A stretch of 43,946 nt of DNA from a virus: IMG/VR virus record IMGVR_UViG_3300046519_000455, positions 1-43,946 of that record; one strand, written 5' to 3'. Under the pieces are notes generated by a model. That model searched no databases and had not been told where the DNA came from. It saw nothing but the letters and a program-made list of their open reading frames with translations. Below, piece by piece: positions 1 to 43,946 of the stretch. Within the stretch, counting starts at the first letter, position 1; each line of letters begins with the position of its first letter. The position numbers and the translations under genes were made by a program.

Positions 1-1104
1 TCAAACGGCAGACGTAAAGGGCCCCGTTGCCCCTCCGGTGGGGGATGCGTGGGGGATGGCGAAGGGCGCAGAAATCTGCGGTTTTTGCCCGTTGCCTCCC
101 TCAAAATTCCCCACCCTTATCAACGCTTCCTCCAGATTTTGCGGCTTCACATGCGCATAACGCATGGTCGTTTCGATCCTCTTGTGGCCCATCCACTCCT
201 TTATGACAAATATATTTATGCCCGCGTCCACCATACGGGTGGCCCGAGTGTGGCGCGTGACGTGGAAAACGAACTCGTTATCATGCTCCAGCCCCATTCG
301 CTTCTTGGCCCGCTCCCACCACGAACGCAGATTGCGCCGAGTCGGCATCGTTCCTGTGGCCACCAAGTCGGTAAGCATTTCGGTCGTGGCGGGGCTCATA
401 GGAACGGTGCGGGGCGTGTCGGTCTTCGTCTCCCATAGGTGAAGGCGGTTGCCGTTTATCTGCCCCTTCTCAACCGTGAGTATCTCATCCCGGCGACACC
501 CGGTTTCGATCGCGACCTTAACGACCTTCCAGACATTGTCCGGGAGATACTCGGAGAGCTGATCTTCTTCCGCCTCTGTGATCCAGCGGATTCGACCGAC
601 AGCCTCCTTACGCCACCCAAAGTCTATCACGTCCTTGATGGCGATCGACCGATACCCCCTGCCCTTTGCCCACACGAGAAACGAACGGAGGTGAGAGATA
701 TATCGGTTGATGGTCCCGTCAGCGAGCTTGCGGCGCTTGAGGTGCGTTATGACCTTATCGACCTCAAGCGTCCCCACGTCGTCTAGAAGGGTGTTCTTGC
801 CCAGGATGCGGGACACTGTTTCGATGTGGGCCCAGCAGTCCTTCTCGCTGCTGAGGCCGTCCCACAGCTTCCCTTGGGCCTTGGGGACCACCGTAGCGAA
901 CGTGTGGACGTCTGGGGCACCGATGATCGGCTTAGAGGCGTCAACGTCCTCTCCGCGTTCCCAAGCGGCGAGAATGGCACCTTCGTCCTCCTCCGCCTGC
1001 TTAAAAGTGTCCCAGCGCTTGCGATACCGCTTTCCGCCTTTTTGGAGCTCAACTCGAAAACGGCCGGTGAGCTTCCCGCTCTTTTTGTCGGGATATATTG
1101 CCAT
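1..1104 (-). CDS. int: Tyrosine recombinase (phage integrase)
   Basis: Site-specific recombinase that integrates and excises the prophage. The 367-residue protein has an N-terminal arm-binding-like region (about 1-70), a SAM-like core-binding domain (about 75-165) and a C-terminal catalytic domain. The catalytic set is visible: Arg204 in TGCRRDE, Lys227, His281 and Arg284 in HVTRH, His307 in GHKRIETT and nucleophile Tyr316 in MRYAHV. The ATG follows GGAG at a 6-base spacing and lies 3 bases after the stop of the upstream regulator gene, so the two are probably cotranscribed. The stop codon is the first three bases of the window, so the left attachment site must lie outside. The family is certain; the target, tRNA-Leu, is inferred from the right junction. 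Confidence 0.95.
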   Translation of the reverse strand: MAIYPDKKSGKLTGRFRVELQKGGKRYRKRWDTFKQAEEDEGAILAAWERGEDVDASKPIIGAPDVHTFATVVPKAQGKLWDGLSSEKDCWAHIETVSRILGKNTLLDDVGTLEVDKVITHLKRRKLADGTINRYISHLRSFLVWAKGRGYRSIAIKDVIDFGWRKEAVGRIRWITEAEEDQLSEYLPDNVWKVVKVAIETGCRRDEILTVEKGQINGNRLHLWETKTDTPRTVPMSPATTEMLTDLVATGTMPTRRNLRSWWERAKKRMGLEHDNEFVFHVTRHTRATRMVDAGINIFVIKEWMGHKRIETTMRYAHVKPQNLEEALIRVGNFEGGNGQKPQISAPFAIPHASPTGGATGPFTSAV

Positions 1105-1107
1105 GAG

Positions 1108-1473
1108 TTACTCCATGATATCGATCAGTTGCTTGAGGAAGAGGCGACCACGCGGCGTCACCAAGTAGAAGATGCTGCGGAGGTCCTCCGGGTCCTCGCG
1201 ACGCTCGATGAGCCCGTATCCCGGCGTCTTGTCCCGTAGCTTCGCGCCCAGGTCCGAAAGATGCCTGGAGGCAGTCGTCGGACTAGCGCCGATCAGGTCA
1301 GCAATCTGCTTGACTGAGCTGCCCTCGTTCCGCGCCACAACGAGGAATGTCTGCAATATTTGGGCAGGAATGGACTCCTTCAACTGCGACCGTGCGAGCG
1401 TCAGAGCCCGTTCAAGCTTCAGTATTCCCGCGAAATCTGCGTCATTCTTGTTCGCCATGCTTTTCCCTTTCAT
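1108..1473 (-). CDS. MarR-like winged-helix transcriptional regulator
   Basis: Small DNA-binding protein of 121 residues. The helix-turn-helix is in the middle (SVKQIADLIGASPTTASRHL), followed by a wing-like segment (GLIERREDPEDLRSIFYLV) and a C-terminal helix, the MarR/winged-helix arrangement. I chose the ATG at 1473 (MKGKSMANK) because GGAG precedes it by 9 bases; a second ATG at 1458 is possible. A longer frame running up to 1584 starts inside a terminator hairpin and is unlikely. The gene lies directly upstream of the integrase with its own promoter. It may control integration or excision, or be the lysogeny repressor; the sequence does not decide which. Confidence 0.8.
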   Translation of the reverse strand: MKGKSMANKNDADFAGILKLERALTLARSQLKESIPAQILQTFLVVARNEGSSVKQIADLIGASPTTASRHLSDLGAKLRDKTPGYGLIERREDPEDLRSIFYLVTPRGRLFLKQLIDIME

Positions 1474-1516
1474 GGTTTCTAACTCCGTATGCAGAATGTC
1501 TACAATCGGTATTAGT

Positions 1517-1544
1517 TCCATATCAGGCAGAACGGAGAAGTCAA
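1517..1544 (-). promoter_or_regulatory. Predicted sigma70-type promoter of the regulator-integrase operon
   Basis: On the minus strand, -35 TTGACT (1539-1544) and -10 TATGGA (1517-1522) are separated by 16 bases. They sit between the late-operon terminator and the regulator start, the only gap available for an independent promoter. This would allow the regulator and integrase to be expressed in the lysogen while the late operon is off. Confidence 0.5.
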
Positions 1545-1555
1545 ACAGCGTAGCG

Positions 1556-1593
1556 AAAAAAGCCCCCACACCTTCGGGAGGCATAGGGGCTTT
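1556..1593 (-). terminator. Rho-independent terminator ending the late operon
   Basis: On the minus strand an AAAGCCCC/GGGGCTTT stem encloses an inner CCTCCCGAAGG hairpin and runs into a T tract (1556-1561 on the plus strand is all A). It begins 6 bases after the holin-like gene and separates structural genes from the regulator-integrase operon. Confidence 0.85.
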
Positions 1594-1598
1594 GGGGC

Positions 1599-1859
1599 TC
1601 AGAAGAGCGAGAGGAGCTTGTCGCCGAAAAGCGACGCAACGGTAGCGAGACCACCGCCAAGGCCCGCAAGCATGGCCATCCGGGTCTTATTGCGGACTGC
1701 GTCATTCTCCAGGGCGACGATTCGCGCCTCGTGGTTGTCCTGTCGGACCTCGACGGCTTCGACCTTTTCGGACGAGGCGTCCATCTTGGTCTCAATGCGG
1801 ACGAGTCGCTCCCTCATTTCGATCATGAGGGTTACTGGGGTGATGTCAGGGACGTTCAT
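1599..1859 (-). CDS. XhlA-like holin / membrane-anchored coiled-coil protein
   Basis: The 86-residue protein has an N-terminal charged coiled coil (RERLVRIETKMD...EVRQDNHEARIVALEND) followed by one hydrophobic C-terminal segment (MLAGLGGGLATVASLFG), with a short tail. This is the layout of the XhlA/hemolysin family of phage holin-associated proteins, which act in the inner membrane at lysis. It is the last gene of the late operon, and its ATG overlaps the stop of the preceding gene by 4 bases (ATGA). Holin function is inferred from topology and position. At least two other membrane proteins in the window (30719-31135 and 32505-32756) could also serve as holins. Confidence 0.65.
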   Translation of the reverse strand: MNVPDITPVTLMIEMRERLVRIETKMDASSEKVEAVEVRQDNHEARIVALENDAVRNKTRMAMLAGLGGGLATVASLFGDKLLSLF

Positions 1860-2047
1860 TCATTCGGATCGATGGAGGATTGGAGGGTCGGCGAAAAGCG
1901 CCGCCGTTTCCGGGAAGGATCGGGGGCCGGAGGGTCCGAGGCACGGTAAAGGACCTCAAGCGTCACAGTGGACGCAATGGCCCTAGGGTCCGTACCGGCC
2001 GATAGGACCTCCAGGGAGACCGCTGGGGCTCGATATTCGTTGGCCAC
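1856..2047 (-). CDS. Hypothetical small virion-region protein
   Basis: A 63-residue product with no recognised domain, starting at a GTG that shares its G with the TAG stop of the upstream gene and ending with a 4-base overlap with the holin-like gene. The tight coupling on both sides supports it being real. The C-terminal half is Pro/Arg/Ser rich (PPAPDPSRKRRRFSP). Function unknown; probably a minor virion or lysis-associated protein by location. Confidence 0.5.
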   Translation of the reverse strand: MANEYRAPAVSLEVLSAGTDPRAIASTVTLEVLYRASDPPAPDPSRKRRRFSPTLQSSIDPNE

Positions 2048-3108
2048 TAGGCGGCGACCTCAAGTTCCCAAGAGGCCCCTGCAAGGCCCGCAACGGTCCA
2101 GGGGAGCCCCGTGGACGGATCGACCTCCGAGGTGACGTCGAGGCGCGTCATGGCCGTGGGGATGCTGTACGCTGCGGAAGCGACAGAGGACCCAGACGAC
2201 TTCAGGCGGGCGATGACGGAGCGGTCTGCGGTGTCGGACTTCGAGACCCAAGCGCGGGCGCTAACGGCCGAAATGCCCTTGAGGCCCACAGGGTCCTGGA
2301 AGCCCAGTTCGGCCTTATTGCCCACGGCGCTGCCTGCGATGTAGTCGCCGGTGTTGATGGGCGTCTCGTCCACACAGGCCGCCAAGGACGTTCCAGTGGA
2401 AGGGACGAACCCTGAGGTGCTCACGTCGGCATTGGGGAAATAGACGCCCACGCGGCGATGCTCGCTGACATTGGGGTCCGAGTCGAACCAAATGTTCCCG
2501 ATGTGCGGGAAGTAGTTGGTCAGGTCGGTGCCGCAGTAGAAGCCGTCGATCGCAGAGACGCTCCCGAGCTGGGTGTTCGTGTCCCAGATATTCAAGACGA
2601 TCTTGTTGTCCAAGATTACCTTGAGGCGCCCTGCCCCGCTGTTGGAAATCACGTACTGCACGGTCAGGAAGTAGTGAAGGCCGGGGGTGATGGGGCCGAA
2701 CTCTCCCAGCTTGGTCCCTGAGGGGGCGCTACGGATACCGGCCTGAAGGCGAACTTCGATCATGCCGTTGTTGCGCAGACAGAAGACCAGGGCCCCTTGG
2801 GTGCCCCAGTTGCGAGCCGCGCCGTTGCGGTAGGAGAGAGCGAAGGTCGGCTGACCCGCAGCTCCGGCGAACCCTTCGATCATGAAGTTGAACCCGAAGC
2901 TCATTGCGCTGATCGGAGCGAACTCGCGGACCATCGCTGTGTAGCTGAAGGAGGTTGCGGGATACAGGCGGGCCATCCGGCCATAGGCGGTGTCCACGAA
3001 GGTAACTTCGCCGCTATAGGCCGTCTCAATGGACCAAATGGTCGCCAAGGCAGTAGAGGCCCGGTTGCCCGGATAGTTCGACAGTCCGTCATACCAAAGG
3101 ACGCTCAT
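2047..3108 (-). CDS. Virion protein with lectin-like (LamG/concanavalin-type) fold, putative
   Basis: A 353-residue product. The N-terminal two thirds is Gly/aromatic-rich beta-strand sequence (MSVLWYDGLSNYPGNR..., TFALSYRNGAARNW, GLHYFLTVQYVISNSGAGRLKVILDN) resembling LamG/concanavalin-like domains found in phage receptor-binding proteins. The C-terminal part is another beta-rich region. I chose the ATG at 3108, which sits in TGATATG immediately after the stop of the upstream collagen-like gene; the frame extends further but into that gene. The position after a collagen-like fibre gene suggests an appendage or decoration protein. The fold assignment is by eye only. Confidence 0.6.
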   Translation of the reverse strand: MSVLWYDGLSNYPGNRASTALATIWSIETAYSGEVTFVDTAYGRMARLYPATSFSYTAMVREFAPISAMSFGFNFMIEGFAGAAGQPTFALSYRNGAARNWGTQGALVFCLRNNGMIEVRLQAGIRSAPSGTKLGEFGPITPGLHYFLTVQYVISNSGAGRLKVILDNKIVLNIWDTNTQLGSVSAIDGFYCGTDLTNYFPHIGNIWFDSDPNVSEHRRVGVYFPNADVSTSGFVPSTGTSLAACVDETPINTGDYIAGSAVGNKAELGFQDPVGLKGISAVSARAWVSKSDTADRSVIARLKSSGSSVASAAYSIPTAMTRLDVTSEVDPSTGLPWTVAGLAGASWELEVAA

Positions 3109-3109
3109 A

Positions 3110-3676
3110 TCAGGCGCCCGCCAAGGTAACGACGAGGTTCGACACGAAGTTGTCCGCCGTGGCCGGTGCAACGATCGCGAGGACCTGTCCGGTAGCTACG
3201 GAGACCGAAAGGCCCCCAACGGACGCAAAGGTCGCTACGCCTGCCGTGCTGAAGGTGATCGTTCCAACCTCAACGCCCGTGCGGCGGATCGACAGGACAT
3301 AGGGCGCCGAAGGGAAACCCTCCGCGTATCCCTGAGAGCCCGCAAAGTTCGCCGGGAACGTGATGTCCCTATCAGCGATAGCGAGGGCCAGCGTCTCGGA
3401 GGCCGTAGGCGCATAGGTGGCGAACATCGGGAGCTTAAAGAGCGTGGCGCCCTGAAGGCCCTGCGGCCCCTGCTCTCCCTGAGCGCCGGTGTCGCCCTTG
3501 TCGCCCTTGAGGCCACGAGGTCCCGTATTGCCCTGCTCGCCCTTAGCGCCGGGGAGCCCTGGAGCGCCGGTAGGGCCTGCGGGTCCTTGGGCTCCGGTAG
3601 CGCCGGTGTCGCCTTTAGGACCACGGAGGGACGCTACGCCACCCGTGTAGAATGAAGTTTGTGTGAAATCTGCCAT
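3110..3676 (-). CDS. Collagen-like (Gly-X-Y) tail fibre/appendage protein
   Basis: A 188-residue product. After a short N-terminus it has about 20 uninterrupted Gly-X-Y triplets (from [17 protein letters not shown], roughly residues 18-78). A beta-rich C-terminal domain follows, which would trimerise or bind a ligand. Phage collagen-like repeats form trimeric rods in tail fibres and appendages. The gene lies between the adaptor and lectin-like protein genes. A second, shorter collagen-like protein is encoded at 17758-18153, so the virion may carry two distinct collagen rods. Confidence 0.85.
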
Positions 3677-3677
3677 G

Positions 3678-4292
3678 TCAGTAATCGCCTAGGCCCGTGG
3701 GGGCCGGAATGGTGACGCGCCCTCCCCACTTCTCGTTGAAGTCTTGGTCCTGGAGAGCCGACACATATTGAGCGGCGCGAGCTTGGTAGCGCTGCGCGTG
3801 CTGATCTTCCATTTGGAAGAAGTCTGCCGCCAAGGTCGCGGCCGTATAGATGACCGCATTGGGAGCGGCGCGGGTCCAGAGGTTGGAGTCTTGGTCGTTC
3901 GCCAAGCGCTCCGACTGGGCGTAATAATGAAGGTGGACTTGCGTCCCCTCAGGCGGCGCGGGCTTCAAGAGCCAGCGGTCGGCCACCCGGACGAAATGGG
4001 TCGGACCCTTGCCACTGGCGCGGAGCTTCAGGAACGACGAAATGTCCGCTTGATCCAGCTCGCAATCGTCCGTGAAGATGTTGATGGTTTCGAGGTAATT
4101 CCCCGGAACTGGGATCGCATTTACGGAGCCGTCCCAGTCAGCGACCGTGATTAGCTGCTCCATGGGCCCCACGCGCAATTCGCGCTCAATGTCCGTCAGG
4201 GCGTCCGTAATGAACGTCCCGGCTAATTGGTCCGTCAGGTCCTTCCGGTTGATGAGGGCACGCAGGCGAGCCTTCTGGTCGCCAAAATTCAT
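3678..4292 (-). CDS. Phage adaptor (head-tail connector) protein, SU10-like
   Basis: A 204-residue protein whose pattern matches the phage adaptor family of P22/SU10-type podoviruses: an N-terminal helical domain ([36 protein letters not shown]), a central strand-rich part ([32 protein letters not shown]) and a C-terminal helix with a Gly/Pro tail. Adaptors form a ring beneath the portal and hold the tail nozzle. Its place downstream of the major capsid protein fits. I recognise the family by overall pattern rather than a catalytic motif. Confidence 0.75.
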
Positions 4293-4295
4293 TGG

Positions 4296-4622
4296 TTATC
4301 CGTAAGTCTTGGAGGTGGTGAGAAAAGCCGTCAGGTCCTCCCGGATGAGCCGGTTGATGATGTCCTGCGGAGTGATGTTCGGGTCCCAGATGTTGAAGCC
4401 CTGGCGATACCAGTGGTCCACAACGGCGGCTGGGATAGAGGCGATCTTGACGTCATCTGGCGCAAACTTGCGGTCCTGATGGTCGCGTTCGGCACGGAGC
4501 TGGTCCAAGAATTCTGAAGGGATTTCCTGGATGGCCTCAACGTGCGCGGAGGTGACTTTCATGTGCCTATCGACCTCCATGTGGAGGCGATCGGTACTGT
4601 CGATAACTTGGGGGGTATTCAT
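4296..4622 (-). CDS. Hypothetical protein between capsid and adaptor genes
   Basis: A 108-residue acidic product, mostly helical by composition (HMEVDRHMKVTSAHVEAIQEIPSEFLDQLRAERDHQ), without a family I recognise. The ATG at 4622 lies just downstream of the capsid terminator, so its expression depends on readthrough. The gene order (capsid, this, adaptor) suggests a minor head or head-completion protein. Confidence 0.6.
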   Translation of the reverse strand: MNTPQVIDSTDRLHMEVDRHMKVTSAHVEAIQEIPSEFLDQLRAERDHQDRKFAPDDVKIASIPAAVVDHWYRQGFNIWDPNITPQDIINRLIREDLTAFLTTSKTYG

Positions 4623-4642
4623 GCGTCGTCGTGGTGGGGAAC

Positions 4643-4674
4643 AAAAACCCCCAGCTCCGGGAAGGAGCCGGGGG
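4643..4674 (-). terminator. Rho-independent terminator after the major capsid gene
   Basis: On the minus strand an 11-bp stem (CCCCCGGCTCC pairing with GGAGCTGGGGG, one G-U wobble, 5-base loop) is followed by TTTTTG. It lies 31 bases after the capsid stop and before the next late gene. This mirrors the position of the T7 late terminator just after gene 10 and probably raises capsid expression relative to distal genes. Confidence 0.9.
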
Positions 4675-4705
4675 CATTTAGTGGGCGCTAGGCGCCGCTC
4701 AGGTC

Positions 4706-5605
4706 TTATGCTTCGGCGAGGTCTTCGATCAGGACAGCACCCTTGAAGTTGTCGTGCTTCAGGCCGTATTCGCCCGCCAGCATGATCTTGGTGTTGTCAC
4801 CGGTCTTCGCCAGCGTCTCGCGGAACCAAGTGCGACCCTTCAGGGCCGTCTTGCGCCACATGCTCGGATCGTACAGGAGCGCGAAGCTCTTCTTGATTTC
4901 GCGGTTGATCGTCACACGCAGGGTTCCCAGCGCCGTGGTGTAGATGTCCACCTTCACGACGATCTTCGACGGGTTGATGCCGACGTCACGGACGCGATCA
5001 GCGGTGCCCGCGAATTCCGACACGGCTTCCGCGTCAGTCGGCTTCACCATGAAGGTCTCCGCGCCGTCGCTGCCCGAGTCGAAAGCGAGACGAATGGCCG
5101 AACGCACCAGGTCTTCGCTGATGGCTACGCCAGCCGCATCGATCTTGTTGTCAGCATGGATGAGCTGCGAGGCCGAAGCGAACCGGCGTGCGGTCGTGTC
5201 GGTGCCCAGGACCATCGCCTGATCGACGCCGACGCAAGCGCGTTCGTGGTCGAGCTTGAGGCTCTTGCCCTTCTTGACGAGCTGGCGGGCCAGTTCGTTG
5301 GCGCGGCCGTAGTGGTCGGTAGCTTCCAGCGAGCCGGACAGCTTGATCGTGCGCGACATGATCTGCGTGGTGTTCTGGCGCATCGCCGTGGTGGTGCAGT
5401 CCTCTTCCGTCGCGTCGAAGCCTTCGACCTGGGCGTTGTCCTTGCCGCCTTCCAGTTCGTCTTCCTGCCACTGGTAGACCTTCTGCTTGACAGTCTCCTG
5501 GCCGATCGACGTGGTGAAGGGCGTCTTATGGGGCGTCAGGACGCTGATGACGTCGCTCACGTCTTCCTTCGCGCCGACGCTGGCATAGGTCTTGAAAGTT
5601 GCCAT
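4706..5605 (-). CDS. Major capsid protein, SU10-like (DUF5309) family
   Basis: Main shell protein, 299 residues. The N-terminus (MATFKTYASVGAKEDVSDVISVLTPHKTPFTTSIGQ) and the WQEDELEGGKDNAQVEG / ATEEDCTTTAMRQNTTQIMSR segments are typical of the SU10-type major head protein family, an HK97-fold group. The gene sits between scaffold and terminator, the canonical place. It differs from the T7 gp10 family even though the replication genes of this phage are T7-like. The ATG is the first in frame; its ribosome-binding site is weak. Confidence 0.88.
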   Translation of the reverse strand: MATFKTYASVGAKEDVSDVISVLTPHKTPFTTSIGQETVKQKVYQWQEDELEGGKDNAQVEGFDATEEDCTTTAMRQNTTQIMSRTIKLSGSLEATDHYGRANELARQLVKKGKSLKLDHERACVGVDQAMVLGTDTTARRFASASQLIHADNKIDAAGVAISEDLVRSAIRLAFDSGSDGAETFMVKPTDAEAVSEFAGTADRVRDVGINPSKIVVKVDIYTTALGTLRVTINREIKKSFALLYDPSMWRKTALKGRTWFRETLAKTGDNTKIMLAGEYGLKHDNFKGAVLIEDLAEA

Positions 5606-5624
5606 TTGGGTATTCGTTCTTCTG

Positions 5625-5642
5625 AAAAAGTAGGGGTATTGG
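5625..5642 (-). promoter_or_regulatory. Weak candidate phage-polymerase promoter upstream of the capsid gene
   Basis: On the minus strand a CCCCTACTT core lies 20-37 bases upstream of the capsid ATG. It resembles the CCCCAACTT core of the two identical phage promoters, but overall only 8 of 18 aligned positions agree, or more if a gap is allowed. A promoter here would parallel the extra late promoter in front of T7 gene 10. This is speculative. Confidence 0.2.
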
Positions 5643-5672
5643 TTGTTTGGTGGGGGCGAACGCTAAGGCGCG

Positions 5673-6602
5673 TTACACACCCCAACGGCCCACAAGGGCC
5701 GCGATGGCGTCGTCGTCCGACACGGCGCCTGTGGCTGCTTTCTTGGCGAAAGCACGTTGGGACTTTGCGGGCGATGGAGCGAGGGGCTCCCGGCCGGAAC
5801 CCTTGCGGACAGCTTTAGGCGCCGACTTGACCTTCTGAGCCGTAGCGGTCGCCGCCTTGGTGTGCAGCAGGGCATCTTGGATGATACGGAGGACCACAGG
5901 GCTGGTGATGCCCGCGACTTCGCTTTCAGGGAGGCCACGAGACACCGCGAACTTGCGGACCTCGTCGTCCAGCGCATCGGTCCACTCGGCACCCAGTTCC
6001 GTCCGTGCTGCTTTTGCAGCTTCCGTCCGGGCCGTGTCGCGCTTGGTGGACATGGTGGATTCAAAGTCCTTAGCGGCGCCGATGACCTTCTGATAGCGTG
6101 AGGTCAGCCGGTTGTAGGTCTCGCGATGCCACTCGAATTCCTCCGGGTCCATGCGGCGGCTTTCCAGCAGCCAGTCGGTTCCCTTGTAGGGCTCTAGGTC
6201 CTCCAAGATGCTTTCGATCGCACCTTGCAGGGCCGCAGCGGCGCGACCGCCCACCAAGTCTGCTTCCTGACTCTTACGGGTCAGGGATGCTTCCTGCCCC
6301 GCAAGCCGCTTCAGGTTGCCTACGGTAAATTCCGTCTCCTGGCCGTCCACAGTCACGGTGACGACAGTATCGTCCGTTACAGCGGCCGGAGTTGCATCCT
6401 TAGAGGGCTCATCGTCCTCAGCGGTCTCTTCGGTTTCTTCTTCGTCGTCGGGGCTTTCATCCGCCTCTTCGTCGTCCGCGTTGCGAGCCGCATCGTCCTC
6501 TTCGTCTTCGGGCCCGTCGTCGTCGTCGGCGTCATCTGCCTGCGGCTCCCCTTTGCCCTGGAGAGAGGCGGTAAGTGCGGCAACAGCGTCGAAATCGCTC
6601 AT
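5673..6602 (-). CDS. Capsid assembly scaffolding protein
   Basis: About 309 residues. The N-terminal third is extremely acidic (runs of Asp/Glu around residues 25-75), followed by a helical, charged middle (QEADLVGGRAAAALQGAIESILEDL, DTARTEAAKAARTELG) and a basic C-terminal tail, the usual composition of a phage scaffold that guides capsid assembly and exits. The gene is directly upstream of the capsid gene and downstream of the portal. I use the ATG at 6602; a TTG 12 codons upstream (6638) is an alternative, and neither has a strong ribosome-binding site. Confidence 0.78.
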   Translation of the reverse strand: MSDFDAVAALTASLQGKGEPQADDADDDDGPEDEEDDAARNADDEEADESPDDEEETEETAEDDEPSKDATPAAVTDDTVVTVTVDGQETEFTVGNLKRLAGQEASLTRKSQEADLVGGRAAAALQGAIESILEDLEPYKGTDWLLESRRMDPEEFEWHRETYNRLTSRYQKVIGAAKDFESTMSTKRDTARTEAAKAARTELGAEWTDALDDEVRKFAVSRGLPESEVAGITSPVVLRIIQDALLHTKAATATAQKVKSAPKAVRKGSGREPLAPSPAKSQRAFAKKAATGAVSDDDAIAALVGRWGV

Positions 6603-6652
6603 GCCTGTATCAGCATTGTCGTCCGTCTGGATGGACAAGGTCTTTGGTTCTT

Positions 6653-6970
6653 TCAGTAGTCCACATCGTCGTCGGGCTCTGCCTGGACGTCTTCTGCGGT
6701 GGTGGGTCTTGTGGCATTTTCGAGCGTCGATTGGCCAAGGGCTGCGATTGTCGCCAGCTCCTCAGTGACGGCCGAAAGGCCACGAGAAAGGTTGTAAAGG
6801 TGCTCTCTGACCTGTCGCGCTTCGGGGGCGCTGGTCAAAATCTGCTCGGCGCATTGGGCGCGGACGCGCTCGATCGCCGTTAGGAATATGGGGCTGTCGA
6901 GGAGGGTAGCGGCTGCTTCCCCCTCCTCCACGGCTTTCTCTTCCTGGTCGGTCAGGACAAGGTCTTCCAA
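6653..6970 (-). CDS. Hypothetical protein between portal and scaffold genes
   Basis: A 105-residue acidic, helical product (AIERVRAQCAEQILTSAPEARQVREHLYNLS) ending in a DDDVDY tail. It starts at TTG (6970), preceded at a good distance by AAGGA that overlaps the portal stop; no ATG is available in frame. The position suggests a minor head component or assembly factor. No family recognised. Confidence 0.6.
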   Translation of the reverse strand: MEDLVLTDQEEKAVEEGEAAATLLDSPIFLTAIERVRAQCAEQILTSAPEARQVREHLYNLSRGLSAVTEELATIAALGQSTLENATRPTTAEDVQAEPDDDVDY

Positions 6971-6978
6971 GGTTTTCC

Positions 6979-9042
6979 TTAGCTGTTTGGCGAGGCGATG
7001 GCGGTAAACTTGGTGTTGTCTTCTGGCGCCTTCATCTGTGCGTCGATAGCAAGCTCCAGCTCAGCCAAGCCGATATCGATCCGGTTCGCGGTCTCCGCGT
7101 CCTTGCGGTCGGCATCTTGCTTCTTGAGGACCATATCGTGCTGTCCGGTGATACGCTTCCATTCAGCGTCAGCGTCCTTGCGTGCCTGCTCGGCGGAAAC
7201 TTGCTGCTCACGAAGAGCCATCTGCCGCTCAGCTACCTCTGTGTCCTTCTGGAGCTTTGCCAGTTCGGCTTGCTGCATCGGATCGGGCTGCTCGGGGCCG
7301 AGGCTGCTCGGGTCTACAAGATAGTCGGAGACGTTCTTGATGCCCTTGATCGTCAGGGCGTCCCGCCACAGGTTGAACGCCTGCTGCTCGCCATACATGC
7401 GCTTCAGCTTCGGGTTCGCTGACAGGGCCTTGTCGAGGTCGGCAAGTTCCGCAACGCGCTGATCGCGCTCCCCGTACCCGAGCGTCATGTCCACGGACAC
7501 ATCGCGGCGGGCTCGCCACTTGGCGGGAGAGACGGGCGTAAAGGTGCCCGCCACTTCGATCATGCGCTCTTGGGTCTCATGCTCGATAGCGAGCTGGTAG
7601 ACCTTCAAGTACAGTTGCGAAACGAACTGGATCGCGAAGTTTCGGGCAATGACCTTCGTTCGCGTTTGGCTGTTGCTGGTGAGCTGCTCGACCAATCCCT
7701 GGCTGTTCTGGTGGCTCAGCGCCTTCTTGTCGAGGCCTTGGGACAGGCGCGAAATGCCCGTTGTGTCCTCTCGGTCCCCGTCAACCATTGTGATCGTTTG
7801 GAGGACCAAGGGATTGATCTGCCCCATGGGTAGCGGGGCAATGCTGTCCACGACCGAACGGACGTTGACGACGCCTCCGCGCCTATTGTCGAGAAGCTCC
7901 CTGGGGTTCGCTACGCCGCCACGGGCAACTTGCCATCGGGGCTGAGTGGCCTCGACGGCCTGCTCGATGATCGCACGGGTAAGGACCGTCTTGGTGTTCG
8001 CGTGCGGAATAGTCCGCTTGGCGAAATTGTTGCCGAAGAAGGTGTGGGGGATCGGCTGCGGGATATAGGCAAGGAACGGATGCGACGAGACCTTCTGCTT
8101 GGCCAAAAGTGTCGAACCGCAATGCACCACTTTCCAAAGCTGTTGCCGCCCTGCCCCTTCCGCATCGATGCGAATGTAGCTCTCATGGACTGTCACCAAT
8201 CGGCCCGCTTCGTCCACGGCGTCATCGTCGTTGAAACCTACGGAGGTTTCCTGCTCGCGCTCCAGACGCTCAGCTTCAAAGGCGAAGTCGTCGTCCCCGC
8301 CAGTGATGGAGTAGACGGTATCCTCATCGTACCCGTCGTCCACAAGGTCGCCCAATGTGCAACGGTAGCGGTGGGCAAGATACGGGGCCTTGTCCAGCGA
8401 TCGGGTCCGTCCAGTGATGACGAACTCTTCGGGCGGAAGGGGCTCTATGACGACTTGGGATACATCCGAGACGACTTCGTATCGGCCGGAAAAGCGTGGA
8501 AGCCCGTCCGGCCCTTCAGTGACCTTCGGCCGCTCCAGGAGCTTTACGCTCTCCTGATGCAATAGCCGGATCAGGCCCTCTTGCGTCTGATCCTCGAAGA
8601 GATATTCCTGAACCTCTTCCCGCTTGTCCCAGTAGACCTTGGCGATGCCGACGCGGTTCGTCAGTGCATCATGGACGACGTCCTGAAAAACACTGAGGCC
8701 GGAATTTTGGCGGTGGATCGCAACTTCACAGTAGGCAGTCGCCTGCTTCGAGAGCGGAATGTCCTCCACGCCCTGGGGTGCGAATTGGACGATATGGCTT
8801 CCCGCGCCGAAGGTCTCCACGATTTCAGCCTTCATCGTCTCGACCGAAAGGTAGACGTCTTGGCTTTGGAACTTGGAGCCGCCTTCGCGGGTCTGCGCGG
8901 GCTTCACGCCCAGATAGTAGTCCTGGACTTCCCGCCGCTCGGCGGCGAGCGTACTGTCAACGAGGCGGGAGCCTAGGTCCGCTTTGGACCAGCACGCCTG
9001 GACGAGCTCATCGTCCGTGAGGACGCGGCGTTCTGATGTCAT
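6979..9042 (-). CDS. Portal protein, P22/SU10-like
   Basis: A 687-residue portal, the dodecameric ring at the packaging vertex. Characteristic stretches are the N-terminal YYLGVKPAQTREGGSKFQSQDVY, then ETFGAGSHIVQF, the AKVYWDKREEVQEY wing region and the stem/clip part with SRLSQGLDKKALS and NFAIQFVSQLYLKVYQL. The C-terminal 120 residues are highly charged and helical (LAKLQKDTEVAERQMALREQQVSAEQARKD), like the barrel of P22-type portals. Its length exceeds that of the T7 portal family (about 535). The ATG overlaps the TerL stop by 4 bases. Confidence 0.88.
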   Translation of the reverse strand: MTSERRVLTDDELVQACWSKADLGSRLVDSTLAAERREVQDYYLGVKPAQTREGGSKFQSQDVYLSVETMKAEIVETFGAGSHIVQFAPQGVEDIPLSKQATAYCEVAIHRQNSGLSVFQDVVHDALTNRVGIAKVYWDKREEVQEYLFEDQTQEGLIRLLHQESVKLLERPKVTEGPDGLPRFSGRYEVVSDVSQVVIEPLPPEEFVITGRTRSLDKAPYLAHRYRCTLGDLVDDGYDEDTVYSITGGDDDFAFEAERLEREQETSVGFNDDDAVDEAGRLVTVHESYIRIDAEGAGRQQLWKVVHCGSTLLAKQKVSSHPFLAYIPQPIPHTFFGNNFAKRTIPHANTKTVLTRAIIEQAVEATQPRWQVARGGVANPRELLDNRRGGVVNVRSVVDSIAPLPMGQINPLVLQTITMVDGDREDTTGISRLSQGLDKKALSHQNSQGLVEQLTSNSQTRTKVIARNFAIQFVSQLYLKVYQLAIEHETQERMIEVAGTFTPVSPAKWRARRDVSVDMTLGYGERDQRVAELADLDKALSANPKLKRMYGEQQAFNLWRDALTIKGIKNVSDYLVDPSSLGPEQPDPMQQAELAKLQKDTEVAERQMALREQQVSAEQARKDADAEWKRITGQHDMVLKKQDADRKDAETANRIDIGLAELELAIDAQMKAPEDNTKFTAIASPNS

Positions 9043-10691
9043 GCTTGCATTTCAAAATAGAAGTCGTCGGAATTTTCGACGGGGGCCCAAGAGCCCTCAT
9101 GGATGTGATTGGCGATGGCCAAGGCGAAGACGCAGTCGTCATGACAGCCTACCTCGTGCTCCATCTTCCCTGACTTGGGATCGGCCACGAAGGTCATCAT
9201 TTCGTCTATCGTCGTGGCGTCGTTCAGGAGGAGCGTTTCGTCCCTTACGGCCTGTCGAAGCTCGTCAATGATGAGCGGTCTGGTCTTCACGTCGGTATAG
9301 AAGCCCAGCTCCTCTTTCAGCTCGTCGTTCTGCTTGTCGTAGACTTCGCGAGTGTAGAGGTTGGGATAGGTCCGCAGCTCCCCGCCTACCATCAGCCCCT
9401 TGAAGAGCATGGTGTTTGGCAGAATGCCGTGGTTGTTGAACTCGACGGCCAGACGGCCCCAATTGAACAGCTTGCCCAAGTGGTAGAGGATGTGTGCGAA
9501 GTAGTCCGGCTCCACCCTCCCGCGCCACAGCGCCACTTGGCGCTTGAAGCGGTCGAGGACCTGAACAACGGAATAGTCGCCATCGGCGGTCCCCTTCGAC
9601 ACGTCGGCACCCAAGGTGTAATCCATGAGCGGGTCGATTTCGGCGTAGAGGAATAGGCGGCCACGCGGGTCCACCTCAAACTCCTCGTCCAGCGGCATGT
9701 ATTCCATGCGGTGCTTGATGTCCGGGAGTGCCTCATTGCGGGCGTTTAGCTTGGCGAGGTGGAAGACCGGGGCGCCGGAGGTCAGGAAGGCGTCTTTAGG
9801 GAACGTCGGGTACTCTTGGTTCCATAGGTCCACGCCATCCAAAGCGATCTTTCGGCGCCGGAACATAAGCTGAGCGTCGTCCAACTCCTCGTCGTATTCG
9901 TCGCGAACGACAGCGACATATTCTTCCTCGTCGGCCGTCCTCTCGAAATCGAGCGGGACGTCAGCGCGGTACTTGTCGTCCACGAACCAGGGGAGGAAGC
10001 AGGCTAGATAGCCGGAGCTGCCATCCGCAGCGGCCTTCCATGCCTCGTAAAAGGGGCCGGACATGCCACGGGCGGTGCTTTCGATGGCCACGAAGGTATT
10101 CGGCACTTCAGGAACAGCCTGGAGAAGGCCGTTCATGATTTCTTTGGCCTTGCCTTTTGGCCACAGGCCTACCTCAGAAAGGTGGGCGACCTGGAGGGTT
10201 TCACCACGGCCAACCGTGTCGGCGCCAGCGGTGGAAATCATGTAGCCGCTGTCGAGCTTGTCGAATTTCAGCTCTTTGGCGTTCGCCCGCTCCGTGTGTG
10301 GCCTGAGGAACGCGGGCACCTCCGCATGGAAGCGCTTCGTCATGTCGAACAGCGCGGAGGTGGCCTCCGCCTTATGGGTCACAACGATGCCCTTGGTTGC
10401 CCTGTGCTGGCTAATCCACCAGTACATGAAGCCGCCCCAGACGGTCGAAAGGCCGAGCTGGCGAGCCTTCAAGATAACCACACGAATGCGGCCGGTCTCT
10501 TGCCACTGGCGAAGGACCATATCCAGGAAGCGGCGCTGGGCCCGGTTTAGCACGAACGGCACGATTTCTGCCGTCTTTGTCCTGATTTTCAGCGCCTTAC
10601 GGGCGTAGAATTCAAAGTCGTCTAGGAGGCGCTTGCGGGTCGCTTTACGGCGTGCCTCCGCGTCCTCCCGTGTGGAAGGCGCTTTGGCCAT
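9039..10691 (-). CDS. terL: Terminase large subunit (packaging ATPase-nuclease)
   Basis: A 550-residue DNA-packaging motor. The Walker A-type loop ARQLGLST is at residues 76-83 after strand VVILK, and the HLSEVGLW region is Walker B-like. The RNase H-like nuclease domain is visible from about residue 360, with LGADVSKGTADGDYSVVQVLDR carrying the metal-binding Asp. The gene lies 11 bases after the small subunit and overlaps the portal ATG by 4 bases, the classical TerS-TerL-portal order. Confidence 0.93.
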   Translation of the reverse strand: MAKAPSTREDAEARRKATRKRLLDDFEFYARKALKIRTKTAEIVPFVLNRAQRRFLDMVLRQWQETGRIRVVILKARQLGLSTVWGGFMYWWISQHRATKGIVVTHKAEATSALFDMTKRFHAEVPAFLRPHTERANAKELKFDKLDSGYMISTAGADTVGRGETLQVAHLSEVGLWPKGKAKEIMNGLLQAVPEVPNTFVAIESTARGMSGPFYEAWKAAADGSSGYLACFLPWFVDDKYRADVPLDFERTADEEEYVAVVRDEYDEELDDAQLMFRRRKIALDGVDLWNQEYPTFPKDAFLTSGAPVFHLAKLNARNEALPDIKHRMEYMPLDEEFEVDPRGRLFLYAEIDPLMDYTLGADVSKGTADGDYSVVQVLDRFKRQVALWRGRVEPDYFAHILYHLGKLFNWGRLAVEFNNHGILPNTMLFKGLMVGGELRTYPNLYTREVYDKQNDELKEELGFYTDVKTRPLIIDELRQAVRDETLLLNDATTIDEMMTFVADPKSGKMEHEVGCHDDCVFALAIANHIHEGSWAPVENSDDFYFEMQA

Positions 10692-10702
10692 CGGGTAGTC
10701 TC

Positions 10703-11221
10703 TTAGTCCTCCGCCATTTCATCCAGGATGTCTTCGGCGGAACGAACGGTGTGTTCGATCTTGGTGGTGGGTTTCGCCTTCGTGAAGTCGAGCACGAGGC
10801 GGGCAGCGGCGATCTTCTCTTTGGGAGTGATCGGGCTGCGCAGGACGGTCATGGCCTCTTTTAGGGCCTCCACCGCCATGGGGTCGTCAGGGAGCTGGCC
10901 GGTGTCCGCCATCTTCTTCATGATCCTTGCGATTATGGGTTGCTGCGCGGCCTTCGCCGCTTCAAATTCTCGGGTGGACATGCCTCTCGGGATGCCCTTC
11001 CGGTTCTGCGATTTGTTGGCGCGAATTTTTGCCGAGTAAGCGGAGCGCTCCTCAGGGCTCATGTCGAGCCAGATGCTTCGCGGAGGTTTCGAGTTACTGG
11101 ACCTCTTCCGCTTGGAGGGCGGAGGCGTAGCGACTGCTTCAGCCACGAAGGACTCCAAGGACGGAATGTTCTTAGAGCCCTTGGGGCGACCGCGAGGCCG
11201 CCCGGTGGGTTTCGTTGGCAT
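10703..11221 (-). CDS. Terminase small subunit, putative
   Basis: A 172-residue basic protein. It begins with an AT-hook-like PTGRPRGRPKGSKN, contains a Lys/Arg-rich linker, then a helical C-terminal half (PIIARIMKKMADTGQLPDDPMAVEALKEAMTVL, EKIAAARLVLDFTKAKP). That half has the repeated-helix look of small terminases and of host RHH-like packaging recognisers. It is assigned mainly by its position immediately before TerL. The start at 11221 (TGATATG, 1 base after the upstream stop) is preferred over a more upstream in-frame codon. Confidence 0.68.
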   Translation of the reverse strand: MPTKPTGRPRGRPKGSKNIPSLESFVAEAVATPPPSKRKRSSNSKPPRSIWLDMSPEERSAYSAKIRANKSQNRKGIPRGMSTREFEAAKAAQQPIIARIMKKMADTGQLPDDPMAVEALKEAMTVLRSPITPKEKIAAARLVLDFTKAKPTTKIEHTVRSAEDILDEMAED

Positions 11222-11222
11222 A

Positions 11223-13511
11223 TCAGTTTTCGTATTCCGGGTCCGGCTCGACAATGAGGTTGCCGTTGCGGACGGTAGAGTGCGCTACGCCCTTGGGATT
11301 GGCGGCGAAGTATTCAGCCATGGCGGCGTCATGGACATCGTCCGGCACATCGCTGAGCGTGGCCCAAGAGCCTTCGCGAACAACAGGTTGGATGCGCTGT
11401 CCCGCCGCTTTGGCTGCTACGATACCGCTACGGTGCAGGAGGTCTCCGAAAGCACGGTCCTTCTCCGCCGTGGCAGCGATCTGCTGCATCAGCTCTTCGA
11501 TGTTGCGCGGGTCACTTTCGGTGACGATCTGCGACACCCGGTCCTTGACGGCGTTGCGGTACTGACCGTTTGCCCGAGAAGCTAGGAAGTCCACAGCGCT
11601 GGAAAGCATCCCACGCGGACTAAGCGCACTTAGGGACTTGCCGCCCAGTTGGGCATCCAGGTCCGCATCGAGCGCCTGACGGCTCGCGGTGCGTGAGTTT
11701 CCATTGACCTCCCGGAACAGAAGGTTCCCCTGCTGCTCGGCTTCGAGGCGTGTCAACAGGTCCCTGACGGAGCCGTTGTTGCCCATCATGGACCCAATGG
11801 CCTGCTGCTTCGTCGGATCGCCGATCGCCCGCTCCACGGCCTTGGAGGCATCCCCTGTCGGGAATCTTGCTCCGTATTCGGATGCCGTGTCCGCCAGCGC
11901 CGTTCGGGCGCCTATAGCCCACGAGGGCTGAGCGTTCTCAGGCATGGCCCGTGCAGTAGCATTGATTTCGTGGCCGGTCTGGTTGGCCACACCCTGCCCT
12001 GCATTGAATGCGTCTCGTTGGGCCATATCGTCAGCATACTGGGCCGTTACGTCGCCATAGGCTTGGTTCTGGTCCGCGATCTGCTGTCGGAGGTCCCGTG
12101 CGCGGCTGTTGATATGGACGGAGTTGGTCGTGTCCACCGGTCGGAAGCCGCTGGTATTCATGGCCGCCCTGCCGTTGTCGCGCATGGCCCTAATGACCTG
12201 ATCGAACCCTTCGGTCGAAAGGTTCTTGTCCAACACCAACATGCCCTCCGGCGTGATGATGTGGGGCACGTTCGGCGCCATCGTCCCCGGTTGTGGGTTC
12301 GGCACAAGGCGGAGCCCCAGGGCCTCAGGATTGCGCATGGCGTTGCGGATGTTCCGCATGGCCTGCGGGACGGCCTCAGCGAACGCGGGAGTCTGCATGA
12401 TCGCCTGAATTTCGGGAGTCACCACCATAGGCTGCGCATAGGCCTCAGCGTACTTGGGCGCGGCCTGTGCCTTCGCCCTCGCGGCGTGCTGCTCCATCTG
12501 TTGCAGCGGGTCGCCCACGGGCCCCATCGTTTCGATGACGTGCTGGCGGACGCGAGTTGCCTCATCGGCCTTGCGGCGCTCTACGGCCTCAACGACCCTG
12601 CGCTGTCCCGGACCCATTCCGCGAGACGCCCAGCTCGTGAGGTTCCGCATGGGTTCGGTGACGTCGCCGGGGATCGCAGGCACATTCATAGCTTGGCGGG
12701 CCGCAACCTCCGACGCGATAGCTTCCGGGCTCGCAGGAGCCCCCGGTGTGCCAAAGCCGCGCTGAATGTTCCCTTCCCCCATGGCTTCCGCCGCCATACG
12801 GTTGGCCTGGGCGGTTGCACGGTCGTTAGGTCCGATACGGCGTCGGTTCAGGAGCGCACGAGGGATATTCGCCAGACGGCGTGTGGCCGCTTCCGCACCT
12901 GGAATATTCTCGCGGAGAAATCGTCCCCCGCGTGCCCCGGCCGCAAGAACGGGAGTGGCAAGCGCCCCCAGTCCTGCCCCCATGGCGCCGGAACTAAGCG
13001 AATTGGCGCCACGCTCCGCTAGGCCTTCGCCTTCGCCAGCGCCGGAAAGCGCCCCGTAGGCCGCACCGACTTTAGCGCCCTGAAGCATCTTGGAGCCCAT
13101 TCCGACACCACGCATCGCTGCGCCAGCGGGAAGGAACAGGCCTGCACCTATGCCGCCGATTGTGGAGGCCCAAGCGAGGTTGGGATGCTCCGCATCGTAC
13201 TGGTCCTGGTTGGCCTTGAATTCAGCCTGACCGCGATCGAACGCAGCCCCTAGTCCCTCATCGGTGCCCAAGGACCAAATAGCGGCCGGAATGCCCCCAA
13301 GGAGCTCATCGCCCCAGTTGGGGAGCACATTGTCCACTACGTCGCCAGCGAAGTCGCCAGCGGTCTGCCAGCCGGATCGCGGAGCCTTAGTGGGTGCGGG
13401 TTTCTGTGCTTGGGCCTGAACCTGCGCAAGGACCTCTTCAGAGGTTGCGCCGTCTGGCGCCGTGACGTTGTACGTTGAGCCGTCTGGGCCCTTCACGCGG
13501 TATTGAGGCAT
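11223..13511 (-). CDS. Large internal/ejection virion protein
   Basis: A 762-residue protein. The N-terminal region (MPQYRVKGPDGSTYNVTAPDGATSEEVLAQVQ) resembles a motif common in phage internal proteins. It is followed by a Gly/Ala-rich, membrane-active-looking segment (GGIGAGLFLPAGAAMRGVGMGSKMLQGAKVGAAYGAL, about residues 120-215) and a long helical, Gln/Ala/Arg-rich remainder. This composition fits podoviral ejection proteins that form a trans-envelope channel during DNA entry. It shares the TAATG junction with the upstream gene. Function inferred from size, composition and position. Confidence 0.6.
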   Translation of the reverse strand: MPQYRVKGPDGSTYNVTAPDGATSEEVLAQVQAQAQKPAPTKAPRSGWQTAGDFAGDVVDNVLPNWGDELLGGIPAAIWSLGTDEGLGAAFDRGQAEFKANQDQYDAEHPNLAWASTIGGIGAGLFLPAGAAMRGVGMGSKMLQGAKVGAAYGALSGAGEGEGLAERGANSLSSGAMGAGLGALATPVLAAGARGGRFLRENIPGAEAATRRLANIPRALLNRRRIGPNDRATAQANRMAAEAMGEGNIQRGFGTPGAPASPEAIASEVAARQAMNVPAIPGDVTEPMRNLTSWASRGMGPGQRRVVEAVERRKADEATRVRQHVIETMGPVGDPLQQMEQHAARAKAQAAPKYAEAYAQPMVVTPEIQAIMQTPAFAEAVPQAMRNIRNAMRNPEALGLRLVPNPQPGTMAPNVPHIITPEGMLVLDKNLSTEGFDQVIRAMRDNGRAAMNTSGFRPVDTTNSVHINSRARDLRQQIADQNQAYGDVTAQYADDMAQRDAFNAGQGVANQTGHEINATARAMPENAQPSWAIGARTALADTASEYGARFPTGDASKAVERAIGDPTKQQAIGSMMGNNGSVRDLLTRLEAEQQGNLLFREVNGNSRTASRQALDADLDAQLGGKSLSALSPRGMLSSAVDFLASRANGQYRNAVKDRVSQIVTESDPRNIEELMQQIAATAEKDRAFGDLLHRSGIVAAKAAGQRIQPVVREGSWATLSDVPDDVHDAAMAEYFAANPKGVAHSTVRNGNLIVEPDPEYEN

Positions 13512-14266
13512 TAGTTCACTTTTTCAATTGCCCAACCAGAGGGGGCGGCTTTTCGGGGTGGGGGCTTGGGGAGGCCTCGCGGACGGGCGGACTTTGAGCC
13601 CGGGCGCTTGAGGAAATCGTCTTCTGCGATCTTCTGCGCCTGCTCATATGTCATCCCGTTCGGGGATGGCGTTGCGAGGCTTCCGAAGCGGGCGATCCAC
13701 TGTGACTTGAGCAAGGAACGGGTCTGATTGAGCCCACCCTCCCGTTCGGCGCCTGCTATAATACGCTGATTTTCGGCTTGGGATTTGTAGGGGCTAACCC
13801 CCGCCGTCCGCATCAGTGCGGTGTCCTTGTCCGACGACGAGCCTTTCATCATCTGAGACCCTGTCAGCGCCGTTTGGGCACTATGGGTGTTCAGGTGATC
13901 CCGCGCTTCTATTGTCCGCCCGGAAATGAATGGCCGAGCGAGAAGCCCGACCGTGGCTCCGACAGTGTCCAGAACTCCGCCGTCCTGATCCGGCAGGACC
14001 ATGTCGAGGAAGCGGGCCTTAACCGGGCCGCTGCTGAAGTCATTTACCGCTTGAGAGAGGCGGTCATAGTCCATGGCGGCATCACGTTCCGTCGCCGCTT
14101 TGTCCGAAGCCGCGATAAGCGCCTTCATGTCGTCCGCAGTTGGCTTGGTCCGCGTGATTGTCGGTGTCCCGGCTTCGGAAGCATTATGCCACTGGCCGCC
14201 CCGGTAGACGACCTTTTGGCCGGTCTTAGGATTGGTGGCCGTCTGGCCCTCTTGATATTCGTCCAT
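13511..14266 (-). CDS. Virion/ejection-associated protein, hypothetical
   Basis: A 251-residue polar protein (MDEYQEGQTATNPKTGQKVVYRGGQWHN at the start), with a helical middle (DDMKALIAASDKAATERDAAMDYDRLSQAVNDFSSG) and a basic Pro-rich C-terminus (SKSARPRGLPKPPPRK). It lies between a short virion protein gene and the large ejection protein. No family recognised; probably an internal virion protein. Confidence 0.6.
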   Translation of the reverse strand: MDEYQEGQTATNPKTGQKVVYRGGQWHNASEAGTPTITRTKPTADDMKALIAASDKAATERDAAMDYDRLSQAVNDFSSGPVKARFLDMVLPDQDGGVLDTVGATVGLLARPFISGRTIEARDHLNTHSAQTALTGSQMMKGSSSDKDTALMRTAGVSPYKSQAENQRIIAGAEREGGLNQTRSLLKSQWIARFGSLATPSPNGMTYEQAQKIAEDDFLKRPGSKSARPRGLPKPPPRKAAPSGWAIEKVN

Positions 14267-14270
14267 TCAC

Positions 14271-15056
14271 TTAGTCCAGAATAAAGCCGGTGGGCAGCTT
14301 GGCCGATTTGCGGGCTGATTTTGGCGGAGCTTTCGGTGTCGTCGATTTGGCAGCGGCCCTTGCGTCCTTCGCCTTGCTGATTTCGATGCGTTCAGCGCCT
14401 TGCGCCGTCCTCGCGTCATTGTTGGTGATGCGATTTTTGGCGACGAGGTCATTTCGCTCATTCGTCAGCGCTTGGTTGACGTTCAGCCCCATTCCGCCCG
14501 CTACGGCTCCGTAAGTATCGGACCAGGACGCAGGCATCCCGGATACATCGACGCCATAGGCCCCCGCGTTTTGCAGGAGGTCGGCATAGGCTGCGGGACG
14601 CTGTTCCTGGGGAAGCTGTGAGACGGCGTACAGGGCCCGTGAGCGGCGATCTTGAACGTCTGCATACTTCGGCGCGACTTTCGCCTCCCGCTCTTCCTTG
14701 GCCGCCTGAGCGAACTCAGGGACCTGTCTGTACGTCCTGTTCCCCTGCCCGTCCGTGGCAATCTCAAACTGGTTGTCAGGGCCGCCATAGCTGATGGACT
14801 TCTGGGCCTCTTTGCGCAGTCCGGCCATTCGGTCGCCCATGGACCCTGCGGCGGCGCCAAGGCCCTCTCCGAAATTCTGGTTCGACAAGAAGGCCTGGCT
14901 GATCCCCGCTAAGGTTTCTGCAAGGTGCTCTTTGTCCCAGATGGAGGCCTTTTTGGCGACGGAAGGCGGAGGCGTCGGGAGTGGCCGTTGGAGCCCCGCA
15001 GTTGCCTGCACGGGCTGATCGTCCTCATAGCCGAACGGATTTATGGAGGTAGCCAT
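14271..15056 (-). CDS. Virion/ejection-associated protein, hypothetical
   Basis: A 261-residue protein from the ATG at 15056 (MATSINPFGYEDDQPVQ), with AAGGA at good spacing overlapping the upstream stop; a longer frame to 15122 lies inside the neighbour. It contains Gly-rich SYGGPDNQFEIATDGQGNRTYRQVPEF and a Lys/Ala-rich C-terminus. The EHLAETLAGISQAFLSNQNFGEGLGAAAGSMGDRM segment is helical and Gly/Ala-rich, as in internal virion proteins of podoviruses. Confidence 0.6.
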   Translation of the reverse strand: MATSINPFGYEDDQPVQATAGLQRPLPTPPPSVAKKASIWDKEHLAETLAGISQAFLSNQNFGEGLGAAAGSMGDRMAGLRKEAQKSISYGGPDNQFEIATDGQGNRTYRQVPEFAQAAKEEREAKVAPKYADVQDRRSRALYAVSQLPQEQRPAAYADLLQNAGAYGVDVSGMPASWSDTYGAVAGGMGLNVNQALTNERNDLVAKNRITNNDARTAQGAERIEISKAKDARAAAKSTTPKAPPKSARKSAKLPTGFILD

Positions 15057-15064
15057 GCTGGTCC

Positions 15065-16231
15065 TTAGAGAAGGTGATAGTTGACGGTGGCGTATCCGCC
15101 GATGTTTGCGCCGCGAGCCCACGGGCGGAGCGCTTCCACTTCGTCGGCCATAACGCCGATCTGGCGAGGGCCTCCCCCGACGTAGGAATATGCATAGATG
15201 CCCAATCCGTCTGCGAAGGCGCCGATGCGTGCGATTTGGGTCTTCAGGCGCCTATCGGAGAATGAGGCATAAGCGCTACCAGCCGCCGCCGCCGCGCCAG
15301 CGATCTGACTCAATAGAGAGCTGGACGATTTGGTCTTGGACGTGCTGGAGCTGGTGCCGGACGAGCCCCACGAGTTTGAGCCGATGATGTTGAAATATCG
15401 CGACAGCAAGTCCGAGGACCTTTCGTCCTCTCCCTGCCACTGGGCAAAGTCAGCGTCGAGCTGTCCCTGCCTGTCGTCCTGCTCTGCGGTGTCAGCGCCC
15501 GACATGGCGCCATACGCGCTATAGGCGGCATCGTTCGACTTGCCCAAGGCATCCACGCCAAAGCTGGCGAGGTTGCTGTAGGAATTAGCGGCATTGCCGA
15601 GTGCGGAAAGCTGCGTTGCGCGGTCGTTCTGCGCCATGGTCAGGCCGGTGTTATACGCATCGCCACGGATCGACGCTGAAATGTCCGCAATGCGGTCAGC
15701 GGCGCCACGCTGCGCGATGCCCGACGCCACGCCCGCTCTGGACGAGTTGATGTTGCCTCCGGCGCTCGCCGCCCGGTCAATGCCGGGAAGGATTTCTTCC
15801 GTGAGGTTCCGCGTCACGTCCCGCGAATTGGCGTCGATCTGGGCCGCAATGTACGGATTGTCCGCATATTGCTGCGCTGCGCGGATGTTCGCTTCAGTCG
15901 CGTTTTGGTTCGCAAGGGTCGTGTAGGCATCAAGGGTCGAAGCGGCCTTGTCGGAATATCCTGCCATGCTCGTCCCCAGGCTCGCTAGGGTGTTCGCCGT
16001 TGAGAGGCCCTGGCCCGAGGCGTAAGCCTTGAGCTTCGCCAAGGTGTCCTTCGCTTCCGTGGACATGCCTGCGTAAGTGTCGCCCTGGTAGTATGGCGTG
16101 CTCGCGGAGGTGTTGTAGTTGTCCTGGGACGCATTGAAGGCGTCAGTCAGATAGGACGACTGGAAGCTGCTCGGGCCCGTGTCGAACGACTCGTTCGTTT
16201 TGGTGGTGGAAGAGCCGCTGAAGAGGCCCAT
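15065..16231 (-). CDS. Virion protein with C-terminal S74/tail-fibre-chaperone-like segment
   Basis: A 388-residue protein. The N-terminal Ser/Thr/Asn-rich part (MGLFSGSSTTKTNESFDTG) leads into long helices rich in Ala/Asp (residues 60-280). The C-terminus FSDRRLKTQIARIGAFADGLGIYAYSYVGG with a following QIGVMADEV matches the start and middle of an S74-type intramolecular chaperone domain (compare TSDERAKRDI in the next gene upstream). The end is short (about 70 residues), so the domain looks reduced. It may be a cleaved or degenerate chaperone, or a DNA-transfer protein that reuses this module. Confidence 0.65.
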   Translation of the reverse strand: MGLFSGSSTTKTNESFDTGPSSFQSSYLTDAFNASQDNYNTSASTPYYQGDTYAGMSTEAKDTLAKLKAYASGQGLSTANTLASLGTSMAGYSDKAASTLDAYTTLANQNATEANIRAAQQYADNPYIAAQIDANSRDVTRNLTEEILPGIDRAASAGGNINSSRAGVASGIAQRGAADRIADISASIRGDAYNTGLTMAQNDRATQLSALGNAANSYSNLASFGVDALGKSNDAAYSAYGAMSGADTAEQDDRQGQLDADFAQWQGEDERSSDLLSRYFNIIGSNSWGSSGTSSSTSKTKSSSSLLSQIAGAAAAAGSAYASFSDRRLKTQIARIGAFADGLGIYAYSYVGGGPRQIGVMADEVEALRPWARGANIGGYATVNYHLL

Positions 16232-16255
16232 GAGAAGGTAGTCCTTGTAGTTGGT

Positions 16256-19775
<3,520 letters not shown>

Positions 19776-19881
19776 TGGGTCTACAGGTTACGAATGAATG
19801 AGGGGCGCGGTTGCGGAATGGCGACGGTGCGGGGCGTGGGGGTCGTAAGGAGCGTTAAGGCCGCTATGGCCGCTAGGAGCT

Positions 19882-20688
19882 TCAAATCTTGATGATCCAG
19901 TGGAGCGCATAGGACGGCTGAACCACATCCACGGTAGCGGTGTGGGAGTGAGCGGCGACAGCCTCAACCGTAAGGGCGTGCGTATGGGCGCCATCCTCAC
20001 TGATCTCATGCGTGTGGCCGCTATTGGACCCGACCTTGCTACTCGCCCCGCGATCTGCGGCACCGGAGGTAGCGGTCAGGTTGTAGTTGCTGTCGCCCTG
20101 GTCTGTCTTGTCGGTCGCTACCGCATCGGACACGCCGCCCCCCGAAGAGAACCGCGTGGAGCTGTTAGCCAGCCGAGCGACATAGTGGCCATGATTGGGA
20201 AGCTGATCCACGGTGAGAACCGTAGCAGCCGTATCCCCGCCGTGATCATGGGCCCCTACCGACGCTGCGGTGGCTGTGTGCGTATGGCCGCCTGCGGTGT
20301 TAGTCGTGACGCTGCGCGACCGCTGGCCGTGGGCCTGATTGATCGCAAAGTCCGTAGAGGCCCCAATGACCGTATGGCCGCGAAGGTCTGGTGTGACGAT
20401 GTTGCCGGAGCCGTCCGACTTGGCGACTGTCGAACCGTCACAGATAGCCCAGCCAGTGGGCGCTTCGTCGCCGAAGAAAGGTCCGATGAAACCTGTAGGG
20501 ACGATCAGGGCCTCAAGTTGATTGAGGAAATCCTGCCCAAGAGTCATGGGACCCGTGATGTTCGGGAAGCTCGCTTTGAGCGTGGCCTTCAGGAGCCGGA
20601 TGTGGTCGTCGCCCTGTTGGAGGCGATCGGAGCTGGACGGGTTCGCAGCGTTGAGCTGATTGATGTAGGATGCGGTCTCTAAGGCCAT
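19882..20688 (-). CDS. Phage tail collar domain protein (microcystin-dependent-like fibre)
   Basis: A 268-residue fibre protein. An N-terminal LNAANPSSSDRLQQGDDHIRLLKATLKASFPNITGP segment is common in podovirus fibres. The collar motif follows: GFIGPFFGDEAPTGWAICDGSTV, then TPDLRGHTVIG. The C-terminal half is His/Thr/Gly rich with repeated HTH/HSH triplets (GGHTHTATAASVGAHDHGG), as in metal-binding tail-fibre tips. It is the first gene of the late operon, 204 bases downstream of the predicted transcription start at 20892. Confidence 0.85.
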   Translation of the reverse strand: MALETASYINQLNAANPSSSDRLQQGDDHIRLLKATLKASFPNITGPMTLGQDFLNQLEALIVPTGFIGPFFGDEAPTGWAICDGSTVAKSDGSGNIVTPDLRGHTVIGASTDFAINQAHGQRSRSVTTNTAGGHTHTATAASVGAHDHGGDTAATVLTVDQLPNHGHYVARLANSSTRFSSGGGVSDAVATDKTDQGDSNYNLTATSGAADRGASSKVGSNSGHTHEISEDGAHTHALTVEAVAAHSHTATVDVVQPSYALHWIIKI

Positions 20689-20775
20689 GGGTGCTTATGG
20701 GGCTGAAGGCGCTTCGAGGGCGCGAGTGTCTAAAGGTCCGCATCAGTGGCGGACACCAATTCTAAGGAACGCTCA

Positions 20776-20846
20776 GGGCTTTAAGGGGCTTAAAGATTCA
20801 TCATTCAAATTTATCAATGAGGATAAACTTAAAGGGGCTTAAAGGG
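20776..20846 (-). repeat. TTTAAG-type leader repeats in the late transcript
   Basis: The 21-bp segment 20826-20846 (minus strand: two copies of CCCTTTAAG separated by C, plus TT) is identical to 40654-40674 in the other phage-polymerase transcript. It lies 46 bases after the predicted +1. A related inverted form, CTTTAAG-GGG-CTTAAAG, lies at about 20779-20796. The repeats could be operators, RNA-processing hairpins or part of an origin; the exact spacing conservation argues for function. Confidence 0.6.
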
Positions 20847-20885
20847 GGCGTTAAGTGCCGATTGTGGATAGGCCACATTTGGCAT

Positions 20886-20909
20886 GTTGTTCTTAAGTTG
20901 GGGATAATT
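20886..20909 (-). promoter_or_regulatory. Predicted phage RNA polymerase promoter for the late operon
   Basis: Read on the minus strand, the -17 to -1 sequence AATTATCCCCAACTTAA is followed by +1 G at 20892. It agrees with the T3 promoter AATTAACCCTCACTAAA at 13 of 17 positions. The full 24-bp element is identical to 40715-40738 and nowhere else seen. The prophage encodes a T7-type polymerase that would need such sites, and the element lies about 200 bases upstream of the first late gene. Assignment as the cognate promoter is inference, but strongly supported. Confidence 0.8.
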
Positions 20910-20921
20910 GGCCATGTGCAG
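20907..20921 (+). promoter_or_regulatory. Operator-like TGTGCAG motif abutting the late phage promoter
   Basis: ATTGGCCATGTGCAG is a one-base-shorter variant of the recurring ATTACCAAGTGTGCAG motif and overlaps the -15 to -17 end of the late phage promoter. A second imperfect copy on the opposite strand (20871-20884, TGCCAAATGTGGCC) lies just downstream of +1. A protein bound here could block the phage polymerase. Confidence 0.4.
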
Positions 20922-21589
20922 AGAATGCCTCTAAATCAGACACTTAGCGGCATGTGGTTCCATATGGGTCCCTCTGGGCAAAATGCCACCCCACGGTAGA
21001 GCTGAAGGCCCCGATCAGTGCCAAAAGGAACCTATCGCGCCGGATGGGACCCAAAAAATAATCGGGTAGGTCGGTGGGGGACATAAAGTTGCTTTGAGTG
21101 CCCTAAGCCCTCAGAAACGCTAGGAAAATTCTACAGAGAGCGCGTGTGCGTGAGGGAGGTCCGAGCCAGAATTATTTCGTTGTAGCGAAGCCGCCTTTTT
21201 CGGATTGCGCCCGCCCGGATCGCGCCGGGACCACGCCCCGCAGGCCGGAGGGACCCGCGACAACGGCCGGTATTGTCTAGCATTCCCAATGCCTTAGCTA
21301 CCACCTCCCCTGCCTGCCCCGCCCCGCTCTTCACGCCTACAGGCCTGCCCCTGCCCAGCGTCCGACCAGCCCAGGCCATTGGGTGCGAAGGGATGACATT
21401 AGGCGCGATCGGGGACATTTGCCCCACTCATTCGTCCCCCACCATAGCCCAACGCCGCAGGATTGAGCCATTCGTCACCAGATGCACAGTCTGCTGCGCT
21501 AGGGGCTGAAGGGAGATAGGGCCGGATCGGCCATATTATAGCTGACTGCTGAGCCGAGAGGGGCGCGAAGGGCGAGGGACGTAAAGCCC
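20922..21589. other. Long intergenic control region without a supported gene
   Basis: About 670 bases between the late promoter and the lipoprotein gene. Short frames on both strands exist (for example 21131-21427 minus and 21273-21509 plus), but they lack ribosome-binding sites, have low-complexity Pro/Arg/Gly products and overlap each other, so I do not call them. Together with the AT-rich stretch at 20790-20830 and a DnaA-box-like CTATCCACA (20863-20871, minus) next to a phage promoter, the region could contain a replication origin; this is not demonstrated. Confidence 0.35.
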
Positions 21590-21883
21590 TCAATACGCCG
21601 ATGCGTCCCTTGCCTCTCCCGCATCGCTCTCGACCTGATCCATTTGGGCCTTCACGTCCGGCACAACGTCCTTCCAGTCCTCAGAGTCCAGCCGGTCCAC
21701 TTGCGTCCGCATATCGCTCACAGCGCTGTCTACAGCGTCCACCTTGGCGGACAGCTCTCGATAATGCGCCCATGCGTTCGCCGCGTCGGCCTTAGCGGCC
21801 TTCAGTTCCTCGTCGCCCCCACCGCAGGCGGACAGCATCGCTACGGCGGCGATAAGCCCCATTCCGCGCCCCATGATCCTCAT
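21590..21883 (-). CDS. Small lipoprotein, possible lysogenic-conversion gene
   Basis: A 97-residue protein with a lipoprotein signal peptide: MRIMGRGMGLIAAVAMLSACGGG, with lipobox LSAC and the modified Cys at about residue 20. The mature part is a charged coiled coil (ELSAKVDAVDSAVSDMRTQVDRLDSEDW). It would be anchored in the envelope. The gene is isolated, facing left between two control regions, and may be expressed in the lysogen, for example as an exclusion or envelope-modifying factor. An ATG at 21874 is an alternative start. Function unknown. Confidence 0.65.
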   Translation of the reverse strand: MRIMGRGMGLIAAVAMLSACGGGDEELKAAKADAANAWAHYRELSAKVDAVDSAVSDMRTQVDRLDSEDWKDVVPDVKAQMDQVESDAGEARDASAY

Positions 21884-21934
21884 GCCCTACTAGCCCCTTA
21901 AAGCCCCGCACAATCTTTCTTCAAAAAAATAATC

Positions 21935-21950
21935 ATTACCAAGTGTGCAG
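21935..21950 (+). promoter_or_regulatory. Operator-like motif copy at the early control region
   Basis: ATTACCAAGTGTGCAG. The 14 bases TACCAAGTGTGCAG plus the preceding T recur exactly at 43565-43579 (minus strand). It lies 3 bases before a -35-like TTGACT (21954-21959) directed at the early operon and between that operon and the divergent lipoprotein gene, an expected place for a repressor site. Confidence 0.5.
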
Positions 21951-21953
21951 GGG

Positions 21954-21982
21954 TTGACTTGGCGAAATCGTTGGTCCAGATA
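21954..21982 (+). promoter_or_regulatory. Tentative host-type promoter of the early operon
   Basis: TTGACT at 21954-21959 is a good -35; the hexamers 17-19 bases downstream (CAGATA, AGATAG, GATAGA) are poor -10 matches. It is supported by its position between two operator-like motifs and 170 bases upstream of the first early gene. Confidence 0.35.
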
Positions 21983-22003
21983 GATGTCACACAGACGGTA
22001 ATT

Positions 22004-22019
22004 AATACCAAATGTGCAG
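22004..22019 (+). promoter_or_regulatory. Second operator-like motif copy at the early control region
   Basis: AATACCAAATGTGCAG, in the same orientation as and 69 bases after the copy at 21935-21950. A pair of like-oriented copies brackets the predicted early promoter. Confidence 0.5.
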
Positions 22020-22148
22020 ACCGCTCTTTCTCATTGTCAGACCATACCGAAACGAAGCGGGGACGCAAAGACCCCGCCAGTTTCCCGAGGGCCTCGTGGC
22101 TGCGCAAGCAGCAATTGGCCTTCCGGCAACTGAATAGGAGCAAGACAG

Positions 22149-22361
22149 ATGAACAAGCCTGACGCGACCGTAGTGGCCCGAGGGGCGCTCTATTGGGTCT
22201 TCCAGAACGGCAACACCCTGAACACCTTCGAGGGTCGGGATGACGCTTTCCTCTATGCCAATCACTACCGCAAAGACCCCTATGTCCGGGTCAAGGGTAA
22301 CACCGGCTGGATACCCAATAGCAAGGTGGAAGCATGGGGCTTCGAGAGGATCGCAGCATGA
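22149..22361 (+). CDS. Small early protein, unknown function
   Basis: A 70-residue product preceded by AGGAG at 9 bases. It contains LYWVFQNGNTLNTFEGRDDAFLYANHYRKDPYVRVKGN. A similar pattern, DDA-x2-YA followed by an aromatic/basic stretch, occurs in the product of 22745-22924 (KNDAHAYAKRHHIAAYDLERV), so the two may be distant paralogues. It is the first gene of the rightward early operon and overlaps the next gene by 4 bases. Probably a host-interaction protein, by analogy with early genes of T7-like phages. Confidence 0.7.
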   Translation: MNKPDATVVARGALYWVFQNGNTLNTFEGRDDAFLYANHYRKDPYVRVKGNTGWIPNSKVEAWGFERIAA

Positions 22362-22600
22362 CCCAATTCACCCCCGAGATAATCGAACGCACCAGACAGC
22401 ACTTCGCGGACCTTAACCGCCGCTGCATCGAAGAGGCGCTATCAGGCGAAACCCCAGTCAATGACCTGCCCCGATACATCGCATGGCGCGAAGAGGGCAT
22501 CAGAGACGGCCTAGCGGGCCTCTCCGATCACACATTCGCCTTCCGGCAAATGGCGCATTACTTCGCGACTGGCGAGTGCATCCCGCTCTTTTCTAAGTGA
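22358..22600 (+). CDS. Small early protein, unknown function
   Basis: An 80-residue, helical product (IIERTRQHFADLNRRCIEEALSGETPVNDLPRYIAWREEGIRDGLAGL). The start at 22358 uses the ATGA overlap with the upstream stop; a frame extending to 22334 is less likely. No family recognised. Confidence 0.7.
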   Translation: MTQFTPEIIERTRQHFADLNRRCIEEALSGETPVNDLPRYIAWREEGIRDGLAGLSDHTFAFRQMAHYFATGECIPLFSK

Positions 22601-22610
22601 GGATTTGAGC

Positions 22611-22748
22611 ATGATCATTGATCGTTCCGCCACAGCCCAAGCGCTCGCCAAGGCCATCGCGTTCAAACAGTGCGGAAAGGACCAAGAGGCGGCCGAATGG
22701 GCACGCCGACTTGTCGAGCTTCTAGAGCTTTCGGAGATACTGAGATGA
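22611..22748 (+). CDS. Small early protein, paralogue of the protein at 24384
   Basis: A 45-residue product (MIIDRSATAQALAKAIAFKQ, then CGKDQEAAEWARRLVELLEL). It is almost identical over its whole length to the N-terminal 45 residues of the product of 24384-24569. GAGG precedes the ATG by 8 bases. Its stop overlaps the next ATG (ATGA). The repeated amphipathic helix suggests a helical, possibly inhibitory, protein. Function unknown. Confidence 0.75.
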   Translation: MIIDRSATAQALAKAIAFKQCGKDQEAAEWARRLVELLELSEILR

Positions 22749-22924
22749 GCATGAGCGTATCACCCAAGAGTAAGGCCACACAAAAGATCGCCAACGCTCC
22801 ACCCTTCTACACAAAGAACGATGCCCACGCTTATGCCAAGCGGCACCATATCGCAGCCTATGACCTTGAACGGGTCGAATGGGCGGACAGCTACCACTTC
22901 AAAATGATCGAGGCTGCGGCGTGA
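22745..22924 (+). CDS. Small early protein, unknown function
   Basis: A 59-residue product from the ATG at 22745, which overlaps the upstream stop by 4 bases; a longer frame from 22670 reads through the neighbour out of phase and is rejected. Sequence features: KIANAPPFYTKNDAHAYAKRH and AAYDLERVEWADSY. It resembles part of the product of 22149-22361. No family recognised. Confidence 0.7.
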   Translation: MSMSVSPKSKATQKIANAPPFYTKNDAHAYAKRHHIAAYDLERVEWADSYHFKMIEAAA

Positions 22925-23118
22925 CCCACCCTAAGCGCCACTACGAAACACACCTCTACACCTACGCCGTGGCGCTCACTCAGGGCGCACGGATAGCCCC
23001 CGAGAACCTAGCGGGCATGAGGGCCAAAGCGATCCTTAACGGCCACACGGAAGGCGAGTGCCTCTGTGTCGCGAAAGACGCAGGCCACTACATCAGGACA
23101 GGGAATTTCAAGGCATGA
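22921..23118 (+). CDS. Small early protein, unknown function
   Basis: A 65-residue product starting at GTG (22921) that overlaps the upstream TGA (GTGA). It contains YAVALTQGARIAPENLAGM and CLCVAKDAGHYIRTGNF. It ends in a 4-base overlap with the next gene. No family recognised. Confidence 0.65.
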   Translation: MTHPKRHYETHLYTYAVALTQGARIAPENLAGMRAKAILNGHTEGECLCVAKDAGHYIRTGNFKA

Positions 23119-23297
23119 CACAGCCAACAATCGCCGCTGAATATTACGACGGGGGCAAGCGGGCCGGGAAATTCGTGGACATTGTCCAAATAGGCAACGG
23201 ATGGCGCAAGGCCCTCAAAGGCCCCTTCCCGGTCTCAGGGAAACGAGAGGCCCGCAAGGTCGCTGCGGCACACAACGCCACGCCATGGAATTTCTGA
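23115..23297 (+). CDS. Small early protein, unknown function
   Basis: A 60-residue basic product (YYDGGKRAGKFVDIVQIGNG, KREARKVAAAHN) starting at an ATG that overlaps the upstream stop (ATGA). It is the last gene of the first early block; a run of inverted repeats follows. No family recognised. Confidence 0.65.
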   Translation: MTQPTIAAEYYDGGKRAGKFVDIVQIGNGWRKALKGPFPVSGKREARKVAAAHNATPWNF

Positions 23298-23611
23298 CCG
23301 GACCCGAGGGACGCCAAGCCCCCTAACGGCGTCCTTCCAGCCCGCTCAGCAATAGCGGAACCCATCCGGCCCATTGGTCGGATACGCGCCGGACGTCATC
23401 CGGTGACTGAGGGAGTCTTAATTGACCCGAAGTAGAGCCAAGCGCCGCTTATGGCGCTGGGTGTTGAGGGCGACTTTAGCCGCGAAACTTGTCGTCGCCC
23501 TCCTAGACCTTCGCGAGAAGCTCTAGCGCCTAGGGGTCGTCCGGTCCCGTAAAGGTCCGGGCGGCCTCCCTCTCCTTCCATAGCGAACCTAGCGCCCAAG
23601 GAGAAGCCCCC
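23298..23611. other. Hairpin-rich intergenic region upstream of ardA
   Basis: 314 bases without a supported gene but with several inverted repeats: GGACGCC/GGCGTCC (23309-23334), ATCCG/CGGAT (23364-23383), CCGGA/TCCGG (23389-23403), AGCGCC/GGCGCT (23441-23458), GAGGGCGAC/GTCGCCCTC (23466-23502) and CTAGA/TCTAG (23503-23526, with an inner CTTC-GCGA-GAAG). The first could act as a weak terminator, but none has a clear T tract. The series is dense enough to suggest a structured leader, a small RNA, or a single-strand-active promoter. Confidence 0.5.
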
Positions 23612-24187
23612 ATGACCGACCTGCGCATTTATGCCGCCTGCCTCGCCTCCTACAACAACGGCGTCCTTCACGGCGCTTGGATCGATTGCGACGGCAAGGA
23701 CGCTGACGACATTCAAGACGAGATCAACGCGATGCTGCGGGCCTCGCGGTTCCCCAATGTCATGGTGGAACATGAGGGCCAGCAAGTCCCTAGCGCCGAA
23801 GAGTTTGCCATCCACGATCACGAAGGGTTCGGCCGGCTGCTTGGCGAATATGATGGCCTCGCCAAGGTCGCAACGCTCGCTGAGGGACTTTGCGGAGACC
23901 ACGGGCGGGCTTTCCGCTGGCTGGTCGAAGACATTCGGATGGACACCGACGACGCCCTAAGCCGTGCCGACGAGGTGATAATTGCCGAGAGCAACGCTCA
24001 CAACATGCTGGAGGACTACGCCCATGAATACGTGGCGGAAACGATGGACCTCGACAGCCTGCCCGAGCTGATCCGCCACAACATCGATTATGAGGGGATC
24101 GGGCGGGACATGAACCTTAATGGCGAATGGGTCGAGGCAGAAGACAGCGACGGTCGGTTCCTCGTCGTCAACGCCAGCGCCTTCTAA
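23612..24187 (+). CDS. ardA: Antirestriction protein ArdA
   Basis: A 191-residue, strongly acidic protein matching ArdA from its first residues: MTDLRIYAACLASYNNGVLHGAWIDCDG, then DIQDEINAML, FAIHDHEGFGRLLGEYDG and VIIAESNAHNMLEDYAHEYV, with the C-terminal LDSLPELIRHNIDYEGIGRDM. ArdA mimics bent B-form DNA and blocks type I restriction-modification enzymes as DNA enters the cell. AAGGAG lies 8 bases before the ATG. Location in the rightward early block fits expression soon after infection. Length is close to known ArdA proteins. Confidence 0.93.
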   Translation: MTDLRIYAACLASYNNGVLHGAWIDCDGKDADDIQDEINAMLRASRFPNVMVEHEGQQVPSAEEFAIHDHEGFGRLLGEYDGLAKVATLAEGLCGDHGRAFRWLVEDIRMDTDDALSRADEVIIAESNAHNMLEDYAHEYVAETMDLDSLPELIRHNIDYEGIGRDMNLNGEWVEAEDSDGRFLVVNASAF

Positions 24188-24192
24188 GCCCC

Positions 24193-24378
24193 ATGGCTCG
24201 CCAATTCATCACCCTGACGGCCTCCGGGGAAACCTGGACGGCCTACCAGACCACCAGCCACCACCCTGAAAGGCGCTGGTCCCTGCAATCCCATCGGTCC
24301 CCTACGCGACTTCAGGCCGTGGCGTTCTATGCGCCCAGTCTGGACGAAGCGGTTCGGCGGATCACTGAAGGAGCCTGA
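24193..24378 (+). CDS. Small early protein, unknown function
   Basis: A 61-residue product from the ATG 5 bases after the ardA stop (a longer frame upstream overlaps ardA). Aromatic and His-rich N-terminus (ASGETWTAYQTTSHHPERRW), amphipathic C-terminal helix (SLDEAVRRI). No recognised family; probably co-translated with ardA. Confidence 0.6.
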   Translation: MARQFITLTASGETWTAYQTTSHHPERRWSLQSHRSPTRLQAVAFYAPSLDEAVRRITEGA

Positions 24379-24383
24379 CAGCT

Positions 24384-24569
24384 ATGCAAATCGATCGATC
24401 CGAAACGGCCCAAGCGCTCGCTAAGGCCATTGCGTTCAAACAGTGCGGCAAGGACCGGGAAGCGGCTGAATGGGCCGCCAAGCTCGTCAGGTTGCTGCGG
24501 TGCCATGAGATACTGAGGGAGCATGAGCGAACCCGTCCGCCTCTTCATGGCAAAGCAATGGGGCCGTAA
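24384..24569 (+). CDS. Small early protein, paralogue of the protein at 22611
   Basis: A 61-residue product. Residues 1-45 (MQIDRSETAQALAKAIAFKQ, then CGKDREAAEWAAKLVRLLRC) duplicate the 45-residue product of 22611-22748. The C-terminal extension (REHERTRPPLHGKAMGP) overlaps the start of the RMF-like gene in another frame, which suggests the original stop was lost. The duplication 1.7 kb apart within one operon suggests a dosage- or variant-driven role. Confidence 0.65.
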   Translation: MQIDRSETAQALAKAIAFKQCGKDREAAEWAAKLVRLLRCHEILREHERTRPPLHGKAMGP

Positions 24570-24693
24570 AGCCGCGCAGAGTGGCCAGCCGGTGACGCAC
24601 TGTCCTTATAGGGACTATCGGGCACGGATAGCTTGGCTGGAGGGGCACGGGGAACATAGCGCCACCCAAAGTCCCTGTGAAGTCATGCACTAA
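24523..24693 (+). CDS. RMF/CrpP-fold small protein (ribosome modulation factor-like)
   Basis: A 56-residue product whose core, GRKAAQSGQPVTHCPY followed by RARIAWLEGHGE, matches the ribosome modulation factor/CrpP fold: a Gly-x2-Ala-x3-Gly helix, a Cys-Pro-Tyr turn and a Trp-Leu-x-Gly helix. RMF dimerises and inactivates 70S ribosomes; CrpP-like proteins have other reported roles. In a phage early operon it could modify host translation. The ATG follows a GAGGGAG-type site and the gene overlaps the previous one by 47 bases in another frame. Confidence 0.6.
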   Translation: MSEPVRLFMAKQWGRKAAQSGQPVTHCPYRDYRARIAWLEGHGEHSATQSPCEVMH

Positions 24694-24708
24694 TACTGCA
24701 CAAATGGA
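24694..24708 (-). promoter_or_regulatory. Operator-like TTTGTGCAGTA motif
   Basis: On the minus strand TCCATTTGTGCAGTA resembles the motif copy beside the attachment site (AAGTGTGCAGTA). It occupies the gap between the RMF-like gene and the next early gene. Its orientation is opposite to the surrounding genes. Confidence 0.3.
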
Positions 24709-24735
24709 GACATTCCGCAAAAGGAATAGAACGCC

Positions 24736-24912
24736 ATGTTTCAAGTAATAGACACGGTCGAGGGCGGCTTAGTGGTCGATACGTTCCCAACGTTCCGAAA
24801 GGCGCATAACGCCGCCCGGAGGGTCGAGAGGGAACCGGAAGGCCCCTTGCTGGGCTATCGGTCCATAACTGGCGATACGCGCGATTGGCGCTATCAGATA
24901 TATCGCCTGTAA
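24736..24912 (+). CDS. Small early protein, unknown function
   Basis: A 58-residue product (MFQVIDTVEGGLVVDTFPTF, then RKAHNAARRVEREPEG and WRYQIYRL) with AAGGA 10 bases upstream of the ATG. The layout, a short strand pair, a helix and a terminal strand, is reminiscent of the other small early proteins here. It is the last rightward gene before the ribbon-helix-helix gene, which it overlaps tail to tail by 19 bases. Confidence 0.6.
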   Translation: MFQVIDTVEGGLVVDTFPTFRKAHNAARRVEREPEGPLLGYRSITGDTRDWRYQIYRL

Positions 24913-25121
24913 GCCCGTGAAGGGCTTTGCGTTTCCGCAGCCACTTCCGCATCTGTAGGGATCGGCACGCCCGCCCGGTCTAGCTCCGCGTCCACAATGC
25001 TGCGGATAGCCTCCGCCCTGGACGGCAATCCCGGCTGCTGGCTGCGCCATTTGTCCACGCGCACCAGGAACGCTGGCGAAACGACCATGTTAAATTTGTG
25101 GGATTTCAAATCGTTACTCAT
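24894..25121 (-). CDS. Ribbon-helix-helix (CopG/Arc-like) DNA-binding protein
   Basis: A 75-residue product from the ATG at 25121 (a TTG at 25130 is an alternative). The strand KFNMVVSPAFLVRVD, the helix WRSQQ, then SRAEAIRSIVDAELDRAG form the beta-helix-helix pattern of ribbon-helix-helix regulators, which dimerise and bind operators through the strand. It is encoded divergently from the SOS-box region, with overlapping promoters between. A perfect 10-bp palindrome, GTTGCGCAAC, touches its start codon and is a natural autoregulatory site. It is a candidate lysis-lysogeny regulator. Confidence 0.7.
   Translation of the reverse strand: MSNDLKSHKFNMVVSPAFLVRVDKWRSQQPGLPSRAEAIRSIVDAELDRAGVPIPTDAEVAAETQSPSRAYRRYI
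24911..24928 (+). terminator. Weak terminator-like hairpin at the end of the early operon
   Basis: AAGCCC/GGGCTT with a 5-base loop, followed by TTTGCGTTT. It begins at the stop codon of the last early gene and lies inside the 3' end of the opposing regulator gene. The stem is short and the T tract interrupted. Confidence 0.4.
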
Positions 25122-25159
25122 GTTGCGCAACTTATATATGTTCGGCGCTTGACGGGCAA
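25122..25159 (-). promoter_or_regulatory. Promoter of the ribbon-helix-helix gene with palindrome at the start codon
   Basis: On the minus strand, -35 TTGCCC (25154-25159) and -10 TATAAG (25131-25136) are spaced by exactly 17 bases. Transcription would begin within a few bases of the ATG at 25121, so the mRNA may be leaderless, consistent with the absence of a Shine-Dalgarno sequence. The palindrome GTTGCGCAAC lies between -10 and ATG. Confidence 0.6.
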
Positions 25160-25176
25160 TATGGGCAACATATATC
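25149..25176 (+). promoter_or_regulatory. Divergent rightward promoter overlapping the regulator promoter
   Basis: -35 TTGACG (25149-25154) and -10 TATATC (25171-25176) with 16-base spacing on the plus strand. Its -35 overlaps the -35 of the leftward promoter at one base, so the two probably compete. It points to the short open frame at 25223 and the SOS-box gene. Confidence 0.5.
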
Positions 25177-25222
25177 AGTTACCCCACTTGCGCATCAGCA
25201 AGCCGAAAGGAGATATTTCAAG

Positions 25223-25294
25223 ATGTTATTACGGTTCGTACTCCGCACCCGCCCCGCTTCCGTCTCGATTTCCAGTTTCTTCCCCCTGTTATAG
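25223..25294 (+). CDS. Possible 23-residue leader peptide
   Basis: ATG preceded by AAAGGAG, 23 codons (MLLRFVLRTRPASVSISSFF-), Arg/Ser/Phe rich, about 45 bases after the predicted rightward promoter. The strong ribosome-binding site is the only support. The rest of 25295-25429 shows no gene. It may be a leader peptide or chance. Confidence 0.25.
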   Translation: MLLRFVLRTRPASVSISSFFPLL

Positions 25295-25429
25295 CGTCCC
25301 AATGTGGGGCAGCGGCCGGAGCGTAATCTTGCCGATCGGCCGCGAGCGGGGGACTCTCCCATTCCATCCACAGATTTTTTGGCCTGCTAGGAAATTTCCT
25401 GTTTCCTACTCATCCTCAGCACGCATATA

Positions 25430-25444
25430 GAACAAAAAGAGAAC
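25430..25444 (+). promoter_or_regulatory. Putative LexA (SOS) box of alphaproteobacterial type
   Basis: GAAC-AAAAAGA-GAAC, an exact GAAC-N7-GAAC direct repeat, the LexA site established for alphaproteobacteria. An additional palindrome AGAACGTTCT (25445-25454) follows immediately. It lies 29 bases upstream of the ATG at 25473, and a -10-like TATAGA (25426-25431) overlaps its first half. DNA damage would derepress the downstream gene, a plausible induction input for the prophage. Confidence 0.6.
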
Positions 25445-25472
25445 AGAACGTTCTCGCAACGAAGGATTTGGA

Positions 25473-25658
25473 ATGATTGCACAAAACATGAGCGAGCCGG
25501 TGGTCGATCCCGAGCTCTCCTTAACCGAAGGATATTGCGAATTCATGGGGGACGGCTTGGTCGCGATCCACCAAGTGGATGAGGACGGAAAGGCACACAG
25601 TGTGCACATAACTGAGGATGATTTGCGGGCCATACTGACCCGAGCTACCGCTAAGTAA
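25473..25658 (+). CDS. SOS-box-controlled small acidic protein, possible antirepressor
   Basis: A 61-residue acidic protein (MIAQNMSEPVVDPELSLTEG, GDGLVAIHQVDEDGKAHSVHI, EDDLRAILTRATAK) with AAGGA 7 bases before the ATG. It forms a single-gene transcription unit between an SOS box and a strong terminator. Small acidic SOS-induced proteins in prophages can inactivate the repressor; that role is my inference from regulation and size. No family recognised. Confidence 0.6.
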   Translation: MIAQNMSEPVVDPELSLTEGYCEFMGDGLVAIHQVDEDGKAHSVHITEDDLRAILTRATAK

Positions 25659-25682
25659 CTGCTATCTAACCCGAGAAACATT

Positions 25683-25713
25683 AAGGGCCTGGGCTGCAAC
25701 CTGGGCCCTTTTT
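25683..25713 (+). terminator. Rho-independent terminator after the SOS-controlled gene
   Basis: AAGGGCC/GGCCCTT stem with a short inner pairing, followed by TTTTT (25709-25713), 24 bases after the stop codon. Confidence 0.85.
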
Positions 25714-25800
25714 GCTGTCACCTTTCCGTCCACCGAATGCCTAAGCGTTCAGCGCCACCCATATCGGCGAAGGCTCCCAGAATAGCAACGATCCCACACG

Positions 25801-25842
25801 AAAAAACAGCGCCGCAGAGCCCTTAAAGGACGCCACGGCGCT
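25801..25842 (-). terminator. Rho-independent terminator ending the leftward replication operon
   Basis: On the minus strand, AGCGCCG/CGGCGCT with an intervening 21-base loop runs into GTTTTTT (A run at 25801-25806 on the plus strand). It lies 6 bases after the last leftward gene. With the opposing terminator at 25683-25713 it isolates the control region from the replication operon. Confidence 0.85.
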
Positions 25843-25847
25843 TATTG

Positions 25848-26528
25848 TTATCCTGCATCAGTTTCGGACTGCTTGGCCTCAGCCTTCAAGGCAGCATAGG
25901 CTATGCAGTCCTCAGCGCTGTCTTGGTGGTAGCCCGGCTTCGTGAAGAGCCGAACGTCCTTGAGGACCTGGAGCAACAGCCAGCCTTGTGGCTCACTCAG
26001 CTCGTGGCCTGTGATCGCGTTGAATGCGCGGACGGCCTTACCCATTGAGCGCTCGGACCCGCTAGCGTCGTATTGCTTCCCACGTTCGGCCATGAGGTCG
26101 GCGGCCTTCGTAAGGAGCTCAGGGGCGCTTTGCGTGCTTGATCCCTTTTGCGGGACCGGAGGGTCGAGACAGTCACAAGGGCAGATGGCGAGGTGTGCCC
26201 AGTCCGCCCTTCCCGATCCCCGACAAATTTTGCAATCCGGGTCCGCCTGCGGTGCGGTCTTGTCGAAGTCTGGGCCTGCCTGTTCAGGGGCAAGGCTCTC
26301 CACGAGCTCCGAGTAAACGGTGGTCGCCTTCTCCAGGTCGAAACGGGACAGGTCGTTGCCAAGAGCCGCGTCTAGGGGCGCACGGACTGCGACGTGATCC
26401 GCTTCAGGATCAAATTCAACACACGGCGTGGAGACCACAACCGTCTCCGGCCGCGTAATCCTACATCCGAAAGCGGCACAGTCACGCCGAATGCATTCGC
26501 CGACGTGGCCGCTACATTTCGTCCTCAT
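25848..26528 (-). CDS. DUF6378-type phage protein with Cys-rich motif
   Basis: A 226-residue protein. The N-terminal half contains several Cys residues, and a clear CX2C-x14-CXC cluster (CKICRGSGRADWAHLAICPC) around residue 100 probably binds zinc. The C-terminal 90 residues (LLTKAADLMAERGKQYDASG, then AFNAITGHELSEPQGWLLLQ and YHQDSAEDCIAYAALK) match the DUF6378 family, common in phages and of unknown biochemical role. It is the last gene of the leftward operon and overlaps the preceding gene by 4 bases (ATGA). Confidence 0.75.
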   Translation of the reverse strand: MRTKCSGHVGECIRRDCAAFGCRITRPETVVVSTPCVEFDPEADHVAVRAPLDAALGNDLSRFDLEKATTVYSELVESLAPEQAGPDFDKTAPQADPDCKICRGSGRADWAHLAICPCDCLDPPVPQKGSSTQSAPELLTKAADLMAERGKQYDASGSERSMGKAVRAFNAITGHELSEPQGWLLLQVLKDVRLFTKPGYHQDSAEDCIAYAALKAEAKQSETDAG

Positions 26529-26731
26529 GCGCCGCCCCCCTTGTGGAGCGCCTGCCCGAGAATATCGACCAGCTCGCGGGCCTGTTCGACGCCAATCTGG
26601 ACGTCATGCAAATCCCCATATTCGGAGACCTGAGCCAGTGCGATGCAGTCGCCCATATCCGTTACGGATAGGGTATCGAAGCCGGGTTCTTCGATGACGC
26701 GCACAGCGGACGGATTGGCAGAAGTTGCCAT
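26525..26731 (-). CDS. Hypothetical protein
   Basis: A 68-residue acidic product (MATSANPSAVRVIEEPGFDT, GDCIALAQVSEYGDLHDVQI, EQARELVDILGQAL). The alternating strand-helix pattern suggests a small alpha/beta domain. It overlaps the following gene by 4 bases. No family recognised. Confidence 0.6.
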   Translation of the reverse strand: MATSANPSAVRVIEEPGFDTLSVTDMGDCIALAQVSEYGDLHDVQIGVEQARELVDILGQALHKGGGA

Positions 26732-26766
26732 GAATTGCTCTCCTAGTGATTTTGGGGGTACGCCGG

Positions 26767-26976
26767 TTAGGCGTAGATGGTGCGAAGCTTCTGAGCGTCA
26801 CGCTCGAACGCCTTTGCGTCGGCGTCGAGGTGCAAGGAGGTCAGGGCGTCCAGCGTGTGGGCCCTGCCGCCCAACATGACCTTTATAGGCTTGCCCGATT
26901 TGCGGAGGTGGGCGGCTTTCGCCCGGAGCCGCGCGGCCAGGAAGTCGAGCTTACGCGCTTGGACTGCTGGGATCAT
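26767..26976 (-). CDS. Hypothetical basic helical protein
   Basis: A 69-residue product from the ATG at 26976, with GGAG at a workable spacing; a longer frame to 27036 has a Ser/Pro/Cys-rich shadow N-terminus and is rejected. It is strongly helical and basic at first (AVQARKLDFLAARLRAKAAHLRKSGKPIK) and acidic later. No recognised family. Confidence 0.6.
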   Translation of the reverse strand: MIPAVQARKLDFLAARLRAKAAHLRKSGKPIKVMLGGRAHTLDALTSLHLDADAKAFERDAQKLRTIYA

Positions 26977-27082
26977 CGGGCAGCTCTCCGGCGTGGCGGA
27001 GCATGAGAAAGAAGACGACGCCGGTAGCGAGCGCAAAGCCGCTGAAGGCCCCTGCGGCGTAGATGAGGGATGCGCCGATCAT
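26951..27082 (-). CDS. 43-residue single-span membrane protein
   Basis: MIGASLIYAAGAFSGFALAT followed by GVVFFLML forms one clear membrane helix, with a short polar C-terminus (RHAGELPDDPSSPSA). The ATG overlaps the upstream stop by 4 bases (ATGA) and the 3' end overlaps the next gene by 26 bases, a typical phage arrangement. Possible roles are membrane inhibitor or superinfection exclusion; nothing in the sequence decides. Confidence 0.6.
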   Translation of the reverse strand: MIGASLIYAAGAFSGFALATGVVFFLMLRHAGELPDDPSSPSA

Positions 27083-27402
27083 GCAGCGGACGCCTTGGCC
27101 TCTTCGGCCGCAATGGCCTCATCGAACTTTGCAACCACTTCGGCCTGCGTGCGGCCGGGGGCGTCGTTGAAGGTCGGGATCGACCAGCCGTCCAGTAATT
27201 GAGAAAGGGCGTATTGGGCGTGCCCAATCTCATCATGAGATACGCGGCGAAATGCGCCGATGATACAGAAACAGACGGCCGCTTCCGATGACGAAAGGGT
27301 TTCAGCGCCGTCAGCATCCCGAGCGTACCAGCCCTGCGTCCATCCGCCTTCCTTGGCGATCAGCTCGCGGGCTTCCTTCAGAATCTCGATAGTCGTCTTC
27401 AT
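27079..27402 (-). CDS. DUF6197-like protein
   Basis: A 107-residue product resembling the DUF6197 family: EILKEARELIAKEGGWTQGW, YARDADGAETLSSSEAAVCFCIIGAF, then SQLLDGWSIPTFNDAPGRTQAEVVAKFDEAI. Function of the family is unknown. Overlaps both neighbours by 4 bases. Confidence 0.7.
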   Translation of the reverse strand: MKTTIEILKEARELIAKEGGWTQGWYARDADGAETLSSSEAAVCFCIIGAFRRVSHDEIGHAQYALSQLLDGWSIPTFNDAPGRTQAEVVAKFDEAIAAEEAKASAA

Positions 27403-28193
27403 GCTTCAGGACTCCAGAGGATCGGCCGCCGTGCGTTGCCGTCCCAGTCAGTGTTTCGGAGGATGCGGGCGAGCCGCGCATTAAGGAGCGCAAGGTCCTC
27501 AGGGCTCATCCCCAGGAACTTCAGGTGCGCAGGGTCCTTGTCTTTGCGGAAAGCATCTTCGTAGGCCGCGACGACATTCGCCCAGGGGTCGCCTGGTTTC
27601 GTTAGGACCGTTGCGGCCCCCTTCGCCCCAATGCCCGGACAGCCCTTATAGCCGTCCGTGCTGTCGCCCATGAGGGTCTGATAGAACCAGAATTCCTCTG
27701 CGCTCTCGTGGGTCGTTTCGATCAGCTCGCCCATGCGGAAGAGCTTCACGTTCGGAAGGGTCTGCATGTCCTTGTCGTCGGACACAATGATCCGGTCTTT
27801 GTTGCTCGGGCGGGTCGCCAGGATGCCGATGTAATCGTCACCCTCTAGACAGGCCTCAGAGACGACAGGGAAGTCCCCATGCTCGCGAAGGTGCTCGATG
27901 ACTGCCCAATAGCACAGAGGCTTGCGGGTCGCCTTCCGGTGGGCCTTGTAGCCGTCCCAAAGGTCCTTGCGGAAGTTGTTCGGGCCGGAGAAGACCAGGA
28001 CGGCATCCACAGCGGCCAGCTTGTTCAGATAGCCCAGGACAGCCCGGTTGAAGGTGTCCAGCGCCTCGTCAAAGGAGCTGTTGAGGATGTGGACGACGTC
28101 GCCCGCTTCGTTCGTAAAGGCCGCTTCGCGCTCTACGGCCGAGCAGGCCTGGAAGAGCGTAAAGTCGGCGTCGATAAGGAGTTGCTTGGCCAT
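27399..28193 (-). CDS. 5'-3' exonuclease, T7 gp6-like (FEN/PIN superfamily)
   Basis: A 264-residue nuclease from the ATG at 28193 (MAKQLLIDADFTLFQACSAV), with GGAG just upstream. Features of phage FEN nucleases are visible: Asp8/Asp10 at the first strand, SGPNNFRKDLWDGYKAHRK, EACLEGDDYIGILATR (acidic cluster), IIVSDDKDMQTLPNV, and the helix-hairpin-helix GDSTDGYKGCPGIGAKGAATVL. In T7-like phages this enzyme removes RNA primers and degrades host DNA. It belongs to the leftward replication operon. Confidence 0.9.
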   Translation of the reverse strand: MAKQLLIDADFTLFQACSAVEREAAFTNEAGDVVHILNSSFDEALDTFNRAVLGYLNKLAAVDAVLVFSGPNNFRKDLWDGYKAHRKATRKPLCYWAVIEHLREHGDFPVVSEACLEGDDYIGILATRPSNKDRIIVSDDKDMQTLPNVKLFRMGELIETTHESAEEFWFYQTLMGDSTDGYKGCPGIGAKGAATVLTKPGDPWANVVAAYEDAFRKDKDPAHLKFLGMSPEDLALLNARLARILRNTDWDGNARRPILWSPEA

Positions 28194-28234
28194 GGGGCTC
28201 CGGTAGAGTAGAATGGTTAGGGGAGACTGCGCCA

Positions 28235-28486
28235 ATGAATGACCTTGAGCTTGACGAACTCATCGCCGCCGCAAACTCGGCCGCTCAGAATGCCGAGCTA
28301 CTTGTGGGGATCGTCATTCTCGATCGCGCTGAGCCCGTATGGATCAGACAGATGACGCGAAGCGATACGATGGTGATATTGGCGGATGACGCCGGGGGCA
28401 CTCACACTTTCGAGGCGTCCAGCGTTATGGGCAAACTGACGAAGCCGCGACCGAAGCCTTACAATATCTCAGCGTGGGGTGACTGA
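28235..28486 (+). CDS. Hypothetical protein on the opposite strand of the replication operon
   Basis: An 83-residue product (MNDLELDELIAAANSAAQNA, LLVGIVILDRAEPVWIRQMT, VILADDAGGTHTFEASSVMG) with GGGGAG upstream, divergent from the exonuclease gene. A -10-like TAGAAT lies about 25 bases upstream. It is coupled to the next gene by TGATG. Its orientation against the surrounding operon suggests independent, perhaps lysogenic or early, expression. Confidence 0.6.
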   Translation: MNDLELDELIAAANSAAQNAELLVGIVILDRAEPVWIRQMTRSDTMVILADDAGGTHTFEASSVMGKLTKPRPKPYNISAWGD

Positions 28487-28692
28487 TGGCTGGAGAGCTG
28501 GACGACATTCTGGCCCAGGTGGATTGCCCACGGTGCGGAAAGGAACTCAGCGTCCCTTATCGCGTCATCCGGCTCCAGAAGGCCGCAGGTTGCTCGTGCG
28601 GCGCCATGATCCGGCTAGAGGACGATACACCTATCGGTCGAATGCAGGCCCTTATAGACGAGCAGCACCCGCCTGAAGGGGCCAACGACTAA
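28486..28692 (+). CDS. Small zinc-ribbon-like protein
   Basis: A 68-residue product with CPRCGKELSVPYRVIRLQKA followed by GCSCGAM, a CX2C...CXC arrangement suited to a zinc ribbon. It begins within the TGATG stop-start junction of the upstream gene and ends overlapping the opposing gene at 28689 by 4 bases. Probably a nucleic-acid or protein-binding module; function unknown. Confidence 0.6.
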   Translation: MAGELDDILAQVDCPRCGKELSVPYRVIRLQKAAGCSCGAMIRLEDDTPIGRMQALIDEQHPPEGAND

Positions 28693-28970
28693 CGCCGGAC
28701 CTTGTGGTGCCGCAGATAGGCACGACGCACCTTCAGCAACTCAGGGTGCTTATTGATCCACATGCCCGTATCCGGCGCAAATTCGGTGCGGAAGAAGGCG
28801 TCTAGGACCGGGTGGCCTGTGTCTAGGGGCGGATCGACCTTTCGGGCCTCTTCGTCAAAGACATGGTCCGGGACGAGCGAGACGTCCTCCTTTTCGTAGG
28901 TGTAGGCCCAGATGGACAGGAGGATGCGTCGGCGGCGTTCGGTTTCCTCAGGGGTGCCCCAGGCGGTCAC
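28689..28970 (-). CDS. Hypothetical phage protein
   Basis: A 93-residue product starting at GTG (28970) in a GTGA overlap with the upstream stop. It contains TPEETERRRRILLSIWAYTYE and DPPLDTGHPVLDAFFRTEFAPDTGMWINKHPEL. The latter segment is a pattern I have met in small phage proteins, with a loose resemblance to the N-terminal helical part of NAD-dependent DNA ligases. No catalytic motif is present, so no function is assigned. Confidence 0.6.
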   Translation of the reverse strand: MTAWGTPEETERRRRILLSIWAYTYEKEDVSLVPDHVFDEEARKVDPPLDTGHPVLDAFFRTEFAPDTGMWINKHPELLKVRRAYLRHHKVRR

Positions 28971-29185
28971 GAAGCGAGGAAGCTATCCAGCGAAAAGACC
29001 TCACGCTTGCGGCCTGCCGCTGGCCCGCCGTCGCCAACGCGGACGACCTCACCATCTGGCGACAACCAGTCAGATTGTAGGCCGCGTGCTATCCATCGCT
29101 GAGCCTCATGCTTGACCGTAAACGCCTCAACGTCGCCAGTGCCCATCGCTGGGTTCACGATGTAGATATAGGACGACCGGGCCAT
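28967..29185 (-). CDS. Hypothetical protein
   Basis: A 72-residue product from the ATG at 29185 (MARSSYIYIVNPAMGTGDVE), with its start in a TGATG junction. Contains AFTVKHEAQRWIARGLQSDW, a short helix followed by a polar end. No family recognised. Confidence 0.6.
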   Translation of the reverse strand: MARSSYIYIVNPAMGTGDVEAFTVKHEAQRWIARGLQSDWLSPDGEVVRVGDGGPAAGRKREVFSLDSFLAS

Positions 29186-29496
29186 CAGCTCTGCTCCTGC
29201 CCGCAAGGTGCCTCATTGGCCGCTGCGTACTTCTCGCGATCCCCAAGCAGGACGGCCCGATCGGCCAGAACGCGCTTCACGGCCTCGTAGAGGTCGTCCC
29301 CTACCCCACTGGCCGAGGGCAGCGCGGACGCCTGAACCTTCTCGACCTCGCAGGGCTGGGGGACCGGAATGTAGACCGGTTGGGCTTCAGCGGCGGTAGG
29401 GGGCAGCGGGGCCTTTGCGGTCGTGGCGCACGCGGCCAGGGCGACCACAGGCGTCCAGAAAATAAAGCCGCGTAAGCGGCGGAGGAATTTGGTCAT
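29185..29496 (-). CDS. Lipoprotein, candidate outer-membrane spanin (Rz1-like)
   Basis: A 103-residue product from the ATG at 29496. Signal peptide MTKFLRRLRGFIFWTPVVALAAC with lipobox LAAC, then a Pro-rich segment (APLPPTAAEAQPVYIPVPQP), as in Rz1-type o-spanins, and a helical C-terminus. Spanins fuse inner and outer membranes at the last step of lysis. The likely i-spanin partner is encoded 0.8 kb upstream at 30291-30719. The two are not nested, which is unusual, so the pairing is inferred. Confidence 0.6.
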   Translation of the reverse strand: MTKFLRRLRGFIFWTPVVALAACATTAKAPLPPTAAEAQPVYIPVPQPCEVEKVQASALPSASGVGDDLYEAVKRVLADRAVLLGDREKYAAANEAPCGQEQS

Positions 29497-29732
29497 ATCT
29501 GCATCCTGTGGACCTCTACGCCCTCGCACTCGATGACCGCTTCACCGTAATTGATGCGGCGGAGGTGGTATGCGAGCGGAGGCGGGAGAGTGATTTCGCA
29601 GTCAAGGGGAGCGGGAGACCGGAAGTCGGGCTCCGGCTGAATGAACCATGTCCGAGCGCCCAGCCTTAGGGACGACAGGTTTCCCCACCGGTCCCAAAGC
29701 TCTTTAATCATCGCCTCGCGCTCGGGCGTCAC
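29493..29732 (-). CDS. Hypothetical protein
   Basis: A 79-residue product starting at GTG (29732) overlapping the upstream stop (GTGA). Aromatic-rich middle (LWDRWGNLSSLRLGARTWFI) and Pro-rich LDCEITLPPPLAYHLRRIN. No family recognised. Confidence 0.55.
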   Translation of the reverse strand: MTPEREAMIKELWDRWGNLSSLRLGARTWFIQPEPDFRSPAPLDCEITLPPPLAYHLRRINYGEAVIECEGVEVHRMQI

Positions 29733-29917
29733 TGACGCTTCTCCACGACCACGCGGCCGAGCTGAGCGATTTCCGCCCAGCCGCCGTTAGCGCGTTCGGT
29801 TGCGGCAAAGGACTGAGCGTCCGGAAGGTTGTCGAAGGGCTTTCGGCCCTTGGAATAGCGGACCTCGAAGGACAGCGTGGCGCTGGGGGGCCATAAGGGC
29901 TTGAGTTTCTGGAACAT
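29729..29917 (-). CDS. Hypothetical protein
   Basis: A 62-residue product (MFQKLKPLWPPSATLSFEVR, KGRKPFDNLPDAQSFAATER). The ATG lies immediately upstream of a tight junction with the previous stop (29918). The pattern FEVRYSKGRKPFDNL...AQSFAA suggests a small strand-helix domain. No family recognised. Confidence 0.55.
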   Translation of the reverse strand: MFQKLKPLWPPSATLSFEVRYSKGRKPFDNLPDAQSFAATERANGGWAEIAQLGRVVVEKRQ

Positions 29918-30286
29918 TTAGGCCCGTTCCTCCATGGCTTCCTGAGCAAACGAGTAGCCGTCCCAGTTGTCCACCCCTGCGGCCTCAAGGGCGTCGAGGA
30001 AGTCAAGACGGCGCTGCACGTCTGCCGGAAGGGCCAAGGGCGCGTCCTTCAAACCGAAGACGACTTCCCGCTTCACAGGGGTAAGGGCCAGCTCGGCTTC
30101 GCTGTCTGCGATCTGGACAGGTGTGTAGTGCTTAGGGTGCTCTAAGACCCATTTAGCGTGACGCTTCCGCCGTGTGTTGGCGGCGGCCAGCTTTTGCGGG
30201 CTTCCGACCAGCGCACCAGCAAAATTGACCGTCTTGCCGTAGGTCGTCAGAAACGACCCGTCGCTAAACTGATAGACCTGATACAT
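29918..30286 (-). CDS. Hypothetical protein
   Basis: A 122-residue product from the ATG at 30286 (MYQVYQFSDGSFLTTYGKTV), 4 bases after the upstream stop; longer in-frame extensions run into the spanin gene and are rejected. Basic middle (NTRRKRHAKWVLEHPKHYTP) and acidic helical C-terminus (FLDALEAAGVDNWDGYSFAQ). No family recognised. Confidence 0.6.
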   Translation of the reverse strand: MYQVYQFSDGSFLTTYGKTVNFAGALVGSPQKLAAANTRRKRHAKWVLEHPKHYTPVQIADSEAELALTPVKREVVFGLKDAPLALPADVQRRLDFLDALEAAGVDNWDGYSFAQEAMEERA

Positions 30287-30290
30287 GAGG

Positions 30291-30719
30291 TTACTCCTGA
30301 GGAGCGACCACCATTTCTTGGATGAGGCGCAAGGCTTCCCGGCTCCGCTCCAGCTCATCGGCTGAAGAGGCCTGTCGGGCCATAATGTCGGCTGCACGAT
30401 CGGACTGGACCTTGGCGAGCTTCTCAGCGGCGGCGATGCGCGACTTATAGGCCGCTCTGTCCGCATCGGCGGCTTGCTGCATCGCAAGGACCGCACGGTT
30501 CTGGGTGTCGATCAGGGCGTCTCGCGACGTGATGAGCTGAGCGTCCGTTTGGACCCGCTGCGTCAGCAACGCGACCTCTCCGCGCAGGGAGGTCACTAGG
30601 TCCCGTGCCGAGCCCAGGCGCTCCGTTTGGAGCCACCCGAACCCGACAGAGGCGAGCAGCGCGATACCCAGGCCGGAGGCGACATAGGCCCATAGGGACC
30701 TTGGGATCGCGAAGGCCAT
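30291..30719 (-). CDS. Rz-like inner-membrane spanin (i-spanin), putative
   Basis: A 142-residue protein with one N-terminal membrane helix (LWAYVASGLGIALLASVGFG) followed by a long uninterrupted coiled coil (residues 40-135, for example ARDLVTSLRGEVALLTQRVQ and KSRIAAAEKLAKVQSDRAAD). This is the Rz i-spanin layout. It sits in a membrane-protein cluster (with 30719-31135). No nested lipoprotein frame is evident inside it; the likely partner is 29185-29496. Confidence 0.65.
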   Translation of the reverse strand: MAFAIPRSLWAYVASGLGIALLASVGFGWLQTERLGSARDLVTSLRGEVALLTQRVQTDAQLITSRDALIDTQNRAVLAMQQAADADRAAYKSRIAAAEKLAKVQSDRAADIMARQASSADELERSREALRLIQEMVVAPQE

Positions 30720-31135
30720 CAGAGCAGCGGTTCTTTGCCGGTGAAGATGCTCTTGAACAGTTCCACCGACGCATTGCGCATGTCCGCCCAGTCCACCTCC
30801 TTCGCGACGGCGTCGAAGATCGAATAGAGCAGGATCGCGGGAATGAGCAGGAAGACGATCAGAGCCGCGAGCCGCGTGGCGACATGATCGCGCCAGAAGC
30901 GAGCGACCGGCGAAGCCACGGCAACGGCAGCGGTCGAGACGCTGGACTTCACGGCCGCACGGGTTGCGCCGGGGACATCGGTGCCGGTCAAGACATAGCG
31001 GATGGCCGGAATGAAGTCTTCGCGGACATCGCGCAGCGCTTCGCCGCCCGCCTTGAACATATGGCGGACCAGCAGCAACGGCACGGCCAGGAGATTGAGC
31101 GCAACACGCGAGCGGGAGAAATAGAAAGCGGTCAT
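30719..31135 (-). CDS. Integral membrane protein, possible holin
   Basis: A 138-residue product with two hydrophobic segments: near the N-terminus (VALNLLAVPLLLVRHMF) and at 95-112 (LAALIVFLLIPAILLYSIFD), separated by a polar loop. It lies directly before the i-spanin gene (shared TGATG-type junction), so a holin or antiholin role is plausible. Length and spacing of the segments are not diagnostic of a known holin class. Confidence 0.55.
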   Translation of the reverse strand: MTAFYFSRSRVALNLLAVPLLLVRHMFKAGGEALRDVREDFIPAIRYVLTGTDVPGATRAAVKSSVSTAAVAVASPVARFWRDHVATRLAALIVFLLIPAILLYSIFDAVAKEVDWADMRNASVELFKSIFTGKEPLL

Positions 31136-31395
31136 TTGGATTGGTCCTTGGTCAGGATGGCCACAGCCTCAGGGTCAGTGGCGATGTGATTTCCGCAGCG
31201 CTCTGCGTCCCGTAGGAGCATGAAGCCCCCAGAGGTCAGGCGAAGAGCGCCGTCGAGATAGATGCGGTAACGGTAAGTCCCGTCAGGGTGACGGAAGGTG
31301 TCGGAGGTGACTTCAGGCAGCGGCGGCAGGGAGGAGCTCCGAGGAGACCAGCTTGTCGCCACGGCGAGTGACCTTGAGGACCGGCCAGTCGTCAT
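31132..31395 (-). CDS. Hypothetical protein with unresolved start
   Basis: The well-formed part reads VTSDTFRHPDGTYRYRIYLD, GALRLTSGGFMLLRDAERCG, then DPEAVAILTKDQSK (about 60 residues). Between the end of the upstream frame (stop at 31313-31315) and an internal ATG near residue 59 there is no ATG, GTG or TTG in frame. The frame opens only at 31395, inside the upstream gene, with a low-complexity Ser/Arg N-terminus. Either that start is used, or a rare CTG start preceded by GGAG near 31330, or a ribosomal frameshift from the upstream gene. The end overlaps the next ATG by 4 bases. Confidence 0.4.
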   Translation of the reverse strand: MTTGRSSRSLAVATSWSPRSSSLPPLPEVTSDTFRHPDGTYRYRIYLDGALRLTSGGFMLLRDAERCGNHIATDPEAVAILTKDQSK

Positions 31396-31846
31396 GAACG
31401 CGCTGGGCTGGCGCCAAGATGTTGAAGGACTGCCCTAGGTTCACGTATTCGACCGTTTCGGGCTCGACGTTCACGAGGTCGTCGCAGTCTTCAGAGGTCC
31501 CACGGTAGAAGCCCCCGGAAACAGTGTGGCTCTGCACTGTTTCCTCCCCTTCCGCATCCGTGACGAGAGCCACGATAGGGTAATGCTTGTTCTTGGCGTC
31601 CGAACAGATGATGCAGGACTTGCGACCGTCGCGGGTCTCTACGGGCTTCGTCGGGTCGAACGCGGGGGCGACGTTGCGGATCGAGGGCTCGGAGTCATAG
31701 CCAATGTAGGCGCCGGTATGCTTGCTGTGCCACCATGTTTCACCGTCCGGCCACTTCACCAAAACTGTGCCGTCGCGGGTATCCTCTTTGATGAAGGTCA
31801 CGGGGCGGCCATCGGCCAATTCGAGGGGTTTCGTTACGTCGATCAT
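31313..31846 (-). CDS. Hypothetical protein with internal TKP-E-x-DGR repeat
   Basis: A 177-residue product from the ATG at 31846 (GGTGAG just upstream; an ATG at 31858 overlaps the neighbour). Two segments align: VTKPLELADGRPVTFIKEDT and PTKPVETRDGRKSCIICSDA, each followed by strand-rich sequence. This suggests a duplicated small beta domain of a type frequent in phage proteins. Its C-terminal Ala run overlaps the 31132-31395 frame. Function unknown. Confidence 0.6.
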   Translation of the reverse strand: MIDVTKPLELADGRPVTFIKEDTRDGTVLVKWPDGETWWHSKHTGAYIGYDSEPSIRNVAPAFDPTKPVETRDGRKSCIICSDAKNKHYPIVALVTDAEGEETVQSHTVSGGFYRGTSEDCDDLVNVEPETVEYVNLGQSFNILAPAQRVHDDWPVLKVTRRGDKLVSSELLPAAAA

Positions 31847-31851
31847 ATTAC

Positions 31852-32508
31852 TCACCATGTGAAGTGGTTGGCTTCCAGGTAGACCTGGGCGTGGCGGCGG
31901 ATGACGGAAGTAACCGGCCGTGAGGGGGCGATGGACTTGTGGGTCAGGCGAGCGAAAACCCGCCAGCCGCCTTCAGTGGCCGGACGTCCCCGATGCGGGG
32001 TCCGCTGGTCCATGGAGTACCAAGCGTTCGCCCGGATGCGCTGCTTGCGTGGGACCCAGTTCTCCATGTCGAAGGCGACTTCCGCATGGCTCTGCGGGAC
32101 CTCAGGGACCTCAAGCTCCTCGTCCAGGAACTCCGTCGTGGGTTCGTCGGAGACCCAAAGGTACATCGGGATATCCCGACCGGCCCCATAGTCGAAGGTT
32201 CCGTCGTGGGAGCCTACGAGGTCATAGCGGGTCCCGTCCGTGCGCGGGACGTTGTCGCAATGCCAGTTGGGGATGCACGGGTACTGATCCTTCATCAGCA
32301 TGTGGACCTTGACGTCCAGCTCCCATTGATCGCGGAATTGTTCGGCAATCGGGGCGCTGGCGATCAGCTCGGCCACGGAGGGCATGAAGGAGGCCGCGAG
32401 GTGCAGCGGGGCCCGAAAGAGCCCGCAATGGTCCGCCGACAATGCGGCATGATCGAAGTGAATGTCCGTGGCCTGGATAAGGCGCGGGACACGATAGATG
32501 AAGGTCAT
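31852..32508 (-). CDS. Putative 2-oxoglutarate/Fe(II) oxygenase-like protein
   Basis: A 218-residue product from the ATG at 32508 (ATGA overlap with the upstream stop). It has an HxD motif (His83-Cys-Asp85 in PNWHCDNVPR), a distal His172 (RTPHRGRP) and Arg183 in GWRVFARLT. This is the HxD...H...R order and spacing of double-stranded beta-helix 2OG-Fe(II) oxygenases, which hydroxylate proteins, small molecules or nucleobases. A metal-free cupin-fold structural role cannot be excluded. Placement among replication genes hints at a nucleic-acid-related role. The family call is motif-based. Confidence 0.45.
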   Translation of the reverse strand: MTFIYRVPRLIQATDIHFDHAALSADHCGLFRAPLHLAASFMPSVAELIASAPIAEQFRDQWELDVKVHMLMKDQYPCIPNWHCDNVPRTDGTRYDLVGSHDGTFDYGAGRDIPMYLWVSDEPTTEFLDEELEVPEVPQSHAEVAFDMENWVPRKQRIRANAWYSMDQRTPHRGRPATEGGWRVFARLTHKSIAPSRPVTSVIRRHAQVYLEANHFTW

Positions 32509-32756
32509 TCGTCGGGTTCCGATTTGCGGGTGATCCAGACGCCAAGGCCCCCTGCGGTGAGCACAAGGCCCATGCCGGTTCCGAAGTCTGTGGAGCTGAA
32601 GGCTTGGTGAAGGACGGCGGTGTGCCAGATGGACAGGCCGATTTGCGTAAGGGCCGCGAGGCACCAATAGACGCGAGCGGGCGTGTAGGTCTCGCCGTCC
32701 TTCGCGGTCAGAAGGTGCTTTACGGCCCCGCCGATCCGGTGGAGCCGCTGAAGCAT
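32505..32756 (-). CDS. Small membrane protein, holin-like candidate
   Basis: An 83-residue product with two hydrophobic stretches (RVYWCLAALTQIGLSIWHTA and GTGMGLVLTAGGLGVWI) and a charged C-terminus (TRKSEPDE). This size and topology resemble class II holins, but many phages encode similar inner-membrane proteins. ATGA overlap with the next gene. Confidence 0.5.
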   Translation of the reverse strand: MLQRLHRIGGAVKHLLTAKDGETYTPARVYWCLAALTQIGLSIWHTAVLHQAFSSTDFGTGMGLVLTAGGLGVWITRKSEPDE

Positions 32757-33289
32757 TAGATAGCCAGCGCTACCGCGTTCTGGATGTCAGCGGCCTGCGC
32801 CGACAGCTCGTCAATGTTGATTGTGAGCTGCGGAATGCCCGCTTCGTCCGTGGTGATCGTGATGCCCAGGCCCACCAGCTTATCGCGGACGATCTGGACC
32901 CATTCGGCCGCCATGCGACAGGCACCCACAGCGGCGTCAGCTTCAGCTTTGAGCGAGGCCACATCCGCGAAGATGCTTGCGGGGATCATCTGGGCCGCAT
33001 CGCGCTCAGCGATCAGGCTGCGGATGACGGCGCCCTGACGCTGATTGACGCCGCGCAGCTCCGTGATGATCGCCTTGAGGTCTTCGCGGTCGTCCTGGAA
33101 GGCTTCGATCGCCTGAAGCAGGACGTCACGCTCCGCCATGAATTCATCGACGGCCTGATCGAACCCAAGGTCCATTTCGGCCTGTCGGGGATCGGGGGTC
33201 GGGATGGCGGCGAGATTGCCCGCCAGGAACTCAGCGGCCGAATAGAGCTCACCGGCCAGCGCCGACGAGATAGAAACGTGGGTATTCAT
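32756..33289 (-). CDS. Hypothetical helical protein
   Basis: A 177-residue acidic protein with long helices (DQAVDEFMAERDVLLQAIEA, DDREDLKAIITELRGVNQRQ, ASLKAEADAAVGACRMAAEW). Probably coiled coil. Start in a TAATG junction with the preceding gene. No family recognised. Confidence 0.6.
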   Translation of the reverse strand: MNTHVSISSALAGELYSAAEFLAGNLAAIPTPDPRQAEMDLGFDQAVDEFMAERDVLLQAIEAFQDDREDLKAIITELRGVNQRQGAVIRSLIAERDAAQMIPASIFADVASLKAEADAAVGACRMAAEWVQIVRDKLVGLGITITTDEAGIPQLTINIDELSAQAADIQNAVALAI

Positions 33290-33525
33290 TATGTTGTCTC
33301 CAGGTGCTGGAGGCCGCTGGACGTTATTCTCCAGACGCGGCCCCAGCCCGTTGTTCCGTGGACCGTCAGGAGCCCGAGGCAGGCCGCGATGGCGACTTGT
33401 TCGATGTGGCGACGGGCGAAGTCCGAACGGGTTGTAAAGGGGGCCTCCCAGGCCCTTTTCAGGATCGGGAGGACTTCGGCGGGACGATCAGTGGCACTCT
33501 GCCCAATTGTCCCCGATTTTGGCAT
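33289..33525 (-). CDS. Hypothetical winged-helix-like protein
   Basis: A 78-residue product from the ATG at 33525 (another at 33531), overlapping the 3' end of the DNA polymerase gene by 38 bases. The layout PAEVLPILKRAWEAPFTTRS, then RRHIEQVAIAACLGLLTVHG and GRVWRITSSGLQHLE resembles a small winged-helix domain (three helices and a strand pair). Weak evidence. Confidence 0.5.
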   Translation of the reverse strand: MPKSGTIGQSATDRPAEVLPILKRAWEAPFTTRSDFARRHIEQVAIAACLGLLTVHGTTGWGRVWRITSSGLQHLETT

Positions 33526-35497
33526 CGCCATCGGTTGGGCATCTCCAACTTGGGAAGGGGTTTCCGGCCTTGCGGGCGGTCTCCACCAGAATGTTTGCGA
33601 CTTGCTCTTCGAGGCCCTTGGGGGCAGCAATCTGGAGCTCATCGTGTATCCAGCCAAGGAAGACGAAATCGCCATCCCAGCCGTGCTTCAGGCCCGCAGC
33701 GAGCAAGGCGTCCTCAGCATCACAAATCCATTGCTTGCATAGGATCGCACCGGCCGACTGAAGGAGCGTATTGAGCGCAGAGTGCTCAGAGCGCACGGGG
33801 AGCTTTCGGCCGTCGAGGCCCTTGAGCCACCCCTTGCGGGCAGCAGACTTAACGGCCGCAATGAGCTTGGCGAGCGCCGGGAACTTAGCGAGGAAGCGGG
33901 CCCGCAGTTGCGAACCGGCCTTAGCGCCCTTTCCGACGATGGAGCCGAGTTTGGCGTCCCCTGCCCCGTAGAGAAATGCGTAGATGAAGGTCTTGGCGAC
34001 CGATCGCATCTTCTTGTGGGCCGGATGGTTCTCCTCGTCGCGGACAGTGTCGTCCGGGAGGCCGAATAGTGCCTTGGCGTTTTCCCAATGGACGTCACCA
34101 TTTAGGACCACGTCGATATAGGCGCCGCCGTCGAATGCGGCGATAAAGGACCCAAGACAGCGCAGCTCTAGCCCCGCTTGGTCCGCCCCTATCTGCTTCC
34201 AGCCAGCGAGGACGTAGAATAGCGCTCGACAGTCCCATCCGAATTCCGCACCCACAGAGGGGACTTGGGAGACGTTAGGGTCGAAGTGTGTCGCACGGCC
34301 CGTTGCAGCGCCGTTAGTATTGTAACGTCCATGGATTTTTCCTTCACTGGTTACGAGCTTCAGCCAGGACTTGTTGCCTTCGCCGAGTTGCCCGATGCGC
34401 TTTTGGATGAGGAAGTACCGGGCGAGTGCCTTGGCCTCCGGGTACGGAAGGGCCTGGAGGACATCATCGTCCACCTTGGGCTTGCCGTTCGCGGTGTACC
34501 CATCGTCTTTGGGGACCCAGCCATATTTGGCCTTCAGCCGGTCAATGATGTGATCGCGGCTCGACGGATTGAATTCGATGGTCTCGAAGCGCTCCACAGG
34601 AACGCCAGCGATGTAGCCCTTGGTCTTGTTGTTCCGCTTGGGGATGAAGTCCTCAAGTTGGACGGTCCAAGGCGGGAACAGCGAGCGGAGGGACTGAGAG
34701 AGCTTCTCGCGCTCAGCACACAATTCGCCGTAAAGGCGCTCAGCGGCCTCCCGGTTGAACGGCCAGCCATTGCGCTCGATCTTGGAGCACAAGCGCTGCA
34801 CGCGCATTTCGAGCAGGACGCTTTGAGGCGAGGGCTCGAAGGACATCAGGTGCCGGTAGAGCTTGAGGTTCAAGCGGCCGTCCTGGATCATGTAGTCATG
34901 CATGGCCGGGGACCATCGGGCCCAAGGGTCCAGCCCTGCGGCCTTCATTTCCTTGGCGTAGTCGCCCTTCCGGTCCTCCCCGAGCCTGTAGCCCCAGGCT
35001 TCCAGCGAATGGACGCCGACGAACTGGCCGGGGAACTCATGGGGCTTAGGGGCCGTGAAGGCCGATGAGGTCTCTAGGGCCCGGTCGAACTGAAGCTTCC
35101 AGTCCTTCCACTTCTTGGCGAGCGGGAAGTCCGTTGCCTTGATGTCCGAGAAGACCAGCTTGGCCAGATTGACCGTGTCGATCATCTGTTCAGCCGGAGG
35201 GATTGGAATGCCCTTCAAGTGCTCGATGACGACGGCGTCGTAGCCGATGATGTTGTGGCCGACGAAGCGCCCACCGTCCGTAATGATCTTTCGGTAGACC
35301 TTCAGGAACGTAGGGACGTCGTTGGGCTTGAAGTCCCATTCTTGGCCCGTGTTTGCGTCGATCAGGATCGCGCTGTGGATCGTAGAGACGTCGGGCATCA
35401 GCCCGTTGGTCTCGATGTCGTAGACGTAGTCGCTATCCCAGACGCGGGACAGCAGCGCCTTCGCGTCAACCGACGCGGGCGGGTATTCGATATTCAA
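33488..35497 (-). CDS. DNA polymerase I-family (T7 gp5-like) replicative polymerase
   Basis: A 669-residue family A polymerase. The 3'-5' exonuclease domain is at the N-terminus: DIETNG (Asp27, Glu29). Polymerase motif A is ADQAGLELRCLGSF, motif B KTFIYAFLYGAGDAKLG (nearly identical to T7 KTFIYGFLYGAGDAKIG) and motif C WIHDELQI (His618-Asp619-Glu620). It replicates the phage genome together with the helicase and SSB encoded nearby. Only TTG (35497) is available as a start near the first conserved residues. Confidence 0.95.
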   Translation of the reverse strand: MNIEYPPASVDAKALLSRVWDSDYVYDIETNGLMPDVSTIHSAILIDANTGQEWDFKPNDVPTFLKVYRKIITDGGRFVGHNIIGYDAVVIEHLKGIPIPPAEQMIDTVNLAKLVFSDIKATDFPLAKKWKDWKLQFDRALETSSAFTAPKPHEFPGQFVGVHSLEAWGYRLGEDRKGDYAKEMKAAGLDPWARWSPAMHDYMIQDGRLNLKLYRHLMSFEPSPQSVLLEMRVQRLCSKIERNGWPFNREAAERLYGELCAEREKLSQSLRSLFPPWTVQLEDFIPKRNNKTKGYIAGVPVERFETIEFNPSSRDHIIDRLKAKYGWVPKDDGYTANGKPKVDDDVLQALPYPEAKALARYFLIQKRIGQLGEGNKSWLKLVTSEGKIHGRYNTNGAATGRATHFDPNVSQVPSVGAEFGWDCRALFYVLAGWKQIGADQAGLELRCLGSFIAAFDGGAYIDVVLNGDVHWENAKALFGLPDDTVRDEENHPAHKKMRSVAKTFIYAFLYGAGDAKLGSIVGKGAKAGSQLRARFLAKFPALAKLIAAVKSAARKGWLKGLDGRKLPVRSEHSALNTLLQSAGAILCKQWICDAEDALLAAGLKHGWDGDFVFLGWIHDELQIAAPKGLEEQVANILVETARKAGNPFPSWRCPTDGDAKIGDNWAECH

Positions 35498-35543
35498 ATG
35501 GGGTACTCAGTGCCTCTCGCTGGAGGCGATCGTGGGTGCTGCC

Positions 35544-36140
35544 TTAGGGCAGGAGAAATTCGCAGGGCGCTTCGAAGGCCTGCCAGTCCCAGCCGGGATA
35601 CTTTTCGGCCGTGAGGCGAGCGTAGCGCTTGACGGAGCCGCGCATGGACAGTGGGGTAAGCCGCTCACGGCGCAACCGAAAGACCTTGTTGGCTTTGTCG
35701 TCCGTGTATTCCAGCGGGGGTAAAACGGTCGTGCCGCTGCCATCGTAGGACAGGCGGCAGATGCCATAATCGAAGCGATCGACAATCTGGGCGGTGTCCC
35801 AGCGGACGAAGACGGCTTGCACCGGCAGCGCCCGAATGCCCGCAAAGGGCTTCAGGGCCTCAGGCATCTGGATTTCCGCCACGGCGACGACCTCAAGGTT
35901 TTGGTCCTCCGGGTAGACGGTCAGCTCTGTGGGATCGAAGGCGACGGTAAGTCCCGCTTCGGTCAGGGAGGCCATTGCGTCCTCTGCGGCCTCCAGGTCA
36001 TCGGCCGCGATAAAGACGTCGAAGTCCTTAATGGGTCGGTCGTTGTCGAGGTCACGAAGAGCACCACCCGCCAGCACGGCAGTAGGACACACGGCGCGGA
36101 TAGCCAGAACCGCAGCGGTCCAGCTCGAAGGAATTTGCAT
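35544..36140 (-). CDS. Nucleotidyltransferase-fold protein
   Basis: A 198-residue protein from the ATG at 36140, 10 bases after the helicase stop (a longer frame begins inside the helicase gene). The signature LAGGALRDLDNDRPIKDFDVFI contains GG at 25-26 and the metal-binding Asp39 and Asp41, matching the polymerase-beta/tRNA nucleotidyltransferase superfamily. The C-terminal part (DYGICRLSYDGSGTTVLPPL, DKANKVFRLRRERL) is found in phage homologues. Proteins of this type are encoded near the polymerase in T7-like phages; the substrate is unknown. Confidence 0.75.
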   Translation of the reverse strand: MQIPSSWTAAVLAIRAVCPTAVLAGGALRDLDNDRPIKDFDVFIAADDLEAAEDAMASLTEAGLTVAFDPTELTVYPEDQNLEVVAVAEIQMPEALKPFAGIRALPVQAVFVRWDTAQIVDRFDYGICRLSYDGSGTTVLPPLEYTDDKANKVFRLRRERLTPLSMRGSVKRYARLTAEKYPGWDWQAFEAPCEFLLP

Positions 36141-36150
36141 TGTTGGAAAC

Positions 36151-37890
36151 CTAGAAATCGTTGCCCTCGTAGGGCGGAAAGCTGGTGCCTTCGTCATCCT
36201 GGACCGGGAATTCGCTCTCTATGAGCTGGCCGGTCTCGCGGTCGAAGCGAAGGCACATGGTGTTGCCGTTGGCGCGGCCGGTGTAACGGTCCTTCACGCA
36301 GCGGAAGGTGCTGTAGTTCCGCATGGCCGGGTCCTTGTGCTGGGTGTTCCGCTCAAGCCCGAAGGCATAATGCGGCCAAGCGCCCATGGCCCGCGAGCCC
36401 TTGAATTGGTTTAGACGGACCTGTCCGCCTTCCTCATGGCTGGGCCCACCGGACCCTGCGTCCTTGAGGTGGCACAGGAGGATGATGTTGATCGCCAGCT
36501 CTTGGGAGAGCAGCGCCATTTCCTTGATGATCTTTTCAACCGACTGGCGCTCGTTCTCTTCGTCCACCAAGGCCGTAAGGTTGTCGAGGTAGACGACGCG
36601 GACGCCTTCAGCGATGGCGAGGTAGCGGATTTTGGCCTTGACCTCTTCCCACTCCGTCGAGGCGAAGTTGCCGCCGAAGATCAAGTTCGGAGAGGCCTCC
36701 AGGGCGTCCAGCGCCTCGTCCAGCTCTTCTTGCGTGTAACCGCCCTCCTCCATCGGAATGTGGAAAGGTCGGCCCTTCAGCTTGCCAGCAAGGCGCTTCA
36801 GGGTCTCAACGGGCGGCTGTTCCAGATAGATAACCGCAGTCATCACGCCCAGGACGAGAGCGTCATAGGCGATGGACTGAGTGGTCCAGTCGGTCTTCCC
36901 AATGCTGTTCCCTGCCCCAAGCGTGTAGAGCTCGCCTGGACGGCGCCCGAAGGTCCATTTCGTGAGCGTTTCGCTCCACCAAGGCATCCCCATTTCGACG
37001 GGGCGCCGTGCTTGGTCGATCAGGTCCTTGACGCGGAAGATGCCCTGCGGCCTGAATTTCTCAGCGTTGAAGAAGGAATTGGTGATCGCCTTCCCGTCAC
37101 CAGCCATCAGGGCCTCGCGGGCATCTTTCGCCCCCTGGATTTCACCGATGTAGGGCTTACCGGCCGGAAGGACCGCAGCGCCCTTTCCGGCCCATTCGCG
37201 GCCTGTCGGGTCGGCGTCGAAGATCAGGACAATCTTGTCGAAGCGGCTCAGCCATTCGTAATGGTCCTTGAAGACGTCAACGCAGCCCTTCGCCCCTGTC
37301 GGCACGGAGACCACAGGGTACTTTCCGCCCGTGAGCTGGTAATAGGCCGCTGCGTCCCCTTCGCCTTCGAAGATGACAAGGTTGCGGGTGTCGCATCCCG
37401 GCCCCCAAAGGTGCTGAAGCCACAGAGGGGGCTTTCCGCCAGCGTGAGGGAACCCGAAGGTCTTTTCGTCCTCGCTGAGCTTGTAGCGGATTTTCTGGCC
37501 CCACAGTTCGCCTTTGGCCGTGCGGTACTCGAAAGACAGGCATTGCTTCGTGGGGAGCCTGCGGTCCTCATAGCCGCCGTTACCGTCGTCTACGGTCTCT
37601 TTGGCGGCGTAAGGGACAATCTTGATGCCCAGGGCTCGGCACGTCTTTTCGTCAATGCCGTAGGCAGCAGCGATCGGACGCACTTCGCCCTCGATCGGGG
37701 TAAACATGCGTGGAGGTCTCGGAGTATTCGAATGGGACGGCCTGTCGTCGTCGTCGGGGAAATCATTGAAGCCGCAGCCGTGACAGTGGCCGCGCCCGGA
37801 GGCGTAGCGGGACAGATTGTCCCTAGAGCCACATTCGGGGCACGGTTCGTGTCGGAGGAAGGCGGAGGTGTCTAATTCACGCTTGGCCAT
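36151..37890 (-). CDS. Primase-helicase, T7 gp4-like
   Basis: A 579-residue bifunctional enzyme. The N-terminal zinc finger is CPECGSRDNLSRYASGRGHC (Cys17, 20, 36, 39). The TOPRIM primase domain follows, with VIFEGEGDAAAYY and LIFDADPTGREW. The RecA-like DnaB/gp4 helicase carries Walker A GAGNSIGKT, Walker B VVYLDNLTAL, a CHLKDAGSGGPSHEEGG segment and RLNQFKGSRAMGAWPHYAFG with ERN. All modules of T7 gp4 are present. It unwinds and primes at the fork with the nearby polymerase. The gene is overlapped by the next upstream gene by 14 bases. Confidence 0.95.
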   Translation of the reverse strand: MAKRELDTSAFLRHEPCPECGSRDNLSRYASGRGHCHGCGFNDFPDDDDRPSHSNTPRPPRMFTPIEGEVRPIAAAYGIDEKTCRALGIKIVPYAAKETVDDGNGGYEDRRLPTKQCLSFEYRTAKGELWGQKIRYKLSEDEKTFGFPHAGGKPPLWLQHLWGPGCDTRNLVIFEGEGDAAAYYQLTGGKYPVVSVPTGAKGCVDVFKDHYEWLSRFDKIVLIFDADPTGREWAGKGAAVLPAGKPYIGEIQGAKDAREALMAGDGKAITNSFFNAEKFRPQGIFRVKDLIDQARRPVEMGMPWWSETLTKWTFGRRPGELYTLGAGNSIGKTDWTTQSIAYDALVLGVMTAVIYLEQPPVETLKRLAGKLKGRPFHIPMEEGGYTQEELDEALDALEASPNLIFGGNFASTEWEEVKAKIRYLAIAEGVRVVYLDNLTALVDEENERQSVEKIIKEMALLSQELAINIILLCHLKDAGSGGPSHEEGGQVRLNQFKGSRAMGAWPHYAFGLERNTQHKDPAMRNYSTFRCVKDRYTGRANGNTMCLRFDRETGQLIESEFPVQDDEGTSFPPYEGNDF

Positions 37891-38047
37891 CAGGGGCCTT
37901 TGCGGGCTTGCGGTAGCGCTTGGCGATTTGGCGCTGTTTGATCTTGTGGGCCAGAACGGGCCTGAGGTCGTGGACGTTGCTGGACGACGCTATGGCCGCA
38001 TTGCGGACGTCGAGAGGCAAGTCCCGCATAGCTTGCGCTGCGGACAT
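37877..38047 (-). CDS. Small basic protein upstream of the helicase
   Basis: A 56-residue product from the ATG at 38047 (GGAG at 6 bases); a longer frame begins at 38098. It is helical and basic toward the end (PVLAHKIKQRQIAKRYRKPA). Overlaps the helicase start by 14 bases in another frame. No family recognised. Confidence 0.55.
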   Translation of the reverse strand: MSAAQAMRDLPLDVRNAAIASSSNVHDLRPVLAHKIKQRQIAKRYRKPAKAPDGQA

Positions 38048-38116
38048 GAAGGTCTCCGAGGGAAATGAGGGTCCTCCCCTTCCCGTTCTCCCGGCCACCC
38101 ATGCAGGCGCTAAGGA

Positions 38117-38136
38117 GCCCCGGAGTTGAACCGGGC
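38117..38136 (-). other. tRNA T-arm-like hairpin
   Basis: On the minus strand CCCGG-TTCAACT-CCGGG is a perfect 5-bp stem with a 7-base loop obeying the tRNA T-loop/B-box consensus. The flanking sequence (back to about 38210) has tRNA-like pieces, but no consistent acceptor or anticodon stem, so it is not annotated as a tRNA. It lies in the 263-base gap between the primase operon and the plus-strand gene at 38311, in which I see no other gene. Confidence 0.3.
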
Positions 38137-38310
38137 GGGGTTGGATACGGAGGGAGGTTTTGGAATGAGGGCGGGACGCGCCAGTGCTGCACCCGCTTAG
38201 TCGCCTTGCGTGCTAATCGGCGGCCCTCGGAAAGCCCCAGCGGTGAAAGGGGGAAAGCCCGCTGGAGCCATCGGAAGGTCGGTGCTACACTTCATGTTTT
38301 TGGAGGATAA

Positions 38311-38523
38311 ATGCCTGCCGTAACTGTGAATTTGACAGACGATCTATCCGCCGAAGGGATTGGCACCTTCGACTTTGTGGAGATACCGCGCACTGGTGAG
38401 TGGATAGTCATCCCTAATAATGGACCAGCCGGAGGCAGTCCTTCGTATGAGGTTCTACAGGTGTATCACCTTGTAGGAGTCAATGCGGAGGGTCGCGCAA
38501 AAATATTGGTACAACAGAAATGA
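38311..38523 (+). CDS. Isolated plus-strand small protein (moron-like)
   Basis: A 70-residue product (MPAVTVNLTDDLSAEGIGTF, EIPRTGEWIVIPNNGPAGGS, SYEVLQVYHLVGVNAEGRAK), beta-rich. A strong ribosome-binding site GGAGGATAA precedes the ATG. The gene is less GC-rich than its neighbours, runs against both adjoining operons and is followed directly by an inverted repeat, the signature of a moron. No family recognised. Confidence 0.65.
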   Translation: MPAVTVNLTDDLSAEGIGTFDFVEIPRTGEWIVIPNNGPAGGSPSYEVLQVYHLVGVNAEGRAKILVQQK

Positions 38524-38568
38524 AAAATTAGGGCCGTAACGAAACTCAAAGTAACGATACGGCCCTAA
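38523..38568 (-). terminator. Rho-independent terminator of the SSB-endonuclease-lysozyme operon
   Basis: A perfect 11-bp stem (TTAGGGCCGTA/TACGGCCCTAA, 38528-38538 and 38558-38568) reads into TTTTTCA on the minus strand. It lies downstream of the 38657-38881 gene and would end transcripts initiated at the phage promoter near 40721, unless the phage polymerase reads through to the helicase operon. It abuts the stop of the plus-strand gene. Confidence 0.8.
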
Positions 38569-38656
38569 CGGGACGAAGAGTGAAGACCAGCTACTCTCGG
38601 AGCCGCACGTCGCCAGGACGTGACCTGTAGTGTGCCCGAAGGCCTCAGGTGTTCAA

Positions 38657-38881
38657 TCAGGTGTGCGCCGCGAACGTATAGCGCTTGTAGCGCCGATTGC
38701 TCACGGGATGGGCCGCCACTTCGCTGGTGATCTTGTAGCCAGCCTTGCGCAGCTCAGTGATGCGCCGGGTGAAGGAGCCCGAATTGATGTCGAGGTCCAG
38801 AAGGGCTTCACGGGGCGATGCGGTGCCCTTGGCCTGGAGATAATCCAGAACCTCTTTGGCGCGGGGGGACAGTTGGGTCAT
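38657..38881 (-). CDS. Small helix-turn-helix protein
   Basis: A 74-residue product (MTQLSPRAKEVLDYLQAKGT, ASPREALLDLDINSGSFTRR, ITELRKAGYKITSEVAA) with the helix-helix-recognition helix-wing pattern of winged HTH proteins; the C-terminus NRRYKRYTF forms the wing strand. The conserved form ELRKAGY-x-I is typical of phage/plasmid HTH proteins that may not be repressors. Last gene before a terminator, downstream of the lysozyme gene. Confidence 0.65.
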   Translation of the reverse strand: MTQLSPRAKEVLDYLQAKGTASPREALLDLDINSGSFTRRITELRKAGYKITSEVAAHPVSNRRYKRYTFAAHT

Positions 38882-38894
38882 TGTCGATCGGTCC

Positions 38895-39398
38895 TTACTT
38901 GGTCGCCGGGGCGGAGGGCCCCAAGCGCATGAGGTCGGACAGACGGTTTGCCCGTTTGCCGACTTGGCCCGCCCATTTGGACAGGAGCATATTAGAGGCG
39001 GCCTGTGCGTACTGGCCGGTCTCTACGAAACGTAGGGTGTTCTTGAAGCCCAGGAGGCCGTTGATCCCCAGGTTGAAGCACATGTTGATGAGCACGCGCT
39101 GGCGGACCAAGTCGAGCTTGCGCCACCAAGGGAGCTTACGGTCCAGGTCGGCCTTGCAGCGGTCGATATCGTTAGCGAGGAGCACAAGGGACTGACGGGC
39201 CGTGATGCCCTGGGCAATGCAGGACGCCTTCGTGATGCCGAGCTTTTCGGTCTCAGCGGCCGATATGCCCACGTCGTCCAGATTGCGTCCTACGCCAATC
39301 GTGCGTTTCCCTGCGGTGCAGCGATATACCTTCAGGCGCTCGCCTTCGTCGCGGCGCAGCTCAGTCCGCAGGATTTCGTCGTTGATCTTCGTGTCCAT
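38895..39398 (-). CDS. Phage lysozyme (GH24 muramidase), endolysin
   Basis: A 167-residue T4-type muramidase. The active site is EGERLKVYRCTAGKRTIGVG: Glu18 acts as general acid, Thr33 corresponds to T4 Thr26, and the second residue of the T4 Glu-Asp-Thr triad is Cys27 instead of Asp. The Glu-8-[Asp/Cys]-5-Thr pattern with Cys is a known variant in phage muramidases. No signal or SAR sequence is present, so release needs a holin. Context: downstream of endonuclease I, as in the replication block of T7 (gp3, gp3.5), where the lysozyme is a different family. Confidence 0.9.
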   Translation of the reverse strand: MDTKINDEILRTELRRDEGERLKVYRCTAGKRTIGVGRNLDDVGISAAETEKLGITKASCIAQGITARQSLVLLANDIDRCKADLDRKLPWWRKLDLVRQRVLINMCFNLGINGLLGFKNTLRFVETGQYAQAASNMLLSKWAGQVGKRANRLSDLMRLGPSAPATK

Positions 39399-39436
39399 GG
39401 TGTCCTTTCAGAGCCCGAAGGCCCCGAAGGCACACA

Positions 39437-39883
39437 TCAGGGCGAGATAGCGTTGCGAATTGCGAGGTGCTTTGCCGGGTCGTCGGGCTCGTCCGTCCAT
39501 GCGGGCGGGATGAGCTTGTCGGCGTAGAGGAAGCCGCGCTTCAGGCACCAAGCGCCGTAAGTGGTCTTTGAGCCCTTGCGGATCGGGGAGCCGGAGCGGC
39601 TGAAAACAAACCGGATATCGAGTCCGGGATGCTGGGCTTTCACCAGCTCATGCTTCTTGCGATCGTCGCTGTCGAAGATGCCCTTCGTTTCAACGATGAT
39701 GCCGTTGGGCAGCACAAAGTCCGGGGTGTACGTGTGGTCCGTCGCGGGCTTGCTGTAGCGGACCTTGTCCTCTTCGTAGCGGAAGGGGACCCCTCGTGCT
39801 GAGAGGTCCTCCTGTACCGCTTGTTCCAAACCGGAGCGCCAGGTCACAGCCTTGCGCTTGGGTTTAGATGTCGAGGCCACCAA
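39437..39883 (-). CDS. Endonuclease I, Holliday-junction resolvase (T7 gp3-like)
   Basis: A 148-residue resolvase. WRSGLE (Glu20), TPDFVLPNGIIVETKG (Asp55, Glu65, Lys67) reproduce the T7 gp3 catalytic residues at the same numbering when the TTG at 39883 is the start (GAAGG upstream; GTG at 39880 is an alternative). The downstream DSDDRKKHELVKAQHPGLDIRFVF also closely matches gp3. It resolves branched replication intermediates before packaging. Its start overlaps the 3' end of the SSB gene by 20 bases. Confidence 0.95.
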   Translation of the reverse strand: MVASTSKPKRKAVTWRSGLEQAVQEDLSARGVPFRYEEDKVRYSKPATDHTYTPDFVLPNGIIVETKGIFDSDDRKKHELVKAQHPGLDIRFVFSRSGSPIRKGSKTTYGAWCLKRGFLYADKLIPPAWTDEPDDPAKHLAIRNAISP

Positions 39884-40526
39884 GGTCGCCTTCGTCGTCC
39901 GAGGAGTCGTCGGCCATATTCAGGTCGATGTCGCCGTCGTCTTCATCGCCACCTTCGTAGGAGAAGCCGCCGCCGTCATAGGCCGCGAAGTTGGCTTCGC
40001 CTGCGCCGCCGCCCTTAACGAGCTTGATGAGCTGGACGCCCTGGAGGGTGAACGAAATGCCGGGGGTCTCAACCTCTTCGACGTTGCCGTCCGCGTCCTT
40101 GATCTTTTCGGTGCGGGTGTAGGAGCTGAAGTAGCCCTGAAGCAGGCCTTCCGAACCGGCGCCGATCTTCAAGGTCTTGAGGGCCTTTGCGGGGATCGGC
40201 TTGCCCGAAGCGTCCGCGATGCCGGGGGCGTACTGCGACTTGCAGCGGAACATCAGGGAGCCGGTGGGTTCCCGCTTGCCCTTTTCGTTCTTGGCAGTTT
40301 CTTTCTTGAGCGGGATTTCCGCGCCCTTCGGGGTGATGCCGAGCTGCTTGAGGGCGTCCTTCACGGCCGCTTCGGCACTCTTGGCGCCTCGCGAACCGGG
40401 CTGGCAGATGCCGTCCACCTTGTACTTGTTGTCGGCGAATTTGCCTTCGCTGTCGGGCGAAGTCAGGTGGGGATATGCGAAGACGAAGGGACCGACAGTC
40501 GCGGGAATGCGTGGCGCTTTTGCCAT
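39864..40526 (-). CDS. Single-stranded DNA-binding protein, T7 gp2.5-like (DUF2815)
   Basis: A 220-residue OB-fold-type protein: FVFAYPHLTSPDSEGKFADN, GSRGAKSAEAAVKDALKQLG, KREPTGSLMFRCKSQYAPGI and GISFTLQGVQLIKLVKG, then a Gly-rich linker and a very acidic C-terminal tail (DDGDIDLNMADDSSDDEGDL), which in gp2.5 contacts polymerase and helicase. It is the first gene of the leftward replication operon, 195 bases after the predicted phage-promoter start at 40721. Confidence 0.9.
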   Translation of the reverse strand: MAKAPRIPATVGPFVFAYPHLTSPDSEGKFADNKYKVDGICQPGSRGAKSAEAAVKDALKQLGITPKGAEIPLKKETAKNEKGKREPTGSLMFRCKSQYAPGIADASGKPIPAKALKTLKIGAGSEGLLQGYFSSYTRTEKIKDADGNVEEVETPGISFTLQGVQLIKLVKGGGAGEANFAAYDGGGFSYEGGDEDDGDIDLNMADDSSDDEGDLGGLDI

Positions 40527-40653
40527 GTTGGGTAGAGAAACTCTTGGTATGCTGTAAGGTCCACAGAGGCGAAGTGTATGCCGATGTGGTGGTATTCAAA
40601 TGTTGAAGCTCTAGGCTTCTGAGAGGCGCTGAAGGGTGAGAGCGACTTTCAGG

Positions 40654-40674
40654 AACTTAAAGGGGCTTAAAGGG
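40654..40674 (-). repeat. Second copy of the CCCTTTAAG tandem leader repeat
   Basis: Identical over 21 bases to 20826-20846, and 47 bases after the predicted +1 at 40721 (46 in the other copy). Flanking sequence is not conserved, so the repeat and its spacing appear to be under selection. Candidate functions: regulator binding in the leader, RNA processing or a polymerase pausing site. Confidence 0.65.
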
Positions 40675-40714
40675 AAACCGCCCGAAACCTGGAGGCTCCG
40701 AGCGGCTGGCGACG

Positions 40715-40738
40715 GTTGTTCTTAAGTTGGGGATAATT
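40715..40738 (-). promoter_or_regulatory. Predicted phage RNA polymerase promoter for the replication operon
   Basis: The 24 bases are identical to 20886-20909; on the minus strand AATTATCCCCAACTTAA then +1 G at 40721. Distances to the first gene (195 versus 204 bases) and to the leader repeat (47 versus 46) are nearly the same at both sites. See the other copy for the comparison with T3. Confidence 0.8.
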
Positions 40739-40751
40739 ACCAATTGTGCCG
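40736..40751 (+). promoter_or_regulatory. Operator-like motif abutting the replication-operon phage promoter
   Basis: ATTACCAATTGTGCCG overlaps the -15 to -17 end of the phage promoter and runs to 4 bases before the RNA polymerase stop codon. It is the clearest motif copy next to a phage promoter and carries GTGCCG rather than GTGCAG at its end, a feature shared with the copy at the polymerase promoter (43392-43407). Confidence 0.45.
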
Positions 40752-40760
40752 TTTCTAGGC
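40743..40760. repeat. 18-bp direct repeat, copy at the 3' end of the RNA polymerase gene
   Basis: ATTGTGCCGTTTCTAGGC, identical to 43399-43416 upstream of the polymerase start. The copy contains the polymerase stop codon. The pair brackets the gene exactly. Confidence 0.7.
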
Positions 40761-43367
40761 AAATGCGTACATGCTTTCCCGCACCAAATTCAGGTCCAAA
40801 TCGCCCTTAACGGGCACGGGCGGCAACTTCTCAATCCCCTCGTCCGAAAGGACACTCCGTGCATAGCGGTCCAGCTCCTCCAAGGGGCAATAGGTCTCAT
40901 AGCAGCTAATGAACGCCTCGCGGATGATGCGGCTGAACGCTGCCATATTGCCTGCGTGGGTCCCGAAGCTGTCATGGATCATCGCGAAGTGCCGGATGCC
41001 CTCAGCGTGCGCCATGGCCACAGAGCGCTGAAGGTGCGCACCGTCCATGGAGTGGATGACGTTCGGGGAGGACGCTGAGCGCATCCGCTTCTTTTCGACG
41101 CGCTTGGTGGGGGCTTCTCGTACCAGGACCCTCACGCGTGCCAGCACATCCCCACTATCAAGTAATTTGTCGTGCGAATTCGGCACCGTGAGTTTGCGAT
41201 TATACAGCCAGAATTCCACCTGTTTACTGGTGTACTCACTGTAGCGTTGGACCACGGGCATACCGGTCTGGGTCCGCCAGATGAGTGATAAGCTCTCATG
41301 CGCCAGCACAGCGGCAACGCTCTGTATCCATCCGGCCGCTTCATCCGCCTTGGGCGCCACGGACACCACAGCGTCGAAGGTCGCATTGGCCATCCGATGG
41401 GCGCAGCTATAGCCGCCGTCGAGCATCAGGGACTTTTCGCCCGTCTCCTTGTTCTCCCGCTCTGCCAGGATCGCATAAGGGTGCCGGGACAGCTCGCCCA
41501 TAGAGACCTTATCGGCGATCGGCCGCATCGTGTCCTCTAAGTGCTGATCGCGCATTCCGAACCTTGCCGATCCGTAGAAGTAGGTCATGACGTTACGCTT
41601 CACCTCTGAGCGCCCAAAGCCGTTATGGAGGATGATGGAGGCGATACGGCCATCATGGGACAGCGGGTCGGCGGCAAGGTCCTGAAGGCGCGGTACGGCC
41701 GCATCAGCCACGACCTGATAGATATCGCCCACGGTGTCGCGCGGCGTCAGGTTGACGTGGTGCGCTTCCTCCGCAGAGCGCGTAATGGCCGAATAGTGCT
41801 GAAGGCCCGAACAGGACCCATCGGCCGCAATGGCGATCGTGGAATGGAAGTCAGGCGAGAAGTTCGACCGCATCCATTCGTCATATTCGAAGCAGGCCTG
41901 GAGGAAACAGAACGGGCTGTCCGCTTGCGACCAGTAGTCATAGGTGCCTTCAGGATCGCGAGCGCACATGAGGATGTCCAGCTCGTTGGCACGGACCCAG
42001 GCGATGCGGTCGGGAAATGGTGCCTTTGAGGCCTTGCGGCCGTCAGGCGTCTTGAAGTCCCCGCAGTTCGCGAGGTGGATCATGAGCCAGTCGCCGCCAT
42101 CAGGTCCTAAGGGAACCGCGTCCGCGAAATGGAACAAGGCCTTCATATGGTCGGAGCGCTGGTGATTGAAATGGGGGACGGCATAGACGCGACCCCGGAA
42201 GTCCAAGCTATGAGGGAGATAGAAGGCCTCATGCTCCGACAGGAACTCAGCGAGCCCGACGTCCTCAGCGAACACCTTGCCATCTACGGCCGCTCCGGCC
42301 CTAATGTCCTTCACGGCCTTGCGGGAACGGGAAAGGGCTGAGCGCTTCGCTGGGTCCATTGCGGCCCACTCGTCTGGGGAGAGCTTTTCGACGGGCTCAG
42401 GGAGTTGAGAGGCCGGGAAGGACTTGGACGGGCGCAGCCCTTCCTCTCGGCACCAATTCACCATCGCGAGTACGCGGGTGTCGATCGCCCACCGGGTCTC
42501 CTGGATCGCGTTGACGGCGTCGAGGACCTCTTGCATCGATCCGTCAGCGATGGCGGCCTTCAGGAGCTTCTTGTGCTCAGAGCTAAAGGTGCGGACCAGC
42601 GGCACCAGCTTTGAGAGCCGGACGTCGTGGTAGCAACCTGAGTGCAGCGCAGTCCAAGGGCGCGGCGGGACTATCATGGGCTGGAAGGGCGGACGGGCGA
42701 AAGCGAGCGCTTCGGACATTTCGTGCATCTCCGCGACAGCTTCATCCGTAAGCTGGACGACGACCTGTCGACTCTTTTGTGTCTCCTGATAGAAGAGGCC
42801 TTTGAGGGCTAGCAGGGCGATACCTAACAACGACTGCCCCACGCCTGCCCGTGTGGGCATAGACCATCCCAAGTCCACGTCCGCCATGGCCGCAAGGTGC
42901 CGGTGCGTGTCTTCGATCGTGGCGTCTGTCGCGCCGCGATCGGTTAGAGTCTTAATGCGCTTGGCGGCCTTAGGGTCCGCTTCGGAGAGTGCGTCCGCCT
43001 CCAGCTCCGCTTGGACGGCGAATCCTATCGATGTGATGATATTGACGACCAAGCCGCCCTTAGGCAGCTCACGGAACATGCGGGCCAGAGTGATGAAGGC
43101 CAGCTTGTCGGCGTCGAGAAGCGCAATTGCCTTGTAGCCTGAGGGCTTCCGCCCCTTCCCGCTGTTTGCGCAGTCCTCAGTCCACTTTCGGATGGCGGCG
43201 CCAAGGATCGGAACAGCCCCCCTAATCATCTTGGCGACGTCGTCGCGCCGATCGAAGCCCTCGCGCTTCGCGATTTTTTCCTGCTTCTCAAAATAGCGCT
43301 TGGCGCCCACAGTCAGCGAGGCGTCCTCAAAGTCACGCTGGGAGTCCAGGAGTGATTTTTCGTACAT
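40755..43367 (-). CDS. T7-type single-subunit DNA-directed RNA polymerase
   Basis: An 870-residue polymerase (T7: 883). Motif A DGSCSGLQHYSAITR has catalytic Asp516. Motif B GRSEVKRNVMTYFYGSARFG has Arg586, Lys590 and Tyr598 (equivalents of T7 Arg627, Lys631 and Tyr639). Motif C MIHDSFGTHAG has Asp799. SPNVIHSMDGAHLQRS precedes it, and the protein ends in AFA, like the T7 C-terminal foot. All residues needed for activity are present. It would transcribe the two operons that carry the 24-bp promoter. AGAGGAG precedes the ATG. It lies nearest the attachment site, last on the prophage map. Confidence 0.97.
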   Translation of the reverse strand: MYEKSLLDSQRDFEDASLTVGAKRYFEKQEKIAKREGFDRRDDVAKMIRGAVPILGAAIRKWTEDCANSGKGRKPSGYKAIALLDADKLAFITLARMFRELPKGGLVVNIITSIGFAVQAELEADALSEADPKAAKRIKTLTDRGATDATIEDTHRHLAAMADVDLGWSMPTRAGVGQSLLGIALLALKGLFYQETQKSRQVVVQLTDEAVAEMHEMSEALAFARPPFQPMIVPPRPWTALHSGCYHDVRLSKLVPLVRTFSSEHKKLLKAAIADGSMQEVLDAVNAIQETRWAIDTRVLAMVNWCREEGLRPSKSFPASQLPEPVEKLSPDEWAAMDPAKRSALSRSRKAVKDIRAGAAVDGKVFAEDVGLAEFLSEHEAFYLPHSLDFRGRVYAVPHFNHQRSDHMKALFHFADAVPLGPDGGDWLMIHLANCGDFKTPDGRKASKAPFPDRIAWVRANELDILMCARDPEGTYDYWSQADSPFCFLQACFEYDEWMRSNFSPDFHSTIAIAADGSCSGLQHYSAITRSAEEAHHVNLTPRDTVGDIYQVVADAAVPRLQDLAADPLSHDGRIASIILHNGFGRSEVKRNVMTYFYGSARFGMRDQHLEDTMRPIADKVSMGELSRHPYAILAERENKETGEKSLMLDGGYSCAHRMANATFDAVVSVAPKADEAAGWIQSVAAVLAHESLSLIWRTQTGMPVVQRYSEYTSKQVEFWLYNRKLTVPNSHDKLLDSGDVLARVRVLVREAPTKRVEKKRMRSASSPNVIHSMDGAHLQRSVAMAHAEGIRHFAMIHDSFGTHAGNMAAFSRIIREAFISCYETYCPLEELDRYARSVLSDEGIEKLPPVPVKGDLDLNLVRESMYAFA

Positions 43368-43387
43368 GTGGCGTCTCCTCTTTTGGA

Positions 43388-43416
43388 TTTATACTGCGAT
43401 TGTGCCGTTTCTAGGC
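43388..43416 (-). promoter_or_regulatory. Predicted host-type promoter of the RNA polymerase gene with operator-like repeat
   Basis: On the minus strand -10 TATAAA (43388-43393) is good; 17 bases upstream the -35 is poor (GCCTAG). The spacer and -35 are occupied by the 18-bp repeat (43399-43416) and by the motif copy TACTGCGATTGTGCCG (43392-43407, plus). A poor -35 under an operator-like element suggests a tightly regulated promoter. Confidence 0.45.
43399..43416. repeat. 18-bp direct repeat, copy upstream of the RNA polymerase gene
   Basis: ATTGTGCCGTTTCTAGGC, the second copy of 40743-40760, in the same orientation and 2656 bases away. Matching regulator sites, or the footprint of a cassette insertion or duplication, could explain it. 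Confidence 0.7.
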
Positions 43417-43441
43417 GAGTGATTCGGCATCTGCAAGAGAC

Positions 43442-43478
43442 AAAAAGAGAGCCCCGGACGGTTCCCCACCCGGAGCTC
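43442..43478 (-). terminator. Terminator between the attachment site and the RNA polymerase gene
   Basis: On the minus strand GAGCTCCGG/CCGGGGCTC (9 bp, one G-U) with a 12-base loop runs into TCTTTTT. It would stop transcription entering from the host tRNA-Leu promoter before it reaches the polymerase gene. Confidence 0.8.
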
Positions 43479-43544
43479 AAAAACGCCTACCTATTTCGGA
43501 TTGATAACGGGCGGCAAAACATCAGGTTTTATGCCGATTGCAGA

Positions 43545-43580
43545 TATTGCACAATCGGAATATACTGCACACTTGGTAAC
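43545..43580 (-). promoter_or_regulatory. Tandem operator-like motifs beside the attachment site
   Basis: On the minus strand GTTACCAAGTGTGCAG (43565-43580) and TTCCGATTGTGCAATA (43545-43560) are spaced about 20 bases apart. The first shares 15 contiguous bases with 21936-21950. The second overlaps an inverted repeat CCGATTG/CAATCGG (43534-43560). They could serve as repressor sites or as arm-type integrase/excisionase sites. Confidence 0.45.
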
Positions 43581-43583
43581 AAT

Positions 43584-43623
43584 AACCTAAATCTGGCGCG
43601 TCTACCAGTTTCGCCACGCCCGC
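43584..43623 (-). tRNA. Partial tRNA-Leu (5' half), right attachment junction
   Basis: On the minus strand GCGGGCGTGGCGAAACTGGT, then AGACGCGCCAGATTTAGGTT are the acceptor 5' strand, D-arm and anticodon stem-loop of tRNA-Leu with a TAG anticodon. After the loop the sequence becomes prophage: CCAGA has no TCTGG partner and no T-arm or acceptor 3' strand follows. The break in the anticodon loop marks the crossover region. The intact tRNA would have to be rebuilt at the other end, outside the window, or the gene is interrupted. Confidence 0.8.
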
Positions 43624-43748
43624 ATCGGTCGCCGGTCGGCGCGGCATAGAGAAAAGCGCAGTCAGAGGCAAGACATACTGGCGCAACGCGCGGAACCGCC
43701 CTGCCCGGCCATGCGTAGCCCATATCTATAGCAGCAGGAGAGACAGAG

Positions 43749-43946
43749 ATGGCCACCCGCCCAGATACCGGCCCCGATGGCGTACCACCGCCCGACCGGA
43801 TCATGCCACAATCGCCCGACGAGATCCCCGCGCCAGACCAGCCGGCCGAAACGCCGATGACCCAGCCGGATGAAATCACGCCGGTGGGGCCCGATTATGA
43901 CCAGCCCGATCAGGCGCCGTCAGAACTCCCTCCTCCACCAGACTGA
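43749..43946 (+). CDS. Host small Pro/Asp-rich protein
   Basis: A 65-residue protein (MATRPDTGPDGVPPPDRIMP, PDEIPAPDQPAETPMTQPDE, PVGPDYDQPDQAPSELPPPP) that is almost entirely Pro, Asp, Glu and Gln, so intrinsically disordered. AGGAG is 8 bases upstream of the ATG. Similar small PxPDE-type proteins are common in sphingomonads, and it lies on the host side of the tRNA junction. Function unknown. Confidence 0.65.
   Translation: MATRPDTGPDGVPPPDRIMPQSPDEIPAPDQPAETPMTQPDEITPVGPDYDQPDQAPSELPPPPD

Follow-up and report, generated by a model that had tools for sequence, protein, structure and literature searches.

A conserved LexA-type operator before a small acidic gene: a candidate damage-responsive trigger in T7-like prophages of sphingomonads

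Gifsy, 186 and N15 encode small LexA-controlled proteins by which the phage repressor is inactivated (PMC3121763). The proteins of this kind, GfoA, GfhA and GftA of Gifsy, FsoA of Fels-1, Tum of coliphage 186 and AntC of N15, are each the product of a single LexA-controlled prophage gene located outside the immunity region, and they act on the repressors of lambdoid, P2-like or linear-plasmid phages (PMC3121763). In GIL01 and some other phages the host LexA itself serves as a phage regulator through direct repression, which in GIL01 falls on the phage's own main promoter (PMC4551915). For the temperate T7-like phages LUZ100, Pasto and HTVC019P, MarR-like repression of the expression of the phage RNA polymerase has been proposed, with the MarR-like gene lying beside the integrase; the words "SOS" and "LexA" are absent from the main text of that report (PMC10134795).

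The locus analyzed in the present work resembles the first of these groups in that a small prophage protein is encoded by a lone gene which is very likely under LexA control, but here the phage is of the T7-like type, a CI-type repressor did not turn up in it, the protein falls into none of the families described so far, and the operator has the direct-repeat form of alphaproteobacteria. As in GIL01, host LexA would serve the phage as a regulator; it would act, however, on a separate single-gene unit, while at the promoter of the phage RNA polymerase gene a LexA box was looked for and not found. With LUZ100, Pasto and HTVC019P the locus shares the combination of a T7-like RNA polymerase with an integrase and the association with tRNA-Leu, and LUZ100 encodes both the best match to the RNA polymerase described here (31% identity) and a relative of its winged-helix protein, but control in those phages is proposed to run through the MarR-like gene, and the present locus has a conserved gene preceded by a LexA-type operator. 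The circuit would thus be of a known kind, a LexA-controlled small prophage protein, and it appears to be new in temperate T7-like phages as far as open-access full texts go, among which no prior report of SOS control in such phages was found.

An integrated T7-like prophage and its relatives

The window, by which is meant the whole stretch of DNA analyzed, is a virus record 43,946 bases long. Its minus strand carries the genes for a T7-type RNA polymerase, a primase/helicase, a DNA polymerase, an exonuclease, a portal protein, tail proteins and a tyrosine integrase, so that the set expected of a temperate T7-like phage (RNA polymerase, primase/helicase, polymerase, exonuclease and integrase) is present together in one genome. 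The window also encodes an ArdA anti-restriction protein. The first-pass annotation had placed the locus in a phage type whose induction circuits are little known, which is apt, because temperate T7-like phages are poorly understood. Reading from the right end, the window contains part of a tRNA-Leu(UAG) gene, a terminator, a host-type promoter and the RNA polymerase gene (Table 1). Because the tRNA-Leu(UAG) junction is of the kind seen in sphingomonad genomes that carry related phages, the sequence identifies the window as an integrated prophage; its host can be taken, from these relatives, to be a sphingomonad.

The window was compared with four further prophages found in sphingomonad genomes, all five being distinct, syntenic and T7-like. 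Three of the relatives were found through RNA and DNA polymerase searches, namely G1 (in genome G023), S5 (locus L097, in Sphingomonas asaccharolytica NBRC 15499, genome G005) and L17 (in G432), and the fourth, G584, was found through the small acidic protein itself. All five have tRNA-Leu(UAG) junctions, which define a chromosomal integration site. Viral contigs searched with the 61-residue acidic protein and the RHH-like protein alone gave no match, and the S. asaccharolytica orthologue of the acidic protein had no relative in annotated phages or plasmids.

Several features of these prophages are recorded here as separate observations. A terminator-like hairpin at 43441-43478 (minus strand) lies between the captured 5' half of the tRNA-Leu gene and the phage RNA polymerase gene, as if shielding the latter from the host tRNA promoter, and G1 is arranged likewise. 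An 86-bp repeat at 22617-22702 and 24390-24475 of the window (86% identical) corresponds to two copies of a small gene (ETAQALAKAIAFKQCGKD...); it is found in G1 too, and a similar one in L111. In G023 (C1, about 711800-762000; L125, L113-L115) two T7-like RNA polymerase genes, 38% and 59% identical to that of the window, each begin next to tRNA-Leu(UAG) sequence, and two T7-like prophages apparently stand there in tandem at one attachment site.

Table 1. Positions of the features discussed (window coordinates unless a locus or genome is named)
Feature	Position	Strand	Remarks
Tyrosine integrase	1..1104	-	
78-aa ORF	24894..25130	-	Judged RHH-like by eye; oriented divergently to the SOS gene
Palindrome, AGGAAATTTCCT then TTTCCTAC	25389..25409	+	From leader alignment and motif scan
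Candidate -10 element TATAGA	25426..25431	+	Touches the LexA box; weak, by eye
LexA (SOS) box GAACAAAAAGAGAAC	25430..25444	+	Exact GAAC-N7-GAAC
61-aa acidic protein ORF	25473..25658	+	Candidate LexA-controlled gene
Intrinsic terminator AAGGGCCTGGGCTGCAACCTGGGCCCTT-TTTGC	25683..25710	+	11 pairs; closes the single-gene unit
68-aa paralogue of the 61-aa protein	26525..26731	-	Early operon, opposite strand
74-aa winged-helix protein (HTH_39)	38657..38881	-	In 5/5 prophages, 70-85% identity
T7-type RNA polymerase gene	40755-43367	-	
Host-type promoter TTGCAG-17-TAGAAA	43408..43436	-	Before the phage RNA polymerase gene
tRNA-Leu(UAG) 5' half (first 40 nt)	43584..43623	-	Attachment-site junction, right end of window
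16-bp dyads, S5 (G005:C2)	7609, 7644, 7811, 31107, 31144, 50792		
16-bp dyads, G432 (L171+L172 joined)	3290, 3325, 3493, 25776		
16-bp dyads, G584 (L168+L169 joined)	15130, 35706, 35874, 35907		
RNA-like element	L097:18711-18901 (-), L017:16806-17003 (-), L168:18009-18182 (+)		In 3/5 prophages

The operator, its conservation and the host SOS sites

The annotation from which this work started had described a GAAC-N7-GAAC box before an isolated, acidic 61-residue gene closed by a terminator, and this description is borne out: the box ends 28 nt before the ATG at 25473, AAGGA is present at 25462-25466, and the gene is followed by its own terminator of 11 base pairs. The accompanying term "lysogeny region" fits only loosely: the integrase is 24 kb away, and the gene stands on the opposite strand with the replication module to one side of it and the structural module to the other. 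On its own the box falls short of significance: the window contains 2 matches to GAAC-N7-GAAC where 1.22 are expected, and at least 2 occurred in 35 of 100 shuffles. The second match (12642-12656, minus strand) was rejected as a chance occurrence, since it scores only 10.4 bits with the host-derived matrix described below and lies inside a structural gene (11223-13511).

It is the comparison between prophages that separates the box from this background. In each of the five prophages an exact GAAC-N7-GAAC, always in the same orientation, stands 28-48 nt 5' of the orthologue of the acidic gene; these genes have 58-90 codons, and their products have pI values of 4.05-4.48. The leaders have diverged, as have the 7-nt spacers (AAAAAGA, AAACCGC, ATAGTAA, GTATCAG and GAAAGTA), and the eight box positions are unchanged. 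When the leaders were shuffled, 0.14-0.57% contained a box, and the product for the four phages other than that of discovery is about 9e-11, a value that is not an exact probability because the phages share ancestry. The acidic gene is the only LexA-boxed gene common to all five. A sixth orthologue, in G542, is preceded by a box that departs from the motif at one position; its contig, which ends shortly beyond, showed no T7-like genes next to it.

The same box marks SOS genes of the host group. In S. asaccharolytica it precedes lexA (two overlapping boxes), recA, uvrA, an imuA-like gene, a Y-family polymerase gene, uvrD, rmuC, an SRAP gene and an AlkB-like gene, and it is found upstream of lexA in all four host genomes (G005, G023, G432 and G584) and in G542. 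With a matrix built from ten host sites and no phage site, the box of the window scores 23.9 bits and is the best site in the window, the next scoring 14.6; the corresponding boxes head the ranking in G1 and G432 but come second in G584 and fourth in S5, one of the three higher-scoring S5 sites belonging to a phage SRAP gene. The conservation in four further prophages, together with the fit to a matrix trained on host sites, places the box far beyond chance. Since the box is conserved in all five prophages, matches host operators and is the best site of the window with the host matrix, and since the prophage is integrated, LexA control of the acidic gene is very likely.

The leader contains other signals. 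No promoter of the sigma-70 consensus was detected at the LexA box by a consensus promoter scan, which also missed the TATAGA that touches the box. Upstream of the box, TCCTAC occurs at the same leader position in all five prophages, in four of them as the end of a dyad which has no other occurrence in the phage genomes scanned, and the AGGAAATTTCCT/TTTCCTAC element is a candidate promoter element or operator for some protein. Three of the five prophages carry, close upstream of the LexA box, a conserved and strongly folded RNA-like element of 174-198 nt (GGGTGTGGAAACC...GGTTTCCACCCCCC), with a z-score of -5.25 in L017 and paired-side changes visible by eye; it has no Rfam match, and in one genome ARAGORN called part of it as tRNA-Pyl(cta). 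In the S. asaccharolytica prophage, an SRAP (HMCES/YedK-type) gene (L097:20560-21236, plus strand) has a LexA box of its own, GAACATAATAGGAAC, 38 nt upstream, and may be a second LexA-controlled phage gene there.

The acidic protein and the candidate regulators

The 61-residue protein has a pI of 4.41 and a net charge of -8. Searches of Pfam and NCBIfam gave no match for it, and PHROG none of significance. AlphaFold modelling with six sequences predicts residues 21-59 with confidence (block pLDDT 82-88) as a beta-beta-beta-alpha core, preceded by an N-terminus predicted to be disordered; Foldseek searches of the PDB and of viral models returned no significant match for the fold. Likeness to known antirepressors was found neither in the sequence nor in the fold. 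A paralogue with the same M-G-D motif is encoded in the early operon about 1-2 kb from the acidic gene, the relatives have counterparts of it close to their SOS gene, and more distant family members lacking a LexA box occur elsewhere in Sphingomonadaceae. Because of this paralogue and these boxless members, the fold cannot be tied to SOS control, which appears to be a property of the present orthologue rather than of the wider family.

The first-pass annotation had gone on to suggest a damage-induced antirepressor switch, to be checked for interaction with two regulators. The conserved box and gene and the matching host SOS operators strongly favour the LexA-controlled part of this proposal, but an antirepressor acting on such regulators is no more than plausible: a repressor did not emerge from the analysis, the protein resembles no known family or fold, it has a paralogue in the early operon, and the RHH-like ORF next to the gene in the window (24894-25130) has no match in prophage G1. 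The winged-helix protein, whose gene does not lie beside the integrase, is conserved in all five prophages, and it is treated as only a candidate regulator because it also has relatives in other podophages, among them Roseobacter phage SIO1.

Dyads of 16 bp (GTCYGCAnnTGCRGAC) recur in three prophages in the attachment-site arm, at the promoter of the RNA polymerase gene and, close to the end of the opposite-strand region, upstream of the gene for the tail fibre; they may be lysogeny operators or arm sites for the integrase. Sites with a CACAATCGS core occupy the RNA polymerase promoter (43389-43404, minus strand), the attachment-site arm (43550-43565, plus strand) and the region upstream of the tail-fibre gene (20851-20866, minus strand) in the window, and are possibly its own version of these dyads.

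The proposed switch and its alternatives

The presence of a LexA site before the gene in all five viruses makes the acidic gene probably a damage-responsive trigger of these T7-like prophages. Starting from what the sequence itself contains, namely an operator that has been kept together with its gene, operators of matching sequence in the hosts and the integrated state, the following course of events can be proposed. In the lysogen, host LexA would bind the GAAC-N7-GAAC operator and keep the one-gene unit silent; DNA damage would lead to RecA-driven cleavage of LexA and so to expression of the gene; and the small acidic protein would then promote induction of the prophage. The simplest route would be for the protein to bind and inactivate a phage protein that holds the single-subunit RNA polymerase off, the release of which would turn on the whole lytic programme. 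The antirepressor step and its target are the most conjectural part of this scheme. Against it weigh the want of any match to an antirepressor, the paralogue in the early operon, the boxless family members, the negative result of the sigma-70 promoter scan at the box, and the sites that outscore the box in G584 (one) and S5 (three). That a prophage should keep one LexA-controlled single-gene unit through large divergence would fit an induction trigger, by analogy with Gifsy, 186 and N15, and it is about an even matter whether the protein, silenced by LexA and released by damage, favours induction in an antirepressor-like manner. The fuller proposal, that a new protein family is the SOS-to-lysis switch of temperate T7-like phages and frees expression of the single-subunit phage RNA polymerase, where lambda-like phages rely on cleavage of CI, is advanced tentatively, at somewhat less than even strength.

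The main alternative, less probable but likewise compatible with the evidence, is a different role for a gene under the same control: the protein could act on the host or on defence after damage or induction, for example as an acidic DNA mimic or by inhibiting a nuclease, a protease or the host RNA polymerase, induction being decided elsewhere. Its strong acidity would suit such a role, as would its neighbours (ArdA in the window; in the relatives, an SprT-like protease and the LexA-boxed SRAP gene), the paralogue of the same family in the early operon and the boxless members at other loci. The protein is small, however, and matches no DNA-mimic family, and a separate unit holding the only LexA-boxed gene that all five prophages have in common suits a switch better than an accessory function. 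It is quite unlikely that the box is instead the operator of a phage-encoded repressor which uses the same sequence as host LexA; some phages, with GIL01 as the example, encode LexA-like regulators (PMC6182141), but an identical box stands at host lexA, recA and uvrA, no LexA-like repressor was seen among the phage proteins scanned, and none of the other conserved phage promoters carries the box. A chance match devoid of function, which the expectation of about one GAAC-N7-GAAC per window might suggest, is considered to be refuted computationally and is highly improbable, given a box kept in five prophages despite divergent flanks and spacers and in agreement with the host matrix.

The trigger reading bears on the question of how temperate T7-like phages hold and leave lysogeny, for which the published model is hypothetical, MarR-based and devoid of any input from DNA damage. 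A conserved operator for host LexA before one conserved gene would offer a defined, single-gene route toward the prophage's repressor, and one such prophage is carried by Sphingomonas asaccharolytica NBRC 15499, a named strain that can be cultured.
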